Assembly: GCF_009659535.1 (NCBI RefSeq)
Contig: NZ_VJZZ01000012.1
Coordinates: 1-64,000 of the forward strand
DNA: 64,000 nt
DNA from: Aggregicoccus sp. 17bor-14
Lineage (GTDB): Bacteria > Myxococcota > Myxococcia > Myxococcales > Myxococcaceae
Direction: 5' to 3'
Position numbers and translations under genes: made by a program. Numbering within the stretch: position 1 is the stretch's first letter; each line of letters starts with the position of its first letter. Shown one piece after another: positions 1-64,000 of the stretch. Below the pieces are notes generated by a model. That model was not told where the DNA came from, ran no database searches, and saw only the letters and a list, made by a program, of their open reading frames with translations.

Positions 1-120
1 GAGTTGCCCGAGCGCAGCTTCAGCACCCTCGACGAACTGCTCGCGGCGGTGCGGCGCGCACTGCGCCGCCACCACCTACGCCTGCGCTACCCTGGACAAC
101 ATCCGTGTCCGGGCGCTTAG
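1..120 (+). CDS. C-terminal end of a probable response-regulator receiver domain (partial)
   Basis: The first 40 codons of the window are open and end in TAG at 118-120. The visible peptide reads ...RSFSTLDELLAAVRRALRR followed by a short basic tail. A phenylalanine-rich turn followed by an amphipathic LDELLAAVRRAL helix is the usual last helix of CheY-like receiver domains, often at the end of hybrid kinases, though the canonical Lys-Pro-Phe here reads Arg-Ser-Phe. The stop overlaps by 3 nt the stop of the converging sensor kinase gene. Only the tail is visible, so the assignment rests on one helix and is tentative. Confidence 0.45.
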   Translation, partial: ELPERSFSTLDELLAAVRRALRRHHLRLRYPGQHPCPGA

Positions 121-1745
121 GCGCCGCGCAGCGGGAGGCTGAGGGTGAAGGTGTTGCCGTCGCTCTCGGCGCGCGCCGTGAGCGAGCCGCCGTGCGCCTC
201 TACGAGCGCGCGCGCCACCGAGAGCTCCACCCAGGTGCCGCGCAGCTGCGTGAAGCGCTGGAAGAGGCGCTCCAGCGTCTCGGGCGGCAGGGGGCTTCCG
301 GTATGGCGCACCTCGAGCTGCACCTGGCCCTGGGCCTTCAGCACCGAGATGCGCACGAGGCTCGCGGCAGGCGTGAGGCGCAGGGCGTCGTGCACCAGGG
401 TGATGACCACCGCGTGCAGGCGCTCCTCGTCCGCCTCCTGCAGCGCGGGCAGGGTGTCCGGCAGCTGCAGCACCACGCGCTGTCCCTGCTGCTCGGCGAG
501 CGGCCGCAGCTGCTCCCACACCTCGCGCACCAGGGCGAGCAGGTCCACGGGGTCTCTGCGCAGCTGCAGCCGCCGCGTGCTCAGGCGCGACATGTCCAGC
601 AGCCCGCTCACCGTGGCGAGCAGGACCTCGGCGTTCGCGGCGATGCGCCGCAGGTAGGGCTGCTGCGCCTTGCTCGGGCTGGTGCTCTCCAGCACGTCCG
701 TGGCCCCGAGGATGGCGTGCAGCGGGCTGCTCAGCTGGTAGGAGGCGCCGCCGAGGAAGTCGCCCTTGAGGCGGTCCACCTCCTGCAGCCGCTGGTTCGC
801 CTGCTGCAGCTCGGCGGTGCGCTCCTGCACGCGCGCCTCGAGGCTCGCGTTCAGGTGGCGGATCTGCTCCTGCGCGTGGCGCTGCGCGGTGATGTCGTTG
901 CCCTGCACGAAGATGCCGGAGACCCGGCCGTCCGGCTCGACGATGGGCTGGTAGACGAGGTCGAGGAAGCGCTCGGCGAGCGGCGCGCCCGGCTCGCGCT
1001 GCAGCAGCACGCGCAGGTCGTGCCCCACGAAGGCCTCGCCGCTCGTGAACACCTGGTCCAGCAGCTCGAAGTAGCCCTGGCCGGCCACCTCCGGCAGCGC
1101 CTCGCGCACCGGCTTGCCGAGGATGTCCCGGTGCCCCACCAGCTGGTAGTACGAGTCGTTGGCCAGCTCGAACACGTGCTCGCGCCCGCGCAGGAAGGCG
1201 GTGAAGCCGGGGGCCTGCTTGAAGAGCCGGCGCAGGTGCTGCGTCTCCGCGTGCAGGCTGCGGTTGGCCTCCTGCACGTGCGCCGCGCGCTGCAGCACCC
1301 CGGCCTCCACCAGCGGCGCCGCGGCGGCCTGCTTCAGCTGCTGCAGCTCGGTCACGTCCACCGTGTGCTGGAGGAGGAAGGCCACCTCGCCGCGCGCATC
1401 CAGGATGGGGGTGTGCGTGGCGCTCCAGAAGCGCTCCACCAGCACGGGGCCCCCGGGCGTCTCCTTCGGCACCCGGTAGGGGATGAGCGCGAGCGTGTCC
1501 GCCTGCCCGCTCGCGAGCACGCGGTGCAGCGACTCGCGCAGCATCGTGGCGCTCGCGTTGTTGGGGTCCGCGGGATCGTTGGGGAAGGCGTCCAGGATGT
1601 TGCGGCCGAGCAGCTCCTCGAGCCGACTCGCGGTCACCCGCAGGTAGGCCCGGTTCGCCGCCACGTAGCGCAGCTCGCGGTCGAGCAGCATGTACGGGTT
1701 GGGGGAGTGCTCGAAGAGCTGCTGGAAGTCGATGGTGGCGGTCAT
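117..1745 (-). CDS. PAS-domain sensor kinase with degenerate catalytic boxes (probable pseudo-histidine kinase)
   Basis: A 542-residue soluble protein with two PAS domains (about 5-130 and 170-290), a coiled-coil linker (290-325), a DHp-like region (325-395) and a HATPase_c fold (about 440-540). The linear architecture is that of a cytoplasmic histidine kinase, but the signature boxes are altered. The H-box reads ASYQLSSPL, with Tyr336 where the phosphoacceptor His belongs. The N-box has Asp453 in place of the key Asn. G1 reads RHTGSPLP and not DxGxG. G2 reads GTWVEL (503-508) and not GTGLGL. Autophosphorylation is therefore unlikely; a role as a PAS-dependent sensor or scaffold is inferred. 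It lies 102 nt downstream of the zinc peptidase gene on the same strand, and converges on a probable receiver gene. Confidence 0.9.
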   Translation of the reverse strand: MTATIDFQQLFEHSPNPYMLLDRELRYVAANRAYLRVTASRLEELLGRNILDAFPNDPADPNNASATMLRESLHRVLASGQADTLALIPYRVPKETPGGPVLVERFWSATHTPILDARGEVAFLLQHTVDVTELQQLKQAAAAPLVEAGVLQRAAHVQEANRSLHAETQHLRRLFKQAPGFTAFLRGREHVFELANDSYYQLVGHRDILGKPVREALPEVAGQGYFELLDQVFTSGEAFVGHDLRVLLQREPGAPLAERFLDLVYQPIVEPDGRVSGIFVQGNDITAQRHAQEQIRHLNASLEARVQERTAELQQANQRLQEVDRLKGDFLGGASYQLSSPLHAILGATDVLESTSPSKAQQPYLRRIAANAEVLLATVSGLLDMSRLSTRRLQLRRDPVDLLALVREVWEQLRPLAEQQGQRVVLQLPDTLPALQEADEERLHAVVITLVHDALRLTPAASLVRISVLKAQGQVQLEVRHTGSPLPPETLERLFQRFTQLRGTWVELSVARALVEAHGGSLTARAESDGNTFTLSLPLRGA

Positions 1746-1748
1746 GCG

Positions 1749-1784
1749 AGGCAGGAGCCAGAGGACTGCTCCGGGCTCCTGCCT
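1749..1784 (-). promoter_or_regulatory. Perfect 11-bp stem-loop immediately upstream of the sensor kinase start
   Basis: AGGCAGGAGCC (1749-1759) and GGCTCCTGCCT (1774-1784) are perfect inverted repeats separated by 14 nt. On the minus strand the stem ends three bases before the ATG at 1745 and contains the only purine-rich Shine-Dalgarno-like stretch (AGGAGCC). No T-tract follows, so it does not look like an intrinsic terminator. It may occlude the ribosome-binding region of the kinase gene or stabilise the end of the upstream message. Confidence 0.5.
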
Positions 1785-1847
1785 AGCGGATCCGCTCCCC
1801 CTGCGCAGGGCCCGTGGAGGGCGCCTGCCGAGGACTGGACAGCCGCG

Positions 1848-2720
1848 CTACTGCGCCTCGTCCTGCGCCTGGTCGTCGAAGGTGTCGCAGGCCTTCACCT
1901 GGCCCGTCTCCAGCCCGCGCCGGAACCAGGTGACGCGCTGGGCGCTGGAGCCGTGGGTGAACGACTCGGGCACCACGCGGCCCTGCGCGCGCTTCTGCAG
2001 CGTGTCGTCGCCGATGGCGGCCGCCGCGCGCAGGCCCTCCTCCACGTCGCCCGCCTCGAGCAGCTTGCGCTGCTTGTTCGCGTGGTGCGCCCACACGCCC
2101 GCGAAGCAGTCCGCCTGCAGCTCCAGGCGCACGCTCAGCGCGTTGGCGCCGGTGCGGCTGCTGCGCTGCTGGAGCTGGTGCACCCGGTCGCTCAGGCCCA
2201 GCAGCTTCTGCACGTGGTGGCCGATCTCGTGCGCCACCACGTAGGCCTGCGCGAAGTCGCCCTCGGCGCCGAAGCGCTGCGAGAGCTCGTCGAAGAAGGA
2301 GAGGTCCAGGTACACCTGCTGATCACCGGGGCAGTAGAAGGGGCCCACCGCCGCCTGCGCGTAGCCGCACGCGCTCTCCACCGCGTCGCTGAACAGCACC
2401 AGGTGCGGCGGCCGGTAGCGCACGCCCATGGGCTGCAGCAGCGCGGGCCAGGTGTCCTCGGTGTCCGCGAGGATGACCGAGACGAAGTCCTTGGCGCGGT
2501 CCTCGCGCGGGTCCGTGGTGCCCGCCGCCGGCCCCGAGCCGCCGTAGCCCTGGTCCTGGTCGCGCCCCGCGCTCGAGGGGGCCTGCGAGGGGTCTCCCCC
2601 GAGGAGCAGCGACAGCACCAGGCCCAGCAGACCCAGCGCGCCTCCACCGAAGGCGAGCGGCCGCCCCATCCCGCGGCGGTCCTCTACGTTCGAGCTGCGA
2701 CGTCCCCCTTCCCAGTTCAT
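1848..2720 (-). CDS. Neutral zinc metallopeptidase, YpfJ/KPN_02809 family (PF04228)
   Basis: A 290-residue membrane-anchored metalloprotease-like protein. The N-terminus MNWEGGRRSSNVEDRRG is the family hallmark and is followed by one membrane segment (GALGLLGLVLSLLLGG). The zinc-binding HEIGHHVQ motif lies mid-protein, followed downstream by the family block ANALSVRLELQADCFAGVWA, which supplies the usual third ligand region. Start chosen at the ATG at 2720 because it opens the conserved N-terminus and has GAGGAGAGG just upstream; the longer reading frame adds 22 unconserved residues. Members are widespread but their substrates are not established. The next gene on this strand is the degenerate sensor kinase. 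Confidence 0.92.
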   Translation of the reverse strand: MNWEGGRRSSNVEDRRGMGRPLAFGGGALGLLGLVLSLLLGGDPSQAPSSAGRDQDQGYGGSGPAAGTTDPREDRAKDFVSVILADTEDTWPALLQPMGVRYRPPHLVLFSDAVESACGYAQAAVGPFYCPGDQQVYLDLSFFDELSQRFGAEGDFAQAYVVAHEIGHHVQKLLGLSDRVHQLQQRSSRTGANALSVRLELQADCFAGVWAHHANKQRKLLEAGDVEEGLRAAAAIGDDTLQKRAQGRVVPESFTHGSSAQRVTWFRRGLETGQVKACDTFDDQAQDEAQ

Positions 2721-2837
2721 GTCCTCTCCTCGCCTGGCCTCGTGCAGGGCTGTCCCGAAAAGCTGGCGCGCGCTCCCCCCTCGCACAAGGGGAGTGCAGG
2801 CGGGCAGGCAGGCGGTGAAGCGGCTACCCGCGGGCGC

Positions 2838-5800
2838 CTACCACCGGACCGAGTCCACGTAGGCGGTGCCGTGCGCGCCATTGCGGCTGCGGAACTCCAC
2901 GCCCAGCTCCAGCAGCGGCACCGCTGCCCCCGCGGGCACCTGCACGCTCAGCGCGTTCCAGGCGCCCACCCGCAGGTCGCGCAACGGGCGGAAGGTGCCC
3001 GTGTAGCGCCAGCGGGAGGCGGGCCCCTCCTGCACGTAGGCCTGCACCGCGTCGAGCCCGCTCGCCGGAGGGATCCACACGTGGAAGGTCACCGTCTGCC
3101 CTCCGCGCACCGGAGGCGACGCGACGCGCACGCTGGTCGTCCCCGGCGCGCCGTTGAAGCTCACCCCGAGCGAGCGCGTTCCCGCGTAGACCTCGGTCCC
3201 GCTGGGGAAGGGCCGGGCCGCGCCCGGGCCCGCACTGCTCCAGCGCTGCGTGCCCGACTCGAAGCCGTAGGGCGCATCGTCGCCCGGCGCCAGCGGCGCT
3301 GCGGCAGTGGCTGCGGTGCCCGAGCCTCCCGTCCCCGCGCCTGCGCCGGTGGCGCCGGGAAGCGCGGCGGCGATGGCGGCGGCCGTGCCCACGCCCACGC
3401 TCGCCGAGCGCTCCTGCCACAGGTAGCTGGGCACCTCGTTCGGCCCCGAGACCCGCACGCGCACGGCGTAGGTGCCGCCCGTCGCGGGCGTCGTCCAGGG
3501 CCACGTGAAGACGGCCACCTGCCCCGAGGGGAAGCGCTGCCCGCGAAAGGCCTGCTGCGCCACCCGGGCCCCGGCCTCGTTCAGGATCTCCAGGCGCACC
3601 TCCACGCCCTCCACGGCCGCGCCGTCGTTGCGCAACGTGGTGGTCAGCGTGCTCAGCGCCCCTGGCGCGACGCGTGTCGGGACGGCGCGGGTGGCGGCGC
3701 GAAAGCGCGGTGCAGTCGGCCGCGCGAGGTCCGCCGGTGCCGCGGCGCCCGGCGGGGGCGGGAAGGACTCGACCCGCGCCAGCGCAGGCGGCGCGCTCGC
3801 AACGGGCGGCTGCTCACGTGGGGCCTGCGCCCCGGTCGCAGACGGGCTCGTTCCCGCCGGGGGAAGCGCGGCGCGGCCCGCTTCCTGTGTCACGGCAGGC
3901 GCTGGCCCGGACGTCGAAGGGCTCGAGGAAGGGCTCGAAGGCGCGGGTGGGGCGGCGGCGCGGCCAGTCGCCGTTGCCACGGCGGCTGCCGGCTGCGACG
4001 CCGATGCGTTCGGCTGCGTTGGAGACGGCTCGGAGCGACGGGTCTCCTGCGCCACGGCCGGAGAGGGCTGCGGCGCCGAGGTGCTCGACTGAGTCGGCTC
4101 GGTGCGAGCAGTCCCCTGCGAAGCGGCGGATGCAGGCTGCGGCGTGGAGGGGCTCGCCTGCGCCGTAGCGGGTGCGGGCCTCGACGTCGACGCGCTCGGC
4201 TGTGTCGCGGCTGATGCGGGCTTCGACGTCGACGCGCTCGACTGAGTCGCGGCGGATGGAGATTTCGAAGTCGACGCGCTCGACTGCGCAGGCTCGGAAC
4301 GTGCGGTCCCCTGCGCCGCGGAGGGTGAAGGCTGCGACGGAGAAGGACCCGCTTGAACCGGTGGAAGGGCGGCGCGACCTGCCGCCTGCGCCACTTCGGA
4401 TGAGGGCTGCGCGGCCGCCGCTGGAGCTGCCGCCGGTGACGAGGGTGCGGGGGCAGCCTTCGCCGGAGCGGGCGGCGCTGCCGCGGAGGACGCAGCGCCC
4501 TGCGTCGAGCCCGTGGCCTTCTGTGCGGGGCCTGCGGCCTGCGCATCGGCCGTTGCACGGGACGTGTCCTGGGAAGGCGCGGACCCGCTGCTGGCGGCGG
4601 GGGAGGACGCAGCGCCCTTCTTCGCGGGCGACGGCGCCGGTCGCTGCGCTGCCGCAGTGCTCCCCTTCTCGGGTGCGGCCCCCGGCGCTTGCTTCGAGGA
4701 GCCCGCTTCCTGCGCAGCGGCGGTCTCCGGTTCCTCTCCCGCTGGCGTCGAGCGGGACGTGCCCGCGTCGGGCGCCGGACCGGCGGGTGCAGAAGGGGAC
4801 GGCGGCGCTCGCGAGGCCTCCTCCGGTGCGGCGCTGGCCTCGCGCGAGGGCTCCGACGCCGCGGGCCCGCTGCCGCCCACGGCTGGCGCCGGCTCGGGAC
4901 GCTCGGGCGCAGCGAAGGGGCCCGCCAGGGCGAGCCCGGGGCCGGAGAGGAAGTCGTGCGCCCGGCTCTCGAGTTGTTGCGCGCCCGCGAGTGCAGCGTC
5001 GGTGCGCTCTGCCTCGTGCCGGGTGCCGGAGGCGCGGCCAAAGAGCAGCGCGACGACGCCGGCGTCGACGAAGCGGCGGCGGTGCGCCCCACCTGCGCTG
5101 CCGAAGAAGTACTCCACGTGCCCCGCTGCGGCGCGGCCCGGCTCGCTGCCCAGCGGCACCTGCCACAGCAGCCACCGCTTGCCGCTGCGCTGGCTCACGA
5201 GCCCGAGCCAGCGCGCGTAGCGGTTGAAGGAGCGGCTGCGCTCGTCCGCGTCGTCGCGCAGGCTCCAGCCGGTCTTCTGCCTGCGCTCGACGCGGTAGTA
5301 GTCCGAGTCCAGGTCCAGCGGGTCGCTCGCGAGCAGCGCGTAGCTCTGGCCCGAGGCCGTGGGGCGTAGGCCCAGCGGCGAGAGGAAGCGCACCACCGCG
5401 TCCACCTCGGGCTCGAGCGGACGCTTCGCGGCCTCGGCGTCGTAGAGCAGATCCTGGCCGCTCGCCCACGAGGACACGGAGAGGGCGAGCAGCACGTTGC
5501 GAGCTCCGGTCGCCTCGCGCAGGCGCAGGAAGGCCTGGCCCCAGGCGGCGACGGTGTCCGGCAGCTGCGCGAGCTCGGGGAGGCCGCTCGAGCCCACCGC
5601 GGCGAAGGCCTGCGGGTCCGCGCCGGTCTGCTCCTGCAGCAGGCCGAAGCCGTTGGGCTCCACGATGACGACGACGGGCTGACCGAACTCGCGCGCGCGC
5701 TGCATCAGCAGCCGGAAGTCCGCGAAGTAGTCGCGCATCGTCGCCACCACCTGCGTCTTCGCGTAGAAGGCCGCGTCGCCGCCGCCCGGCTCGCCGCGCA

Positions 5801-6074
5801 GCTGCGCGAAGGCGAGCACCGGCAGGAGCCCTTGCGCCTGGGACTCGCGCATCAGCTGCAGCGCGCGCGTGCCGTCCGGCCCGGGCCCTGCGCTCGCCCA
5901 GCCGCGGGTGAGCACCTGGGCGCGCGCGCTCCAGGGGCGCCCGCCCTGCTCGAGCAGGCCCACGAGCAGGTGCGGCGGAAGGCCTCCGGGCAGGGGGCCC
6001 AGCGCAGGGGCTGGCGCCAGCGCCACCAGCAGCGCGAGGGCAGCGAGGCAGCGCGTGTACCGGGGTCCCATCAA
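2838..6074 (-). CDS. Large exported TIM-barrel-like protein with Pro/Ala/Ser linker and C-terminal beta domains
   Basis: 1078 residues. A signal peptide (about 1-25, MMGPRYTR then LAALALLVALAPAPALG) precedes a domain of about 350 residues with TIM-barrel-like alternation (VLAFAQLRG, VVVIVEPNGFG, LLALSVSSWAS, RWLLWQVPLG). This resembles glycoside-hydrolase-type barrels, with acidic residues in the expected strands, but I cannot assign a family. Residues about 390-800 form a low-complexity Ala/Pro/Ser/Thr/Gln linker with tandem repeats. A CARDB/Ig-like beta domain (about 815-905) and a jelly-roll-like carbohydrate-binding-type module ending ...AYVDSVRW (about 935-1078) follow. Inferred to be secreted or surface-exposed, perhaps acting on a polysaccharide. 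It stands alone on the minus strand between the zinc peptidase and ligD. Confidence 0.75.
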   Translation of the reverse strand: MMGPRYTRCLAALALLVALAPAPALGPLPGGLPPHLLVGLLEQGGRPWSARAQVLTRGWASAGPGPDGTRALQLMRESQAQGLLPVLAFAQLRGEPGGGDAAFYAKTQVVATMRDYFADFRLLMQRAREFGQPVVVIVEPNGFGLLQEQTGADPQAFAAVGSSGLPELAQLPDTVAAWGQAFLRLREATGARNVLLALSVSSWASGQDLLYDAEAAKRPLEPEVDAVVRFLSPLGLRPTASGQSYALLASDPLDLDSDYYRVERRQKTGWSLRDDADERSRSFNRYARWLGLVSQRSGKRWLLWQVPLGSEPGRAAAGHVEYFFGSAGGAHRRRFVDAGVVALLFGRASGTRHEAERTDAALAGAQQLESRAHDFLSGPGLALAGPFAAPERPEPAPAVGGSGPAASEPSREASAAPEEASRAPPSPSAPAGPAPDAGTSRSTPAGEEPETAAAQEAGSSKQAPGAAPEKGSTAAAQRPAPSPAKKGAASSPAASSGSAPSQDTSRATADAQAAGPAQKATGSTQGAASSAAAPPAPAKAAPAPSSPAAAPAAAAQPSSEVAQAAGRAALPPVQAGPSPSQPSPSAAQGTARSEPAQSSASTSKSPSAATQSSASTSKPASAATQPSASTSRPAPATAQASPSTPQPASAASQGTARTEPTQSSTSAPQPSPAVAQETRRSEPSPTQPNASASQPAAAVATATGRAAAPPAPSSPSSSPSTSGPAPAVTQEAGRAALPPAGTSPSATGAQAPREQPPVASAPPALARVESFPPPPGAAAPADLARPTAPRFRAATRAVPTRVAPGALSTLTTTLRNDGAAVEGVEVRLEILNEAGARVAQQAFRGQRFPSGQVAVFTWPWTTPATGGTYAVRVRVSGPNEVPSYLWQERSASVGVGTAAAIAAALPGATGAGAGTGGSGTAATAAAPLAPGDDAPYGFESGTQRWSSAGPGAARPFPSGTEVYAGTRSLGVSFNGAPGTTSVRVASPPVRGGQTVTFHVWIPPASGLDAVQAYVQEGPASRWRYTGTFRPLRDLRVGAWNALSVQVPAGAAVPLLELGVEFRSRNGAHGTAYVDSVRW
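4119..4286 (-). repeat. Tandem 14-residue coding repeat (4 units of 42 bp)
   Basis: Inside the linker of the exported barrel protein, four consecutive 42-bp units encode variants of QSSASTSKPASAAT. The first two are almost identical and the next two diverge (QPSASTSRPAPATA, QASPSTPQPASAAS). Degenerate Ser/Gln/Pro-rich units continue on the C-terminal side. The pattern fits slipped-strand expansion of a flexible spacer. Confidence 0.75.
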
Positions 6075-6151
6075 GCGGGCAACTCCGCGGGTGCGGGCGG
6101 CGCTTCCGCCCTCCGCCCGCGGGACAACCCGGCCGCGCGCCTGCCCGCCCG

Positions 6152-8773
6152 CTAGCGGCGCTGGAGCAGCGCGTCGAGCGCGGGCAGGCGCTGGCGGCTC
6201 TTCAGCGCGGGCGCGAAGAGGTCACCCACGGCGTCCAGCCGCCGCTGCAGCGTCTTCAGCCTGAAGCGCTGCGGGTCGAGGCGGCGGTTCACCTCGCGCC
6301 ACTCGAGCGGCGCGGAGAAGGGGGCGCCGTCGACCGCGCGCAGCGAGTAGGGGGCCACCATGGTCTTGCCGCGCGCGTTCTGCATCGCGTCCAGGTACAG
6401 CCGTCCGCCGCGCTTCTGGATGGAGCGCTCGGTCGTCGCCAGCTCGGGCAGCTCGCGCGCGAGCCGCTCCATCACCGCGCTCGCGAAGGCCTGCGTCTCG
6501 GCGTAGCTCGCGCCCGGGGCCAGCGGCACCAGCACGTGCAGGCCGCGCTTGCCCGAGGTCTTGGGCACACTCGAGAGCTCGAGCACCTCGAGCAGCTCGC
6601 GCAGGCGCGCGGCGACCGCGAGCACGCTCTCCCAGCCGCCCTTGCCCGGGTCCAGGTCGAAGGCCACCCAGTCCGGCGAGTCCAGCGAGGGGCGGTGGCT
6701 GCTCCACATGTGCAGCGTCAGGGCGGACTGGTTCGCGAGCCAGTGCAGCTCGCGCGCGCTCTGCACGTCCACGTGCTCGAGCACCTTGTCCTCGTGCTGC
6801 ACGGTGAAGGTGGGCAGCCACGCGGGCATGCCGTTGAGCTGGTGGCGGAAGAAGCCGGGGGCGCGGATGCCCGCGGGCCACTGCTGCACGGAGATGGGGC
6901 GCTCGCGCAGCACGGGCACCAGCAGCGGCGCCACGCGCCCGTAGTGCGCGAACACGTCCGCCTTCGTCAGCCCATCCGCGGGGTAGAGCACGCGCTCGGG
7001 GTGGGTGAGCAGGTCCGCGTCGTCGCCCGAGTCCGGGCCCGGCGCGGCCTTCTTGTTCGCGGTGCGCGCGGCGAGCGGGCGGCGCACGCGCTTGTGGCCC
7101 TGGTCGTCCGCAGCGGGAGCCGGAGCCGGAGCTGCCGTCCTGCGCGCGGCCGCGACGCGCGGGGCCGCGGCGCCCTTCACCCGCGGCGCGGCGCGCTCGC
7201 GCACCACGTCCTCGGGGCGCTTGTCGTCGCGCAGGCCCTGGAACACCGGGTGGCGCAGCCGCCCGTCCTCCGTCCACTCGGTGTAGTTCACGTTGGCCAC
7301 GTAGCGCGGCTTCACCCAGACGGCGTCCTTCCAGGCGCGCGCGTCCACCGCCACGGGCGCCCTCACGCGGTCCTTGTCCAGCAGGCGCTTGAGCTCGGTG
7401 CGCGTCTTGGCCGTATAGCCGGTGCCGATCTTCCCCACCTCGTGGAAGCCGTCCTGCGCGTGCACGCCGACGATGAGCGCGCCGATCTGCGGCTTGCCGT
7501 TGGTGATGGGCAGGTAGCCCAGCAGCACCACCTCCTGCCCCGCGATGACCTTGAGCTTGAGCCAGTCCGGCGAGCGCGAGCCCGCGTACGGCGAGCCCAC
7601 GCGCTTGGCGATGAGCCCCTCCCAGCCGCGGCGGCGCGCCTCGCTCAGCGCGCGCGGAAGCGGCAGGTCCAGCCGCTCGGAGAGTTGCAGCGGCAGCTTC
7701 GCGGTGCCCAGCACGCTCTCGAGCAGCTCGCGCCGCTCCTCGAGCGGGCGCTCGCGCAGGTCCTCGCCGTCCAGCCACAGCAGGTCGAAGGCGACGAAGC
7801 GCAGGTCCAGGTTCTCGCCCGTGTCCACGTTCTGCAGGAGCTGGAAGCGGCTGCGCCCCTTTGCGTCCAGCGCCACGATCTCCCCGTCCAGCACCGCCTC
7901 GCGCACCCGCAGCTTCGAGAGCGCGTCGGCGAGCGCGGGAAAGCGCGGGGCGAGGTCCACGGCGTTGCGGCTCTGGAACGCGAGCTTGCCGCCGCTCAGG
8001 GCCGCGAGCGCGCGGAAGCCGTCGTACTTCACCTCGAACACGTGCGGCGCCTCGGAGGCCTCCGCCGGGGTGGAGAGGCGCGCGAGCATGGGCGGCCACA
8101 CGCGCTGCAGCAGCGTGGCGGGGCGCGGGTGCTTGCCGGTGGCGAGCGCGCGCTTGCGCACGGGCCCGCGGGTGCGCACGCGGCCGCTCTTCACGGACTC
8201 GGGCCGCTCCTCGGTGAGCTCCACGCCGGGGCGCGCGTGCGCGTCCTTCGCCTTGAACATCAGCCACTGCGCCTTGCCGCCGCGCGGCCGCGTGCGCACC
8301 AGGTGCCAGCGCCCGCGCAGCTTCTGGCCGTTCAGCTCCACCGTGAGCCGGCCGGCGCGCCGCATCTGCACCTCCTGGCCCGGGGGCACGGTCTCGTAGG
8401 TGCCGCTCTCCCAGATGATGGAGTCGCCGCCGCCGTAGGCGTCGTCCGGGATGCGCCCCTCGAAGGTGGCGTAGGCGAGCGGGTGGTCCTCGGTCTCCAC
8501 CGCGAGCCGCTTCACGCTCGGGTCCGGGCTGGGGCCCTTGGGCACCGCCCAGCTCGCGAGCACGCCGCCGATCTCCAGGCGAACGTCGTAGTGCAGCGCC
8601 GTGGCGTCGTGCTTGTGGATCATGAAGCGCAAGGCGCCTGCGCGGCCGTGGGGCGCTTCCACCTCGGGCGAGGGCTCGGAGGTGAGGGTGAAGTCGCGCT
8701 TCTTCCGGTAGGTCTCGAGCGCGGCGGTGCTCTTGCGGGCGGCGCTCTTCTTTCGCGAGGTGGTCTTCTTCAC
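6152..8773 (-). CDS. ligD: Multifunctional non-homologous end-joining DNA ligase LigD
   Basis: 873 residues in the order phosphoesterase, ATP-dependent ligase, primase-polymerase. The phosphoesterase (about 30-190) shows FMIHKHDATALHYDVRLEI. The ligase begins near residue 225, with Lys249 of EVKYDGFR as the adenylated lysine, then LDGEIVALD and the OB-fold region. A basic Ala/Pro linker leads to the polymerase domain (about 590-870), which has LTHPERVLYP and the metal-binding FDLDPG. In the family, LigD seals and processes double-strand breaks together with Ku; no ku gene is in this window. The start at 8773 gives a Lys/Arg-rich N-terminal tail (MKKTTSRKKS). The stop lies 77 nt from the barrel protein start. 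Confidence 0.96.
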   Translation of the reverse strand: MKKTTSRKKSAARKSTAALETYRKKRDFTLTSEPSPEVEAPHGRAGALRFMIHKHDATALHYDVRLEIGGVLASWAVPKGPSPDPSVKRLAVETEDHPLAYATFEGRIPDDAYGGGDSIIWESGTYETVPPGQEVQMRRAGRLTVELNGQKLRGRWHLVRTRPRGGKAQWLMFKAKDAHARPGVELTEERPESVKSGRVRTRGPVRKRALATGKHPRPATLLQRVWPPMLARLSTPAEASEAPHVFEVKYDGFRALAALSGGKLAFQSRNAVDLAPRFPALADALSKLRVREAVLDGEIVALDAKGRSRFQLLQNVDTGENLDLRFVAFDLLWLDGEDLRERPLEERRELLESVLGTAKLPLQLSERLDLPLPRALSEARRRGWEGLIAKRVGSPYAGSRSPDWLKLKVIAGQEVVLLGYLPITNGKPQIGALIVGVHAQDGFHEVGKIGTGYTAKTRTELKRLLDKDRVRAPVAVDARAWKDAVWVKPRYVANVNYTEWTEDGRLRHPVFQGLRDDKRPEDVVRERAAPRVKGAAAPRVAAARRTAAPAPAPAADDQGHKRVRRPLAARTANKKAAPGPDSGDDADLLTHPERVLYPADGLTKADVFAHYGRVAPLLVPVLRERPISVQQWPAGIRAPGFFRHQLNGMPAWLPTFTVQHEDKVLEHVDVQSARELHWLANQSALTLHMWSSHRPSLDSPDWVAFDLDPGKGGWESVLAVAARLRELLEVLELSSVPKTSGKRGLHVLVPLAPGASYAETQAFASAVMERLARELPELATTERSIQKRGGRLYLDAMQNARGKTMVAPYSLRAVDGAPFSAPLEWREVNRRLDPQRFRLKTLQRRLDAVGDLFAPALKSRQRLPALDALLQRR

Positions 8774-8827
8774 CCGGCAAACGTCTGCACGCCCGGGCGC
8801 GCTGGCAAATGGCTGCCGGCCCGGCGG

Positions 8828-9259
8828 CTACTGCACGTTCGGGGTGGGCTCGGAGATGGCCTCCAGCGTGCGGCCGGCGAGCGTCTCGTCCTCCACGTCC
8901 AGCGCGAGGTCGCCGAGCGCGACGATGCCCACCAGGTGCCCGCGCTCGTCCACCACGAGCAGCCGGCGCACCTGGAGCTCGCGCATCTGCTCGGCTGCCT
9001 GCACCACGTCCTCCTCGAGGCCGCAGGTGAAGGCGCCCTCGCTCATCACCTGGCCCACCTGCGCCACTTGCGGATCCAGCCCCTCGGCGATGCCGCGCAC
9101 CACGAGGTCCCGGTCCGTCACCATGCCGCGCAGCCGCCCGTGCTCCACCACCGGCAGGGGGCCCACGTTCAGCGCCTTCATCAGCTCGGCGGCCTCCCTG
9201 AGCGTGCGCTCGGGGCCGATGCCGATCACCTCGCGCGTCATCACTTCGCGGACCTTCAT
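8828..9259 (-). CDS. Two-CBS-domain protein
   Basis: 143 residues made of a CBS pair: CBS1 about 6-60 (VREVMTREVIGIGPERTLREA ... GMVTDRDLVVR), CBS2 about 72-125 (VMSEGAFTCGLEEDVVQA ... GIVALGDLAL). Bateman modules of this stand-alone type bind adenine nucleotides or other ligands and act as small energy-status sensors; the partner here is unknown. ATG at 9259 is preceded by GAGGAG at good spacing. It ends 54 nt before the ligD start on the same strand, so co-transcription with ligD is possible but unproven. Confidence 0.92.
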   Translation of the reverse strand: MKVREVMTREVIGIGPERTLREAAELMKALNVGPLPVVEHGRLRGMVTDRDLVVRGIAEGLDPQVAQVGQVMSEGAFTCGLEEDVVQAAEQMRELQVRRLLVVDERGHLVGIVALGDLALDVEDETLAGRTLEAISEPTPNVQ

Positions 9260-9437
9260 CGCGCACGCTCCTCACGCAGCCGGGTTGGAAGCAGGGGACT
9301 GGGAGGAAGCTGGGCCGTGCGGGGCACCGCGTCGACCGCTGCGCCGCGTGCCGCCTGCCTGGCTGCCCTGCGTGCGAAGCGGCTTGCCACGGGCGCCCCG
9401 GGCGCGCGTGCGCATCCTGCTGGGCACGGGAGGTTGC

Positions 9438-9767
9438 ATGCAGGAAGCGCTCGGGTGGGTCAGCTCCTTCGTCCTCGTGCTGACCATCGGCAAGCAGGTC
9501 TACAAGCAGTGGCGCTCGGGCACGAGCGAGGGCGTGTCCAAGTGGCTCTACATCGGGCAGATCGCCGCGAGCGTGGGCTTCACGCTCTACAGCTGGCTCG
9601 TGCACAACTGGGTGTTCGTGGTGACCAACGGGCTCCTGCTGCTGCAGGCGCTGCTGGGCGCGTGGCTGCACTACCGCTTCCTGCGCGCGGACCGGCGGCG
9701 CGCCGCGGCCGGCCCGCAGGCGCAGGCGGCTGGGGAACCGCGCGGCGCGCGGCCCGCGCACGCCTGA
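9438..9767 (+). CDS. Small PQ-loop/SemiSWEET-like membrane protein
   Basis: 109 residues, three predicted membrane helices (about 4-22, 36-56, 60-82), with the first loop KQVYKQWRSGTSEGVSKW matching the PQ-loop signature position, where a (P)Q is followed by a basic stretch and Ser-x-G-x-S. This three-helix size is that of SemiSWEET half-transporters, which dimerise to move sugars or small solutes. The ATG at 9438 is chosen because it begins the conserved helix and has GGGAGG upstream; a longer open frame upstream is antisense to the CBS gene. The hydrophilic C-terminal 25 residues are low complexity. Confidence 0.8.
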   Translation: MQEALGWVSSFVLVLTIGKQVYKQWRSGTSEGVSKWLYIGQIAASVGFTLYSWLVHNWVFVVTNGLLLLQALLGAWLHYRFLRADRRRAAAGPQAQAAGEPRGARPAHA

Positions 9768-9770
9768 GGC

Positions 9771-10079
9771 CTAGCTCAGGTGGGGCTGGAAGCGGCCGGA
9801 CTCGCCCTGCTGCTTCAGCGCGCTCGCGTGGTCGCCGTGGCGCGCGCGCTGCCACTCGTCATAGGGCGCGGAGAAGGTCTTGGTGATCTTGTTGTAGGTG
9901 CCCAGGATGAGGATGGTGGGCGCCCACTGGCCCACGAAGGCCGCCAGGTTCTTGCGCCCCGTGAGGTAGAGCCCGGCGCTCAGCGCCATGGAGCCGATGG
10001 CGAGCGCGAGGAAGCCGATCGAGGGGATGCGCTTGGTCTGCTCCTCGACCATGGTCGTGGTCAGGTCTTCGTTCTTCAC
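9771..10079 (-). CDS. Small two-helix membrane protein of unknown function
   Basis: 102 residues with a polar N-terminus (KNEDLTTTMVEEQTKRIPS), two hydrophobic helices (about 20-37 and 42-60) with a TGRKN turn between them, and a charged C-terminus. The GTG at 10079 is preferred: it is the first codon after GGAGGAG with 7-8 nt spacing and starts the first conserved-looking segment. I do not recognise a named family. It converges on the SemiSWEET-like gene with only 3 nt between the stop codons and is divergent from the DUF2383 gene. Confidence 0.65.
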   Translation of the reverse strand: MKNEDLTTTMVEEQTKRIPSIGFLALAIGSMALSAGLYLTGRKNLAAFVGQWAPTILILGTYNKITKTFSAPYDEWQRARHGDHASALKQQGESGRFQPHLS

Positions 10080-10294
10080 GGGGGTGCTCCTCCAATGAGG
10101 CATGGGGATGCGCTGAAGGTGGGCACGCCCCCACCTCCCGCGCGCGCCCGCCCTCCTGCCTGCCCTTCGGACCGGCTCCCGGCGCCGCCGGCCCACCCCG
10201 CTTGGCCCCGGGCGGGGCGGACCCACCTTCTTGACGCAGCCCGGCGCGCCGCCCCCTCGCGCGCCTGCCGGGCCGCCAAGAGGAGGACAGCGCC

Positions 10295-10789
10295 GTGGAC
10301 GACACCGACAAGCGGTCCGAAGAGCAGAGGCAGCCCGAGATCCAGAAGCTGCGCAGCCTCGCGCAGCTGGATGCGGACGCGGTGGGGGCCTACGACGCGG
10401 CGATCAGCCGGGTGGAGGAGCCGCTCATCCGCGAGAAGCTGAACGAGTTCCGCATCGACCACCTGCGCCACCTGCAGGACCTCAACGTCTTCATCCAGCA
10501 GTTCGGCGGCGAGCCGGTGCAGCTCAAGCCGGACCTCAAGGGCGCGGCGATGAAGATGGCCACCGCGGCCAGCAGCCTCATGGGCACGCACGCGGCGCTC
10601 GCCGCGATGCTGGGCAACGAGGAGTTCGCCAACCGCGCCTACGAGTACGCGCTGCGCTTCGAGTGGAGTGGCGAGGTGCGCGGGCTCATCCTGCGCAACC
10701 GCGAGGACGAGCGGCGCCACCTCGCGTGGATCCAGGACGCGCTCAAGGACCGGCTCTGGGGCGTGGGCCGCACGCAAGTCCATGCCTGA
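10295..10789 (+). CDS. DUF2383/PA2169-type four-helix-bundle protein
   Basis: 164 residues, all helical, with ferritin-like Glu/His spacing: LDADAVGAYDAAI, IREKLNEFRIDHLRHLQDL, and a C-terminal EDERRHLAWIQ. This pattern places it in the ferritin-like DUF2383 group, whose metal chemistry and role are not established, although members are often stress-associated. The GTG at 10295 has AGGAGG 7 nt upstream. It precedes hutF by 42 nt on the same strand, but the content does not suggest a shared pathway. Confidence 0.85.
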   Translation: MDDTDKRSEEQRQPEIQKLRSLAQLDADAVGAYDAAISRVEEPLIREKLNEFRIDHLRHLQDLNVFIQQFGGEPVQLKPDLKGAAMKMATAASSLMGTHAALAAMLGNEEFANRAYEYALRFEWSGEVRGLILRNREDERRHLAWIQDALKDRLWGVGRTQVHA

Positions 10790-10831
10790 CACCCGGAGGG
10801 GCCTCTACTAGGCTCGCGCGCGAGCCCCCTC

Positions 10832-12223
10832 ATGCGCGCCACGCTCTACGAGCCCGACTACGTCTTTCGCGACGGCCACCTCTACGCGGGCGCCCTGCTC
10901 GCCGTGGGGCCGGATGGCCTCATCCTCCCGGACGGGCATCTGCCCGAGGACGCCGAGCGCGTGCGGCTGCCGGGCCGGGTGCTCCTGCCCGGCCTCGTGA
11001 ACGGCCACTCGCACGCCTTCCAGCGCCTCATCCGCGGGCGCACCGAGTACGTGGCGAACAGCAGCACGGGGGCGCCGGGCGTCGACGACTTCTGGAGCTG
11101 GCGCGAGGCGATGTACCGCGCCGCCGAGGCGCTCTCGCCCGAGGACATCTACGTGGCGAGCCGGCAGGCCTTCCTCGAGATGGCGCTCGCCGGCATCACC
11201 AGCGTGGGCGAGTTCCACTACGTGCACCACCAGCCGGACGGGCAGCCCTACGCGGAGCCGCACACGCTCGCGCTGCACGTCATCCGCGCCGCGCGCGAGG
11301 TGGGCTTGCGCATCGCGCTGCTGCAGGTGGCGTACGCGCGCGCAGGCCACCAGGTGGCCCCCAACCCGCGCCAGCGCCGCTTCATCGACGTGGACGTGGA
11401 CGCCTACCTCGCGCGCACCGCGGCGCTGTGCAGCGCGACCCGCACGGACCCGGGCGTGCGCGTGGGGCTCGCCCCGCACAGCGTGCGCGCGGTGCCGAAG
11501 CACTGGCTGCAGGCGCTCGCGCGGGTGAAGGACCGGCCGGTGCACATGCACGTGGCCGAGCAGCCCAAGGAGATCGAGGCCTGCCTCGCCGAGCACGGCT
11601 GCCGTCCGGTGGAGCTGCTCGCGGAGCTGGGCATGCTCGGGCCGCACTTCACCGCGGTGCACGCGGTGCACCTGGCGGACGGGGAGGTGCGCGACCTGGG
11701 CAAGAGCGGCACCACGGTGTGCGCGTGCCCCTCCACCGAGCGCAACCTGGGCGACGGCGTGGTGCCCGCGGACAAGCTGGTGGCGGCCGGGGCGCGCATC
11801 AGCTTCGGCTCGGACAGCCAGGCCACGGTGGACCTGCTGGACGAGGCGCGCCAGCTCGAGGGCCACCTGCGCCTCGTGAGGCTGCGCAGGGCGGTGCTGG
11901 ACCCGGGCGGCGGGCGCCCCGAGGGGCTCGCCGCGCGGCTGCTGGAGATGGCCACCGTGCACGGCGCGCACAGCCTCGGGCTGGGCAGCGGGCGGCTGGT
12001 GCCGGGGCACGCGGCGGACTTCTTCACCGTGGACCTCGCGCATCCCTCGCTCGCGGGCGCCACGCCGGGCACGCTGCTCGCGAGCATCGTGCTGGGGGCG
12101 GAGAAGGGCGCGGTGCGCGAGGTGGCGGTGGGCGGCGAGCTGAAGGTGAAGGACGGCGTGCACCGGCTCGCCGAGGAGTCGGCGCGCGACTTCGCGCGCC
12201 TGGCCAGGAGGCTGTACCCGTGA
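10832..12223 (+). CDS. hutF: Formimidoylglutamate deiminase HutF
   Basis: 463 residues of the amidohydrolase superfamily. The metal-binding HSHAFQR follows VLLPGLVNG, the DDFWSWREAMY block is typical of HutF, and further metal and catalytic segments are HMHVAEQ, THAVH-like VHAVHL, and SFGSDSQ. HutF hydrolyses N-formimino-L-glutamate to N-formyl-L-glutamate plus ammonia in the five-step histidine degradation route, where HutG then removes the formyl group. The 3' end overlaps the next gene by a GTGA junction, so the M20 hydrolase is almost certainly co-translated. No other hut gene is visible. Confidence 0.93.
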   Translation: MRATLYEPDYVFRDGHLYAGALLAVGPDGLILPDGHLPEDAERVRLPGRVLLPGLVNGHSHAFQRLIRGRTEYVANSSTGAPGVDDFWSWREAMYRAAEALSPEDIYVASRQAFLEMALAGITSVGEFHYVHHQPDGQPYAEPHTLALHVIRAAREVGLRIALLQVAYARAGHQVAPNPRQRRFIDVDVDAYLARTAALCSATRTDPGVRVGLAPHSVRAVPKHWLQALARVKDRPVHMHVAEQPKEIEACLAEHGCRPVELLAELGMLGPHFTAVHAVHLADGEVRDLGKSGTTVCACPSTERNLGDGVVPADKLVAAGARISFGSDSQATVDLLDEARQLEGHLRLVRLRRAVLDPGGGRPEGLAARLLEMATVHGAHSLGLGSGRLVPGHAADFFTVDLAHPSLAGATPGTLLASIVLGAEKGAVREVAVGGELKVKDGVHRLAEESARDFARLARRLYP

Positions 12224-13347
12224 GCGCTTCCCTCGCAGAGCTGCAGGCCACCCTCGCCGAGCTGGTGGCGCTGGACACCACGTCCTCGCGCCCCAACGCG
12301 CCCCTGGTCGCGTACGCGTCCGAGCGGCTCGCGCGCGCGGGCTTCGCGCTCGAGCGCCAGGTGTACCGGGACGACGCGGGCGTGGAGAAGGTGAACCTGG
12401 TGGCCCTGAGGGGCGAGGGCGAGCGCGCCCAGCTCGCGCTCGTGGGCCACACGGACTGCGTGCCCTTCGATCCCGCGTGGGCCGAGGCGCTGAAGCTGAC
12501 CTTGCGCGACGGCAAGCTCTACGGGCGCGGCGCCTGCGACACCAAGGCCTTCATCGCCTGCGCGCTGCACGCGGTGGAGCGGGTGCGCTCGCGCGCGCCG
12601 CTGATGGTGGTGCTCACGTCGGACGAGGAGGTGGGGTGCGTGGGGGCGAAGCGCCTCGTGGACGCGGGGCTGGGCCGCGCGCGCCACGCCATCGTGGGCG
12701 AGCCCACGCAGCTCACCCCCGTGCGCGCGAACAAGGGCTACTGCCTCGCGGAGGTGGAGGTGCGCGGCAAGGAGGGGCACAGCGCGTACCCGGAGACGGG
12801 CGCCTCGGCCATCTTCCGCGCCGGGCGCTTCCTGCAGCGGCTCGAGGCGCTGGTGCTGGGCGCGCTGCGCGAGGAGCAGGACCCGGCCTTCGCGCCCCCC
12901 TTCACCACGGTGAACGTGGGGCTCATCCAGGGCGGCAAGGCGAAGAACGTCATCCCCGGCGCCTGCCGCTTCACCGTGGAGTGGCGCCCCATCCCGCGCC
13001 AGCCGGTGGAGCGCGTGGCGCAGATGCTCGAGCGCATCCGCCAGGAGCTGGTGGCGGAGGAGCCTGCGTACGACGCCAGCGTGCGCGTGCTGCGCATGGA
13101 CCGCGGCGTGGACACCGCCGCGGACGCCGAGGTCGTGCGCTACCTGGAGCGCGAGAGCGGCCGCAGCGCGGTGACGGTGCCCTTCGGCACCGAGGCCCCC
13201 CAGCTCACGGCGCTAGGGGCGGAGGCCGTGGTCTTCGGCCCCGGGGACATCCGGGTGGCGCACCAGACGGGCGAGTTCGTGCCGGTGGAGGAGCTGATCA
13301 CCTGCGAGGCGGTGCTCGAGCGCGCCATCGCCCACTTCTGCGCCTGA
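12220..13347 (+). CDS. M20-family amidohydrolase, ArgE/acetylornithine-deacetylase-like
   Basis: 375 residues. Metal ligands and catalytic residues are in the expected order: GHTDCVPF (His, Asp), GRGACDTKAF (bridging Asp), TSDEEVGC (catalytic and metal Glu), and GPGDIRVAHQTGEFV near the C-terminus (His). A dimerisation domain (KGYCLAEVEVRGKEGHSAYP) lies between. ArgE-type enzymes remove N-acyl groups from amino acids. The GTG start at 12220 has AGGAG upstream and overlaps the hutF stop, making this half of a two-gene unit with HutF. That context suggests N-formylglutamate as substrate, standing in for HutG, but ornithine biosynthesis remains possible. Confidence 0.88.
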   Translation: MSASLAELQATLAELVALDTTSSRPNAPLVAYASERLARAGFALERQVYRDDAGVEKVNLVALRGEGERAQLALVGHTDCVPFDPAWAEALKLTLRDGKLYGRGACDTKAFIACALHAVERVRSRAPLMVVLTSDEEVGCVGAKRLVDAGLGRARHAIVGEPTQLTPVRANKGYCLAEVEVRGKEGHSAYPETGASAIFRAGRFLQRLEALVLGALREEQDPAFAPPFTTVNVGLIQGGKAKNVIPGACRFTVEWRPIPRQPVERVAQMLERIRQELVAEEPAYDASVRVLRMDRGVDTAADAEVVRYLERESGRSAVTVPFGTEAPQLTALGAEAVVFGPGDIRVAHQTGEFVPVEELITCEAVLERAIAHFCA

Positions 13348-13354
13348 GCCCCCC

Positions 13355-13403
13355 TTGACGGCGTGTAACCTGCGCGTTACATCAGGTAACGTAAAGGTTA
13401 CAC
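13355..13403 (+). promoter_or_regulatory. Promoter with two tandem GTAAC-N6-GTTAC operators
   Basis: TTGACG (13355-13360) and TACATC (13378-13383) form a -35/-10 pair with 17-bp spacing. Two identical-format palindromes overlap and follow it: GTAAC(N6)GTTAC at 13365-13380 and again at 13386-13401, with centres 21 bp apart, two helical turns. The outer arms GTGTAACC (13363-13370) and GGTTACAC (13396-13403) are also a perfect inverted pair. The site sits just upstream of the membrane protein/XRE operon, so autorepression by the XRE protein is the simplest reading. Confidence 0.7.
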
Positions 13404-13419
13404 CGCCAGGGGAGGTCAC

Positions 13420-13869
13420 ATGTCCGTGGGACGCGTGGTGGAGACGCTGGATGCGAGCCGCAGGCGCACGCTGTGGGGGCTCCTGGTGGCGATCGTGCTG
13501 TGGCAGGGGCTGGACGTGGTGGCGAAGGTGCTCGCGCTGAGCGGCCACGCGGGCACCTGGCGGCACGCGGCGGTGCTCGTCTCGCTGCCCGCGTGGCTCT
13601 ACTGGTGCGTGGGCATGGTGCAGCAGCAGCGCTGGCTGCGGCAGGTGCGCGCGGACCCTGCGCTGCGCGAGGCCCTCAACGACGAGCGCACGCGCCACGC
13701 GCGTCGGCAGGCCTGGACGGTGGGCTTCTTCGCGATGCTCGCGGTGCAGACGCTCTTCCTCGCGGCCGGCAGCTTCTGGGCGCTGCCCGGCGCGCTGGTG
13801 GCGCAGGTGACGCTGCTGGTGGGCGTGGCGGGGAGCACCGCGGCCTTCCTGCACTTCGAGCGGGCATGA
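13420..13869 (+). CDS. Four-helix membrane protein encoded with an XRE regulator
   Basis: 149 residues, four predicted transmembrane helices (about 18-38, 48-66, 104-121, 126-144) joined by a basic cytoplasmic loop ([25 protein letters not shown]). No enzymatic motif is visible. ATG at 13420 is preceded by GGGGAGG. Its stop overlaps the start of the XRE gene by ATGA. Small XRE regulators paired with a short polytopic membrane protein are common in bacteria, and the membrane partner is often of unknown function; here I infer a sensor or target of the regulator. Confidence 0.8.
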
Positions 13870-14078
13870 GCGCCGAGCGCCTGGACAACGCGCTCAAGGT
13901 GCACCGCGCCCGGCTCGGGCTCACCCAGGAGCAGCTCGCCGAGCGCGTGGGGGTGACGCGCAAGACCATCAACACGGTGGAGAACGGCCACTTCGTCCCC
14001 TCCACCGTGCTGGCGCTGAGGCTCGCGCGGGCGCTGGGCGCGCGCGTGGAGGAGCTCTTCTTCCTGCCGGACGCGTGA
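13866..14078 (+). CDS. XRE/Cro-type helix-turn-helix regulator (YozG-like size)
   Basis: 70 residues that are essentially one HTH_3 domain: [20 protein letters not shown], then [19 protein letters not shown], ending [14 protein letters not shown]. The length and the VEELF end are those of minimal YozG/XRE regulators. It is translationally coupled (ATGA) to the four-helix membrane protein and follows a promoter carrying two palindromic operators, making autoregulation likely. Nothing in it suggests a ligand-binding domain. Confidence 0.9.
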
Positions 14079-14147
14079 ACAGTGCGGCGCGCAGGGGGGT
14101 AGGAAGAGGGCGGGGGCGCGCTTAGCTTGAGGGGAGGAGGGAGCCGC

Positions 14148-14924
14148 GTGGGGCAGTCGAGCAGCGGGCAGGGCACGGGAGCTTCCGCGCGGCGCGCGAA
14201 GGCGCTGCAGCTGCCCCTGTTCGCGCCGCGCCCGGACGAGGGAGCCCCGCCCCCGCGCGAGCGGCTCCACGAGCCCGCGGCGGCGCTCGCCCACGCGCTC
14301 TCGGCCCACGTGGGCGTGCCGGTGCACCTCACGCTCACCGACAACCGCACGTCCCTGGTCAGCTTCGCGCGCAGCGGCGAGGAGCTGCGGCTGCGGGTGC
14401 ACCACCTGTTCGTGGATGCGCCCGGGCCCGTGGTGCGGGCGCTCGCGGAGTACGCGGGGCAGGGGCGCACCGAGGCGCGCGCGGCGCTCGAGGCCTACGT
14501 GCGCACGCACCGCCGGCAGGTGCGCGCGGAGCGGGGGCCCACGGGCCCGCGGCTGCGCACGCGCGGGCGCTGCTTCGACCTCGGGGCGCTCTTTCGCACC
14601 CTCAACGTGCAGCACTTCGCGGGGCAGGTGAGCGCGAAGGTGGGCTGGGCGCGGCGCGCCCCGCGGCGGCGGCGCAAGAGCATCCAGCTCGCCACCTACG
14701 ACGCGCGCGCCGGCGAGCTGCGCGTGCACCCCGCGCTCGATGCGCCGGACGTGCCGGCCTTCGTGGTGGAGTACTTCGTCTTCCACGCCATGCTGCACGC
14801 CCACACGGGCGCGCCCCCGGGCACGCACCCGCCCGAGCTGGCGGCGCAGGACGCGCGCTTCGCCCTGCGCGACGCGGCGCTGCGCTGGCGCGAGGCGCAC
14901 CTGCCCGCGCTGCTGCGCCGCTGA
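14148..14924 (+). CDS. SprT-like metallopeptidase fold protein with HAxxH in place of HExxH
   Basis: 258 residues. A variable basic N-terminus precedes a core containing FDLGALFRTLNVQHFAGQV, then basic WARRAPRRRRKSIQLATYD, and a helix EYFVFHAMLHAH, with H213-A214-M215-L216-H217 where SprT/WLM-like proteins have HExxH. The layout (short beta strands, LNVQHF helix, zinc helix, then a following loop) matches SprT-like domains, but the general-base Glu is Ala, so hydrolysis is doubtful although zinc binding may remain. The GTG at 14148 is selected for the GGAGG upstream; a TTG 21 nt earlier is less likely. It is followed by the gene-free stretch with repeat copy A. Confidence 0.7.
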   Translation: MGQSSSGQGTGASARRAKALQLPLFAPRPDEGAPPPRERLHEPAAALAHALSAHVGVPVHLTLTDNRTSLVSFARSGEELRLRVHHLFVDAPGPVVRALAEYAGQGRTEARAALEAYVRTHRRQVRAERGPTGPRLRTRGRCFDLGALFRTLNVQHFAGQVSAKVGWARRAPRRRRKSIQLATYDARAGELRVHPALDAPDVPAFVVEYFVFHAMLHAHTGAPPGTHPPELAAQDARFALRDAALRWREAHLPALLRR

Positions 14925-15002
14925 GCCGCTCGAGGTCCGTCGCGGTGTTGCGGCGCGAGCCGCTTGCCTGCGCCACCACCCGTAGAAGCACTGCGCGGAG
15001 GC

Positions 15003-15420
15003 GCGAGAGTGGCGCGAGGGGCACGGCCTCGAGAAGGAGAGGCCGGGAGGGAACGGGGCTTTTCCAGCTGGGTGAAGCCGTCCACGACGCGCGGGACGGC
15101 TGTCCCGAAAGGAGACGCCCCTCTCGGGCGCGAACCGTCGCGTGATGCAAAAAGGTAAAATCCTATTTTACGTTTTTGCGCGACGCGCGCCGCCGCTCCC
15201 GAGGGGGCACGCACGCAGAGTGAAGTGCGACCTCGAGCCGGAGGGCTCGCGCGTAGAACCGACGTTTCGCTCCACGCGAAGGCGTGGACCCCAGCGTGTC
15301 ACCCCTGAGCGCGGCGCACCGGCAGCGCCCCACCGCGAAGGGCCGCAGCGCTCCGTCACCCTTCCGGTCCTGACGCTCCCAAGGGCAAGCCAACGCCTCG
15401 TGCAGGAGGCAACGCGCGTG
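15003..15420 (+). repeat. Dispersed structured repeat, copy A
   Basis: About 418 bp that recurs as copy B at 56196-56686. The 5' part (15003-15283) aligns without large gaps. The 3' part (about 15285-15420) realigns after a ~73-bp length difference. Conserved hairpins are CGGCCT/AGGCCG (15024-15045), GGGAC-GGCT-GTCCC (15093-15106), the AT-rich palindrome (15147-15179) and GAGCC-GGAG-GGCTC (15235-15248). A copy-specific TCCACGC/GCGTGGA hairpin with loop GAAG sits at the length-variable point. An open frame crosses it, but 10 of 12 codon differences from copy B within 46 codons change the amino acid, arguing against coding. The stretch 14925-15002 shows nothing recognisable. Confidence 0.85.
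15147..15179. repeat. 33-bp AT-rich palindrome core of repeat copy A
   Basis: Left arm GCAAAAAGGTAAAAT, spacer CCT, right arm ATTTTACGTTTTTGC. The arms are complementary at 14 of 15 positions, with one central G-G mismatch. The identical 33 bp occurs in copy B at 56341-56373. Such an A/T block is exceptional in this genome. Both strands carry TAAAAT, so it could also serve as a -10-like or protein-binding site. Confidence 0.85.
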
Positions 15421-15723
15421 AAGTGACACCGCGGGTGGCCTCGTCGCGGTAGTCCCCGCCCGCAGCGGCGAATGGCCTGGCGCGGCCACGTCGACGCTGC
15501 CGAGTGGACACCTGTGCTTCCCAGAGGGCGTGTGTCCCTGCTGTGCGCATCGCGTCTGTCTCGGGGCCTTCCGCGAGAAAGCAGAACCCTTGCCTCGCGG
15601 GGCAATGCCCACGGGGGGCCGGGCGTGCGCGGGATGCCCGCTCGCGTCAGGGGGCTTGCCAGGGAAGCGGCGGCGCTCCAGCGTGTGCCTGCACATCGCG
15701 CACGCCCAGCCCGCCGAGGAGCC
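15421..15723 (+). other. Gene-free leader between repeat copy A and the MASE1 kinase
   Basis: About 300 bp with no supportable reading frame, no T-tract terminator and no clear -35/-10 pair. It ends in GAGGAG just before the kinase ATG. It may be a 5' untranslated region or hold an unrecognised promoter. Confidence 0.4.
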
Positions 15724-17787
15724 ATGATGGAGGACTACAGCCCCCGGGCCCCTGCGGACGCCCCGCCACCCGAGCGCGCGGGCCCGGGCGGCGCGTTCTG
15801 GGCCGTGGGCGCGGCCGCGCTCGCCGCCGCCTCCTACCTGCTCGCGCGCTACATCCACCTCGGGCCTCCGCAAGGCCCCTGGGCCTACTGGCCCATCAAC
15901 GGCCTGCTGTGCGGGTTGCTCTCGCGCAGGCCCCGCAGCGAGCGGCCGTGGATTGCGCTCACGGCCGCGACGGCGCAGGTGGTCACCATCTACCTGGTGC
16001 GCGGTAACCTGGCCGGCGGCTCCACGGTGGGAGGCGCGGCCATGGGGGCGGTGCAGGCGCTCGCGGGGGCCTGGCTGCTGCAGCGGCAGCGCAGCGCGGG
16101 CACTCCGCTCGGCAGCCTGCGCGAGCTGGCGGCGTTCGTCATCGGCGTGGTGTTCCTCGTGCCGCTCGCCCTCACGCCGATCTCGGCGCTGGGCTTCGCG
16201 TACGGCCTGGGGCTGCCCTTCTTCCAGTCCTGGTGGCCGCTCTTCGTCGGCAACTCGCTGAGCATGCTCTTCTTCGCGCCCTTCGCGATGCAGGGCTGGG
16301 GGCGCTGGCGCGAGGCGCGCGCGCTGTGGCCCGCCGGGCGCCTCGAGGTGCTGCTGTGCCAGCTGTGCATCCTGGTGCTGTCCGCGGCGAGCTTCGGGGG
16401 GCTGGGGCGCTGGCTCGAGTACCTCGCGCTGCCCTACCTGATGTTCCCGCTGCTCGCCTGGGCCGCGCTGCGCAGCGGGCCCAAGTGGACGGCGCTCGCC
16501 ATCCTCAGCGTGGCCACGGTGGGGGCGTGGTGCACCTCGCGGGGGCTGGGGCCCTTTGCGGTGCAGGATGGGGGACCCCAGGCCTCCGTGGTGGGGCTGC
16601 AGGCCTACCTCGCCTTCGTCGCCTTCACGGCGCTCCTGCTCGCGGCGCTCACCGAGCAGCACCAGCGCGCCTTCGCCGAGCTCGCGCTGCAGGGCGCCAT
16701 CCAGCGCGCCTTCTTCGAGAGCTCGGAGCCGGCCCTGGCGCTCAAGGACCTGGGCGGCCACTACCTGATGCTCAACCGGTCGATGGAGGAGCTGCTGGGC
16801 CGCCCCCGCGAGAGGCTGCTGGGCCGCCAGCTGCGCGAGGTGCTGTCGCCGGCGGACGCCGCGCTCGTCGAGGCGCACGACCAGCGGGTGCTCGAGCGCG
16901 GCCAGCCGCTCACCTTCCTCGAGTCGCTCGGCGAGGGCGCGCTGCACCGCCAGCTGCTCGTCACCCGCTTCCCGGTGAAGGACAGCGCGGGGACCATCCG
17001 CTACGTGGGGATGATCGGCCGCGACGAGACCACCGAGGTCGCGCTGGGCGAGCGCCTGCACCGCGCGCAGCGCGTGGAGCTGCTGGGGCAGCTCGCCGCG
17101 GGGCTCGCGCACGACCTCAACAACCTGCTCTCCGTGCTGGTGAACAGCGTCGCCGTGCTGCAGCGCCGCGTGGCGCTGCCGCGCGAGGACGCGGAGATCC
17201 TCCAGGACATGGCGGAGGCGGGGGAGCGGGCCGCGAGCCTCACCCGCCGGCTGATGTCCTTCGGGCGGCCGGAGGGCAGCCGCGCGCCGCTGGAGGTGGA
17301 CGAGGCGCTGCGCAGGCTCGAGCCGCTGCTGCGCGCGCTCGCCCGCGGCGGCATCGACGTGGTGGGCCGCTACGGCGCGCCGGGCGTGAGCGTGGTGGCG
17401 GACGCGAGCGAGCTCGAGCAGATCGTGCTCAACCTGGTGAGCAACGCGCGCGACGCCATCGCGGGCGAGGGGCGCATCACCGTCACCACCGAGCTCGCGC
17501 TGCGCCCGGGCGCCCCGGACTCCGGGGCCACGGACGGCGCCGTGAGCCGCTGGCTGCAGGTGCGCGTGGAGGACAACGGCGAGGGCATGGACCCGGCCAC
17601 GCTCGCGCGCCTCTTCCAGCCCTTCTTCACCACCAAGGAAGGCGCGCGCGGCACGGGGCTCGGCCTCTACACCACCGCGCTGCTGGTGCGGCAGCTGGGC
17701 GGGGAGATCCACGCGACGAGCACGCCCGGCCAGGGCAGCACCTTCGTGGTGGGGCTGCCGGTGGCCGGGCCACTGCTGGGGAGCTGA
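15724..17787 (+). CDS. MASE1-type membrane histidine kinase with PAS domain
   Basis: 687 residues. The N-terminal half (about 20-300) has eight or so hydrophobic helices with the WAYWPINGL and LPFFQSWWPLFVGNSLSML motifs typical of MASE1 sensor regions. A PAS domain follows (about 320-440, AFFESSEPALALKDLGGHYLMLNRSMEELLG), then the DHp helix with phosphoacceptor His463 in GLAHDLNNLLSVL, and a complete HATPase_c with NLVSNARDAI, DNGEGMD and GTGLGLY. It is thus a competent kinase of the NtrB-like HisKA class, without its own receiver. ATG at 15724 (an adjacent ATG at 15727 is equally usable) follows GAGGAG. The signal and cognate regulator are not encoded next to it. Confidence 0.92.
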   Translation: MMEDYSPRAPADAPPPERAGPGGAFWAVGAAALAAASYLLARYIHLGPPQGPWAYWPINGLLCGLLSRRPRSERPWIALTAATAQVVTIYLVRGNLAGGSTVGGAAMGAVQALAGAWLLQRQRSAGTPLGSLRELAAFVIGVVFLVPLALTPISALGFAYGLGLPFFQSWWPLFVGNSLSMLFFAPFAMQGWGRWREARALWPAGRLEVLLCQLCILVLSAASFGGLGRWLEYLALPYLMFPLLAWAALRSGPKWTALAILSVATVGAWCTSRGLGPFAVQDGGPQASVVGLQAYLAFVAFTALLLAALTEQHQRAFAELALQGAIQRAFFESSEPALALKDLGGHYLMLNRSMEELLGRPRERLLGRQLREVLSPADAALVEAHDQRVLERGQPLTFLESLGEGALHRQLLVTRFPVKDSAGTIRYVGMIGRDETTEVALGERLHRAQRVELLGQLAAGLAHDLNNLLSVLVNSVAVLQRRVALPREDAEILQDMAEAGERAASLTRRLMSFGRPEGSRAPLEVDEALRRLEPLLRALARGGIDVVGRYGAPGVSVVADASELEQIVLNLVSNARDAIAGEGRITVTTELALRPGAPDSGATDGAVSRWLQVRVEDNGEGMDPATLARLFQPFFTTKEGARGTGLGLYTTALLVRQLGGEIHATSTPGQGSTFVVGLPVAGPLLGS

Positions 17788-17803
17788 AGCGGGCTGCGGG
17801 GAC

Positions 17804-19099
17804 CTACGTGCCCAGCGCGCCCTCGAGCGCCGCCTGCACGCGGGGCAGCGCGTCCTGGATCTCCTGGAGCGACGCGGCGCCCACCGAGAGGCGGAACCAG
17901 CCCGACTCGTCCTTCAGCCCGAAGGCCTGGAAGGGCACCACGGCGAAGCGCGCCTTCTCCAGCAGCAGCTTGCGCACGGCGTCGTTGGTGGGCAGGCCGG
18001 GCTTGCCCACCAGGTCGAACTGCACCGAGAGGTAGATGGCCCCTTGCGGCGCGATGGCGCGCACCGGCAGGCCGCGCGCGCGCATGGCGTCGAAGCCCTG
18101 GTAGAGCGCCTCGAGCCGCGCGTCCACCTGCTGGCGCATCGCCTGGAGGAACTCCGCGGTGGCCTTCTCGTCGTCCAGGTAGCGCGCCACGGCGACCTGC
18201 TCGGCCTTGGGCGCCCAGGCGCCCACGTGGCCGAGGATGTCGCGCATGCGGCTGATGAGCGCGGGCGGCCCGATGCCCCAGCCCACGCGCACGCCCGTGG
18301 CCGCGAAGGCCTTGGAGATGCCGTCCACGAAGACGGTGTACGGGGCCATCTCCGGCACCAGCTCGATGGGCGTCACGTGCTTCGCGCGCCCGAACGCGAG
18401 CACCCAGTAGATCTGGTCGTACATGACGATGAGCGGGCGCCGCCCGTCCTTCGCGCGCGCGCGGTTCTCCGCCACCACGGCCTCGCTGATCTCCTTCAGG
18501 CCCTCCGCGGAGATCATCGTGCCGGTGGGGTTGAGCGGGCTGCACAGGCAGAGCAGGCGCGCGGTGGGCAGGTGCGGCGCGAGCTGCTTCAGCGTGGGCA
18601 TGAAGCCGTGCTCGGGGTCGGTGGGCACCACCACGCTCTTCGCGCCGAGCATGTGCGCGTAGTGGTTGTTGTTCCAGCTGGGCACCGGGAACACCACGGT
18701 GTCGCCCGCGTCCAGCACCGCGCGGAAGAGGGCGTAGATGATGGGCCGCGCGCCGCCCGCGATGACCACGCCCTCCAGCGGGTACTGCAGCCCGAGCGCG
18801 CGCGCGTAGAAGCGCTGCACGCTCTGGCGCAGCGCGAGCACGCCGTCGCTGGGCGGGTAGTTCGTCTCGCCCGCCTGCAGCGCCTGGGCGATCTGCTGCC
18901 CCAGCTGCGCCGGGATGGGGAACTCCTTGGGGCTGAAGTCGCCCACCGTGAGGTTGCACACCTCTTTGCCCTGGGCCACCAGCTCGCGGATCTCTCCGGC
19001 GATTTTCAGGATCTCGCTGCCGACGAGACCGCGGGCCATGGTGCTGACGGGCGCTTCATCGCGCGCCGCGCCGAGGAGGGGGGCAAGCTCGAGAGCCAT
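17804..19099 (-). CDS. Class I/II PLP-dependent aminotransferase
   Basis: About 431 residues of fold-type I. The PLP-binding block includes GGARPIIYALF, the SWNNNHY substrate-side loop, NPTGTMIS, YDQIYW and the Schiff-base lysine in VDGISKAFAATGVRVGWG. The C-terminal ESGWFRLSVGA carries the carboxylate-binding Arg. It belongs with aspartate-type aminotransferases; the substrate cannot be read from sequence. The ATG at 19099 begins MALELAPLLG; a TTG at 19117 with GGAG six bases upstream is a real alternative that adds six residues. It converges with the MASE1 kinase, with 16 nt between the stops. Confidence 0.9.
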   Translation of the reverse strand: MALELAPLLGAARDEAPVSTMARGLVGSEILKIAGEIRELVAQGKEVCNLTVGDFSPKEFPIPAQLGQQIAQALQAGETNYPPSDGVLALRQSVQRFYARALGLQYPLEGVVIAGGARPIIYALFRAVLDAGDTVVFPVPSWNNNHYAHMLGAKSVVVPTDPEHGFMPTLKQLAPHLPTARLLCLCSPLNPTGTMISAEGLKEISEAVVAENRARAKDGRRPLIVMYDQIYWVLAFGRAKHVTPIELVPEMAPYTVFVDGISKAFAATGVRVGWGIGPPALISRMRDILGHVGAWAPKAEQVAVARYLDDEKATAEFLQAMRQQVDARLEALYQGFDAMRARGLPVRAIAPQGAIYLSVQFDLVGKPGLPTNDAVRKLLLEKARFAVVPFQAFGLKDESGWFRLSVGAASLQEIQDALPRVQAALEGALGT

Positions 19100-19228
19100 G
19101 TGCGTTCGCTGCTCCAATTGCTGCTCCGGTAGGGGGAACTGTGCTCCGGAAGGCGAGCGGCGGCGACCTTAACGCGGCTGGCCATGCGCGCGCCGCGCTT
19201 CTCCTCCGGCCGGGATGTAGGCGTCGCA

Positions 19229-19276
19229 CACCCTGAAAGCCCGCCAGGCAGCCCACCCTGAAAAAATGTCAGGGTG
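19229..19276. promoter_or_regulatory. Iterated CACCCTGA motif in a divergent intergenic region
   Basis: CACCCTGAAA occurs at 19229-19238 and again from 19254, 25 bp later, and TCAGGGTG at 19269-19276 forms a perfect 8-bp inverted repeat with the second copy (7-nt loop AAAAATG). The region 19118-19445 is gene-free and divides the minus-strand aminotransferase from the plus-strand small protein, so this could be an operator for either gene. Nothing else is recognised in this stretch. Confidence 0.45.
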
Positions 19277-19445
19277 CGGGGGCCCGCGATCGCCTGCCTG
19301 CTACCAAAACCCAGTGAATCCGATGGGTTCGGTGCGTCCCGGCGATCGGCACGCCGGCTGCTATGTCCCCCCGCGTGAGCCGCAGGGCAGCAGGCGGCGG
19401 CCAGAGCTTCGGCAAGACGACCTCGAAAACGAAGGAGCACACACC

Positions 19446-19682
19446 ATGGCGAAGGCGACTCGGAACGGGCAGGCGGTGGCGGTGAAGCGGCAGGGTCGGC
19501 GGGTGATGCCCAAGGTGCAGGCGCGCCGCGCGGCGCCCGCAGCCAAGCCCGTGCGCCTCACGCTCGGTGACCTGGTGGCGGCGGCCTTCGAGGCGGCGGG
19601 CAACGAGGTGCGCGGCGCGGCCCGCATCCTGTCCAGCAACGACCTGGCCTGCGCCATCCAGAAGCGCATCGTGCTGGTCTGA
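19446..19682 (+). CDS. Small basic protein of unknown function
   Basis: 78 residues. The first 40 are strongly basic (MAKATRNGQAVAVKRQGRR ... VQARR); the second half, LTLGDLVAAAFEAAGNEVRGAARIL, is an amphipathic helix pair resembling the start of a helix-turn-helix, followed by SSNDLACAIQKRIVLV. GAAGGAG precedes the ATG. I do not recognise a named family. A basic tail plus a helical domain would fit a nucleoid-associated or DNA/RNA-binding role, but this is inference. Confidence 0.75.
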   Translation: MAKATRNGQAVAVKRQGRRVMPKVQARRAAPAAKPVRLTLGDLVAAAFEAAGNEVRGAARILSSNDLACAIQKRIVLV

Positions 19683-19892
19683 TCGTCCTCGTTTGATCAC
19701 TCTGCGCCGCCCTGGCGCCCGCGTGCGAGCGACGGCGGCGGAGGAAGGCTGTAGGGGGGAGCTGTAGGGGAAGCAGGGCCGGGCGCGCGCGGCGCGGGGG
19801 TGCCGCAAGCGCCCGGATGCAGATGTGGAGCTGACCGAGGCATGGGGGTGCCGACGGACGGCTCTCGGGCGCGCCGCAAGGCTGTGCCCACG

Positions 19893-19935
19893 GGTGCCCG
19901 CGCCTCTGGGGAGGGGCGCGGGCACCTGTTTTTTT
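19893..19935 (+). terminator. Strong intrinsic terminator (12-bp perfect stem, T-tract)
   Basis: GGTGCCCGCGCC (19893-19904) pairs perfectly with GGCGCGGGCACC (19915-19926) around a 10-nt loop, followed by TGTTTTTTT. It lies 210 nt downstream of the small basic protein stop, leaving 19683-19892 as either a long 3' untranslated region or a separate small RNA. No other gene or promoter is evident in 19683-20108. Confidence 0.88.
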
Positions 19936-20108
19936 GGGGCCCAGGCTTCCCCCACAGGCTTCCGGAGGGCGCGCGCCGCGTGCGGCCCGCTGCACACACG
20001 CCGCCCGAGAGGCCTCCTGCTGGAAGGCCGCCACTGCGAGCGCAGGTCCGCAGGCTGGGTGCGCGCGGGCCCGCACCTGCGGAGCTTCAGGGTGCAGGAG
20101 GACCGTCC

Positions 20109-20297
20109 ATGGCCACCACCCCTCGCTCACCCTCGCCCGAGCCCGCCTCGACTCCGGAGCCCACCCGTGAGGCCCGCGCGCCCGAGCCGCCGCACGTGAA
20201 AGAGACCTGCCCGAAGGAGGCGCTCAACGGGCTGCCCGGCTACGGCGAGCCGCCCTTCGACGTGCGCAAGGATCGCCTCGCCGACCAGAGCTGGTAG
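20109..20297 (+). CDS. Small proline-rich protein, conserved-looking C-terminus
   Basis: 62 residues. The first half is Pro/Glu/Ser/Thr-rich and disordered. The C-terminal half, KETCPKEALNGLPGYGEPPF then DVRKDRLADQSW, has a specific look with a single Cys and ordered aromatic residues. AGGAGG seven bases before the ATG strongly supports translation. The family is unknown to me. Its last 58 nt are antisense to the end of the converging membrane protein gene. Confidence 0.65.
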   Translation: MATTPRSPSPEPASTPEPTREARAPEPPHVKETCPKEALNGLPGYGEPPFDVRKDRLADQSW

Positions 20298-21235
20298 GAC
20301 CCTGCGCGCCGCGCCCAGGCGCGTCCCGAGCCCCACGCGAGCAGCGTCACGGCCGCGAGCGCGGCGAGCTGCGCGAGCGTGAGGCCGCCCGGCGCGAGCA
20401 GGGGCTCGGCCCTCAGCGCCTGCAGGGTGAGTACTCCCACCAGCCCGAGGTAGCCCAGCGCCGCGGCCGCGAGGTCCGCGAGCCGCTCGCGCTCCCTCTC
20501 CGGGCGGCGGCGCAGCTGCAGGAGCGCGAGCAGGGGCAGCAGCTGCATCGCGTGCAGGCCGAGGAAGTGCGGCACGCGCAGGTCCCCGCCGCGCGTGCTC
20601 CAGCCCGCGACCGGGAGCCCCGGCGCATCGTCCGCGGCGCCCACCGCGTGCGCCCCCATGCGCGCGGGCACCTGCCCCCGGGCGAGCTCGGCGCGCTGCG
20701 CCGCCGTGGGCCGGGTCATCAGCCCGCCGAGCCCCGCGCCCAGCAGCGAGAGGAGCAGGCCTGCGCGCAGCGCGAGCGCGAAGGCGCGGTCCGCGAAGCG
20801 CTGGCGCATCAGCAGCGCGAGCGCCCCGAAGCCCGCGAGCCACGCGACGAGGATGGACACGCCCATTGCGCTGAAGAGCGCCCCGTCCAGCGCGTGCGCG
20901 GTGTTGAAGTGGCTCGCGTGGCCGCGCGCCGCCTGCCCTCCGATGATGAGGATCTCCACCCACAGGGTCGCGGCCGTCACCGCGCCCACCGCGCGCACCG
21001 CGCGCCGGTGTCCCTCCACGTGCGCGAGCAGCCATGCGAGCGTGACGGTGTAGAGCGCGATGGAGGCGGCGAACTTCGCGGGCTTGAGCCACACGGGCTG
21101 CCCCGTCACCAGGCGCCCGTCGAAGAGCCCCGCCAGGAGGAAGAGCGCGAGCAGCGCGAGGTGCGCCGCGCCCGTGCCCACCAGCGCGGGGCTCACCGCC
21201 CACAGCCGCCGCAGCCTCGAGGTCCCCGCGCTCAT
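20240..21235 (-). CDS. Polytopic membrane protein of unknown function
   Basis: 331 residues with about eight transmembrane helices. Notable segments are GQPVWLKPAKFAASIALYTV, LIIGGQAARGHASHFNTAHA, and VPHFLGLHAMQLLPLLALL, where spaced histidines in helices could bind haem or metal. Start at ATG 21235 overlaps the upstream DUF4281 gene by ATGA, so the two form an operon. The C-terminal tail (WSARRSLRTSKGGSP) runs 58 nt into the 3' end of the opposite-strand small gene. No named family recognised. Confidence 0.78.
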   Translation of the reverse strand: MSAGTSRLRRLWAVSPALVGTGAAHLALLALFLLAGLFDGRLVTGQPVWLKPAKFAASIALYTVTLAWLLAHVEGHRRAVRAVGAVTAATLWVEILIIGGQAARGHASHFNTAHALDGALFSAMGVSILVAWLAGFGALALLMRQRFADRAFALALRAGLLLSLLGAGLGGLMTRPTAAQRAELARGQVPARMGAHAVGAADDAPGLPVAGWSTRGGDLRVPHFLGLHAMQLLPLLALLQLRRRPERERERLADLAAAALGYLGLVGVLTLQALRAEPLLAPGGLTLAQLAALAAVTLLAWGSGRAWARRAGSYQLWSARRSLRTSKGGSP

Positions 21236-21675
21236 GGCCGCACCTCCGCCACCGCCGCCGTCCTCGGAGCGAGCAGCGCGCGCAGGCCGAGGTACGCGAG
21301 CAGCCCCAGCGGCCCCATCATCAGCGTGAGCAGCAGCACCGGCGCCATCAGCCACGGGCTCACGCCCCGCTCGCGGGCGTCGAGGTAGGCCCAGCGCCCC
21401 ACGAAGAGGTCGAAGGCGAGGAAGTGCACCCAGCCGATGGTCGCGCCCTCGGGCGTGCCCAGCAGCGCCGCCACCGGGGGCAGCTGGGGGCGCGCGAGCA
21501 GGGGCAAGAGCGCGCCCGCGCGCGGCAGCACGAGCACGGCGTAGAGCAGCGCGAGCAGCGCGGGGGCCCACGGCGCGCGCATCACGCGCTCCGTCAGCCG
21601 CGCGCGCGGCAGCAGGATCATCAGCGCCCAGAAGGGCAGCACCGCCAGGGACGAGATTTCGAAGAGGGCCTGCAT
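21232..21675 (-). CDS. DUF4281 / ABA4-like membrane protein
   Basis: 147 residues, four membrane helices. The block GWVHFLAFDLFVGRWAYLDARERG is the DUF4281 signature shared with plant ABA4 (neoxanthin-related) and its bacterial homologues, whose activity is not well defined. Start at ATG 21675, with GGAGG upstream, begins MQALFEISSLAVLPFWALM. It is the first gene of a two-gene operon. A near-palindrome at 21700-21715 resembling the operator at the adjacent TetR gene suggests control by that regulator. Confidence 0.87.
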   Translation of the reverse strand: MQALFEISSLAVLPFWALMILLPRARLTERVMRAPWAPALLALLYAVLVLPRAGALLPLLARPQLPPVAALLGTPEGATIGWVHFLAFDLFVGRWAYLDARERGVSPWLMAPVLLLTLMMGPLGLLAYLGLRALLAPRTAAVAEVRP

Positions 21676-21699
21676 GCTCCACCTCCACTGCGGGCGCGT

Positions 21700-21715
21700 G
21701 TCAACGCGCGTTAAC
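21700..21715. promoter_or_regulatory. Probable TetR operator upstream of the DUF4281 operon
   Basis: GTCAACGCGCGTTAAC is a palindrome broken at one symmetric pair, 25 bp upstream of the DUF4281 start. It has the same GTNNAC-N4-GTNNAC layout as the perfect palindrome at the TetR gene start (22310-22325). Confidence 0.55.
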
Positions 21716-21724
21716 CTGTACGCC

Positions 21725-21749
21725 AAAAAAAAGTCAGGGGGCCAGCCCC
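21725..21749 (-). terminator. Intrinsic terminator overlapping the TetR stop codon
   Basis: On the minus strand a short GGGG-CTGG-CCCC hairpin made from the last codons of the TetR gene is followed by the TGA and eight consecutive T residues (21725-21732). The stem is short, but the T-tract is unusual for this genome and it neatly separates the regulator from the operon downstream. Confidence 0.5.
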
Positions 21750-22309
21750 GCGAAGAGCCGGCGCACCGAGGCGCGGTAGGCCTCGCGGAAGGCGGGCTCC
21801 TCCACGCCCAGCGCCCCACTGAGGTGCAGGGAGACGAGGCCGTGCACGTGGGCCCAGATGGCGAGCGCCACCGCGTCCGGCCCGTCCTCGCGCAGGAGCC
21901 CCGCGTCCATGCACTCGCGCACCCGGTCCACGAGGAAGCGGAAGGTGGCGGCGCCGCCCGGGGGCTCGCGCTCGCCCGGCTCGCAGGGCTGCGCGGGCTG
22001 CATGAAGAGGGTGCGGTAGGCCTCCGGCTGCTGCAGCGCGAACTCGAGGTAGCGCTCGCCGCTGTCCTGCAGCCGCTCCCAGGGCCCCCCGCGCACCTCG
22101 AGCGAGCGGTAGAGGTAGCTGCCGAAGAGCGCGTGGCCCTCGCGCATCACCGCCTCCAGCAGCGCCTCCTTGCCCTCGAAGTGGCGGTAGAGCGCGGTCG
22201 CCGTCACCCCCACGCGCTCGGCCACCGCGCGCATGGTCAGCGCCTCCGCCCCTCCGGAGAGGAACAGCGCGCGCGCAGCGGCGAGGATGCGGTCCCGGGC
22301 TTCACTCAT
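21734..22309 (-). CDS. TetR/AcrR-family transcriptional regulator
   Basis: 191 residues. N-terminal HTH (about 3-50): ARDRILAAARALFLSGGAEA, LTMRAVAERVGVTATALYRHF. The C-terminal helical region (WERLQDSGERYLEFALQQPEAYRTLFM ... AIWAHVHGLVSLHLSGAL) matches TetR_C-type ligand domains. The ATG at 22309 directly abuts a perfect palindrome GTTTAC-ATAC-GTAAAC (22310-22325) and has no Shine-Dalgarno, so it is likely autorepressed and perhaps translated from a very short leader. The downstream DUF4281 operon carries a similar site and is the probable target. Confidence 0.92.
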   Translation of the reverse strand: MSEARDRILAAARALFLSGGAEALTMRAVAERVGVTATALYRHFEGKEALLEAVMREGHALFGSYLYRSLEVRGGPWERLQDSGERYLEFALQQPEAYRTLFMQPAQPCEPGEREPPGGAATFRFLVDRVRECMDAGLLREDGPDAVALAIWAHVHGLVSLHLSGALGVEEPAFREAYRASVRRLFAGLAP

Positions 22310-22325
22310 GTTTACATACGTAAAC
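22310..22325. promoter_or_regulatory. Perfect palindromic operator at the TetR start
   Basis: GTTTAC-ATAC-GTAAAC, perfect 6-bp arms with a 4-bp spacer, immediately before the minus-strand ATG. Its size and placement fit a TetR autoregulatory operator. Confidence 0.7.
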
Positions 22326-22416
22326 CTCCGCGCGGCCGCCGTCAAGGCCTCGCCGGAGGGGGGCCGGGCAGGCGTTCACCGGGCGCATGCACGGGGCCGC
22401 GCGGCGCGCAGCGCGG

Positions 22417-22446
22417 TTGACAGGGTGCGGGGGCGGACCTTACGCA
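22417..22446 (+). promoter_or_regulatory. Probable serA promoter giving a near-leaderless mRNA
   Basis: A perfect TTGACA (22417-22422), then 17-18 bp, then TTACGC/TACGCA (22440-22446). Transcription would start about 22452, a base or two before the serA ATG at 22454. No Shine-Dalgarno is present upstream of the ATG, which agrees with leaderless translation. The -10 match is weak. Confidence 0.45.
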
Positions 22447-22453
22447 GAGCGTC

Positions 22454-23707
22454 ATGACCCACCCGTCTCCTGCCGCGAAGCGCTCCCACCCGGTCAAAGT
22501 CGATGGCCCCCCGCGGGTCCTGCTGCTCGAGGGCATCCACCCCTCCGCCGAGGAGATGCTGCGCGCGGACGGGCTGCAGGTGGAGCGGCTGAAGGGGGCG
22601 CTGAAGCCGGAGGAGCTCGCGCTCAAGCTGCAGGACGTGCACCTGCTGGGCATCCGCAGCAAGACGACGGTGCCCTCGGAGGTGCTCGCGCGCGCGCCGC
22701 ACCTGCTCGCGGTGGGCGCCTTCTGCATCGGCACGAACCAGGTGGACCTGAAGGCGGCGAACGTGGGCGGGGTGCCGGTGTTCAACGCGCCCTTCAGCAA
22801 CACGCGCAGCGTGGCGGAGCTGGTCATCGCGGAGATCATCGCCCTCACGCGTCAGCTCGGAGACCGCAGCCGCGAGGTGCACCAGGGGCAGTGGCGCAAG
22901 GTGGCCACCGGCAGCCACGAGGTGCGCGGCAAGACGCTGGGCATCGTGGGCTACGGGCACATCGGCAGCCAGGTGGGCGTGCTCGCCGAGGCGCTGGGCA
23001 TGCGGGTGCTCTTCTACGACGTGATGACGAAGCTGCCGCTGGGCAACGTGCGCCCGGTGGCCACGCTCCCCGAGCTGCTGCAGGCGAGCGACTTCGTCAC
23101 CCTGCACGTGCCGGCGCTGCCCACCACGGTGAACCTCATCGGCGCGGACGCGCTCGCGCACATGCGCCCCGGCGCGGCCCTCATCAACGCGAGCCGCGGC
23201 ACGGTGGTGGACATCCCGGCGCTCGCGCGCGCGCTCAAGAGCGGGCACCTGAGCGGCGCGGCGGTGGACGTGTACCCGGAGGAGCCGGAGACCAACAGCG
23301 ACGGCTTCGTCACCGAGCTGCAGGGGCTGCCCAACGTCATCCTCACCCCGCACATCGGCGGCTCCACCGAGGAGGCCCAGGAGGCGATCGGCCGCGAGGT
23401 GGCCACCAGCCTGCTCAAGTTCTACCGGGCCGGCGCGACGACGGGCGCGGTGAACTTCCCCAACGTGGAGAGCCCGCTGGTCCCCGGCACCCACCGCATC
23501 CTCAACGTGCACCGCAACGTGCCCGGCGTGCTGCGCGACATCAACCGCATCGTCTCGGACCTCAACGCGAACATCCACGCGCAGGTGCTGCAGACGGACC
23601 AGAACGTGGGCTACCTCGTCATGGACCTGGACCAGGACGTCTCGGCGCCGGTGTGCGCGGCCATCGCGGGGCTGGGCACGGACATCAAGACGCGCATCGT
23701 GAGCTAG
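22454..23707 (+). CDS. serA: D-3-phosphoglycerate dehydrogenase
   Basis: 417 residues, the size and domain order of E. coli-type SerA: substrate domain (about 20-125, with VGAFCIGTNQVDL), NAD-binding domain (TLGIVGYGHIGSQVG; INASRGTVVD; catalytic ILTPHIGGSTEEAQ with the His) and a C-terminal ACT domain (about 340-417, RILNVHRNVPGVLRDINRIV) that binds serine for feedback control. It oxidises 3-phosphoglycerate to 3-phosphohydroxypyruvate, the first step of serine synthesis; enzymes of this type can also reduce 2-oxoglutarate to D-2-hydroxyglutarate. The converging neighbour, 9 nt away, is an FAD enzyme that could reoxidise that product. Confidence 0.96.
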   Translation: MTHPSPAAKRSHPVKVDGPPRVLLLEGIHPSAEEMLRADGLQVERLKGALKPEELALKLQDVHLLGIRSKTTVPSEVLARAPHLLAVGAFCIGTNQVDLKAANVGGVPVFNAPFSNTRSVAELVIAEIIALTRQLGDRSREVHQGQWRKVATGSHEVRGKTLGIVGYGHIGSQVGVLAEALGMRVLFYDVMTKLPLGNVRPVATLPELLQASDFVTLHVPALPTTVNLIGADALAHMRPGAALINASRGTVVDIPALARALKSGHLSGAAVDVYPEEPETNSDGFVTELQGLPNVILTPHIGGSTEEAQEAIGREVATSLLKFYRAGATTGAVNFPNVESPLVPGTHRILNVHRNVPGVLRDINRIVSDLNANIHAQVLQTDQNVGYLVMDLDQDVSAPVCAAIAGLGTDIKTRIVS

Positions 23708-23716
23708 GGACGTCAG

Positions 23717-25123
<1,407 letters not shown>

Positions 25124-25206
25124 GGCCCTCCGAGCACTAGTGCAGTGCCCCTGCGGGCACAAGCGCGCGGGGTGGGGGGGCTGGTCGGGGAGTTCAAGGC
25201 TGGTGT

Positions 25207-25212
25207 TATATT
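25207..25212 (+). promoter_or_regulatory. -10 element TATATT of a probable leaderless gene
   Basis: TATATT lies 10 bp before the ATG at 25222, placing the expected start of transcription within a few bases of the start codon. No Shine-Dalgarno is present. No good -35 is seen 17 bp upstream. Confidence 0.4.
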
Positions 25213-25221
25213 CGCGCTTCC

Positions 25222-26688
25222 ATGCTCTCTCCCGCTCGCTCTCTCCTCGCCCTCTCGCTCGCCGCGCTCGCGTCGGGCTGCGCCATCGCGCCCCGCAACG
25301 ACTGTCCCCAGCTCAAGGGCCCTGCCTGGCAGGAGCTGCGCAGCGAGCACTTCCAGCTGCGCACGGACCTGGACCCGAAGGACGCGCAGGCGGCGCTGGT
25401 GCGCTTCGAGCAGTTCCGCAGCGCGCTGCTCAACGCCTGGGGCGCGGGCTACCGGCCGCCCGGCGTGGTGGACGTGGTCGTGTTCGCGAAGCCCTCGGAG
25501 CTGGAGGCCATCTACGGGCGGGACGAGCACGGCCAGGTCATCTGGGGCTCGGGCTCGCACACCGGCACCGGCCTGCGCATGGTGCTCAGCGGCAAGGGCG
25601 GCAGCATCCTGGGCGGCACCGGCTACAAGGACGTGGCCCCCATGTACCTGATGGCCTGGGAGCTCACCCGCCAGGCCATGCCCTCCGCCCCCACCTGGGT
25701 GCGCGAGGGCTTCGCCACCTACCTCGAGACGGCGAACATCGACGACACCGAGACGAAGACCATTCTCGGCAAGCCCTACCGCAACAAGCTCTACTACCTG
25801 GCCCAGCACAGCCGCCTCACGCTCGAGCAGCTCTGGGACTACGAGAAGTACCCGGACGAGCAGGCCGAGGCCTCCGCGTGGCTGTGGACGCACTACCTGC
25901 TCGCCGCCCACGGCGACCGCTTCGCGGACTTCCAGGCGCGCCTCACGCGCGGCGAGCCCGCGCGCCCCGCGTTCCAGAAGGCCTTCGCGGGGGTGGACTG
26001 GGACCGCGAGCAGCTGGAGATCCACGCCTACCTGCGCGAGCAGCACTTCCGCGTGTACCAGTACGCCCTCGCCACGCCGGCCGTGACGCCGCAGGTGCGC
26101 GTGCTGGAGGACGGCGAGGTGCACGCGCTCAAGGCCGAGCTCTGGGAGGGCGGCCGGCGCAGCGAGGCGCAGAAGAAGGCGGAGGTCGCGGAGCAGCTGC
26201 GCCAGGCGCAGGCGCACGACCCTGCGGGCGTGGGCACCCGCCTCATGCTCGCCCAGCGGCTCACCGGCGCGGACGAGCGCCTGGTGGCCGCGCGCCAGCT
26301 CGCCCACGACTTCCCGCAGAGCCTGGCCGCCTGGAAGTTCCTCGACGCGGAGCTGCCCCACGGCGACGCCACCCGCGAGGAGCGCGGCGAGGCGCTCACC
26401 CGCGCGCTCGCGCTCGCCCCCTCGGACCCCGAGGTGCTCAACGCCTACGCGTGGCACTTCGCCTGGGGCGAGACCGCCCAGCGCGCCTACGAGGCCGCCC
26501 GCCAGGCGCGCCTGATGATGCCCTACAGCGCCAACACCCTGGACACCTACGCCCTGGCGGCCGCGGCCGTGGGCCGCTGCAACGAGGCGCTCAGCGTGCA
26601 GCGGGTGGCGGTGTCGCTCGTGGACTCGGCCGGCCCGGAGATGCTCAAGCGGCTGCGGCGCTACGAGGGCGGCTGCAAGGAGCACTGA
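25222..26688 (+). CDS. Lipoprotein with an inactive gluzincin-like domain and TPR-like C-terminus
   Basis: 488 residues. Signal peptide with lipobox LASGC (Cys about 20). A DUF1570/peptidase-MA-like region (about 35-260) has the surrounding pattern, hydrophobic helix then PTWVREGFATYLE, but where HExxH should be it reads W146-E-L-T-R150, so both zinc histidines are gone. Residues about 300-485 form TPR-like helical pairs (EVLNAYAWHFAWGETAQRAYEAARQARLMMP). A binding or scaffold role at the membrane is inferred. The end KEH is 37 nt before the DUF1338 gene. Confidence 0.8.
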   Translation: MLSPARSLLALSLAALASGCAIAPRNDCPQLKGPAWQELRSEHFQLRTDLDPKDAQAALVRFEQFRSALLNAWGAGYRPPGVVDVVVFAKPSELEAIYGRDEHGQVIWGSGSHTGTGLRMVLSGKGGSILGGTGYKDVAPMYLMAWELTRQAMPSAPTWVREGFATYLETANIDDTETKTILGKPYRNKLYYLAQHSRLTLEQLWDYEKYPDEQAEASAWLWTHYLLAAHGDRFADFQARLTRGEPARPAFQKAFAGVDWDREQLEIHAYLREQHFRVYQYALATPAVTPQVRVLEDGEVHALKAELWEGGRRSEAQKKAEVAEQLRQAQAHDPAGVGTRLMLAQRLTGADERLVAARQLAHDFPQSLAAWKFLDAELPHGDATREERGEALTRALALAPSDPEVLNAYAWHFAWGETAQRAYEAARQARLMMPYSANTLDTYALAAAAVGRCNEALSVQRVAVSLVDSAGPEMLKRLRRYEGGCKEH

Positions 26689-26725
26689 GCCCCGCGCGGG
26701 GGGCGGGGGCTGGTAGAAGGGCGGC

Positions 26726-27496
26726 ATGAGCGCCTCCCCTGCCACCGCCACCCGCCTCCTCGAGCTGCTCTGGGACCGCTACGCCGCGGAGGTCGCGCCC
26801 GCGCGCACCTTCGCCCAGCTGTCCGGCGGCACCTTCCGCAACGACCACGTCGCCTTCCGCTCGCTCGCGCGGCCCGGCGGCGGCATCGCCCTGTTCCGCC
26901 GCGTCTTCGAGCCCCTGGGCTGGCGCCCCGCCGGCGCCTACGGCTTCCCGGACGCGAAGCTGGACGCCATCTACCTCGCGCACCCCGCGGGGCTGCCGCG
27001 CGTGTTCCTCTCCGAGCTGCGCGCGCACGAGCTCTCGGCCGGCGCGCAGGCGCTGCTCGCGGCGCTCGCGCCGGACCCCGCGCCCCCCGGGGGCCAGGAC
27101 GCCGAGGCGCTCGCCGCGTGGTTCGACGCGCCCCCGCCGCCGCAGGAGGAGGAGGCGCTGCTCGCGCTGGAGAAGGAGAGCCAGTACGGCGCGTGGCTGC
27201 TCGCCTTCGGGCGCAAGGTGAACCACTTCACCGGCGCGGTGGACGACATCGAGGCGTGGGTCGCCCGGATGCGCGCGGCCGGGGTGGGGATGAAGGCGGA
27301 GATCGAGGGCGCCCCCGGCACGGCGCTGCGCCAGACGGCGACCCAGGCGCACCCGCTGCCGGTGCGGCTCGTGGGCGGGGGCAGCCGCCCCTGGCCCTAC
27401 GCGTACTTCGAGATCGCCCAGCGCTCGGCCGGCTTCGACGGCTTCCTCGGGCCGCAGGCGCGCGCCCTCTTCGACATGACGAAGCGCGAGGCGTGA
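26726..27496 (+). CDS. DUF1338 (HglS-like) 2-oxoadipate dioxygenase/decarboxylase family protein
   Basis: 256 residues. DUF1338 metal-ligand blocks are present: NDHVAFRS (His41), VNHFTGAVDDIE (second His) and YAYFEIAQR (Glu), ending in the family signature GFLGPQARALFDMTKREA. Characterised members of this family (P. putida HglS and plant homologues) convert 2-oxoadipate to D-2-hydroxyglutarate in lysine breakdown using Fe(II). The length is shorter than HglS itself, so substrate identity is uncertain. AAGG precedes the ATG. The nearby D-2-hydroxyglutarate-dehydrogenase-like gene makes this activity attractive. Confidence 0.85.
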   Translation: MSASPATATRLLELLWDRYAAEVAPARTFAQLSGGTFRNDHVAFRSLARPGGGIALFRRVFEPLGWRPAGAYGFPDAKLDAIYLAHPAGLPRVFLSELRAHELSAGAQALLAALAPDPAPPGGQDAEALAAWFDAPPPPQEEEALLALEKESQYGAWLLAFGRKVNHFTGAVDDIEAWVARMRAAGVGMKAEIEGAPGTALRQTATQAHPLPVRLVGGGSRPWPYAYFEIAQRSAGFDGFLGPQARALFDMTKREA

Positions 27497-27598
27497 GGAT
27501 TGGAGATGGCTTCGGGCCTAGAACCTCTCGCACTGCTCTTTATAGAAGGCTGCCCGAAGTTGGCAGGGCGCTTGCGCTACGACGCCTCGGCGGAACTC

Positions 27599-28609
27599 TC
27601 AGCGGGCACCGGTGTCCTCACTGCGGCGCTCAAGTTCTGATGACGGCACTATTGACACCGAAGTCCAGCAGTTCTGCTCCGATGCCTCTGTGCGTCGCAG
27701 TGGTGGATTCTTAGTCAGAACGTGCAGGAATGTAATTTCAGGCTCCAGGAGAGCTGCAAGTCCTAGTCCGAGCGCGTGTGGTTTGGGGCCCAGCGGAACA
27801 ATTACGAGGCCTGCGTCTGGACCACCGACGCCGAGCAGGTCGCGAGTAACACCGACGACCTCTGTTACCCCGCCTATCGGAAGTCTAATTAACGCCTCCG
27901 CCCGATTAATGACGCCCCTGTTGCGCCGAATCGCTTCTTCTCCAGCGCCCACATCTGCTCCCGGGTCTGCCACGAGGGCATACGACATATGAGGCTGAAA
28001 AATCTCTTCTAGCGCGCCAGCTTGAGCGCCATCGAATCCAAGGCTAAAGAGATGAAGTTGCCGACCATCTCCAGCCGACAGGCCTTCAAGGCCAGGGATG
28101 GCATAAATCGCGTCGACTTCAGCTACCTGCCACTCCTCGAGAGTTCGGGTCCCGTAGTTGTAACCGAGGACTATATCCGCTCCGACTTCGTATGCGGCAG
28201 CGACTAAGGCCCCGATGTAGAAAGGCTTGGGCATGCACGTGTAGTCAATGAAGACGCGCGGAATCCGCCCGTGAATAGTCTTGATCTTTCGCAGTTCGGC
28301 TGCGAACCATTGAAGGTAGTGTCCGTAGGCAGACGTCGAGAAGGAATGTTTGCGGTCGCGACAAAGACGAACGAGCTCTGCCTCCGTAGAGAGCCGCACG
28401 GGGTCTGCTTGAAGTGAATCCAAGCAAATAACATGGCCGCTCGCCTCGAAGACGGCGTGCAACTTCCTAGGAATCGCCGTTGCACGAGGTTCGAAGCCGG
28501 CCGCAGCGATTGCAAGATCGAACGTTTGTTCACGAAGCTCGTCTTCTTGAACGTCCCTGATTTGGACGATCGTATTACGAGCTGCGCCGACGGCCACGGG
28601 GCCGGTCAT
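27599..28609 (-). CDS. Unrecognised protein of the three-gene island
   Basis: 336 residues, no signal or membrane segment. The N-terminal half has alternating strands and helices: FDLAIAAAGFEPRA, HVICLDSLQADP, and IPRVFIDYTCMPKPFYIGAL, suggesting a Rossmann-like fold. The C-terminal half has HLFSLGFDGAQAGAL and a sharp motif GLVIVPLGPKPHALGLGLA. I do not recognise a family. Its ATG overlaps the stop of the ATPase gene (ATGA), so it is the last gene of a phosphoesterase-ATPase-this operon. In such modules the third protein is often the effector, but that is inference. G+C content and codon use are clearly lower than in the flanking genes. Confidence 0.8.
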   Translation of the reverse strand: MTGPVAVGAARNTIVQIRDVQEDELREQTFDLAIAAAGFEPRATAIPRKLHAVFEASGHVICLDSLQADPVRLSTEAELVRLCRDRKHSFSTSAYGHYLQWFAAELRKIKTIHGRIPRVFIDYTCMPKPFYIGALVAAAYEVGADIVLGYNYGTRTLEEWQVAEVDAIYAIPGLEGLSAGDGRQLHLFSLGFDGAQAGALEEIFQPHMSYALVADPGADVGAGEEAIRRNRGVINRAEALIRLPIGGVTEVVGVTRDLLGVGGPDAGLVIVPLGPKPHALGLGLAALLEPEITFLHVLTKNPPLRRTEASEQNCWTSVSIVPSSELERRSEDTGAR

Positions 28610-30363
28610 TCGTCATCTCCTGATTGAGGAGTTGCTGCCGACGACTCTAGAGAAAGCTGCAGCTGGCCGTCCGCTGGGATGGGTAGCTCTTCGTTGGAGA
28701 GTTCGTTGAAGTCGATTGGCTTACCCTTGCGAAGTACAAGCCAATACCTCGGAGCTAATCCAAACGAAAGCCAATAGTCATGATCCCCGGTCGGATATCC
28801 GCTTCGCGGATCGAACGCCCAGGGGAAGAGGACGCCATACGCAATGGCAGTCTGCACAGCGGAGGCTTCTGTGGCGGTCAGTGATGCCAAATTCAAGGAG
28901 ATCGAACACGAGTCCCTGCGCAGGCGTCTGCCGCTATGAAGGCGCTCCTCAAGCTTCGTGCCCAAGGCATCGACCCAATCCTGAATCCACCGTCCGCAGC
29001 GGGGAAGAGCCACCAATCTATCGAAGGCGCTGTCTGCAACGCTTCGGATTACGCTACTCTGCTGCTCCGGTGATATCGTCGTGGCTCCCTCGGACGCTTC
29101 ATACAGACGGTCAAGTAGCCGGAGTAGGCGTCGGGGATTGCCATCAGAGGCTGCCATTACGTCTGTCCAGCCTGCATATGCAGTGACAGAAGCATTGCCA
29201 GTTGCTGCGCGACGGAGAAGTCGCATTGCCAAAGCTGGGACGTACTGTCTAGCTGAGTCGGCGTTGATTTTTCGCTCAGGGAGGGGAGGAGCTGTTTCGG
29301 AAAGGCTTGGGATTACGTCCTCCCATGTCCTGCCTTTAAACCTCTTCTCTAGGTACGTCGTCGCCCTGTGTCGAATGGAGGTGTCGCCTAGCCATTGGAC
29401 CGGGCTCTTGGGTAGGTCCGTGGCGCCTGCGCCAGCCAATCGCGTTGCGTACAGTCTTAGTGCAAACCGCTTTCCGGCAACGGATTTGGGATCCAAGGAG
29501 AGCGCGACATACTCAAAATCCTCGCCAGGCATTACAGGATTATCTTCTGCCTGAGTCTTCAGAGTTCGATGGCCGTGCGGAAGGCATGCGCCTTTAATGG
29601 CAATTGGTCTGGAGACGTTCCGGAGCACCGTGTTGAAAAGAACCTGTTGCTCTTCACTGAGATTGTCGAGCTCGTCGAAGGCAAAAACCCAGAGCGGCGG
29701 GCGCGGCAAGAAGGCGCTTATGTCGATGTCTGAAATCAGCGAGCCGAACGGTTCGAACAATTCGCTGAGCAATAGCCCAGTCGGCAGGGTTGGAGTTTCT
29801 CCAGGAGCAAATGCTGCTCGCAATGTGACATCTCGCAGCTCCCGCTGCATTGCCTTGCAGTGCTCTATGAAGCCTTTGACTTCTACACCAGTCGGGGGCG
29901 CGACTGTAAAAAAGCGTTCCCATAGGTTCTTGACTAGACGAGCTTCAACGCTAGCGGCGCGTTCTGGGGCATCACATACGAAGTGTGCCAAGCGGCTCAA
30001 TGACTGCGCGAACTGCTGCGCAATTAAGAGGTTGAACCCCTGGATGAAGAGCACGTCTCGTTGTGCAGATGGCAGCCAGCCACGTCGTTGGTACGCTGCA
30101 ACCCACTGTTGTGCAACAGTGACATATGTCCCAACGAGCAGCTCGCCCTCAGGTGAGACAGCACCCTTCAGCGCACTGGGGGATTCCGCGATATTGCGAA
30201 GGATCGTTGATTTGCCCGACCCGCGCGGCCCTTGAAGAATTACATGTCGAGCGTCGTCGAGCTGGAACTGTGTCTCAGGGGGGCAGTAAGTTGAGATGAC
30301 TTCGTCTGGGCGCATCCGCTCGACGCGGCGAAGTCTGAACGGGTTTGGTTTTGAGTGGCGCAT
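28606..30363 (-). CDS. ORC/CDC6-like P-loop ATPase of the island
   Basis: 585 residues. Walker A GPRGSGKST with Lys51, Walker B LWVFAFDELDN with Asp230-Glu231, then an all-helical C-terminal region with SDGNPRRLLRLLDRLYE, a typical AAA lid (sensor 2-like Arg) segment. This resembles the ORC-CDC6-type AAA ATPases found next to varied effectors in prokaryotic defence loci. It begins 4 nt after the phosphoesterase stop, without a Shine-Dalgarno, suggesting translational coupling; a start 16 codons further in (MRPDEV) is possible. It probably uses ATP to sense a target and regulate its partners; the trigger is unknown. Confidence 0.82.
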   Translation of the reverse strand: MRHSKPNPFRLRRVERMRPDEVISTYCPPETQFQLDDARHVILQGPRGSGKSTILRNIAESPSALKGAVSPEGELLVGTYVTVAQQWVAAYQRRGWLPSAQRDVLFIQGFNLLIAQQFAQSLSRLAHFVCDAPERAASVEARLVKNLWERFFTVAPPTGVEVKGFIEHCKAMQRELRDVTLRAAFAPGETPTLPTGLLLSELFEPFGSLISDIDISAFLPRPPLWVFAFDELDNLSEEQQVLFNTVLRNVSRPIAIKGACLPHGHRTLKTQAEDNPVMPGEDFEYVALSLDPKSVAGKRFALRLYATRLAGAGATDLPKSPVQWLGDTSIRHRATTYLEKRFKGRTWEDVIPSLSETAPPLPERKINADSARQYVPALAMRLLRRAATGNASVTAYAGWTDVMAASDGNPRRLLRLLDRLYEASEGATTISPEQQSSVIRSVADSAFDRLVALPRCGRWIQDWVDALGTKLEERLHSGRRLRRDSCSISLNLASLTATEASAVQTAIAYGVLFPWAFDPRSGYPTGDHDYWLSFGLAPRYWLVLRKGKPIDFNELSNEELPIPADGQLQLSLESSAATPQSGDDE

Positions 30364-30367
30364 GCGT

Positions 30368-31579
30368 TTAGGGCAGCGTTGGATAGGCGACCCAGTCGTG
30401 TAGGTCACGGCTGCTCTCGCCAAGGGTTAGTCCTGCACTCCCAAGGTGCTTGCTTGCTGCATGTTTAATTTCGTCCAACGCCACTCCGCGCAAAGCTGTG
30501 AGGCCCGCCAGCGCTTGTCCAATGCGTCCGCCATGTTTTGGGAGCACAGAAACAACCCCAACGACTAGTTGATCCAGTTCTTGCGGAGTGATGATTCTTC
30601 CGAAGCGCTTGAGTGAGGGGAACTCGTCTTCTTGAGTCTTCCACGACCACGCTCCCGAGCTGCCGTAAAGCCGGATGGTTCGTATTTCGCCGTACGCAAT
30701 TCCCCCGTCCCGATTCTCAATGTTAATCAAGTGAGCGCTGCAGTGTATGTCGCCGCCGCCGCGCTCAGTGGGCACGGTTGCGAGCGACCCTGCTCCAAAT
30801 ACATGTGTCATCCAGGTCGACGAGACTGCGACATCGTAGTTTGGGCAGTGGCGGTGGCCGTGGATCACAAGATCGATTTTGTGCTTCCCAAGAAGGTCTG
30901 TCAGCGCTTGTGCGTTCGTTGCAGTTGAGTAATCACGCCATTTCGGCGGGTCCTTCAAGGGGCGCAGATGGTGGTGAAGTGCAACGATCCGATAGTCGGC
31001 GTGCGTGCTTTCGAGAATCGCTTCGAGCATCTCAAGCTGCTTCGGAGCGACATAGCCATGGTGAGGACTTGCGTCATGATCCTCCTCGACAGCGCTATTG
31101 ATTCCCGTGATTAACAGTCCAGCTTGGGGGATCAAAAGGCTGTGAACGAAGTGCGAGCTCTCGCTTGGCTTTAGTTTGTGCGCGCAGCGAGTTTCACCGT
31201 CGAGATTCTCTGTCGCCAACAGGTATGGCGCAAACCGCATCCCCCGAAATCCTGGCGCTTCGGCCCCGTCCAATTTCGAGATGTCCCAAGAAACGTCATG
31301 GTTTCCAGGAACCATGAAGGTCGGAATAGCTTCTCCTCCCCAATGCATTGACAGGCGCGACAAAAAGGCTTCGGCCTGCAGAAACTCAACTGGCGCTGCC
31401 CGCGTTGTCACGTCCCCGGTGAGCGTGATGGCGTCCGGTTTGGGCCACTTCTGGACCGTTGAGAAGAACTGCACGATCAGGGGGTCGTTGTTAATTGACT
31501 CTGGCTTGTTCGGATCTGTTGGCTTCGCCATGCAGAGGCTGCCGAACTGACAGTCAGAGATATGCAGAATGATGGGCAT
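30368..31579 (-). CDS. Calcineurin-like metallophosphoesterase of the island
   Basis: 403 residues. The five metallophosphoesterase motifs are intact: IILHISDCQFG, LTGDVTT, VPGNHDVSW, ALHHHLRP and VIHGHRHCPNYD. About 100 residues after the catalytic domain (from FPSLKRFGRIITPQELDQL) form a helical tail of unknown role. The domain could be a phosphodiesterase or nuclease. It is the first gene of the operon; the ATPase follows after 4 nt. Low G+C shared with the other two genes indicates joint acquisition. Confidence 0.85.
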   Translation of the reverse strand: MPIILHISDCQFGSLCMAKPTDPNKPESINNDPLIVQFFSTVQKWPKPDAITLTGDVTTRAAPVEFLQAEAFLSRLSMHWGGEAIPTFMVPGNHDVSWDISKLDGAEAPGFRGMRFAPYLLATENLDGETRCAHKLKPSESSHFVHSLLIPQAGLLITGINSAVEEDHDASPHHGYVAPKQLEMLEAILESTHADYRIVALHHHLRPLKDPPKWRDYSTATNAQALTDLLGKHKIDLVIHGHRHCPNYDVAVSSTWMTHVFGAGSLATVPTERGGGDIHCSAHLINIENRDGGIAYGEIRTIRLYGSSGAWSWKTQEDEFPSLKRFGRIITPQELDQLVVGVVSVLPKHGGRIGQALAGLTALRGVALDEIKHAASKHLGSAGLTLGESSRDLHDWVAYPTLP

Positions 31580-32141
31580 GCGATCAGTGGTTCGGCGGCC
31601 AAGGGCAACTGACGCAAGACTTCCGCTTGGCTCGAAAACTCATCTCGTTTGGGCGACTTAGAAGGAACTCACCTTGGGTCCACGCGAGAGCCTCGTGAGG
31701 GCAAGTCTTGAGCTTAGTTCGCTAGAGGCTTTGGGGCGAGGCTACATCATAGGCGCGGACATGGCAGCCATTCACTTTAGAAGAGCATTGCCATGTGCCC
31801 GAGGTGATAACGCCGTCCAACGCGGTCTTGGGCCGAGGAAGCTACCAACCAACGGTGGCTAGAGGATCGGCGCCTCAATTTTGAGAGCTGGCTCCGAACT
31901 AGACCAGTGAAGGGTGGCCGCTTTGACACCGAACACAGGTAGAGCCACTCCGGGCAATTCGTCGGTGCGCCTAAACAGAGCCCTGCAGCATCTCGTTGCG
32001 CGCTCAGTACATTCGGGTCGAGCAGACGACTGGGCACCTTGTCTGCCCCCGGTCACGCCCCTGTCACGCCCCCTGCCGCATAAGCCGCCCCACTTTGCGA
32101 CGGGGGGCCGATTTCCCCGCGCTGCAGATGGGGGGAAGCAC
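31580..32141. other. Gene-free right border of the island
   Basis: 562 bp without a supportable gene. The promoter of the island operon should lie within 31580-31680. ACATGGCA (31759-31766) and TGCCATGT (31789-31796) are a perfect 8-bp inverted repeat 22 nt apart in the low-GC part. G+C returns to the genome norm after about 32.0 kb. Short frames here do not resemble proteins and may be remnants. Confidence 0.45.
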
Positions 32142-33494
32142 GTGAACAGGCAGGCATCGAAGTGGGGGGCAGTGCTCGCAGTGGTGTTGTCGGCAGTGGG
32201 CTGTGGCGGGGACGACGCGGGCGGCGGGGACACGGCGAAGGGGACGGAGCACTTCTTCCTGCCCACGGGGGAGCCGGACAACACGACCAACCCCACGGTG
32301 GAGACGGACGCCGCGGGCAACGTGCACATGGTGTATCCGGCGTACGCGGGGGGCGACGCCTACTACGCCACGTGCTCGGGCAACTGCACGGACGAGAAGC
32401 AGGTGAAGGTGGTGACCCTGCCCACGCAGGGCACCGTGGCCAACGCGATGCTCGCGCTGGGGCCGGACGGCAAGCCCCGCGTGCTGCTGAGCACCTTCAG
32501 CCGCGTCTACTACGGCGTGTGCACGGGGGACTGCACGGTGGCCTCCGGCTGGAGCCTCGACGTCATCCTCGAGCACGGCTCGAAGCAGGAGGTGAGCGGC
32601 GAGGCCTTCGCGCTCACCCGCGACGGCCGCCCGCGCTTCCTGCTGCACACCTACCGCGCGTACCTGGGCATCGGGCAGGAGGCGCCGGAGACGTACTTCG
32701 CGCAGTGCGACGCGAACTGCGCGAGCCCCTCGGGCTGGCAGTACGGGCGCATCGCGGAGCAGATCTGGGAGGAGGCGAGCCTGCGGCTGGACGCGCAGGA
32801 CCGGCCGCGCATCGCCACCGTGGCGCGCGTGGGGACGGAGGGCGGCACCGTGCTGATGGGCGCCTACGTGGCGTGTGACGCGGACTGCCTGAAGGAGGCG
32901 AGCTGGAGCCCGGTGGCGCTGCAGAACGCGTACGCGGACCCCTATGTCGCGGAGATCGACGCGGCCGTCTCGCTCGCGCTCACCGGCACCGGGGCGCCGC
33001 GCGTGCTGCTGCTGGCGAAGGACCCGCAGGGCGTGAAGTCGCTCGTCTACGCCGAGTGCGACGCGGCCTGCACCGCGGACAGCAGCTGGCGCGGCGGCTT
33101 CATCAACCAGAGCGACAAGATCGGCGCCGGCCTGGACCTCGCGCTGGACGCGCAGGGGCGCCCGCGCTTCGTGTACACCGCGGATGGCAACATCCTGCTC
33201 GGCCACTGCGACAAGGACTGCGCCGGGGCGAGCGCGGACTGGAAGCTCACCCAGGTCGAGCTCGGCGCGGACATGCCGCCGGACGACATCTTCCTCTACC
33301 CGAACTGCAACGTGGGGGCCTGGTTCCTGCGCCACCCCTCGCTCGCGCTCGGCAAGGACGGGCTGCCGCGCGTGGCCTACCGCGCCGAGGACATCAGCGG
33401 CGGCTGGAGCAACCCGGAGCCCACCCAGCCGGGCTGCCAGGCGGGGGCGGACATGACGCTCGCGCGCTTCGCCCAGCTCTCCTCGCTGGACTGA
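32142..33494 (+). CDS. Lipoprotein with six Cys-x3-Cys repeats, probable beta-propeller
   Basis: 450 residues. Signal peptide with lipobox LSAVGC followed by a Gly/Asp-rich linker. The rest contains regularly spaced repeats, each with a Cys-x3-Cys pair: CSGNC, CTGDC, CDANC, CDADC, CDAAC and CDKDC, interleaved with DGxPRxL-type strands (LGPDGKPRVLLST, LTRDGRPRFLLHT, LDAQGRPRFVYTA). This periodicity suggests a six- or seven-bladed propeller, each blade pinned by a disulfide. Function unknown. GTG at 32142 has GGGGGAAG upstream; the longer frame has no signal peptide at its start. Confidence 0.8.
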   Translation: MNRQASKWGAVLAVVLSAVGCGGDDAGGGDTAKGTEHFFLPTGEPDNTTNPTVETDAAGNVHMVYPAYAGGDAYYATCSGNCTDEKQVKVVTLPTQGTVANAMLALGPDGKPRVLLSTFSRVYYGVCTGDCTVASGWSLDVILEHGSKQEVSGEAFALTRDGRPRFLLHTYRAYLGIGQEAPETYFAQCDANCASPSGWQYGRIAEQIWEEASLRLDAQDRPRIATVARVGTEGGTVLMGAYVACDADCLKEASWSPVALQNAYADPYVAEIDAAVSLALTGTGAPRVLLLAKDPQGVKSLVYAECDAACTADSSWRGGFINQSDKIGAGLDLALDAQGRPRFVYTADGNILLGHCDKDCAGASADWKLTQVELGADMPPDDIFLYPNCNVGAWFLRHPSLALGKDGLPRVAYRAEDISGGWSNPEPTQPGCQAGADMTLARFAQLSSLD

Positions 33495-33509
33495 GTGCAG
33501 CGCAGGGGG

Positions 33510-34517
33510 CTACTCCGCCGAGGCCACCTCCACGCGGTTTCCGCCGGCCGCCTTGGCCTCGCGCAGGGCGCGCTCGCCGGCCTGGATGAGCGCCTGCTCG
33601 CTGCCACCGTGCTCTGGGAACAGCGCCACGGACACGCTCACGGTGATGCGCGCGCCGCCGGGCAGCTCGAGCCGCTCCGCGCCCGCGCGGATGCGCTCGG
33701 CGGTCTCGAGCGCGCGCGCCCGCTCGGTCTGGGGCAGCAGCAGGCTGAAGCGGTTGCTGCCGTAGCGCGCGGCGATGTCCTGGGGGCTGGCGCTGCGCAC
33801 CGGGGTGACCTCGGGCACGGCGAGCAGGCGCGCGAGCTCGCGCAGGAGCGCGTCTCCTTCCGCGTAGCCGCGCGCGAGGTTGTAGGCGCGAAAGCCGTCC
33901 ACGTCCGCGAAGAGCAGCGCGAAGCAGCGGGTGCGGCGGCGCACGCGGGCGAGCTCCGCGCTGAGCGCCTCCTGGAAGTAGCGGTGGGTGAAGAGGCTGG
34001 TGAGCCCGTCGCGGAAGGCGAGCCCCTCCAGCTTCTTGAGCAACCCCTGGTCGCGCACCTCCAGCGCCTCCAGCGTGCGCGACAGGTGGCTGTTGCGCTC
34101 CTTCAGCTCGGCCACCAGCTGGGTCTTGATCTCCCCGAGCGCCGCCTCGTGCACGGCCTCGCCCACGGTGGAGAGCAGCTCCCCCGTGCGAAAGGGCTTG
34201 GCGAGGAAGCGCTTCACCTTGGCCACGTTGATGGCGTCCTGCGCGTCCTCCACCCGGGCGCTCGCGGTGACGAGGATGCGGGCGGCGTGCGGCTGCTCCA
34301 CGCTCACCTGGCGCAAGAGCTCCACCCCCACGATGCCCGGCAGCATCTGGTCCGCCACCACCGCGTGCACGCGCTCGGCGCGCAGCACCGCGAGCGCCTC
34401 CTCGCCCGAGGCGGCGGTGAAGACGTTGAAGTCCTGCGAGAGCACCTGCTGCATCAGGCGCAGGATGGCCGGGTCGTCCTCGACCACCAGCACCCTCGCT
34501 GCGACCCGCTCCGCCAT
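33510..34517 (-). CDS. Receiver-domain protein with degenerate GGDEF domain
   Basis: 335 residues. The CheY-like receiver (about 8-125) is intact: VVEDDP acidic pocket, Asp56 in VVADQMLPG, VTAS and AKPF lysine. A coiled coil (about 130-170) joins a GGDEF domain (about 172-332), where the active loop is Y252-G-S-N-R-F257 and not GGDEF, and the upstream inhibitory Arg-x-x-Asp reads SPQD. Cyclic-di-GMP synthesis and I-site binding are therefore both unlikely. It could act by protein contact as a phosphorylation-switched adaptor. Divergent from the lipoprotein at 34734; no kinase is adjacent. Confidence 0.9.
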   Translation of the reverse strand: MAERVAARVLVVEDDPAILRLMQQVLSQDFNVFTAASGEEALAVLRAERVHAVVADQMLPGIVGVELLRQVSVEQPHAARILVTASARVEDAQDAINVAKVKRFLAKPFRTGELLSTVGEAVHEAALGEIKTQLVAELKERNSHLSRTLEALEVRDQGLLKKLEGLAFRDGLTSLFTHRYFQEALSAELARVRRRTRCFALLFADVDGFRAYNLARGYAEGDALLRELARLLAVPEVTPVRSASPQDIAARYGSNRFSLLLPQTERARALETAERIRAGAERLELPGGARITVSVSVALFPEHGGSEQALIQAGERALREAKAAGGNRVEVASAE

Positions 34518-34733
34518 GGGACACGCCCTCGCTGTGCCAGGGCGCTCCTGGGTGGCGGCCTGCAGCGCGGCGCAGTGTAGCGGCCCCCTCGCGCCCCCAG
34601 CCACCCGCAAGATCAGGCCGGCCCGGAGGGCAGGCAGACCCGGTCCGGTTCGAGTTTGTTCAGCAATTTGCAATGCCAGCGCAGCCATGCGATGCCCCCG
34701 GGCGGAAGAACGCCAAAAACGAGGTTTTCCTGC

Positions 34734-36086
34734 ATGTCGAAGCGGTGGGGGAGTGCAGTGGCAGTGGTGGGTGTGGTGCTCGGTGCGGCCTGCCAGGAGG
34801 ACCCGGCGGCAGGGCCCTGGATCGTGGGCTCCGAAGGCGCGCACGTGGAGCTCTACGTCGAGCAGGCCTACCTGCCCGCGGGCGCCAGCACGCGCGTGAC
34901 GGCGGTGGCGTACGACGAGAAGGGGGAGCGCGGCACGGGGTCGGTGCGGCTCGCGGCGAACGCGGGCAGCTTCGCGGGGGGCTCCCAGGTGGAGCTCGCG
35001 CTCGCCGGCGGCAGCGCCACCACGACCTACCGCTGCGACGCGGCCGCCGACCCGCGCTGCACGGGCATCGTGGCGCTGGAGGCCACGTGGGGGGAGCAGC
35101 GCACCGCGAACACCGTGAACCTGGACTACGCGGTCACCTCGGGCGGTGGCGCCGCGATGGGCGGCGGCGGGAGCAGCAGCAGCGGCGCGCCCGCGGCCGC
35201 GAGGAACCTCGGGGATCCCAACAAGGTGTACCTCAAGGCCTTCGGCGTCTCTCCCGTGGAGGACCCCGACAAGGTCACCACGAGCCTGGACGTGAGCTCG
35301 GGCGACGGCGACGCGGTGGTCCGGCCGACGGACGGCGCGATCCTCTACGTCGCGTCTGCGCCGCGCGCGGTGCTCGTCTTCGTCCCCGATGCGCTGGTGC
35401 ACCCCCCGGGCTCCACCGCGTGGACCCTGCCGGACAGCCTGCGCGCCAATGACCAGCCCGTCCCCACGCCAAGCTGCGACGGCCCCGTCTTCCTCCACAT
35501 GCGGCCCGTCTCCGGCGCGATCGTGTACAGCTGTGGCGGCGACTCCTACTATGACGTCAGCGCTCCCGGCGGGGGCGCCGTGCTGAGCGGCAACGACTCG
35601 GTGATCGCTGCCGCGCCCCAACGCAACCTGCTGGTGTGGCGCAACGGCACCGTGCAGGTCGGCACCCTCGACGGCGGCTTCAAGCAGTTCTCGGGCTTCT
35701 CCAACCCCATCTCCTCGGTCCAGGCAGCCCGGTGGCGCCGCTCCGGGGGCGGGTGGTGGATGGTCGGCTCGTTCAACGGCGAGACCGGCCTCAGCCTGTG
35801 GAGCCTGACCGAGGCCGGGTCGGCGACCCGGGTGGGCAGCTATCCCGCCTCCCTCAGCTCCTTCGATCGCATCACGCTGGACGGCGATGGCAACGCGTAC
35901 ACCATCAAGAGCCGCACGTCGCCCGCGGGGGCGGGGTACGGCGTGGTCGTGCGCTACGAGCCGCCTCCCGACGACACGCCGACCGACATCGCCTCGGACC
36001 TGAACGGGACGCCGACGAACCTCACGCAGACCCCGCCCCACCTGCGCAACAAGGTGCTGGGCGGCTACCTGTTCACGGGGCCTTGA
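34734..36086 (+). CDS. Lipoprotein with Ig-like N-domain and propeller-like C-domain
   Basis: 450 residues. Lipobox LGAAC after MSKRWGSAVAVVGVV. Residues about 35-135 look like a bacterial Ig-like domain (VELYVEQAYLPAGASTRVTAVAYDEKGERG), followed by a Gly/Ser linker and a 300-residue beta-rich region (AILYVASAPRAVLVFVPDAL, LLVWRNGTVQVGTLDGGF) suggestive of a propeller. No catalytic motif seen. The ATG at 34734 is chosen because it gives a proper lipoprotein signal; the longer frame does not. Confidence 0.75.
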   Translation: MSKRWGSAVAVVGVVLGAACQEDPAAGPWIVGSEGAHVELYVEQAYLPAGASTRVTAVAYDEKGERGTGSVRLAANAGSFAGGSQVELALAGGSATTTYRCDAAADPRCTGIVALEATWGEQRTANTVNLDYAVTSGGGAAMGGGGSSSSGAPAAARNLGDPNKVYLKAFGVSPVEDPDKVTTSLDVSSGDGDAVVRPTDGAILYVASAPRAVLVFVPDALVHPPGSTAWTLPDSLRANDQPVPTPSCDGPVFLHMRPVSGAIVYSCGGDSYYDVSAPGGGAVLSGNDSVIAAAPQRNLLVWRNGTVQVGTLDGGFKQFSGFSNPISSVQAARWRRSGGGWWMVGSFNGETGLSLWSLTEAGSATRVGSYPASLSSFDRITLDGDGNAYTIKSRTSPAGAGYGVVVRYEPPPDDTPTDIASDLNGTPTNLTQTPPHLRNKVLGGYLFTGP

Positions 36087-36156
36087 GCGCGGCCCGCGCC
36101 GCGCGCCCCTCCCCCTCCGCAGCAGCACGGGGGCAGGGCGCGCGGGGCTCCCGGGC

Positions 36157-37566
36157 TCACTTGCCCGGGTTCACGATCACCGGGCCGAAGGGCTTCACCT
36201 GCTTCTCGATGGCCTTCTTGTCGCCGGTGATGACCACCACCATGTTCTCGTCCTTGAGGTACTTGCGCGCCATCTGCTGCACGTCCTCGGGCGTCACCGC
36301 CATCACGTTCTTCACGTAGTCCTCGAGGTAGCTGTCCGGCAGCTCGTGCAGGTCCATGAAGCGCAGCCGGGAGAGGATCCCGCCGCGCGCCGAGTTCTGC
36401 AGCACGAAGGTGCCCACCACGTAGTTCTTGATGGCGTCCAGCTCCGCCTGCGAGGGCGGCTGCGCCTGCAGGCGGTTCACCTCGCCGAAGATCTCCTTGA
36501 GCGAGGGGCCGGTCACGTTGGTGGTGACGTCCGCGACCTCCGTCCAGAAGGTGTCGCGGTAGCGTGAGCTGAGCTGGCTGTAGGGCGAGTAGGTGTAGCC
36601 CTTGGCCTCGCGGATGTTGCGCGTGATGCGGCTGCCGAAGGAGCCGCCCAGCAGCGTGTTGGTGACCATCAGCTTGATGTAGTCCGGGTTGCTGGGGTCC
36701 ACGACGGGCAGCCCCACCCGCAGCGCGCTCTGCACCGAGCCCGGCCGGTCGATGACGTGCACCGCGCGCTTCACCGTGGGCTTGGGCACGTGGTGCTCGG
36801 GCGCGGGGCCTGCCTCCCAGTCGCCGAAGGCCTCGCGCAGCGCCGCCTCCACCGCGCGCTCGTCGAAGCGGCCCACCACGTAGAGGTGGCTGCGGCGCGC
36901 CCCGAAGTTCTTCGCGTAGAAGTCCTTCACCTGCTGCACCGAGTAGCCCTGCAGCTGCGCCTCGGGCGGGAGCATGCGGCCGTAGGGGTGGTTCGGGTAG
37001 GTGACGGCGAGGAAGCGCTCCTGGCTCAGCGTCTGCGGCTGGCTCTTCGCGATGCTCAGGTTGCGCAGCGCATCCGCGCGCACCCGCTGGAAGTCCTGCT
37101 CGGGGAAGGCGGGGTGGCGCACGACCTCGGCCACCAGGCGCACCAGGTCGGGCGCGTACTCGCTGAGCACGGTGCCGCCCACGCTGGTCTCGTCCGGGCT
37201 GACGCTCTGCTCGATGGCGCCGCCCATCTTCGCGGCCTGCTGCGCGAGCTGCTCGGCGCTGTGCTGGGTGCTGCCCTCCGGCAGCATCTGGGCGGTGAGG
37301 TCCGCGAGCCAGGTCTCGGTGGGCCCCTCGTGCACGTTGCCCGTGGCCACCACGAGCTCCACGTCCACCTTGGGCATGTTGCCGTACGGGGCGAGCGTCA
37401 CCTGCAGCCCGTTGGGCAGGGAGAGCTCGCGGCGCTGCGGGATGCGGATGTCCGCGGGCTTGCCGGGCGCGGGCGGCTGCTCGCGCTGGCCCGGAGGCGC
37501 CGTGGGAGTCGGAGTGGGGGTGGCCGTCAGGGCTGCCGAGAGGGCGAGGGCGATGAGTGCGTGCAT
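36157..37566 (-). CDS. M16-family peptidase homologue lacking HxxEH (inactive partner)
   Basis: 469 residues with a signal peptide (MHALIALALSAALTA). It has the M16 fold with two halves, but in the position of the zinc motif reads TETWLADLTAQML, with no HxxEH. The C-terminal substrate-side REAKGYTYSPYSQL, which supplies the Arg/Tyr pair, is retained. Such proteins pair with an active M16 subunit (as in mitochondrial-type and several bacterial periplasmic pairs). Its ATG, with GAGGAG upstream, lies 13 nt after the stop of the active M16 gene, strongly supporting a heterodimer. Confidence 0.93.
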   Translation of the reverse strand: MHALIALALSAALTATPTPTPTAPPGQREQPPAPGKPADIRIPQRRELSLPNGLQVTLAPYGNMPKVDVELVVATGNVHEGPTETWLADLTAQMLPEGSTQHSAEQLAQQAAKMGGAIEQSVSPDETSVGGTVLSEYAPDLVRLVAEVVRHPAFPEQDFQRVRADALRNLSIAKSQPQTLSQERFLAVTYPNHPYGRMLPPEAQLQGYSVQQVKDFYAKNFGARRSHLYVVGRFDERAVEAALREAFGDWEAGPAPEHHVPKPTVKRAVHVIDRPGSVQSALRVGLPVVDPSNPDYIKLMVTNTLLGGSFGSRITRNIREAKGYTYSPYSQLSSRYRDTFWTEVADVTTNVTGPSLKEIFGEVNRLQAQPPSQAELDAIKNYVVGTFVLQNSARGGILSRLRFMDLHELPDSYLEDYVKNVMAVTPEDVQQMARKYLKDENMVVVITGDKKAIEKQVKPFGPVIVNPGK

Positions 37567-37579
37567 GGCGTCTGGCTCC

Positions 37580-39055
37580 TCAGGACTTCGGCTTCGTCTT
37601 CACGACGAGGACGGTGCGGTTGGTGGGGCGCAGGTACTCCTGCGCCGTCTTCTGGATGAGCTCGGGGGTGACCTTGAGCAGCTCGCCCTCCAGCCGGTTG
37701 ATGCGGCCCGGGTCGTTGTCGAAGAGGGCGAAGGAGGCGAGCAGGTCCGCGGTGCCGAAGCCGAAGGTCTGCTCCAGCTGGCCGTACAGGTCGGAGCGCA
37801 CCTTCACCCGCGCGCGCTCGAGCGAGGCCGCGTCCACGGGCTGCGTGCGCACGCGCTCGATGGACTCGTCCATCGCCTGCACCAGCTGCTCGGGCGTCTT
37901 GTCCGGGTCGTGGAACAGGGCCACGGTCCAGAGCATGGGGCCGTTGTAGTCGAAGGGGTTGCCCAGCAGGTTGATGCCGCCGCTCACGTCTCCCGTGAGC
38001 TGCTTCTGCTGCACCAGGTTCTGGTAGAGCGCGCTGTCCTTGCCGTCGAGCAGCAGCTCGTGCAGCAGCACCATCGCGTAGAACTCGGGCGTGTTGCGCT
38101 GGGGGACGTGGTAGGCCACCGCGAGCGCGGGCCGCTGCGCGAGCGCGTCCACCTTCTCCGCGCGCCGCTCCTCTTCCTGGCGCGGCTCGGTGATGTCCGG
38201 CTGCGCGGGCAGCTGCGCGCGCGGGAGGTTGCCGAAGTACTTCTGCACCCACGCGAGCGCCTGCGCGGGCTCGAAGTCCCCCACCAGCACCAGCGCCGCG
38301 TTGTTGGGCGCGTAGTAGGTCTTGAAGAAGGACTGCACGTCCTCGAGCGTGGCCGCGTCCAGGTCCTTCAGGTCACCGTAGAAGTTGTGCGCGTTGTACC
38401 AGTTGGTGTTCGCGTGCTGCGGCATGTCCAGCCAGGGGAAGCCCCCGTAGGGCTGGTTGAGCACGTTCACCCGCACCTCGTTCTTCACCACGTTCTGCTG
38501 GTTGACGAGGTTGTCCTGCGTGACGGCGAGCCCGCGCATGCGGTCCGCCTCCGCCCACAGCATCGTCTCCAGCGTGTGCGACGGGACGATCTCGAAGTAG
38601 TTGGTGAAGTCGAAGCGCGTGGAGCCGTTGAGGATGCCGCCGTTGGCCTGCACCAGGCCGATGAAGGCGTTCTTCCCCAGGTTCTTCGAGCCCTGGAACA
38701 TCATGTGCTCGAAGAGGTGCGCGAAGCCGGTGCGGTCGCGCGGCTCGATGCGGAAGCCGATGTTGTAATAGACGGCCACCGCCACCTTGGGCGCCGTTGC
38801 GTCGCGACTGAGCACCACCTTCAGGCCGTTGTCCAGCGTGTGGTACTCCACCGGCACCTGGAAGGCCGGCTGCGCGGGGGCCTCCTGCCTGGGCGGCGCG
38901 GCCTGGGCGGCCGGAGCGGCCGGCGGCGGCGCGGCGGGCGCCTCGGTGCGCTGCGCGGCCTTCGGTCCTCCACACGCCAGGCTGCCTGCGGCCAGCATGG
39001 CGGCGGCGGCGAGCGGCGGGGTCCTCCAACGCCTCACTGCAGGGCTTCGCTTCAT
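37580..39055 (-). CDS. M16-family zinc peptidase, lipoprotein (active partner)
   Basis: 491 residues. The signal ends in lipobox AGSLAC, followed by a Pro/Ala linker and the M16 core: GFAHLFEHMMFQGS contains HxxEH, and the downstream Glu is in VVKNEVR. The second domain follows (IADxLLDGKD-like LLHELLLDGKDSALYQ). Predicted periplasmic, membrane-anchored oligopeptidase. ATG at 39055 follows GGGAGGGG; the ATG two codons earlier overlaps that site. First gene of a two-gene operon with the HxxEH-less partner. Confidence 0.95.
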   Translation of the reverse strand: MKRSPAVRRWRTPPLAAAAMLAAGSLACGGPKAAQRTEAPAAPPPAAPAAQAAPPRQEAPAQPAFQVPVEYHTLDNGLKVVLSRDATAPKVAVAVYYNIGFRIEPRDRTGFAHLFEHMMFQGSKNLGKNAFIGLVQANGGILNGSTRFDFTNYFEIVPSHTLETMLWAEADRMRGLAVTQDNLVNQQNVVKNEVRVNVLNQPYGGFPWLDMPQHANTNWYNAHNFYGDLKDLDAATLEDVQSFFKTYYAPNNAALVLVGDFEPAQALAWVQKYFGNLPRAQLPAQPDITEPRQEEERRAEKVDALAQRPALAVAYHVPQRNTPEFYAMVLLHELLLDGKDSALYQNLVQQKQLTGDVSGGINLLGNPFDYNGPMLWTVALFHDPDKTPEQLVQAMDESIERVRTQPVDAASLERARVKVRSDLYGQLEQTFGFGTADLLASFALFDNDPGRINRLEGELLKVTPELIQKTAQEYLRPTNRTVLVVKTKPKS

Positions 39056-39157
39056 GTGCATCCCCTCCCGGGTCCGGTTGCGGATCTCGGCGGGCCGCGA
39101 ACCGGTGGGGAAGGGCTTTGTTCCCCGCAGGGATGACTTTCGTGCAGCGCGCCCGCG

Positions 39158-39847
39158 CTACCAGCCGAGCGGCTGCCCGCGGAAGTCGAGGAAGCGGCCG
39201 CTCTGCTCGGGGCAGAGCCCGTCGATGACCGCGAGCAGCCCCGCGGCGCTCTCCTCCACCCCCACGGGCGCCTCCCCGCCGCCCATGTCCGTGCGCACCC
39301 AGCCGGGGCTCAGGGCCACCGCGAGCAGGCCCTCGGGGCGCAGGTCCCCGGCGAGCGAGCGCGTGGCCATGTTCAGGGCCGCCTTGGACATGCGGTAGCC
39401 GTACGCCCCGCCCGAGTCGTTGCCCGCGATGGAGCCGAGCGACGAGGAGAGGTTCACCACCCGCGCGCCGCTCCCCGCCTCGCGCAGCCGCGGCAGCAGC
39501 GCCCCCGTCACCCGCAGCGCGCCCAGCGCGTTGACCTGGAAGGCCTGCAGCGCCCCGTCCAGGTCCAGGGGCTCCAGCGCGTCCGGGCGCACGCGCAGGC
39601 CCGCGTTGTTCACCAGCACGTGCACGGGCCCCTGCACCTGCGCGGCGAAGGCGCGCACGCTCGCATCGCTCGCCACGTCCAGCGCGCCCACGCGCAGGCG
39701 GCCCTGCGCGCCCTCTGCGAGCGCGGTGAGCGCCTCGGCGCGCGCGGGCTCGCGCACGCCAGCGTGGATGCGGTCTCCGCGCGCGAGCGCCTGGCGCACG
39801 AGCTCGAGGCCGATGCCGCGGTTGGCTCCGGTGATGACCAGGTTCAT
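39158..39847 (-). CDS. Short-chain dehydrogenase/reductase
   Basis: 229 residues, classical SDR: TGANRGIG dinucleotide loop near the N-terminus, VNNAG, catalytic Ser in NLSSSLGS, and YGYRMSK with the Tyr/Lys pair, then SPGWVRTDMGG. The absence of an acidic residue after the second strand (HAGVREPARAE has Arg) leans toward NADP(H). Substrate unknown. Upstream of the M16 operon by about 100 nt on the same strand; divergent from the Ser/Thr kinase. Confidence 0.93.
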   Translation of the reverse strand: MNLVITGANRGIGLELVRQALARGDRIHAGVREPARAEALTALAEGAQGRLRVGALDVASDASVRAFAAQVQGPVHVLVNNAGLRVRPDALEPLDLDGALQAFQVNALGALRVTGALLPRLREAGSGARVVNLSSSLGSIAGNDSGGAYGYRMSKAALNMATRSLAGDLRPEGLLAVALSPGWVRTDMGGGEAPVGVEESAAGLLAVIDGLCPEQSGRFLDFRGQPLGW

Positions 39848-39885
39848 GGCCGTGCACCCTAGCGCCTCGCAGCGCCCGGACGACA

Positions 39886-39937
39886 CGGGGTGGCCCCGCC
39901 CGCGCCGAACCCCCCTGCGCGGGCGGAGGCCACCCCG
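39886..39937. other. Long GC hairpin in the SDR/kinase intergenic region
   Basis: A 20-bp stem with a single bulged A: CGGGGTGGCCCCGCCCGCGC (39886-39905) against the arm at 39917-39937 (begins GCGCGGGCGG, ends GGCCACCCCG), loop about 11 nt. It is not followed by a T-tract. It lies 39 bp upstream of the SDR start and 246 bp upstream of the kinase start, and the rest of 39848-40183 is gene-free except for the paired palindromes at 40096-40128. Confidence 0.6.
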
Positions 39938-40095
39938 CCTCGACTCGTCCAGCCGTCGCCGGCGCGCCCAGGCAGCTTGGAGGTCCCCTCCCGGGCGCGC
40001 CGTCCCCCCCGGCCGGCGGGGCCTGCCCACTGCAAGTCTCCGACCAGCCGGATCGGCCCCGGAGCGAGGTCCCCGCGCGCCCCGGAGGCGGCTTT

Positions 40096-40128
40096 CGACG
40101 TGTCGGACCCGGGGGCACCGACATGTCG
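40096..40128. promoter_or_regulatory. Twin CGACRTGTCG palindromes upstream of the Ser/Thr kinase
   Basis: CGACGTGTCG (40096-40105) and CGACATGTCG (40119-40128), the second a perfect palindrome and the first one base off, with centres 23 bp apart, about two helical turns. They lie 56-88 bp before the kinase ATG. Likely a dimeric regulator's binding sites; the regulator is unknown. Confidence 0.5.
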
Positions 40129-40183
40129 CCCCGACTTCTGCGACACTGGGGGCTCCGCCGGCCGCCCCTCTGGAGTCGCCCCG

Positions 40184-43100
40184 ATGCACCCCGACGACGA
40201 CGATTCGCTGAGCGATCTCCCCAGCGACGCCTCGCTGGACTCTTCCAGCGACCTGTCCAGCGAGGCCGCCGGCGACCCGGTGGAGCCCTCCACCCCGGAG
40301 GCCGGCTCGGTGCTCCCCGCGGCGCGCCGCGCGGACGTGTTCCCCGCGCCCGGGTGGGACCGCTACCAGTCGGTGCGCCTGCTGGGGCAGGGCGGCATGG
40401 GCCGGGTGTTCCTCGCCTACGACCCGCGGCTGCGCCGCAACGTGGCGCTGAAGTTCCTCCACTCCAACGCGCCGGTGCGCACGAGCCGCTTCTTCGCCGA
40501 GGCGCGCGCCCAGGCGCGCGTGCAGCACGACCGCGTGTGCAAGGTGTTCGAGGTCGGCGAGGTGCAGGGCAAGCCCTTCATCGCCATGCAGTACGTGGAC
40601 GGCAAGTCGCTGCGCCAGCTGAGCCCCGAGCTCACGCTGGAGCAGAAGGTGCGGCTCCTGCGCGACGCCGCCGAGGGCGTGCACGCCGCCCACCGCGCGG
40701 GCCTCATCCACCGCGACTTGAAGCCCAGCAACATCATGGTCGAGCGCACCGAGGACGGTCAGCTCAAGCCCTACGTGATGGACTTCGGCATCGCGCGCGA
40801 CTGGCAGGGCGAGGGCACGGCCACGGGCGCGGTGCTGGGCACGCCCCAGTACATGGCGCCGGAGCAGGCGCGCGGCGAGGTGAAGGAGCTGGACCGGCGC
40901 GCGGACGTGTACTCGCTGGGGGCCACGCTCTACTTCCTGCTCACCGGCAAGCCGCCCATCACGGGAGACAACGGCCTGGAGGTCATCAGCCGCGTGAACA
41001 ACCTGGAGCCCACGCCGCCGCGCCAGGTGGTGCCGGGGCTGCCCGCGGAGCTCGAGAGCATCGTGCTCAAGTGCCTCGAGAAGGAGCGCGCCCAGCGCTA
41101 CGACTCGGCACGCGCGCTCGCGGAGGACCTGGACCGCTACCTGGACGGAGAGCCGGTGCTCGCGCGCTCCACGGGGCGGCTGTACCGGCTGCGCAAGCGG
41201 CTGCGAAAGCACAAGCTGCTGGTCGGGGTGGTGGCGGCCAGCGTGCTGCTGGTGCTGCTCGCGGGCGCGCAGGCCGTGCGGGCGCGGCGCGAGGCGGCCG
41301 AGCGCGAGCGCCTGGCGCGCCGCTTCACCGAGCAGGTGGAGCACATCGAGGCGCGCGCCCGCTACTCCGGGCTCTCGCCGCTGCACGACACCCGCGCCGA
41401 CCGCAAGGCGCTGCAGCAGAGCATGGGGCAGCTCGAGGCGGAGATCGCGCGCGCGGGCTCGCTGGGCGAGGGCCCGGGCCGCTACGCGCTGGGCCGCGGC
41501 CACCTCGCGCTGGGAGACCTGCCCCGCGCGCACGAAGCGCTGCGCTCCGCCTGGGAGCAGGGCTACCAGGAGCCGCGCGTGGCGTACGCGCTCGCGCTGG
41601 TGCTGGGGCGCCTCTACAAGGAGCAGCGCCTGGAGGCCGAGCACCTGCGGTCCGCCGAGCTGCGCGACGCGGAGCTGCGCCGCGCGGAGCAGCGCTACCG
41701 CGACCCGGCGCTGCGCTTCCTCAAGCTCAGCGAGGGCAGCGAGGTGCCCAGCCGCCCCTACGTCACCGCGCTGCTCGCCTTCTACGAGGGGCGCCTGGAC
41801 GAGGCGCTGCGCCAGCTGGACACCGAGGGCGGCGCGCCCCCCTGGTTCTACGAGGCCCCCACGCTGCGCGGCGACGTGCTCGTCGCGCGCGCGATGCAGC
41901 ACTGGAACCAGGGCGAGCGGGAGGCGGCCCTCGCGGACTTCGAGGCGGGCCGCACGGCCTACGCCCGGGCGGCCGCCGTGGGCGAGAGCGTGCCGGAGGT
42001 GTACGACGCGCTCGCGGACCTGGAGTATTCCGCCACGCTGGTGGAGCTGTACGGGAAGGGGGACGTCACGCCGCGCTTCGCGCGCGGCATGGAGGCGGTG
42101 CAGCGCGCGCGCGCCGCGAACCCGGAGGACTACACCGCGCGCCTGCTCGAGGCCCGCTTCCAGGGCCGGCTCGCCGAGTACCAGCTCAACGTCGGCGCGG
42201 ATGCGACCGAGGCGCTGCAGCGCTCGCTCGAGGCGGCCCACGCCGCGCTCGCGCTCGCTCCCGAGCGCGCGGAGGCGCGCATCGAGCTGGCGCGCAACCT
42301 GCGCTTCGGGGCCTCCATGCGCCAGCAGCGGGGCCTGGACCCGCGCGAGCAGCTCACGGCGGCGCTCGCCGCCCTGGACGAGGTCCCGGCGAAGCAGCGC
42401 GACTACGTCTTCCACACCCTTCACGGCCTCGTCTCCAAGGTCTGGGCGGACTACGAGGACGAGGCCGGGCTGGACTCGCTCCAGCACTGGGCCCAGGCCA
42501 TCGAGGCGTACCAGGCGGCGATCGCCCTGGACCCGGAGATCGCCGACGCGCGGATCAACCTGGGCCGCGCCTACCTCGCCCGCGCCCGCCTCCCGCAGCA
42601 GAAGGACCCGGACGCCGAGCTGCGGCTGGCGCGCGCTGCGCTCGAGTCCGCGCAGGCCCTCAGCTCCAAGAACGTCGCGCTCCCCTTCCAGCGCGCACAG
42701 GTCAGCGAGCTGGAGGCTCTGCGCCTGCGCGACCGGGGGCAGGACCCCATCCCGCGGCTGCGGGAAGCGCTGGAGCTCTACCGGCAGGGCCTGGAGATCA
42801 ATGCCCGCATGCCCCAGCTCCACAACGGCCAGGGCCTCGTGCACCTCGCGCTCGCGCGCGCAGAGTGGGACGCGGGGCGCTCGCCGGACGCGGAGCTGAA
42901 GCAGGCCGAGGCCTCCTTCCTGCGCGCCCAGGAGGTGGCCCCGCAGCAGGGGCTCGCGGAGCTCAACCTCGGCGAGCTGTACGCCGACCGGGCCTCCTAT
43001 GCGCTCGCGCGCGGAGAGGACCCTACCCCCAGCGTGGCGCAGGCCTCCCGATGGGGGCGCCGCGCGGCGCAGCAGGTGCCCGGGTTCGCCGCGCCCTGGG

Positions 43101-43696
43101 TGACGACGGCGCGCGCCCAGGACCTGCTCGCCGCCTCGCTGCTCGAGCGCGGTCGCAACCCCTCCGCGCCCCTCGCCCAGGCGCGCGACGCGCTCCACCA
43201 AGCCTTCGAGCGCAACCCCCGGGAGGCGGGCGCCTGGGGCCAGCTCGGCGAGACGCGGGCGCTCGAGGCCCGGTGGCAGGCGCGGCGGGGCGGGGCGCGG
43301 GCACAGCACTTCGAGGAGGCCGCCGAGGCCTTCCGCCGGGCGCTGGAGCTGCAGCCGCGCAGCCTCGAGTGGCGGCTGGCCTACGGCCAGCTCTGCCGCG
43401 CCTGGGCGCAGTGGCTGCACGGGGCGCGGCAGCCGCCGCGCCCTGCGCTCGAGCGCGGGCTCGCGCTCGCCGGCGAGGTCCTCGCCGCGCGCCCCGGGCT
43501 CGCCGAGGCCCGGCTGCTGCACGCGAGCCTCCTGGGCGTGGACGCCGAGGTCTCGGAGCCCCCGCAGCGGGAGGCGCTGCTCGCGCGCGCCCGGTCGGAG
43601 CTCGCCCGGGGCGTGTCCCTCAACCCCCGGCTGCGGCCGCCGGGGAGCGAGCCGCAGGGGCTCCAGGGCGGGCTGACGGCCGTGGGTCCGCCTTAG
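40184..43696 (+). CDS. Eukaryotic-type Ser/Thr protein kinase with transmembrane helix and TPR-rich extracytoplasmic region
   Basis: 1170 residues. An acidic Ser/Asp-rich N-terminus precedes the kinase domain (about 60-325): GQGGMGRVF glycine loop, VALKFL lysine, HRDLKPSNIM catalytic loop, DFGIAR, GTPQYMAPEQ, DVYSLG. One transmembrane helix lies at about 345-367 (LLVGVVAASVLLVLLAG), then some 800 residues of TPR-like helical repeats predicted outside the cytoplasm. This is the classic myxobacterial PknB-like/TPR layout. TGGAG precedes the ATG at 40184. It converges (4-nt overlap) on a small acidic protein gene and an FHA-sigma-54 activator, suggesting a phosphothreonine-FHA signalling connection. 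Confidence 0.93.
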   Translation: MHPDDDDSLSDLPSDASLDSSSDLSSEAAGDPVEPSTPEAGSVLPAARRADVFPAPGWDRYQSVRLLGQGGMGRVFLAYDPRLRRNVALKFLHSNAPVRTSRFFAEARAQARVQHDRVCKVFEVGEVQGKPFIAMQYVDGKSLRQLSPELTLEQKVRLLRDAAEGVHAAHRAGLIHRDLKPSNIMVERTEDGQLKPYVMDFGIARDWQGEGTATGAVLGTPQYMAPEQARGEVKELDRRADVYSLGATLYFLLTGKPPITGDNGLEVISRVNNLEPTPPRQVVPGLPAELESIVLKCLEKERAQRYDSARALAEDLDRYLDGEPVLARSTGRLYRLRKRLRKHKLLVGVVAASVLLVLLAGAQAVRARREAAERERLARRFTEQVEHIEARARYSGLSPLHDTRADRKALQQSMGQLEAEIARAGSLGEGPGRYALGRGHLALGDLPRAHEALRSAWEQGYQEPRVAYALALVLGRLYKEQRLEAEHLRSAELRDAELRRAEQRYRDPALRFLKLSEGSEVPSRPYVTALLAFYEGRLDEALRQLDTEGGAPPWFYEAPTLRGDVLVARAMQHWNQGEREAALADFEAGRTAYARAAAVGESVPEVYDALADLEYSATLVELYGKGDVTPRFARGMEAVQRARAANPEDYTARLLEARFQGRLAEYQLNVGADATEALQRSLEAAHAALALAPERAEARIELARNLRFGASMRQQRGLDPREQLTAALAALDEVPAKQRDYVFHTLHGLVSKVWADYEDEAGLDSLQHWAQAIEAYQAAIALDPEIADARINLGRAYLARARLPQQKDPDAELRLARAALESAQALSSKNVALPFQRAQVSELEALRLRDRGQDPIPRLREALELYRQGLEINARMPQLHNGQGLVHLALARAEWDAGRSPDAELKQAEASFLRAQEVAPQQGLAELNLGELYADRASYALARGEDPTPSVAQASRWGRRAAQQVPGFAAPWVTTARAQDLLAASLLERGRNPSAPLAQARDALHQAFERNPREAGAWGQLGETRALEARWQARRGGARAQHFEEAAEAFRRALELQPRSLEWRLAYGQLCRAWAQWLHGARQPPRPALERGLALAGEVLAARPGLAEARLLHASLLGVDAEVSEPPQREALLARARSELARGVSLNPRLRPPGSEPQGLQGGLTAVGPP

Positions 43697-44085
43697 GGAG
43701 GGGTGACCTCGATGTCGCCCGCCTTGCCGCCCGTGGACGTGGGGTCGGGGTCCCCGCTGCCGGTGTCGGTGCCGCCCTCGTCGGTGGGGGGCGGCTCGGT
43801 GCCGGTGGGGTCGGAGCTGCCGGTGGGCGACTGGGTCTCCATCGCGTAGGTCATTCCCACGCTGCCGTCCTGCAGCGAGAGCGCCCCGGAGCCCGAGGCG
43901 CTCACGCGCACCGGGTTCACACCGAAGGGGCTGCCCGCGGAGAAGTACACGTCCGTGTCCGGCGCGCCGTCCACCAGGTTGAACTGCACGCGCTGGCTCT
44001 TCTTCACCTTGTACTTCGGCTTGTTCTTGCCCGGAGGGTCGATGAAGCCGCCGGGACCGATGTCGATGGTGTACGTGTCGGGCAT
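43693..44085 (-). CDS. Small beta-rich acidic protein of unknown function
   Basis: 130 residues. The first 90 look like a compact beta domain (MPDTYTIDIGPGGFIDPPG, KYKVKKSQRVQFNLVDGAPD, VYFSAGSPFGVNPVRV); the tail is Pro/Thr/Gly/Asp-rich. No signal peptide. GGAG seven bases before the ATG at 44085. The stop overlaps the kinase stop by 4 nt in convergent orientation. It lies 46 nt after the FHA-sigma-54 activator on the same strand, so it may be cotranscribed. Function unknown; several Thr residues in the tail could be kinase targets, which is speculation. Confidence 0.75.
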   Translation of the reverse strand: MPDTYTIDIGPGGFIDPPGKNKPKYKVKKSQRVQFNLVDGAPDTDVYFSAGSPFGVNPVRVSASGSGALSLQDGSVGMTYAMETQSPTGSSDPTGTEPPPTDEGGTDTGSGDPDPTSTGGKAGDIEVTPP

Positions 44086-44131
44086 GGTGCTTCTCCAGAG
44101 TGCTGCGGGTGGGATGCGACGGTGAGGCGCT

Positions 44132-45736
44132 TCAGCGCCCGCGCGGCTCGAGCGCGAGCTCCTTGAGACGGCGGGTGAGGGCGCGCCGGCTGACCTCGAG
44201 GCGCTGCACCATCCGGTCGAGGTCTCCCTCGCACTCGGCAAACGCGCGCTGCAGCTCCGCGGGGGAGAGGTCTCCGGCGGTGCGGATGCCGGGGCTGCGG
44301 TCGATGAGATCGTAGAGCGAGGGGCGCGAGATGCCGAGGCGCGCCGCGCTGGCCTTCAGGTCCCACGCGCTCTCGCGCAGCGCCGCGAGCAGCTCGGCCT
44401 CCGTCACGTCCGAGGGCTTGCGCCGCGCGGGCTCTTGCGCGGCGGGCTCGGGTGCCGCGGGCTCCGGTGCACGCGCGGAGGGCGCCTGCGCGAGCTCCTG
44501 GGCGAGCGCCGCGTCCAGCTGCAGCACCGCCTGCCCGCGGTTGCCGATGACCAGCTGGCGCGCCACGTTGCGCAGCTGGCGGATGTTGCCCGGCCAGGGG
44601 TGGCGCAGCAGCTGCGCGGCGAGCGGGGCGGGCAGCCAGGGCTCGGCGTAGGGGTCCTCGGGCTGCAGGCGGTGCACCTCTCCGAGCAGCTCCAGCTCCT
44701 CGCGTGCGAAGTGGTGGAAGAGCGGCCCGACGTCCTCGCGGCGCTCGCGCAAGGGGGGCACGCGGATCTCGTAGCCCGCGAGCCGGTGCAGCAGCGGGGC
44801 CTTGAAGCTGCCGCTCTGGATGCGCTCCTCGAGGTCCGCGTCCGTGGCGGCGATGATGCGCACGTCCACCGGGACGGGGCGGGTGGCGCCCACCGGGAAC
44901 AGCTCGCCGGCCTCGAGCACCCGCAGCAGCATCACCTGCACCTCGGGCGGCGCCTCGCCCACCTCGTCGAGGAAGAGGGTGCCGCCGTGGGCGGCGTGGA
45001 AGAGCCCCTCGCGGTCCTTCAGCGCGCCGGTGAAGGCGCCCTTCACCGCGCCGAACAGCTCCGCGGCCGCGAGCTCGCGCGGGATGGCGCCCAGGTTCAC
45101 GCTGATGAAGCGGCTGCCGGGGCGCACGCTGCGCTGGTAGATGGCGCGCGCCACCAGCTCCTTGCCCGTGCCGGTCTCGCCGCGCAGCAGCACCGGCACG
45201 CGCAGGTCCGCCACGCGCTCCACGTGCCGGCGCACCTCGTGCAGCGCCGCGCTCTCGCCCACCATGCCCAGCGCGTAGGGGGTGGGCGGCGGGCCTTCCG
45301 CCGGGGCCAGGTGCGCGAGCAGCACCACGCGGCCCGCGAGCTCCAGCGCCACGCCCGCCTGCAGCGCCGCGGCCGGGAGCACGCACTCGCCCGCGAGCGG
45401 CCGGCCGTCCACCACCACGCGCGTGCCGCCCTCGGGCGCCGCGAGCCGCAGCGCCCCGCCCTCGGCCGCCGAGAGCACCAGCGGCTTGCGGCTCACGAAG
45501 GGGTCCAGCAGCGGGGTGCCCAGCAGCGAGCCCGGGGCCGTGAAGTCCGGGCTGCTGCGCGCGAGCAGCACCTGCCTTCCGCCGCCGAGCCCCGTGAGCA
45601 GCAGCCGCTCACCCACGCGGCGCGGGACGGGGTGGGAGGCGATGGTGAGGGCCGGGACGAGGTGCGCGCCCGGCGCGTGCGCACCGCGCTCGTCGCCGAT
45701 CGCCGTCGACACCTCGCCCATCCCTTCGCCCGGCAT
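44132..45736 (-). CDS. FHA-domain sigma-54-dependent enhancer-binding protein
   Basis: 534 residues. An FHA-like N-terminal domain (about 25-125: LLARSSPDFTA, DPFVSRKPLVLSA, VVVDGRPLAGECVL) is followed by the AAA+ domain: GETGTGKELVARAIY (Walker A), GAVKGAFTGA (the sigma-54-contact loop), GGTLFLDEVGEA (Walker B) and the Arg fingers. The C-terminus has a Fis-type helix-turn-helix (LKASAARLGISRPSLYDLI) and a second one (DLDRMVQRLEVSRRALTRRL). The FHA domain reads phosphothreonine, so phosphorylation by a Ser/Thr kinase would drive activation. The converging TPR-kinase is the natural candidate. GAGGGG precedes the ATG. Confidence 0.95.
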   Translation of the reverse strand: MPGEGMGEVSTAIGDERGAHAPGAHLVPALTIASHPVPRRVGERLLLTGLGGGRQVLLARSSPDFTAPGSLLGTPLLDPFVSRKPLVLSAAEGGALRLAAPEGGTRVVVDGRPLAGECVLPAAALQAGVALELAGRVVLLAHLAPAEGPPPTPYALGMVGESAALHEVRRHVERVADLRVPVLLRGETGTGKELVARAIYQRSVRPGSRFISVNLGAIPRELAAAELFGAVKGAFTGALKDREGLFHAAHGGTLFLDEVGEAPPEVQVMLLRVLEAGELFPVGATRPVPVDVRIIAATDADLEERIQSGSFKAPLLHRLAGYEIRVPPLRERREDVGPLFHHFAREELELLGEVHRLQPEDPYAEPWLPAPLAAQLLRHPWPGNIRQLRNVARQLVIGNRGQAVLQLDAALAQELAQAPSARAPEPAAPEPAAQEPARRKPSDVTEAELLAALRESAWDLKASAARLGISRPSLYDLIDRSPGIRTAGDLSPAELQRAFAECEGDLDRMVQRLEVSRRALTRRLKELALEPRGR

Positions 45737-45829
45737 GTGGTCCCCCTCGAAACGTCGAGAGGCGGACTATGGCGCAAGCCCCACCGGGCGGCCAACTTCC
45801 AGGCACACTGGACGGACCCCGGGCGGGGC

Positions 45830-46936
45830 CTAGCGCGCGCGGAGGCGGCGGCGCGTCTCGCGGTGCGCGAGCGCCGCGCCCGGCAGCAGCGGGAGCCAGA
45901 AGGAGAGGCCGCGGAACACCAGGGTGGCGGCGAGCGCGGGCACGGCCGGGATGCCGAAGGCCACCAGCGCGCCCACCGAGCCGGCCTCGAAGGTGCCCAG
46001 GCCCCCGGGCACCACCGCCACGCTGCGGAAGGCCGAGGCGAGCATGAAGGCGGCGAGCACCGGCAAGAGCGCCCCGCGCTCGCCCACCGCCGCGAGCCCC
46101 GCCCACAGGGTCGCGGCGTCCAGCACCTGCACCGCGAGCTGCAGCCACGAGGCGCGCGCGAAGAGCGAGGGGGACTGCATCACCCCTGCGTCCGCCGCGA
46201 GCACCCAGCGCACCACGCCGCGCAAGGGCTTCACCCGCTCGAGCAGCGGGTGCGCCTTCTGCGGCGGGCTCCACATCAGCCACACCAGCAGGCCGGAGAG
46301 CGCGAAGAGCCCCAGGGTGAAGAGGGCCGCCGCGCCCAGCGCCGCGTCCGGCAGCTTCGACCAGGCCAGCGCTGCGCCCAGCGCGAGCAGCAGCGCGAGC
46401 GCGTAGGTGAGCCAGCGCGTGGCGAGCCGCAGCACCAGCGCCGCGGACGCCGTGGAGGGGGCGACCCCGCTGCGCGTGAGCGAGCGCACCACCAGCACCG
46501 TGCCGCTCACGCCCCCGGAAGGGAAGGCCTGGTCGAGGAAGTACTTGGCCACGGTGAGCTGCAGCAGCCGGCGCAGCGGGCGGTGCGTGCCGGCCTCCAC
46601 CAGGATGTGCTCCCACAGCCGCGCGTCCGCCACGTAGGTGAGCGCCTGCAGCGCGAGCGCGAGCAGCAGCCACGCGGGGCGCGCCTCGCGGGCGATCTCC
46701 AGCAGCTGCCGCTGCTCGCCGAAGCGCGCCACCGCGATGCCCAGCGCCACCAGGATGGCGCCGCCCACCCCCCACTGGCCCACGCGCAGCCAGAAGGTGC
46801 GCCGCGGCGAGGGCGCCTCCGCCTCCGCGACCAGCGCCTCCATCTCCGGATCCGCCGGCAGCTCGGCCTCGTCATCGATGGTGTCATCGATGTCGTCTGG
46901 CCCACCGGAGGGCGGCGTGGGAGGGGGAGCGCTCAC
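45830..46936 (-). CDS. UPF0104/LPG-synthase-TM-type flippase-like membrane protein
   Basis: 368 residues. An acidic N-terminal 45 residues precede about eight transmembrane helices with the family blocks YVADARLWEHIL, AKYFLDQAFPSGGVSGTVLVV, SAFRSVAVVPGGLGTFEAGSVG and LVFRGLSFWLPLLPGA. Relatives include the flippase part of MprF and AglD-like proteins, which handle lipid-linked substrates. GTG start overlaps the MCE gene stop (GTGA), making this the last gene of the Mla-type operon. That link implies a role in moving or flipping the transported lipid. Confidence 0.9.
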   Translation of the reverse strand: MSAPPPTPPSGGPDDIDDTIDDEAELPADPEMEALVAEAEAPSPRRTFWLRVGQWGVGGAILVALGIAVARFGEQRQLLEIAREARPAWLLLALALQALTYVADARLWEHILVEAGTHRPLRRLLQLTVAKYFLDQAFPSGGVSGTVLVVRSLTRSGVAPSTASAALVLRLATRWLTYALALLLALGAALAWSKLPDAALGAAALFTLGLFALSGLLVWLMWSPPQKAHPLLERVKPLRGVVRWVLAADAGVMQSPSLFARASWLQLAVQVLDAATLWAGLAAVGERGALLPVLAAFMLASAFRSVAVVPGGLGTFEAGSVGALVAFGIPAVPALAATLVFRGLSFWLPLLPGAALAHRETRRRLRAR

Positions 46937-48144
46937 GGCACCCCGGCGTCCGGCGCGGCGGAGGGCGGCGGGGCCGCGGGCGGCGTGCCCGGAGCCGCTG
47001 GAGCCGCCGGAGCTGCGGGCTGCGTCAGCTTCCCGGTGTCCTCCACCCGGCCGCGGTTGCTGATGGAGTAGCGCACCAGGGCGCGCAGGATGCGGTTGCG
47101 CTTCACGTTGCCCAGCACCGTCTTCAGGTCCTCGTACACGGTGGGGTCGTTGATGATGCCGCCGAGGCTGCCCTCGCCCTGGGCCACCTTCGCGGTGATG
47201 CTCTTGATGTCCGCGGCGGCGCTGCTCAGGTCCTTCATCATGCTGCCCGAGTCGCCGTAGGTGAGCTCGTGCAGCGCGCTGCCCTGGTGGGTGCGCGCGT
47301 CGGCGAGCAGCTTGGAGACCTCTTCCGCGGCGCTGCCCAGCTGCTCGACCGCGCGGATGCCGCCGCGCTCGTACAGCAGCGCGTGGGCGCTGCCCTTGCC
47401 GCTGCGCACCTGCTCGAGCAGCTGCTGCACCTCGCCCGCCGTGGCGTCCAGGCGCTGGGCCGCGCCGGCCGCGTTCGCCATCAGCGCGGGCACCTGCGCG
47501 CCCGCCTTCTTGTCGTAGATGAGCGCGTGCAGCACGCCGTTGCCCGTGCGCACCTCGCTCAGGATGCCGTGCAGGCTGTCCAGGGTGCCGGCCACGTCCT
47601 CCACGAGGCGCGGGTCGGTGTACGCGTCCACCGCGCGGCGCACCTGCGCGGTGATGGCCATGGAGTCCTCCATCAGCTGCCCGGCCGTCTTCATCAGGCT
47701 GCTCAGGTCCGAGCTGGGCCCGGTGGGGATGAGGCTGCCGGGCTGCAGCCGCTCGCCCTTCGCGGTGCCCAGGCTGATGTCCACCGCCTTCTCCCCCAGC
47801 ACGCCGAGGCTGGTGAGGCGCGCGACCGAGTCCGAGCGCACGCGGTCCGCGAAGGCCTCGCTCATCTCCAGCGTCGCCTCGATGCGCGTGTCGTCCAGGT
47901 CCTGGGCAAAGTGGATGGCGCTCACCTTGCCCACCGCGCGCCCGCCGATCCACACCGGCGACTGCTCGGTGAGCCCGTCCACGTTGGTGAAGAGCACGCG
48001 GTAGGTCACCTGCCGCTCGAAGAGCCGGTTCTCGCGGCCGATCAGCACCACCACCAGCCCCGCGAGCACCAGCCCCGCGAGCACGAAGAGCCCCACGCGC
48101 AGCGTGAGCCGGCGCTCGCGGGGGGTGAAGGACGGGGCGCTCAT
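46933..48144 (-). CDS. mlaD: MCE/MlaD-family lipid-transport protein with long C-terminal extension
   Basis: 403 residues. One membrane anchor (about 17-38, VGLFVLAGLVLAGLVVVLIG), MCE domain (about 42-125: VLFTNVDGLTEQSPVWIGGRAVGKV; LGVLGEKAVDISLG), then a helical region of over 230 residues with repeated ISEVRTGNGVLHALIYD-like and VRSGKGSAHALLYE-like units, longer than E. coli MlaD. Ends in a Pro/Ala tail. MCE hexamers bind phospholipid between inner and outer membrane. Start overlaps the ATPase stop by ATGA. Confidence 0.94.
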   Translation of the reverse strand: MSAPSFTPRERRLTLRVGLFVLAGLVLAGLVVVLIGRENRLFERQVTYRVLFTNVDGLTEQSPVWIGGRAVGKVSAIHFAQDLDDTRIEATLEMSEAFADRVRSDSVARLTSLGVLGEKAVDISLGTAKGERLQPGSLIPTGPSSDLSSLMKTAGQLMEDSMAITAQVRRAVDAYTDPRLVEDVAGTLDSLHGILSEVRTGNGVLHALIYDKKAGAQVPALMANAAGAAQRLDATAGEVQQLLEQVRSGKGSAHALLYERGGIRAVEQLGSAAEEVSKLLADARTHQGSALHELTYGDSGSMMKDLSSAAADIKSITAKVAQGEGSLGGIINDPTVYEDLKTVLGNVKRNRILRALVRYSISNRGRVEDTGKLTQPAAPAAPAAPGTPPAAPPPSAAPDAGVP

Positions 48145-48971
48145 GGCTCCTCCGGCGGCAGCTGCACGGGCGGGCGCGCATCCAGGAACGCGCGCACCTC
48201 GGGCACCGTGGAGGCGCGCATCTGCTCCGGGGTGCCCACCTCCAGGATGCGGTGGCGCGCGAGCATGGCGATGCGGTCCGAGACGTCGAAGGCGCTCGAC
48301 ATGTCGTGCGTGACGACGATGGAGGTGCAGCCGAGCTGCTCCTTCATGCTCTTGATCATCGAGTCGATGGTCTCCGTGGTGAGAGGGTCCAGCCCCGTGG
48401 TGGGCTCGTCCCAGAGGATGACCTCGGGGTCGGTGGCGATGGCGCGCGCGAGCCCCACGCGCTTGCGCATGCCGCCGGAGAGCTCGCTGGGCTTCTGGTG
48501 CTCGATGCCCGGCAGGTTCACCAGCGCGAGCTTCTCCGCCACGCGCTTGCGCACCTCGGCGAGCTTCATGCGCGGGAAGTGCTCGCGCAGCGGGTAGGCC
48601 ACGTTCTCGCCCACGGTGAGCGAGTCGAAGAGGGCGCTGCCCTGGAACACCATCGCCACCTTGCGGCGCACCTCGAGGAAGTCCTCCTCGCGGAAGTCCG
48701 TGAGGTCGTGGCCCTGGAACACCACGCGGCCTGCGTCCGGGCGCAGCAGACCGATGAGGCACTTGAGCAGCACGCTCTTGCCCGTGCCCGAGCCGCCGAT
48801 GACCGTGAGCGTCTCGCCCGCGTTCACCGTGAGGTTCAGGTCCTCGTAGATGACCTTGGGCCCGAAGGCCTTCTTCAGGTGCTCGAAGCGGATGAGCTCC
48901 GCGCCCTGGGGCACGGGCTGGAACTCGGGCGGTGGGTGACGGCGGGCGAACAGCATGGCGGCGGGAGGCAC
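48141..48971 (-). CDS. mlaF: MlaF-type ABC transporter ATPase
   Basis: 276 residues. Walker A GGSGTGKSV, Q-loop VFQGSALFDSLTVGENVAYPL, signature LSGGMRKRVGLARAIA, Walker B VILWDEPTTGLDP, and H-loop VVTHDM. The SALFDSLTV and LSGGMRKRV segments mark the Mla/Ttg2 subgroup. Provides energy for phospholipid movement with the MlaE permease. The GTG at 48971 with GAAGG upstream is taken as start; an ATG at 48956 is possible. Confidence 0.94.
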   Translation of the reverse strand: MPPAAMLFARRHPPPEFQPVPQGAELIRFEHLKKAFGPKVIYEDLNLTVNAGETLTVIGGSGTGKSVLLKCLIGLLRPDAGRVVFQGHDLTDFREEDFLEVRRKVAMVFQGSALFDSLTVGENVAYPLREHFPRMKLAEVRKRVAEKLALVNLPGIEHQKPSELSGGMRKRVGLARAIATDPEVILWDEPTTGLDPLTTETIDSMIKSMKEQLGCTSIVVTHDMSSAFDVSDRIAMLARHRILEVGTPEQMRASTVPEVRAFLDARPPVQLPPEEP

Positions 48972-48987
48972 GGGGCCTTCGAGGGTC

Positions 48988-49815
48988 CTAGAGGAAGAGG
49001 GTGAGCTTGGTGATGAAGAAGTCCGCGAGGCACACCGCCACGCTGGCGATGGCCACCGTCTGGGTGGTGGCGCGGCCCACGCCCTCGGTGCCGCCCTCCA
49101 CCTCGAGGCCCTGGTAGCAGCCCACCAGCCCCACGATCGCGCCGAACACCGCCCCCTTCACCACGCCGGAGACGAAGTCCGTCATGCTCAGCACGTCCAG
49201 GCAGCCCTGCAGGAAGGTGGCGTAGGGGATGCCGAACTCGCTCTTCACCACCGCCATGCCGCCCACCACGCCGATCACGTCCGCGAGCACGGTGAGGCCG
49301 GGCAGCACCACGAGGCAGGCGAGCACCCGCGGCAGCACCAGCTTGCGCAAGGGGTCCGCGCCCAGCGCCCGGATGGCGTCCACCTGCTCGGTGACCGCCA
49401 TGGCGCCCAGCTCCGCGGCGATGCCCGAGCCGATGCGCGCGCCCACCGTGAGCGCGGTGAGCACCGGCGCGAGCTCGCGGAACAGCGTGAGCGCCACCAC
49501 GCGGCCCACCGTGTTCGCCACCCCGAAGCGCGCGAGGAAGAAGGCGAACTGCAGCGAGATGACCAGGCCCGCGAAGGTGGAGGTGAGCAGCGCGATGGGC
49601 AGCGAGCGGATGCCCAGCACCTCGATCTGCCGCGCCAGCTCCGTGATGGGCCAGGGCGGCGTCACCGCGCGCCGGGCCACCTTGCCCGCCATCACGCTCA
49701 TGCCGCCCACGCGCCACAGCATGCGCTCGAAGCGCTCGCGCACGCTGCGCTGGCCGCGCCCCAGGGCTCGCGGGCTCGCGGGCTCCGGGGTGGACGCCGT
49801 GGTGAGCGCGCTCAC
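48988..49815 (-). CDS. mlaE: MlaE-family permease
   Basis: 275 residues, five to six membrane helices with MlaE blocks: LTSTFAGLVISLQ, RELAPVLTALTVGARIGSGIAAELGAM, EQVDAIRALGADPLRKLVLPR, and SDFVSGVVKGAVFGA-like TDFVSGVVKGAVFGA. The EQVDA loop couples to the ATPase. GTG start overlaps the stop of the lipoprotein gene (GTGA). It belongs to the inner-membrane core of the lipid transporter. Confidence 0.94.
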   Translation of the reverse strand: MSALTTASTPEPASPRALGRGQRSVRERFERMLWRVGGMSVMAGKVARRAVTPPWPITELARQIEVLGIRSLPIALLTSTFAGLVISLQFAFFLARFGVANTVGRVVALTLFRELAPVLTALTVGARIGSGIAAELGAMAVTEQVDAIRALGADPLRKLVLPRVLACLVVLPGLTVLADVIGVVGGMAVVKSEFGIPYATFLQGCLDVLSMTDFVSGVVKGAVFGAIVGLVGCYQGLEVEGGTEGVGRATTQTVAIASVAVCLADFFITKLTLFL

Positions 49816-50300
49816 GACGCGCGCCCCCCGGCGTGGAAGCCCGCCACCAGCTGCTCGAAGTCCCGCAGGCGGCTCTCGAAGAGCGCGGGGGGCGAGACGT
49901 AGCTGAAGTCGTAGACGCAGCCGTCCTTCTTGAGCACCAGCAGGTCCAGCTCCACCGGCACCCCGTCCAGCTTCGCCCCGTAGCGCGAGCGCAGCGCCTC
50001 GCGCCCGTCCACCGGCACGCGGGCTTGCGCGCGCAGCTGCTGATCGGTGAAGCCCATCAGCAGGTGGCGGGTGAGCACGTCCAGGGGCGGGTCGCCGTGC
50101 TCCTCGCAGGTGGCGTTGGCCTGCAGGAGCTGTCCGGTGCCCTCGATGGCGTAGGCGCGGTCGTTGTCCTTCACCCCCAGGGGCCGCCACGGGGCGCCGG
50201 GCAGCCCCACCTGGTAGCCGCCCTCGGGGCGGGGCCGCGGCGCGGCGCAGCCGAGCAGGGGCAGCAGCAGGAGCAGGAGGGAGGGGCGGGGGCGGAGCAT
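49812..50300 (-). CDS. Small lipoprotein at the head of the Mla-type operon
   Basis: 162 residues. Lipobox LLPLLGC after a poly-Leu signal. The mature part has one central segment VLTRHLLMGFTDQQL and ends KKDGCVYDFSYVSPPALFESRLRDFEQLVAGF. No named family recognised. It is the first gene of the operon, overlapping mlaE by GTGA. No MlaC or MlaB is present, so this protein could take the place of the periplasmic shuttle or serve as an outer-membrane tether; this is inference. Confidence 0.8.
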   Translation of the reverse strand: MLRPRPSLLLLLLPLLGCAAPRPRPEGGYQVGLPGAPWRPLGVKDNDRAYAIEGTGQLLQANATCEEHGDPPLDVLTRHLLMGFTDQQLRAQARVPVDGREALRSRYGAKLDGVPVELDLLVLKKDGCVYDFSYVSPPALFESRLRDFEQLVAGFHAGGRAS

Positions 50301-50461
50301 GGGCGCGAGGACGTTAATAACGGGCGCGCAGGGGGGAACTGCCGCGGGAGCTTCTGTCCGCTGGCGAGCAGGGAATCAACCGGTCCGCGGTGGGTTGAGA
50401 GGGTCTCCTCTCCCGGTCTGGGCGAGGCTTGGTCCCCCCTCCAGCAAGCGAGTCCCCGCCC

Positions 50462-52132
50462 ATGCCCTGTGCCTCTCGCCGCTCCCTCCTCGCCGCCCTG
50501 CTGCTCGCGGGCGCCGGCCCCGCCCTCGCCGCCCCGCCCAAGGGGGCCGGCGGCGCCGCGCCCTCCGCCGCGGTGGCCAACGCCTGGTGGAGGCACGTGC
50601 AGTTCCTCGCGGACGACTCGCTGCAGGGCCGCGACACCGGCAGCGAGGGCTACGCGAAGGCGGCCGCCTACGTGGTGGAGCAGCTGAAGGCGGCCGGGGT
50701 GCGCCCCGGCGCGGGCGGCGACAGCTACCTGCAGCCGGTGGCGCTGCAGTCGCGGCGCCTGGACGAGTCGCGCTCGCGCCTCGCGCTGGTGCGCGACGGC
50801 CAGGAGCACCCCGTCACCCTGGGCAAGGAGGCCGTGCTCACCTCGCGCACGGGCGAGCCGGGCAAGGTGGAGGCCCCGCTCGTCTTCGTGGGCTACGGCC
50901 TCACCATCCCCGAGGCGGGCTACGACGACCTGAAGGGCGTGGACCTCAAGGGCAAGGTGGCGGTGCTGCTCTACGGCGGGCCGGGCACGGTGAGCGGGCC
51001 CCTGCGCGCGCACCACGCCTCCTCGTCCGAGCGCTACAACGCGCTCAAGGCGGCGGGCGCCGTGGGCGTGCTGATGCTGCAGAACCCGAAGCAGATGGAG
51101 GTGCCGTGGTCGCGCGTCGCCGGGGCGCGCAAGATGCCCGCGATGATGTTCGAGGACGCGGCGCTGAACGACCCGTCCCTGCAGCTGGGCGGCGCCTTCG
51201 ACCCCGCGGCCGCCGAGCTGCTCTTCGAGGGCAGCGGGCACAGCTTCCAGGAGGTGCTCGCGCTCGCGGACGCGGACAAGCCGCTGCCGCACTTCCCGCT
51301 GCCCACGCGCGTGCGCGCCGAGCTCGCCTTCGACACCGCGCCGGTGCAGGCGCACAACGTGGTGGGCGTGCTGCCCGGCTCGGACCCCGCGCTCGCCCAG
51401 GAGTACGTGGTGCTCAGCGCGCACCTGGACCACGTGGGCGTGGGCGAGCCGGTGAAGGGCGACCGCATCTACAACGGCGCCATGGACAACGCCTCGGGCG
51501 TGGCCGCGGTGCTCGAGGTCGCGCGCGCGCTGCACGCGCAGGGCACCGCGCCCAAGCGCTCGGTGCTCTTCCTCCTGGTGACGGGCGAGGAGAAGGGGCT
51601 GATGGGCTCGAAGTTCTTCGCCGCCCACCCCACCGTCCCGAAGGGGGCGCTGGTGGCGGACCTCAACCTGGACATGTTCCTCCCGCTCTTCCCGCTCACC
51701 CACCTGACGGCGTACGGCGCGGACGAGTCCACGCTCGCGGAGCCCCTGAAGCGCATCGCCGAGGCGCGCGGCGTGAAGCTCACGCCCGACCCCGAGCCCA
51801 ACCGCATGGCCTTCGTGCGCAGCGACCAGTACTCCTTCATCCGCGCCGGCATCCCCGCGCTCGCCTTCAAGTTCGGCTTCGAGAAGGGCTCGGCGCAGGA
51901 GCGGCTGCAGAAGCGCTGGTACCGCGAGCGCTACCACGGCCCCGCGGACGACCTCTCGCAGCCGGTGAGCAAGGAGGGCGCGGCGAAGTTCGTGGGGCTG
52001 CTCGCCGAGCTCACCCGCGCGGTGGCGGACGCTCCCGAGCGCCCCCAGTGGAACGCGCAGAGCTTCTTCGCCCGCTTCGCGCAGGCCCCGGCCGGCAGCA
52101 GCAGCGGCGCGGCGGCGCCCGCGGCCCACTAG
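50462..52132 (+). CDS. M28-family aminopeptidase with PA domain, exported
   Basis: 556 residues. Signal peptide (RRSLLAALLLAGAGPALAAP). A PA-type insert (about 130-280) lies before the zinc peptidase core: SAHLDHVGVG (His), YNGAMDNASGVAAVLE (bridging Asp), VTGEEKGLMGS (catalytic and metal Glu), LNLDM (Asp), and YHGPADD near the C-terminus (His). All metal residues are present, so it should be an active secreted aminopeptidase. ATG at 50462 is preferred over an upstream TTG because it starts the signal peptide. Divergent from the Mla operon. Confidence 0.93.
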   Translation: MPCASRRSLLAALLLAGAGPALAAPPKGAGGAAPSAAVANAWWRHVQFLADDSLQGRDTGSEGYAKAAAYVVEQLKAAGVRPGAGGDSYLQPVALQSRRLDESRSRLALVRDGQEHPVTLGKEAVLTSRTGEPGKVEAPLVFVGYGLTIPEAGYDDLKGVDLKGKVAVLLYGGPGTVSGPLRAHHASSSERYNALKAAGAVGVLMLQNPKQMEVPWSRVAGARKMPAMMFEDAALNDPSLQLGGAFDPAAAELLFEGSGHSFQEVLALADADKPLPHFPLPTRVRAELAFDTAPVQAHNVVGVLPGSDPALAQEYVVLSAHLDHVGVGEPVKGDRIYNGAMDNASGVAAVLEVARALHAQGTAPKRSVLFLLVTGEEKGLMGSKFFAAHPTVPKGALVADLNLDMFLPLFPLTHLTAYGADESTLAEPLKRIAEARGVKLTPDPEPNRMAFVRSDQYSFIRAGIPALAFKFGFEKGSAQERLQKRWYRERYHGPADDLSQPVSKEGAAKFVGLLAELTRAVADAPERPQWNAQSFFARFAQAPAGSSSGAAAPAAH

Positions 52133-52195
52133 CCTGCCTGCCCCACGGGCGAGGGGCCGGGGGGCCCCGTCTTCCCGGTGCGGGCGGGTGCGGGG

Positions 52196-53689
52196 ATGAT
52201 GCGTCCTCCCGTGGCCGAATCCGACCCTCTCCTCGCTCCCGCCCAGGGCCTCGACGCCTACCACGCCTCGCTGCAGAGGCGCTGGGTGCCCCGCGCCCAG
52301 CTCATCGGCCGGCTCGCCCTCGCTGCGAGCCCCTTCTTCCTGCTGATGGACGCGGTGGGGCGGCAGGTGGCGGGTGAGTCCGTGAGCTGGGGCCGGCTCG
52401 CGCTGCTGCGCCTGCCCTGGGCGCTGCTGCCACTGCTGGGGCTGGTGGCGATGGCGCTGCCCGCCGCGCGCCAGCGCGTGGCCGCCCTCGCCGTGCCCCT
52501 CTCGCTCGGCTACTGCCTGGGTAACGACTGGGTCTTCTACCGGCTGGGCGAGGCGCTGGGCACGCGGCACCTGGTGGTGCTGCTCGTCACCTTCATCGCG
52601 CCGCTGTCGCTGCTGCCCCTGCGCGGGCGCGACCGCTGGCTGCTGTGCGGCCTCTTCGGCGCCGGGCACCTCGCGGTGGAGCTCACGACGGCGGACGGGC
52701 GCCCGCTCGCGGTGAAGCTGTGGGGCGCCTTCCTCCTCTTGCTCGGCTCCGGTGTGCTCGCGGTGCTGCTCAACGGCGTGTTCCGCCAGCACCGGCGCAT
52801 GTTCCTCCTGCGCCAGGAGATGCAGTCCACGCTCGGCGCGCTGAAGGCGAGCCGCGGCCAGGTGTCGCAGGCGGTGACCACGCTCGCGGCTTCCGTGTTG
52901 CAACTCACCGAGGGCGCGGCAGAGCTCTCCCAGGGCAGCGCCGAGAGCCGCAGCGCGAGCGAGCAGATGGCGGCCGCGACCGAGCAGATGGCGCGCGCGG
53001 CGCGGGCGCTGCAGGAGCGCAGCCGCGGCGGCGCGAGCACGGCGGCCGGGGCGAGCGCGCACGCGCTCGCAGTGCAGCAGCTGCTCGCCGGCGTGGAGGA
53101 GGGCGTGCGCGAGATCGACCAGGCGGTGGCGCGCAGCGAGGCCTCCTTCCGCAAGCTGCAGGCGCACGCGGAGCGCATCGGCCGCTTCGTGGACGGGGTG
53201 CAGGAGATGGCGGCGCAGACGCAGATGCTCGCGGTGAACGCGGGCATCGAGGCGAGCCGCTCGGGGGCGCAGGGGGCGGGCTTCGCCGTCATCGCGGCCG
53301 AAGTGCGCCAGCTCGCGCAGGCGAGCGCGGCGAGCAGCCGCGACGTGGGCACGGTGGTGCTCGAGCTGCAGCGGCAGATGGACGGCACGGTGGCGAGCGT
53401 GGACGCGGTGCGCGAGCGCACCGGGCGCTTCCTCGCCATCTACGGCCAGACGCGCGACACGCTGCAGGACGTGCAGCGCAGCGTCTCGGAGACGGAAGGG
53501 GCGATGCGCGAGAACGCCCAGGATGCCGCGGTGCAGGCGGGCGCCACCGAGGCCATCTCGCAGAACACCCTGCAGCTGCTGCAGCGCATGGAGGCCCAGG
53601 CGCTGCTCGCCGGGCAGGTGACCCGGACGAGCCAGCAGCTGGGCGAGCTCGCCGCGGGGCTGCGGGCGCTCTTGCCCGAGCAGAGCTAG
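52196..53689 (+). CDS. Methyl-accepting chemotaxis protein with polytopic N-terminus
   Basis: About 497 residues. Five to six membrane helices (about 35-215) take the place of the usual periplasmic ligand domain. The signalling domain spans about 220-495, with the hairpin tip near residue 350: VQEMAAQTQMLAVNAGIEASRSG then GFAVIAAEVRQLAQAS. The tip differs from the standard QTNLLALNAAIEAARAGE by QTQMLAVNAGIEASRSG. There is no HAMP domain. Probably senses a membrane or cytoplasmic cue. Two adjacent ATGs at 52196 and 52199 are possible starts. Confidence 0.9.
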   Translation: MMRPPVAESDPLLAPAQGLDAYHASLQRRWVPRAQLIGRLALAASPFFLLMDAVGRQVAGESVSWGRLALLRLPWALLPLLGLVAMALPAARQRVAALAVPLSLGYCLGNDWVFYRLGEALGTRHLVVLLVTFIAPLSLLPLRGRDRWLLCGLFGAGHLAVELTTADGRPLAVKLWGAFLLLLGSGVLAVLLNGVFRQHRRMFLLRQEMQSTLGALKASRGQVSQAVTTLAASVLQLTEGAAELSQGSAESRSASEQMAAATEQMARAARALQERSRGGASTAAGASAHALAVQQLLAGVEEGVREIDQAVARSEASFRKLQAHAERIGRFVDGVQEMAAQTQMLAVNAGIEASRSGAQGAGFAVIAAEVRQLAQASAASSRDVGTVVLELQRQMDGTVASVDAVRERTGRFLAIYGQTRDTLQDVQRSVSETEGAMRENAQDAAVQAGATEAISQNTLQLLQRMEAQALLAGQVTRTSQQLGELAAGLRALLPEQS

Positions 53690-55080
53690 AGCAGCGTGCG
53701 GCGCACGCCCCAGTACAGGTCCTTCGCGCGGCGGTAGGCGCTCGAGTCCGGGCGCAGCGCGCGGCGCAGCGTGTTGGCGCTCTTCTGCTGCAGGGGCAGC
53801 AGGTAGTTCGCCTCGAGCCTGTGGCGCAGGAAGCCCAGCGGGTCGCGGGCGCGGTACACGTCGAAGTACGCGTCCACCTCCTCGGCCGTGCGGGCGCGCC
53901 CGTTGTCCGAGTACTTGGCCACGTAGGGGGTGAAGTCCGGGTACAGGCCGCGCTCGCCGAAGGGGCCGTGCAGCGTGGTCTTCATGAAGTTGCCGATGAG
54001 CAGGTCGTCGAAGATCTCGTAGCGCACGGCCGTCATCAGCGAGTGGCGCGGCACCTCGAAGGTGATGCCCTTGTGGAAGTGGTCCTTGCGGAAGGTGATG
54101 ACGTGCTCCTGGCCGCCCACCTGGAAGCGCAGGTAGTCCAGGCTCCTCTCCAGGTGGCGCACCTGGCGGAAGTAGCGCTCCAGGGCCTCGGGCTCCCCGG
54201 GCTCGAGCCGCTCGCTCCAGTCGTCGCCGAAGTCCGCGGGCGGGCGCGCCACGATGTCGCGCTCCTTCGGGTGGATCTCCTCGAGCTGCTCCTTCGCGCA
54301 GTCGTAGCGGATGAAGGCGGGCAAGAGCTCCACCGTGCGCGAGGCGAAGCCGCGCGGGTAGTCCTGCAGCGTGGTGGTGTACTGCCCGGCCCAGGCGCTG
54401 TCCGCGCGCTGGTACTTGTGCATGGAGCTGAAGGGCACGAAGTACTTCACCCCGTAGAGCTCCGCCTGCCGCGCGATGGTCTGCCCCACCGGCGTGCGCT
54501 GCGCCGCGGGCGGCGGGATGCGGCGCCCGTCCTCGGTGAAGTAGTTGATCATGTCCGCGTCCCCGTACCCGGAGAGCGCGAGCAGGAAGCTCTTCGGGTA
54601 GGCGCGGATGATGCCGCGCACGAAGCGACCCCAGCCGCGGTCGCTCGCGTCGTTCAGGTTCACCACCAGCGTGCCGCCCACGTCGATGAGCAGCACCGCG
54701 TCCTGGTTCACGTCAGGGATGCACATCGCGCGCACCCGCGGAGAGAGCTGCATCCAGGTGCGGTCCTCCATCACCTGCACCCGGTAACCCTGCGCCATCA
54801 GATCGTCGCGGATGCGGTGGCCGAAGTGGTTGGGCACCAGCACCGTCTTGTCCTTGAGCAGCGCGAGCGAGTCGCCCGAGAGGTGGTCCGGGTGCCCGTG
54901 GCTCACCCAGACGTAGGGGCAGGCGAGCAGCGCCTCGCGCTGCTCGGCGGGCACCTCGTGGCTCAGGGTCCAGCTGCCGAAGTAGGCGTCTCCCTCGAAC
55001 CACGGGTCCGTGGCCAGCACCGGCCCGCCGTCGTGCGCAATCACCGTCGCATTGCCGATCGTCTCGAAGCCCAGCTCCAT
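53686..55080 (-). CDS. Metallo-beta-lactamase-fold hydrolase
   Basis: 464 residues. N-terminal MBL domain with the metal motif VSHGHPDHLSGDS, preceded by the LATDPWFEGDAY strand-turn, as in UlaG/NAPE-PLD-like hydrolases; the later His/Asp ligands are less clear (LIDVGGTLVVNLND is a likely Asp region). The last 200 residues are a distinct helical region found in carbohydrate-related MBL proteins (ERYFRQVRHLERSLDYLRF). Substrate unknown. Its stop overlaps the chemoreceptor stop by 4 nt. Confidence 0.82.
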   Translation of the reverse strand: MELGFETIGNATVIAHDGGPVLATDPWFEGDAYFGSWTLSHEVPAEQREALLACPYVWVSHGHPDHLSGDSLALLKDKTVLVPNHFGHRIRDDLMAQGYRVQVMEDRTWMQLSPRVRAMCIPDVNQDAVLLIDVGGTLVVNLNDASDRGWGRFVRGIIRAYPKSFLLALSGYGDADMINYFTEDGRRIPPPAAQRTPVGQTIARQAELYGVKYFVPFSSMHKYQRADSAWAGQYTTTLQDYPRGFASRTVELLPAFIRYDCAKEQLEEIHPKERDIVARPPADFGDDWSERLEPGEPEALERYFRQVRHLERSLDYLRFQVGGQEHVITFRKDHFHKGITFEVPRHSLMTAVRYEIFDDLLIGNFMKTTLHGPFGERGLYPDFTPYVAKYSDNGRARTAEEVDAYFDVYRARDPLGFLRHRLEANYLLPLQQKSANTLRRALRPDSSAYRRAKDLYWGVRRTLL

Positions 55081-55228
55081 GCGCTGCTCCCCCTGGTAGG
55101 TCTCCGGCCAAGGTGCGCGGAGGGGCAGGGGGTGCCCACGCCCCCGGAGCGGGGGTCGGTGTGGGGCGCTGAGCAGTCGTGACCTGCTGGCTGCAGGGCG
55201 GGCGGGCGGGCTTCTAAGGGCGCTCGCC

Positions 55229-55897
55229 TCAGCGGTCCGCGGGCTTCGCGCGCTGCCTCGCGTAGTGCCGGCGCGCCTTCGCGCGGTTGCCGCAGTCCTT
55301 CATGCTGCACCAGCGCCGCCGCCCGTTGCGCGTCTCGTCGAGGAACACCCAGCCGCAGCCGTCCTCGTAGCTCAGGCCGCACAGCCGCACCCGCGCGCGC
55401 TCCTCCGGCTGGGTGAGCAGCTGCACGGCGGAGACCGCCACGCGCCACAGCGGCGCCTCGAGCCGCTCGCCCACCGGCTCCCACGCGAGCGCGAAGCCGC
55501 CCTCCCTGGCGCCCTCCGCAGCCGCGACCAGGTGCTGCCGCTCGACTGCGCGCGCATGCCACGCGTCCAGCAGCGCGAGGTCCTCCGCCTGCGCGGGCTC
55601 CCCCTCCGCGAGCACCACGTAGAGCCGGAACAGCGCCTCGCGCAGCTCGAGCGCCTCGGCGAGCACCCGCTCGGCCTCCCGCGGCGAGCGTTCCGCCCGC
55701 GCGAGCAGCGCCCGCGCGCCCGCCGCGTCCACCACCCCCACCTGCTCGGCCCAGGACACCAGGTCCGCGTAGCGCAGCAGCCGCTCCACCGGCGCGCGCA
55801 GCCGGCTGCCGCCCACCGTGTTCGCGAAGTCCAGGCACAGCCTTCCCCCGAGCAGGTCGAAGTGGGGGGAGGGCGGGGCGGGGTCGGAAATCGTCAT
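55229..55897 (-). CDS. CGNR zinc-finger / ABATE-domain regulator
   Basis: 222 residues. N-terminal ABATE domain (about 12-165: GGRLCLDFANTVGGSR) and C-terminal CGNR zinc finger (about 175-215): CGWVFLDETRNGRRRWCSMKDCGNRAKARRHYAR, with four metal residues including the CGNR tetrad. Members are putative stress or metabolism transcription factors. It is divergent from a tiny membrane protein gene; an 8-bp inverted repeat between them may be its binding site. Confidence 0.94.
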   Translation of the reverse strand: MTISDPAPPSPHFDLLGGRLCLDFANTVGGSRLRAPVERLLRYADLVSWAEQVGVVDAAGARALLARAERSPREAERVLAEALELREALFRLYVVLAEGEPAQAEDLALLDAWHARAVERQHLVAAAEGAREGGFALAWEPVGERLEAPLWRVAVSAVQLLTQPEERARVRLCGLSYEDGCGWVFLDETRNGRRRWCSMKDCGNRAKARRHYARQRAKPADR

Positions 55898-55943
55898 CTC
55901 ACCACCAAAATAGGGGTTGAAAGGTTAGGGCGCCAGCCTTACT

Positions 55944-55979
55944 TCTCTAACTGATGAAACGACACTAGCTGGTTAGAGA
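55944..55979. promoter_or_regulatory. Inverted repeat between the CGNR gene and a tiny membrane-protein gene
   Basis: TCTCTAAC (55944-55951) and GTTAGAGA (55972-55979) are perfect inverted repeats with centres 28 bp apart; a further GGTTAG occurs at 55923-55928. The region is AT-rich for this genome and precedes the small gene by under 10 nt, so a CGNR regulator operator is plausible. Confidence 0.55.
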
Positions 55980-55987
55980 GGCCTGCC

Positions 55988-56170
55988 ATGAAGACCCCCC
56001 TGCTTTCGACCCCTTCGCCCGCCGCCCCCCGCCTGGAGGGCACGCTGCTGGCGGGCCTGCTGCCGCTCGTGCTGTGGCTGCTGCTCTGGGTGGGCGTCAC
56101 CTTCGCAGTGCTTGCGCCGCTGGGGCAGCTGCTCGCGCAGCCGCCCGTGGCGGGCGCGCTGACGGCCTGA
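55988..56170 (+). CDS. Tiny single-pass membrane protein
   Basis: 60 residues with one long hydrophobic stretch (about 18-48, LEGTLLAGLLPLVLWLLLWV) and short polar ends. GAGAGG six bases before the ATG supports translation. Divergent from the CGNR regulator, which may control it. Function unknown. Confidence 0.6.
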   Translation: MKTPLLSTPSPAAPRLEGTLLAGLLPLVLWLLLWVGVTFAVLAPLGQLLAQPPVAGALTA

Positions 56171-56195
56171 GGCGCGCCCGGGCTTCGCGAGACAC

Positions 56196-56686
56196 GCGAG
56201 AGTGGCGCGAGGGGCACGGCCTCGAGAAGGAGAGGCCGGGAGGAGACGGGGCTTCTCCGGGTGGGAGAGGCCGTCCACGCGCGCGCGGGACGGCTGTCCC
56301 GAGCGGAGACGCCCCTCCCGGGCGCGGACGGGCGCGCGATGCAAAAAGGTAAAATCCTATTTTACGTTTTTGCGCGACGCGGGCCGCCGCTCCCGAGCGG
56401 GGACACACGCAGAGTGAAGGGCGCCTTGGAGCCGGAGGGCTCGCGCGTGGAATGGACGTTTCGCTCCATACGAGGGCCCCTCGGCGGGCAGCGCGGACGA
56501 GCATGGAAAGGAGCTTCCTTCCAGGCGACGGCCGCGGAGGCGCGAGGAGGTGGACGCCCGCGTGTCACCCCTGAGCGCTGCGGAACCGGCGACGCCCCGC
56601 CGCGAAGGGCCGCCGCGCTCCGTCACCCTTCCGGTCCTGACGCCTCCACCGGCACGCCAGCGCACGCACACGAGGCGACGCGCGTG
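56196..56686 (+). repeat. Dispersed structured repeat, copy B
   Basis: About 491 bp, homologous to copy A at 15003-15420. Matching hairpins: CGGCCT/AGGCCG (56217-56238), GGGAC-GGCT-GTCCC (56287-56300), the 33-bp palindrome (56341-56373) and GAGCC-GGAG-GGCTC (56429-56442). Between about 56476 and 56550 it carries roughly 73 bp more than copy A. Both copies lie on the plus strand, downstream of a plus-strand gene and upstream of another. The gene-free stretch 56171-56899 otherwise shows nothing recognisable in 56687-56899, ahead of the CSLREA lipoprotein. Confidence 0.85.
56341..56373. repeat. 33-bp AT-rich palindrome core of repeat copy B
   Basis: Identical over all 33 bp to 15147-15179: arms GCAAAAAGGTAAAAT and ATTTTACGTTTTTGC around CCT. 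Full identity in the least GC-rich part, while flanks vary, points to direct selection on this segment. Confidence 0.85.
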
Positions 56687-56899
56687 CATCCCGAGGATGC
56701 GCACGCTGCGGGACGTGCCGTTGTGCGGGCTCTCCCCGCGGGGGCCGGCGACCGCTTTCGGGCGATGGGCTCGGCGCTGCGGAGCGCATCCGCACCTGTT
56801 CGAAGCGCGATGCTGCGCTCGCACTGGCGAGCGAATGGTGCGGGGCTGGCCTGAAGCGCAACTGTCCGGGCTCCTCCTTCCAGCCTGGAGCCTCCGCGC

Positions 56900-58114
56900 A
56901 TGTCCCTGCCGTCCTGCCGCACCGTGCTCTGCTGCGCTGCCCTGCTCGTCCTCGCCGCCTGCGAGCCGGACTTCCCCGGGCCCGGGAGCCCGGGCTACTT
57001 CCGGGTGGACACGCTCGTGGACGGGGCGGACCCCACGCCCGGCGACGGGCTCTGCGGGGTGGGCGCGCGCGGCTCGTGCACCCTGCGCGCGGCCGTGATG
57101 GAGAGCAACGCCCGGCCCGGCCCCAACACCATCGAGGTCCCCGCGGGCACCTTCACCCTGCGGGCCTCGGGCAGCGGCGATGCGGAGCGCGGGGACCTGG
57201 ACGTGCACGGCAGCATCCGCGTGCTGGGCGCCGGCATGAACGCGACCCTCATCGATGCGGGCCCCATCTTCGACCGCCACTTCGAGCTGCACGACGGCCG
57301 CCTCGAGCTCCTCGACCTCACCCTGCGCCACGGGCAGGGCGAGGGCGCGGCGGTGGCGGTGAACGCAGGCCTGTTGCTGCTGCGCCGCGTGGCGGTGCGC
57401 GACAATACCGCCGACTTCAGCGGGGGCGCCCTGCGCAACAGGGGCGTCGCCACGCTCGAGGACTGCCTCTTCGACGGCAACGCGGGCCCCCGCGTCGGTG
57501 CGGTGGCCAACCTGGCCACGATGGGGGTCGAGCGCTGCACCTTCAGCCACAACACCAGCGGCGCCACCGGAGCCATCACCAACGAGGGCGGGTTGACCCT
57601 CTCCAACAGCACCGTGAGCGGGAACAAGGCCAACAGCGGCACCGGCGGCATCACCAACCTGGGCCCCGCCTCCCTCACCCTCGTCAACGTCACCATCACC
57701 GACAACGAGGCGGGCAGTGACGACACGGATCGCGCCGGCGGCCTGGCCAACAACGGCGTCGCGCGGCTGAGCAACACGCTCATCGCGGGCAACCGCAACC
57801 GGTTCGGGGGCCAGGTGGACTGCGCCGGCACGCTGACCTCCGGGGGCTACAACCTCGTCCAGAACCCAGGCACCGAGTGCAAGCTCGTGGGGGACCTCAC
57901 CGGCAACCTGCTGGGCAGCGTGGCGGAGCTGGGCCCCCTGCAGGACAACGGCGGCCCCACCCCCACGCACCTGCTCGCCGCCCGCAGCCCGGGCCGCGAC
58001 GCCGCGAACCCGGCCGCCCCCGGCAGCAGCGCCACCGCGTGCCGGACGGTGGACCAGCGCGGCGTGGCCCGGCCCCAGTCGGGCCGCTGCGACATGGGCG
58101 CGACCGAGCAGTAG
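56900..58114 (+). CDS. CSLREA-domain beta-helix lipoprotein
   Basis: 404 residues. Lipobox LVLAAC after MSLPSCRTVLCCAAL. The CSLREA segment CTLRAAVMESNA follows early (DGLCGVGARGSCTLRAAV), then a right-handed beta-helix with repeated GGxxNxG/TVSGN-type rungs (GGALRNRGVATLED, ITNEGGLTLSNSTVSGN, ITNLGPASLTLVNVTITDN), and a choice-of-anchor-Q-like end (GRDAANPA). Typical of large surface lipoproteins of Myxococcota; exact role unknown. Confidence 0.9.
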   Translation: MSLPSCRTVLCCAALLVLAACEPDFPGPGSPGYFRVDTLVDGADPTPGDGLCGVGARGSCTLRAAVMESNARPGPNTIEVPAGTFTLRASGSGDAERGDLDVHGSIRVLGAGMNATLIDAGPIFDRHFELHDGRLELLDLTLRHGQGEGAAVAVNAGLLLLRRVAVRDNTADFSGGALRNRGVATLEDCLFDGNAGPRVGAVANLATMGVERCTFSHNTSGATGAITNEGGLTLSNSTVSGNKANSGTGGITNLGPASLTLVNVTITDNEAGSDDTDRAGGLANNGVARLSNTLIAGNRNRFGGQVDCAGTLTSGGYNLVQNPGTECKLVGDLTGNLLGSVAELGPLQDNGGPTPTHLLAARSPGRDAANPAAPGSSATACRTVDQRGVARPQSGRCDMGATEQ

Positions 58115-58125
58115 GCTCCCCGCCC

Positions 58126-58806
58126 ATGCAACTGCACGCGCTGGGTGAAGGGCTGTGGTCGCTGGAGCAGACGCTGCGCTTTCCCGGCGGCGTCACCCTG
58201 CCGCTGCGCGGGCTCGCAGTGCGGCTCGCGGACGGCGGGCTCGCGCTCATCAGCCCGCCGTCGCAGCTCGCCCAGGGGCGCAGCGGGCTCGAGACCCTGG
58301 GCCCGGTGCGCGCGCTGGTGGCGCCCAACCTCTTTCATCACCTCGGGCTGCCGGCGGCGCAGCGGCTGTTCCCCGAGGCGCGCGTGTTCCGCCGCCCGGG
58401 GCTGGACGCGAAGCGCAAGGAAGTGCGCTTCACCGACCTGCTCACGGAGCAGCCGCCGGAGCTGTGGGCGGACGTGCTCGCGCACGTGGAGGTGGGCGGC
58501 ATGCCGCGCGTGCAGGAGATGGCCTTCGTGCACGGGCCCAGCCGCACGCTGCTGCTCACCGACCTCTGCTTCAACGTCCACCGCGCGCCCAACCGGCTCA
58601 CGCGCTTCTTCATGAGGCTGAACGGAGCCTGGGAGCGCTTCGGCCCCTCGCGCATCGCGCGCGGCGCGATGAAGGACCGCGCCGCGGTGCGCGCGGCGGT
58701 GGACCGGATGCTCGCGCACGACTTCGAGCGCATCGTGGTGGCGCACGGAGACGTGGTGGAGACGGGCGGGCGCGCCGCGCTCGAGCGCGCCTTCGCCTCC
58801 CTCTAG
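58126..58806 (+). CDS. DUF4336-family protein
   Basis: 226 residues. DUF4336 pattern: LWSLEQTLRFPGGVTLPLR, LVAPNLFHHLGLPAA, and LLLTDLCFNVH, resembling a trimmed metallo-beta-lactamase-like fold with few metal ligands (FHH near the first motif; HGD at the end). Catalysis uncertain. Starts 11 nt after the beta-helix gene stop, so co-transcription is likely. Converges with the DUF1028 gene with a 4-nt overlap. Confidence 0.85.
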   Translation: MQLHALGEGLWSLEQTLRFPGGVTLPLRGLAVRLADGGLALISPPSQLAQGRSGLETLGPVRALVAPNLFHHLGLPAAQRLFPEARVFRRPGLDAKRKEVRFTDLLTEQPPELWADVLAHVEVGGMPRVQEMAFVHGPSRTLLLTDLCFNVHRAPNRLTRFFMRLNGAWERFGPSRIARGAMKDRAAVRAAVDRMLAHDFERIVVAHGDVVETGGRAALERAFASL

Positions 58807-59792
58807 CGCTTGATGGCGCGCTCGAAGCCCGGCTCCTGGCGCAGCGCCTCCAGGTCCGGGTCTCCGCGCGCCTGGTGGGCGAGCTTGGGGTTCCCCTTCA
58901 CCGCGAGCTGCAGCGCCTGCAGCGCCTCGGCCTTCTTCCCGGCGCTGGTGCGGATGACGGCGAGGTCGTAGCGCACCTCGGGGAGGATGCTCTTCGCACC
59001 CGTCTCGGCCTCCTTCGCGGTGCGCTCGATGAGGGGCAGCGCGTCCGCGGGGCGCTTCTGGGTGTGCGCCGTCCAGGCCATGTTCCACAGCCCGTTCACC
59101 CGGCCGATGCCCACCAGCCGCCGCAGCTCCACGAGCGGGCGCGGGTGGTCGTCCACGCGCACGTCGATGTAGCGGTCCGTGTAGCCGCCGAAGCCGCCGT
59201 GGGGGCGCGCCACCACGAGCGCCGCGGACTGGCGGCCGCGCGAGTCGCCGCCCTTCGCGTCCCCGGCCTCCACCGCGGCGAGCATGCGCGCGGCGAGGTC
59301 TCCCTTCGTGCCGAGGAAGGCCTTCTCCATCGCCTCCACCACGTCTGCACCCGTGAGGATGTTGCCCTGCACGGCGTAGTTCGGCCCGTGCCGGCCGCCC
59401 GCCCAGGCGTTCGCCGCGGGGCCGGTGTAGGTCGCGGACTCGCCCTTCGCGGACACCATGCCGAGCTGGCGCGCGGAGGGGTCCGCGTCCTCCTTCGTGA
59501 GCCGCTGCACCACCTGCTCGGGGGGCAGCCCCTGCGCGAGCAGCTCGAGGCCGTGCGTGCCGTACAGGCCGTTCACGTTCGCCTGCGTGGCGACGGCGCC
59601 CACCCCTGCGCGCACGTAGGGCACGGCGGTGCCCACGGCGAAGAAGCGCGAGGCCACTGCGACGCCCACCTCGCCGGACTCGGGGTCCGCGGCGACGATG
59701 GAGAAGGTGGCCACGTTGTCCGGGCGCTTGGGGTCTCCCGCGTGCGCCACCGGCACGCACAGGAGCGAGAGCAGCAGCAGCGCGCGCGCCAT
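58803..59792 (-). CDS. DUF1028-family Ntn-hydrolase-like exported protein
   Basis: 329 residues. Signal peptide MARALLLLSLLCVPVAHA. DUF1028 core (about 25-230): TFSIVAADPESGEVGVAVASRFFAVG, ATQANVNGLYG, YAVQGNILTG, and AALVVARPHGGFGGY. A TPR-like C-terminal tail follows (about 235-325). DUF1028 has an Ntn-hydrolase-like fold whose substrate is unknown. Its ATG overlaps the stop of the RibD-like reductase by one base (TGATG). Confidence 0.9.
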   Translation of the reverse strand: MARALLLLSLLCVPVAHAGDPKRPDNVATFSIVAADPESGEVGVAVASRFFAVGTAVPYVRAGVGAVATQANVNGLYGTHGLELLAQGLPPEQVVQRLTKEDADPSARQLGMVSAKGESATYTGPAANAWAGGRHGPNYAVQGNILTGADVVEAMEKAFLGTKGDLAARMLAAVEAGDAKGGDSRGRQSAALVVARPHGGFGGYTDRYIDVRVDDHPRPLVELRRLVGIGRVNGLWNMAWTAHTQKRPADALPLIERTAKEAETGAKSILPEVRYDLAVIRTSAGKKAEALQALQLAVKGNPKLAHQARGDPDLEALRQEPGFERAIKR

Positions 59793-60496
59793 CACTTGGC
59801 ACCTCCCCGGCCGAGCACGCGGTAGCGCAGCCACACCACGCCCTTGGGCAGCTGCCGCACGCTGGTGAGGCGCAGGTTCATGGGGCCGTGCTTGCGGCGG
59901 CCCGCCACGTCGAACACGGTGGGCACCTCCATGGTGCCGTCCACCACGGGGGCGAAGACGAGGCTCAATTCGTCGATGAGGCCAGCGTTGAGGAAGGCGC
60001 CGTTGATCTTCCCGCCGCCCTGGATGGACACGCGCCGGATGCCGAAGTGCGCGCGCAGCTTCTCGAGCGCGAGCGCGAAGTCCACGTCCTGCTTCCCCGC
60101 GAAGAGGTAGGAGATGTTCCGCTCGCGCAGGAAGTCGAGGTAGGCGCCCGTCGCGCGCTCGGTGAGCACCACGATGAGCCGGTCGCCGTTGACGTCGTTG
60201 GAGCGCCAGTTGAGGCGGCCGCTCGCGTCGATGGCCACCGCGAAGCTCTTGGCTCCGTCCTCGACGACCCAGTCCGTCTTCGGCGTGCGGCTGCGCGAGG
60301 CCCGGGCGCCCGCGCGGAAGCGCCCCGGGCCCGAGAACTCCTGCATGGTGACGGTGCCGCACACCCAGGCCTGGGTCTTCAGCTGGTCCGCAGTCTTGTC
60401 GTACAGCCCCGGCGTGGCGACGCCGCGGGGCCACTCGTCGATGACGATGCGGCCGTCCACCGAGGGCATCATGTGGCAGATGACGTAGGGCTTCAT
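59792..60496 (-). CDS. RibD C-terminal / dihydrofolate-reductase-like NADPH reductase
   Basis: 234 residues. RibD_C fold: YVICHMMPSVDGRIVIDEWP at the N-terminus, VVLTERATG, and the nucleotide-binding VSIQGGGKINGAFLNAGLIDELSLVFAPVV. Stand-alone members reduce pyrimidine or pterin-like compounds with NADPH; the substrate is not clear. It follows mfd on the same strand after 93 nt and is coupled to the DUF1028 gene. Confidence 0.9.
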   Translation of the reverse strand: MKPYVICHMMPSVDGRIVIDEWPRGVATPGLYDKTADQLKTQAWVCGTVTMQEFSGPGRFRAGARASRSRTPKTDWVVEDGAKSFAVAIDASGRLNWRSNDVNGDRLIVVLTERATGAYLDFLRERNISYLFAGKQDVDFALALEKLRAHFGIRRVSIQGGGKINGAFLNAGLIDELSLVFAPVVDGTMEVPTVFDVAGRRKHGPMNLRLTSVRQLPKGVVWLRYRVLGRGGAK

Positions 60497-60589
60497 GCGA
60501 GGGCCTCGAGGTGAGGGAGATGCCCAGTTTCACCGAGCCCCCCCGGGCCAGCTGCCCCTTCTGTGCCCTGCGGTGGACTGCCGGACAGC

Positions 60590-63500
60590 TCAGGCCTGCG
60601 GCAGTGCGCAGGTGCCCAGGTCGCGCAGCACCTTCTTCGCCTCGTTCACCGCCTCGCGGCCCTTCACGCCCTCGGGCAGGCGCGCCACGAGCTTCATGTC
60701 CGGCGTGAGGCGGTACAGCCCCTTGGAGCGCTGCACCAGCGCCGCCACGCGGTGGCCGTCCAGCAGCGCGTCACCGCCCAGGGTGACGACGAGGCGGCCG
60801 GGCCCGGCCTCGAGCGCGCGCAGGCGCAGCTCGCGCATGTCGATCTTCAGCAGGGTGGTCTCGCAGAGGTTGTCCACCTCGTCGGGCAGCTCTCCGTAGC
60901 GGTCCACCAGCTCGTCGCGCAGCTCCTGCACCTCGTCCGGGGTGCTGGCCTGGCTGAAGCGCTTGTAGAAGACGAGCCGCTGGTGCACGTCCGCCACGTA
61001 GTCGTCCGGGATGAGGCTCGCGAACGGGAAGGTGACCTCGGGCTCGATGTGCGTGCGCGGCGGCTCGCCGCGCATCTCGCTCACCGCCTCGTCCAGCAGC
61101 TGCGTGTACAGGTCGAAGCCGATGGCGGCGATGGAGCCGGACTGGTCGGGCCCGAGCAGGTTGCCCGCGCCGCGGATCTCCAGGTCGTGGCTCGCGATGC
61201 TGAAGCCCGCGCCCAGCTCGGTGAAGTTCTGCAGCACCTCGAGCCGGCGCTGCGCGTCCTTCGTCACCCCGCGGCGCGCGGGCACCATCAGGTACGCGTA
61301 CGCGCGCTCCTTCGAGCGGCCCACGCGGCCGCGCAGCTGGTAGAGCTGCGCGAGGCCGAAGGTGTCCGCGCGGTTCACGAGCATGGTGTTCGCGCTCGGG
61401 ATGTCGATGCCGCTCTCGATGATGGAGGTGGCGAGCAGCACCTGGAACTTCTTGTCGGTGAAGGCGAGCATCACCTTCTCCAGCTCGCCCTGGTGCATCT
61501 GGCCGTGGGCCACGCCAATGGAGACCTGGGGCACCAGCTCCTTGAGCGTCTGCTCCATCGCGTGGATGGACTCCACGCGGTTGTGCACGAAGAACACCTG
61601 GCCGCCGCGGGCGACCTCCCGCTCGATGGCCTCCTTGATCTGCGGCGGGTCGTACTTGATGACGAAGGTGCGGATGGCGCGCCGGTCCTGCGGCGGCGTC
61701 GCGATGATGCTCATGTCGCGCACGCCGGACATGCTCATGTGCAGGGTGCGCGGGATGGGCGTAGCGGTGAGGGTGAGCACGTCGATCTGCGTGCGCAGCC
61801 GCTTGAGCTGCTCCTTGTGCTTCACGCCGAAGCGCTGCTCCTCGTCCACGATGAGCAGCCCCAGGTCCTTGAAGGCCACCTCGCCGCCCAGCAGCTTGTG
61901 GGTGCCGATGAGCACGTCCACCTTGCCCTCCTTCGCGCGCTGCAGGATGGCGCGCACCTCGGGGGGCTTCTTGAGGCCGCTGATGACCTCCACGGTGACG
62001 GGGTAGTCCTTGAAGCGCTTCTTGAACGACAGGTAGTGCTGCTGGGCGAGCACGGTGGTAGGCACGAGCACCGCCACCTGCTTGCGGTCCAGCGCCGCCT
62101 TGAAGGCCGCGCGCATGGCGACCTCCGTCTTGCCGTAGCCCACGTCGCCGCAGACGAGCCGGTCCATCGGCTCGGGCTTCTGCATGTCCGCGAGCACGTC
62201 CTCGATGGCCTTGAGCTGGTCCGGCGTCTCCTCGAACTCGAAGTCCGCCTCGAACTGGCTGAAGTAGCGGTCCGGCGCGCTGAAGGCGTGGCCGGGGTGC
62301 GCCTTGCGCGCGGCGATGATCTGCAGGAGCTCCGCCGCCATCTTCAGCAGCTGCTCCTTCACCCGCCGCTTCGTCTTCTCCCAGCTGGTGCCGCCCAGCT
62401 TGTCGAGCGCGACCTTGTCGGGGTCTCCGCCGGTGAACTTCTGGATGAGCCGCATGCGGCCCACCGGCAGGTAGATCTTGTCCTTGCCGGCGTACTCGAG
62501 CACGAGGAAGTCCCCGGGCACGCCGTTCACCTGCATCTTCGTCAGGCCCGCGTAGCGCCCGATGCCGAAGTCGGTGTGGACGATGAGGTCCCCCTCCTTG
62601 AGGTCCCCGAAGCCCGCGCTGAACGCGTCCGTCTTCTTGCTGCGGCGCACGCGGCGCCGCGCGCGCACGCCGAAGATCTCCTCGTCCGCGAGCAGCGCGA
62701 GCCCGCTGCGCGCCCCCTCGAGCTGCGGCGCCACGAAGCCCGCGCTGATCTCCATGGGGAACAGGTGCGCGCTCACGCTGGGCTCGTAGAGCGCCGCGGG
62801 GTCCCCGAGCGGCTCCTGGTGCACGCGCACCATCACGTTGCGGTCCAGGAGCAGTCGCTTGAGCCGGTCCGCCTGGGAGAGCGTGCCGCAGGCGACGGCC
62901 AGCGCCACGCCGCTCTCGCGCCAGCGCTGCATGCGCTCGATGAGCGGGCTGAGCGCGCCCTCCTCGCCGTGGTGCGCGAGGATGGCCTCGCGCACGTCGT
63001 GGGTGGTGCCGAAGGAGAAGGCCACCGGCGCCGCGGCGTCCTCGGCCGCGGTGAGGCTGAGCCCGCCGCCCTCGAGCACCCGGAAGGCCTGCAGCTGCGC
63101 GCGCACCTGCTCGGGGGAGAGGAACAGCTCGGGCGGAGGCTGGGTGAGGTCGCCGCGCGCGTCCGCGTCCGCGCTCTCGCGGGCGAGCTCCTCCCAGAGC
63201 TCGCCGGCTGCCCGGTCCACGCTGACGGGGTCGTCCACGTAGAAGAGCGGCGCCTCCTTCGTCCACAGCCCCAGGTACTCGAACACCGTGCCCAGGCCGC
63301 CCTCGAAGAAGCCGGCGAGCAGCCCCTCCATGCCGAAGGGGGGAAGCCCCTCGCGGATGGCATCCAGGCGCTCGCGCAGCTTGATGGTGGGCAGGTTGAT
63401 GCGCTCGGCGGCGGCGCGCGCGGCGGCCTCGGCGCGGGGGCGCGTCTCGTCGTTGAAGAGCACCTCGCGCGCGGGGGCGAGATGGACCTCCTGCAGCGCG

Positions 63501-64000
63501 TCCGTGGTGCGCTGGGTGTCCGGGTCGAAGAGGCGCACGCTCTCGATGGTGTCGCCGAAGAACTCGAGCCGCACCGGCTGCGTGTACAGCGGGCTGAACA
63601 CGTCCAGGATGCCGCCGCGCACGCTGAAGGTGCCCGGGTCCTCCACCAGGGGGCTCGAGAGGTAGCCCATCGCGGCGAGCTTTCGCGCGAGCCCGTCGCG
63701 GTCGTGGTCCTCGCCCACGCGGATGCGCGCACTGAGGCTCGCCATCACCCCGGGCGGCACCATGCGCCGCATCAGCGCGCCCACGCTGAGCACCAGCGCG
63801 GGGAAGCGCGTGCCCTGCGCGAGGTGGAAGAGCGCGCCCAGCCGCTCACTCACCGTGACGGGCTCGGGGCTGAGCTCGTCGTAGGGCAGCACCTCGTCCG
63901 CCGGCAGCCGCACCACGCGTGGCGCGAGCGGGGTGCCCTCGCCGCCCAGGAAGAACGCCAGGTCGTGCGCCAGGCTCTCGGCCGAGTCCTCGTCCGCCGT
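60590..64000 (-). CDS. mfd: Transcription-repair coupling factor Mfd (5' end beyond window)
   Basis: 1136 codons are visible; the frame remains open to the window edge, and the first residues (LAHDLAFFLGG ... VVRLPADEVLPYDELSP) are in the UvrB-like N-terminal module, so only a few dozen residues are missing. Then the RNA-polymerase-interacting domain (KEGDLIVHTDFGIGRYAGL), superfamily-2 motifs GDVGYGKTEVAMRAAF, VDEEQRFGV, LTATPIPRTL, VFFVHNRVES, and QLRGRVGRS, and a C-terminal TRCF domain. Mfd removes stalled RNA polymerase at lesions and recruits UvrA. Confidence 0.97.
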   Translation of the reverse strand, partial: TADEDSAESLAHDLAFFLGGEGTPLAPRVVRLPADEVLPYDELSPEPVTVSERLGALFHLAQGTRFPALVLSVGALMRRMVPPGVMASLSARIRVGEDHDRDGLARKLAAMGYLSSPLVEDPGTFSVRGGILDVFSPLYTQPVRLEFFGDTIESVRLFDPDTQRTTDALQEVHLAPAREVLFNDETRPRAEAAARAAAERINLPTIKLRERLDAIREGLPPFGMEGLLAGFFEGGLGTVFEYLGLWTKEAPLFYVDDPVSVDRAAGELWEELARESADADARGDLTQPPPELFLSPEQVRAQLQAFRVLEGGGLSLTAAEDAAAPVAFSFGTTHDVREAILAHHGEEGALSPLIERMQRWRESGVALAVACGTLSQADRLKRLLLDRNVMVRVHQEPLGDPAALYEPSVSAHLFPMEISAGFVAPQLEGARSGLALLADEEIFGVRARRRVRRSKKTDAFSAGFGDLKEGDLIVHTDFGIGRYAGLTKMQVNGVPGDFLVLEYAGKDKIYLPVGRMRLIQKFTGGDPDKVALDKLGGTSWEKTKRRVKEQLLKMAAELLQIIAARKAHPGHAFSAPDRYFSQFEADFEFEETPDQLKAIEDVLADMQKPEPMDRLVCGDVGYGKTEVAMRAAFKAALDRKQVAVLVPTTVLAQQHYLSFKKRFKDYPVTVEVISGLKKPPEVRAILQRAKEGKVDVLIGTHKLLGGEVAFKDLGLLIVDEEQRFGVKHKEQLKRLRTQIDVLTLTATPIPRTLHMSMSGVRDMSIIATPPQDRRAIRTFVIKYDPPQIKEAIEREVARGGQVFFVHNRVESIHAMEQTLKELVPQVSIGVAHGQMHQGELEKVMLAFTDKKFQVLLATSIIESGIDIPSANTMLVNRADTFGLAQLYQLRGRVGRSKERAYAYLMVPARRGVTKDAQRRLEVLQNFTELGAGFSIASHDLEIRGAGNLLGPDQSGSIAAIGFDLYTQLLDEAVSEMRGEPPRTHIEPEVTFPFASLIPDDYVADVHQRLVFYKRFSQASTPDEVQELRDELVDRYGELPDEVDNLCETTLLKIDMRELRLRALEAGPGRLVVTLGGDALLDGHRVAALVQRSKGLYRLTPDMKLVARLPEGVKGREAVNEAKKVLRDLGTCALPQA

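Follow-up and report, generated by a model that had tools for sequence, protein, structure and literature searches.

The segment that occurs twice in the window (the whole 64,000-nucleotide stretch of DNA that was analysed) is best explained as belonging to a family of small mobile DNA elements, specific to this lineage, that are non-coding and non-autonomous and consist of palindromes in mosaic arrangement; we assign this reading a probability of about 0.82. The repeat family itself is real and strongly supported, and is apparently undescribed. An earlier sequence-only reading had proposed a two-copy element, with a structured RNA family and a non-autonomous mobile element as the alternatives. 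The number of copies was far too low: with copy A as a blastn query against its own genome (6.92 Mb in 38 contigs, ~73% G+C in sampled loci), 24 near-complete copies were recovered, and blastn and profile searches together added two partial or hybrid pieces, a 3′-end fragment (C2:241058) and a palindrome fragment (C11:66473). The either/or interpretation is partly supported. Its mobile-element half agrees with 24 dispersed copies that are gene-free and intergenic, with the sharp ends of two near-identical copies, and with the presence of relatives bearing terminal inverted repeats (TIRs) in the same genome.

Both window copies, the order of their hairpins and a perfect 33-bp palindrome were confirmed in the sequence, and copy B resembles copy A far more closely than chance would allow (blastn, E=1e-102). 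The limits first drawn around the copies, 15003–15420 for A and 56196–56686 for B, enclose a real repeat in each case but do not coincide with the cores given below, and a tail of ~45 bp beyond the core of copy A is found only in some copies. The features of the two copies are as follows.

14997 to 15377, + strand: type I mosaic palindromic element, core of copy A (24-copy alignment; boundaries by pairwise comparison of copies).
15025 to 15044, + strand: hairpin h1, GGCCTC-gagaagga-GAGGCC (97.9% of cells paired, 24 copies).
15057 to 15079, + strand: hairpin 2, GGCTTY...GAAGCC (93.8% of cells paired, 24 copies).
15102 to 15116, + strand: hairpin g, GTCYC-GAAAG-GAGAC, doubled in tandem in L049 and L050 (alignment, module scan).
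15147 to 15179, + strand: module E, 33-bp A+T-rich apical palindrome, GCAAAAAGGTAAAATCCTATTTTACGTTTTTGC (least variable part of the element; mean variability 0.039).
15251 to 15277, + strand: module C-like hairpin, GCGTRGAACSGACGTTTCGYTCCACGC (module scan).
15295 to 15377, + strand: conserved 3′ block, homologous by alignment to the type II right terminal inverted repeat (profile matches type II arms; local alignments above shuffled null).
15378 to 15421, + strand: 3′ tail common to a subset of copies (L036, L037, L040, L041, L042, L045, L047, L050, L055).
56190 to 56644, + strand: type I element, core of copy B (blastn, 24-copy alignment).
56341 to 56373, + strand: module E palindrome of copy B, the same sequence as in copy A.
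56445 to 56471, + strand: module C-like hairpin of copy B (module scan).
56504 to 56523, + strand: module B palindrome, TGGAAAGGAGCTTCCTTCCA, in copy B and absent from copy A (module scan).

Mobility is indicated by the boundaries of the copies. L046 and L048 are 99% identical across ~450 bp, and the sequence outside is unrelated; such near-identity between unrelated flanks marks a mobile repeat and excludes a segmental duplication, and type I elements are dispersed by copying. Both conditions named in the earlier reading for its refutation proved false, namely that A and B are the only copies, or that they form a segmental duplication that includes flanking DNA. Sharp ends were also seen in the pairs L036/L044, L038/L039 and L054/L058, with 'CGCGAGAG' on the left and a right end near 'GACGCC'. 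The 17-base core of the palindrome, searched for with one mismatch allowed, occurs 24 times in the genome (23 exact and one with one mismatch), always at an element site. Type I copies are 320–500 bp long, with both ends no more than 500 bp apart in every copy. Their exact termini are not fixed, because the complementarity between the 5′ and 3′ ends is short and imperfect, and because the outermost 15–45 bp differ among sub-groups, which vary in their 5′ leader and may or may not carry a 3′ tail.

Within these ends, type I follows the order h1, hairpin 2, hairpin g, adaptor, palindrome E, variable middle and conserved 3′ block. The ends are constant and the number of inner hairpin modules varies, as in BOX-type repeats, with one or two g modules, up to one C-like module and up to two B modules per copy. 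In L049 (C19:78.0–78.4 kb) and L050 (C12:101.1–101.6 kb), a second hairpin g lies in tandem ahead of the normal one. Variability in the 24-copy alignment is lowest in E (0.039), compared with 0.077 in the 5′ part and 0.22 in the variable middle. Some hairpins singled out from the two window copies fared less well in the larger alignment. GGGAC-GGCT-GTCCC is not kept, as GTCCC reads GTCTC in around half of the copies, and it is hairpin g that is conserved instead; GAGCC-GGAG-GGCTC is present, but sits in the variable middle and is missing from many copies. The two pairable differences reported for hairpin 2 are real, but this stem is among the less well kept, with C–A breaks. The earlier view that the element is non-coding was borne out: single-base length changes occur in most of the 24 copies, any one reading frame is open in 9 of them at most, and codon-phase variation is flat. 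Indels, stops and the missing three-base periodicity rule out a protein-coding element.

The profile of the 3′ block also matched other loci in the same genome, revealing a second, related and larger class, which we term type II. At least 31 type II loci are present, 21 with an arm T on the left that recurs in reverse complement on the right (T+ ... T−) and 10 with one arm. Their TIR arms are clear, whereas type I shows only the imperfect end complementarity described above, and their interiors consist of palindromes A, B, C and D shuffled in varying order and orientation. In local alignments the type I 3′ block matches the type II right arm with a score above the shuffled null, and the right ends of the two classes are homologous. 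The two classes also share modules, and the adaptor that directly precedes E in type I is the same as that directly preceding A or D in type II. Natural hybrids were found: L246 (C2:240.4–241.1 kb) begins with the left arm of type II, continues with two A modules that face each other and has the right end of type I, and in L061 module E lies beside a type II right arm. A module scan of 34 kb of element-free DNA from the window returned only chance matches to h1, C and g; A, B, D, E and T were absent.

Taken further, the palindromes would be true cassettes, in which a fixed adaptor atop a G+C-rich stem accepts the A+T-rich hairpins E, A and D through enzyme-driven, hairpin-specific exchange, in a system distinct from integrons and from REP/RAYT, with an insertion sequence (IS) preying on one cassette. 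We regard such a scheme as improbable.

Two further observations concern type II loci and palindrome C. At L253:1012–1975 (C13:35.3–36.3 kb), type II arms ~900 bp apart surround a plausible gene on the minus strand for a 185-aa secreted protein, which had no Pfam match. A transposase was rejected, given the empty Pfam search and an appearance unlike that of a transposase; the enclosed gene is possibly a captured gene. Separately, both ends of one multi-copy IS are in every instance embedded in palindrome C (TGGACGGAACRYTTCGTCCA); a 10-bp duplication, GGAACACTTC, is apparent, and the termini read TCAAGATYNA.... Its ends were located in L111:1–120, L112:1–120 and L269:1–130 (the starts of contigs C18, C24 and C7), and in L119, L268 and L270 (ends or starts of C14, C25 and C19). 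The IS seems to target module C and to break the assembly there. It presumably resembles IS4-type transposases; its 34-aa C-terminal tail matched nothing in Pfam or among plasmids.

Among the genomes searched, the family is confined to this one. Searches of 39 relatives returned only short borderline pieces; across 194 other genomes of the phylum the 5′ profile had no match, and the 3′ profile had three single borderline matches among other phylum genomes, which were taken as chance. There was no match in phages or plasmids, and the palindrome E pattern was absent from IMG/VR and GTDB contigs; these large searches evaluate only a small number of candidates in each genome and could overlook distant relatives, and the collections may omit records from the window's own genome. 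A viral or plasmid origin was rejected on the lack of matches in phages, plasmids and IMG/VR. One copy lies beside a gene for a nuoN-like protein, whose closest named match is from Corallococcus (74% identity), on which basis the genome is presumed to belong to the Myxococcaceae; comparison of this locus with Corallococcus revealed no empty site, synteny not being conserved and the genus being represented by a single genome. A literature search returned no paper on MITEs in Myxococcus xanthus or on intergenic repeats of myxobacteria.

The conserved hairpins in fixed order recall the structured RNAs of Rfam, and we considered whether the copies belong to a non-coding RNA family, acting in trans or in cis as a 3′-UTR element, that is expressed from many copies and kept for its RNA function. 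Folding energies lie 3.3–3.7 sd below those of shuffled sequences on both strands (z −3.3 to −3.7). In the + strand consensus structure the element is closed by pairing of its ends, 5′ GAGAGUGGCG with 3′ CGYCACCCUU, with wobble-compatible changes, and 96% of cells pair across the 24 copies. Paired columns show 0.66 events per column compared with 3.03 in unpaired columns, a difference biased by the prediction of pairs from conserved columns. Two-sided changes affect 6 pairs, compared with 2.9 in shuffles (5 of 500 shuffles), a figure inflated by the kinship of the copies.

Against this, strong hairpins are expected from palindromic DNA elements on either strand, and RNAalifold, run on both strands, folded neither clearly better. 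The more discriminating comparison is between transitions, as under RNA-level selection a C-to-T change opposite G keeps a pair and a G-to-A change opposite C breaks it. In strand-neutral Watson–Crick hairpins, 14 transitions were kept and 13 broken with the edge pair of columns 173–212 excluded, or 21 and 13 when this hypervariable pair (7 kept events) is included, and strand-specific G–U tolerance was not seen in these hairpins across the 24 copies. Long-range helices had 12 kept and 3 broken, a count that is not independent, as the helices were picked by the folding program. Rfam searches yielded chance matches only, with no family at gathering or permissive thresholds, and the element contains no promoter-like site. 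The genes beside the copies are unrelated in function (they include those for a short-chain dehydrogenase, a LysR regulator, a sugar transferase and a histidine kinase), and the copies lack an orientation bias, with 6 against 5 relative to codirectional genes. A common regulon was likewise rejected, as the flanking genes have no shared pathway. Because kept and broken transitions are about equal and covariation barely exceeds that of shuffles, we find no good grounds for inferring selection at the RNA level. An RNA family, with no match in Rfam, weak covariation and no strand signature, is thus an unlikely account of these repeats, and that half of the original interpretation is not upheld. 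The case is a caution that hairpin-rich repeats with several pairable differences can be mistaken for a structured RNA if no more than two copies have been seen.

The sites occupied by type I raise a different possibility. With genes assigned by a codon-usage gene caller, the 24 copies lie between 10 convergent, 3 divergent and 11 codirectional gene pairs, and of the 48 gene ends that flank them, 31 are 3′ ends (p=0.06). This excess of convergent over divergent sites, together with the nature of module E, which is the least variable part of the element and an inverted repeat that carries T5 on each strand, would suit retention as bidirectional transcription terminators, or as nucleoid or cruciform sites, between convergent genes. 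Convergent excess marks harmless insertion equally well, however, and was read as tolerance of parasitic insertions when reported for pneumococcal BOX, RUP and SPRITE repeats (PMC3049150). In addition, no terminator-like site passed a terminator scan, E has an A+T-rich stem, and convergent sites make up less than half of the total. We therefore consider such a role slightly less probable even than an RNA family, and as the evidence for mobility stands regardless, it could only be a later co-option.

Two explanations based on particular enzymes are weaker still. Intergenic palindrome mosaics resemble BIMEs and REPINs (PMC2817692, PMC3116915), which would suggest REP/REPIN-type or IS200/IS605-derived elements moved by a Y1 transposase (RAYT); PF01797 (Y1_Tnp) had no match in the genome in a search that was positive in 5 of 14 controls, and REPs are much shorter than either the modules or the chassis, making this very improbable. 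Retroelement-like spread through RNA and a reverse transcriptase (a retron, group II intron derivative or SINE-like unit), suggested by a structured type I unit that lacks strong TIRs, is the least credible of all, as PF00078 (RVT_1) had no match here but was positive in 3 of 14 control genomes, and Rfam gave no intron or retron match. With no Y1 transposase and no reverse transcriptase, the REP/RAYT, IS200/605 and retroelement mechanisms are unavailable in the present genome as assembled. Neither a parent IS or transposase sharing the element ends nor an autonomous copy was found among the elements examined in this 38-contig draft, and no boundary offset gave a target-site duplication signal above the null of re-paired or shuffled flanks, a weak test given the uncertain termini. 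By default, movement would be attributed to a transposase supplied in trans, of the DDE or another type, or to one since lost.

The non-autonomous mobile family that we favour finds its closest counterparts in BOX, BIME and MITE elements and is best regarded as a new modular variant alongside them. Like BOX of Streptococcus pneumoniae (boxA-boxB(n)-boxC; PMC3049150), it comprises small intergenic non-coding mobile repeats with extensive secondary structure and constant end modules around a variable number of hairpins, over-represented between convergent genes, and with a mobilising enzyme not assigned with certainty. It is set apart from the published description of BOX, rather than by sequence alignment, by its size (320–500 bp and larger) and very high G+C content, and also by A+T-rich apical palindromes that replace one another at a single position and by a sister class whose TIRs are long. 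With BIMEs and REP mosaics (PMC2817692, PMC3116915), it shares palindromic units alternating in orientation between genes, but it has no RAYT in the genome, a long chassis with inverted termini, and tens rather than hundreds of copies. Short, non-coding, multi-copy elements with sharp ends, unrelated flanks and, in type II, TIRs also fit the general description of MITEs (PMC10969869). The present family differs in its G+C richness and modular interior, and we do not class it as a MITE because neither target duplication nor parent transposase was found.

We propose that a conserved chassis (type I, 24 copies; type II, ~31 loci with TIRs) holds hairpin modules (A, B, C, D and E) that can be exchanged. 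Copies would enter intergenic DNA, more often downstream of genes, through mobilisation at the DNA level by an enzyme supplied in trans, and would then drift, persisting where the harm is small. Modules may be swapped by recombination or by template switching at hairpins.

Modular palindromic repeats are known in few lineages, such as those with BOX and BIME, and how they move and are reshuffled is mostly unsolved. With its two classes of chassis, five or more palindromes that can be exchanged, and natural hybrids, this private family would offer a compact system in which to trace module exchange and mobilisation in trans.

Follow-up and report, generated by a model that had tools for sequence, protein, structure and literature searches.

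A BOX-like composite intergenic repeat in Aggregicoccus sp. 17bor-14 with a conserved AT-rich palindrome as candidate protein-binding site

Among the described families of small bacterial repeats, the BOX elements of Streptococcus pneumoniae and S. suis are intergenic sequences with two end modules and a variable number of internal modules, which are predicted to be strongly folded; in S. suis, one and the same internal module is found between different end modules (PMC3049150). Their copy number was reported as 125 (PMC3049150). REP sequences, which are 20-40 bp long and usually present in more than 100 copies, are marked at one end by GTAG or CGTC and, like REPINs, are linked to RAYT transposases (PMC2817692, PMC3733652). 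MITEs, finally, are non-autonomous derivatives of insertion sequences.

In light of these systems, we have analysed a stretch of 64,000 nucleotides from the myxobacterium Aggregicoccus sp. 17bor-14 (contig NZ_VJZZ01000012.1, positions 1 to 64,000), referred to as the window, which contains two copies of an AT-rich palindrome of 33 bp. We find that this palindrome is not free-standing, since every intact core resides inside one family of non-coding intergenic repeats of 330-510 bp, with about 25 copies in the genome. The family resembles BOX in its distinct end modules, in the variable number of internal modules (0, 1, 2 or 3 units among 24 copies), in its predicted strong folding and in its multicopy distribution between called genes, whereas it is much more GC-rich, less abundant (about 25 compared to 125 copies) and equipped with a long and near-invariant AT palindrome, and no related insertion sequence was found. 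We thus consider BOX as its closest known design, likened by architecture and not by sequence homology. With REP and REPIN, the repeat shares its palindromic, extragenic and multicopy nature. Unlike in these, its core lacks a constant tag, is embedded in a much larger element and is found in a genome without match to Y1_Tnp; GTAG is not detected at the core, and GACG, which corresponds to CGTC on the other strand, is located a few bases to its right in only 13 of 24 copies. Like MITEs, the copies are short, non-coding, multicopy and intergenic, but they show neither a target duplication nor an autonomous partner with common ends and, differing in this respect from both MITEs and BOX, no terminal inverted repeats. 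Our literature search, whose scope excluded most subscription journals, retrieved no relevant myxobacterial repeat of similar kind, and this family of composite intergenic repeats appears to be previously unrecorded.

Organization and distribution of the repeat family

The exact 33-mer, GCAAAAAGGTAAAATCCTATTTTACGTTTTTGC, is found at positions 15147-15179 of the window and in identical form at 56341-56373, compared to 0 occurrences expected by chance (100 shuffles). As had been noticed in a sequence-only reading of the window, the flanks of the two palindromes differ, with an identity of about 89% over 196 bp around the core and further matching blocks on either side. The first copy of the repeat, as defined by an alignment of 24 copies, occupies about 390 bp on the forward strand (14996-15385) and contains a single hairpin unit. 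Its head extends to the left of the core (14996-15146), where column conservation and a consensus fold delimit the stems GGCCTC..GAGGCC and GTCTC..GAGAC, and continues on its right (15180-15224) with the outer imperfect arm of an inverted repeat of about 100 nucleotides, ending in GCAGAGTGAAG. The following variable region with one unit (15225-15293, containing GCGTAGAACCGACGTTTCGCTCCACGC) connects to the tail (15294-15385), which runs from GTGTCACCCCTGAGCGC to CGTCACCCTTCCGGTCCTGACG. The second copy, on the same strand, encompasses 464 bp with two hairpin units (56189-56652). Between both copies, the window harbours an island on the reverse strand (27599-31579) with a GC content of about 56% compared to 73%, which looks like an acquired defence-type cluster. 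Of its three genes, one encodes a protein with a match to PADLOC models of the CARF domain (E 6e-25), another an ATPase of ORC-CDC6-like type (PF24389, E 3e-95) and the third a phosphoesterase of calcineurin-like type (PF00149).

We have searched the genome assembly (6.92 Mb, 38 contigs) and identified 24 exact occurrences of GTAAAATNNNATTTTAC, compared to none for the reversed control. Allowing up to three mismatches added one decayed member (C6:383878) and two matches at chance level, and a DNA search with the sequence around the core recovered the same loci. All 24 cores and the decayed one are part of the repeat, although the 33-mer itself, proposed to be invariant including its G-G mismatch and CCT spacer, is exact in only 11 of the 25. 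Five others are perfect palindromes, with C replacing the mismatched G at arm position 8, and nine carry other changes in the outer arms or the spacer, the latter altered to CCA in a single copy. The proposed invariance thus holds for the two copies of the window, whereas genome-wide the mismatch is polymorphic and the near-invariant part is confined to the inner 17 bp, GTAAAATCCTATTTTAC (15155-15171 in the first copy).

In the alignment of 24 full copies, the borders of the element were placed where conservation ends, which on the left fades approximately between GGACA and CGCGAGAG and on the right after CTGACGCCCC. Within these borders, a head of about 230 bp including the core is followed by zero to three hairpin units, GC-rich and each about 65 bp long, and then by a tail of about 90 bp. 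Recurring hairpins such as GGAACGGACGTTTCGCTCC and GGAAGGAAGCTTCATTCC make up the variable region, whose length is 10-24 bp in five copies, 70-72 bp in four, 112-150 bp in 14 and 187 bp in one. In two elements (L013 and L019), the head contains an extra GTCTCGAAAGGAGA-like hairpin that resembles a duplicate of its neighbour. Not all members are intact. In a remnant at C11:66492, most of the element is gone and the core is retained with three differences, the repeat at C6:383878 is kept with a decayed core and chimeric copies with a different core are found at C2:240.7-241.1 kb and C6:321 kb. Retention of the flanking repeat in absence of the 33-mer, which for other strains had been named as a refuting observation, is encountered within this genome, where it was examined, in the decayed and in the chimeric copies, and the core is therefore not indispensable to the flanking modules.

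According to gene calls based on codon usage, the copies are located between genes. The first copy of the window is placed between an open reading frame without Pfam match and a MASE1-PAS histidine kinase, and the genes called upstream of the repeats are varied, including dehydrogenases, LysR regulators, peptidases and FMN reductase, which weakens their interpretation as a regulon. Clustering on contigs is weak (p 0.036 and 0.06) and markers beside the copies are spread all around the complete genomes of relatives. These results give no clear indication of clustering in the chromosome terminus, as it would be expected for a terminus-specific, matS-like site. In a post hoc comparison, contigs below 290 kb (C11 and smaller) contain 15 copies in 2.18 Mb and larger ones 10 copies in 4.71 Mb (p=0.004).

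The repeat was found in this one species only and may thus be young. None of 95 further genomes of the family contains a core within two mismatches, and a DNA search of 145 genomes of the order, with few candidates scored per genome, returned outside of this genome only short matches with E >5e-5. Among 84,980 species genomes, we found four single matches to GTAAAATCCTATTTTACG in unrelated organisms, which are probably due to chance. Plasmid and phage collections contain no match; a longer pattern is matched by three viral contigs.

Sequence constraint and the presumed role of the core

The core diverges from its consensus on average by 2.8% (1.6% if the G/C position is omitted), compared to 10.7% elsewhere in the element, and the contrast is stronger for columns with A or T in the consensus, where the respective values are 2.2% and 13.9% (permutation p=5e-5). 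Since the changes most frequently seen in the element outside the core are A>G and T>C, an AT-rich stretch should be the first to erode under drift. The low divergence and the retention of the core in the remnant at C11:66492 argue for selection on its sequence. Pairing between the arms, in contrast, is not maintained. Outside of position 8, which is itself unpaired in 15 of the 25 copies, eight arm changes break a pair, three lead to a wobble pair and none is compensated, which indicates that the sequence and not the pairing is conserved. The same is found further out, where stem pairs are often broken among copies and RNA covariation analysis identifies few supporting pairs and many outer-stem breaks.

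We favour the interpretation that the core of this BOX-like composite repeat is probably a dyad-symmetric protein-binding site, since its sequence is kept while its pairing is not and since it is found nowhere else in the chromosome, the latter making an ordinary host regulon unlikely. Of the four readings initially offered for the palindrome, a protein-binding site, a bidirectional promoter core, an RNA hairpin and a transposition or recombination end, the first appears best supported by this pattern of constraint. In the proposed mechanism, the composite repeat, consisting of the head with its core, zero to three hairpin units and the tail, would have been amplified in this genome to about 25 copies, with the core serving as two-fold-symmetric recognition site in double-stranded DNA for a protein that might either spread or maintain the element. 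Several observations speak against this mechanism: a binding protein or mobilising enzyme was not identified, the near-invariant CCT spacer exceeds the needs of a simple dimer site and there are copies whose core has decayed or been exchanged. As transposition or recombination end, the core would be misplaced, because it is internal to the element and because no target duplication is found, but part of this reading is preserved in that it may be a recognition site used for mobilisation. It also counts against the proposed mechanism that the copies contain no consistent target-site duplication and no evident terminal inverted repeats at their ends, and that the end patterns match only this repeat family above chance, leaving no insertion sequence with shared ends. 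A search of the genome for a reverse transcriptase (PF00078), as partner expected for a retron or group II intron, was equally negative.

Alternatively, the core could act as hairpin, either as cruciform, as single-stranded DNA hairpin that is recognized by a nuclease or transposase as in REP, or as RNA hairpin in the 3' untranslated region of the upstream gene. Its folding properties comply with such a role, as the 33-mer is predicted to form a DNA hairpin of -10.5 kcal/mol that is far more stable than its shuffled versions (z -6.5), and the 100 or so nucleotides around it fold into a stem that is longer but imperfect (z -4.6 to -4.9). An AT-rich centre, as present in the core, favours cruciform extrusion, in 17 of 24 copies the gene called upstream is oriented toward the repeat (one-sided binomial about 0.03, and weaker if three poor gene calls are omitted) and the analogous second palindrome described below has, in relatives, retained long complementary arms. 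We nevertheless consider a hairpin function unlikely, in view of the absence of any compensatory change in 25 copies, the frequently unpaired position 8 and the broken outer pairs, which also leave the RNA hairpin initially suggested for the core unsupported. Moreover, the consensus folds of the two strands hardly differ in energy (-224 and -223) and give preference to neither, and the genome contains no match to the Y1 transposase of RAYT type (PF01797). Searches against Rfam yielded no match at the gathering threshold and only chance matches at permissive thresholds.

Still less probable, in our view, is that the repeat was recently amplified and that its core has no function, having changed little by chance or due to a low local mutation rate. 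Its restriction to one species and a distance of the copies of about 11% from their consensus would be compatible with this scenario, yet the divergence is about fourfold higher outside of the core, and sixfold at A/T sites, and the core was retained in a remnant that has lost most of the element. That the palindrome would constitute a bidirectional promoter core is highly improbable. The motif TAAAAT, which is present on both strands, is similar to a -10 element, but a scan of the region 14900-15750 identified neither promoters nor terminators, with no sigma-70-like pair around the core and no conserved -35 upstream, and many copies are located between convergent genes.

A second palindrome family with similar modules

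At the C2:241 kb locus, the tail is present and the position of the core is filled by a segment bounded by inverted repeats of the sequence GTTCTGAGATGTCGGGGGTTTT. The genome contains 27 matches to GTTCTGAGATGTCGGGGGTTTT within three mismatches, mostly preceded by a CCCCTCCGGGCGCGGAGTCGCGCGC-like sequence that resembles the region to the left of the AT core. Loci of this second family include C2:160603, C5:352401-352697, C13:73376-73646 and others (L151, L154 and L157-L175). When compared to these loci, the hairpin and tail profiles of the first family obtained 16 and 19 matches at E<1, in contrast to 0 matches in 40 control regions (180 kb), and the modules are consequently shared between two or more types of core. 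The best tail-profile match has an E-value of 2.5e-16; most other tail matches are weak, which also counts against the explanation favoured above. A further 16 genomes of the family contain a close form of the second core, which extends over four genera if this one is counted and which, in those loci of relatives that were inspected, mostly consists of the palindrome CTGTTCGGAAATGTCGGG..CCCGACATTTCCGAACAG. Both families thus resemble each other in a palindrome-type core, in similar GC-rich arms and in the same hairpin units and tail, but differ in the unrelated sequence of their cores and in the occurrence of the second family in other genomes. We had considered whether the replaced core at C2:240.7 kb would be another miniature element that has inserted at this position, an explanation that was dropped as its flanks are found again at other sites of the second core and the locus is for this reason better described as a member of a second repeat family that shares modules. 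In one relative, a suspected insertion of IS30 type within the second palindrome could not be confirmed. Two loci of the second family, L151 (about 255 bases to the right of its core) and L162 (about 90 bases to the left of its core), contain AAAACCCCCGAGGTTTGTAGACAGCAGC or a close variant as possible third core type.

The shared modules could reflect either a true exchange of cores or the separate recruitment of similar hairpins. As a speculative and rather doubtful extension, the repeats might form a modular mobile system with the core as exchangeable recognition cassette, in which similar hairpin and tail parts would be combined with lineage-specific palindromes, each of them served by its own enzyme that would be neither a RAYT, nor a reverse transcriptase, nor the transposase of an insertion sequence with common ends. 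As modules are shared with a second palindrome family, core exchange can be tested by a comparison of strains. For most repeats without RAYT, it is an open question which protein brings about their spread or maintenance. The AT-rich core has been kept almost unchanged against a drift toward GC and, if it were a recognition site, it would offer a direct bait for such a protein.
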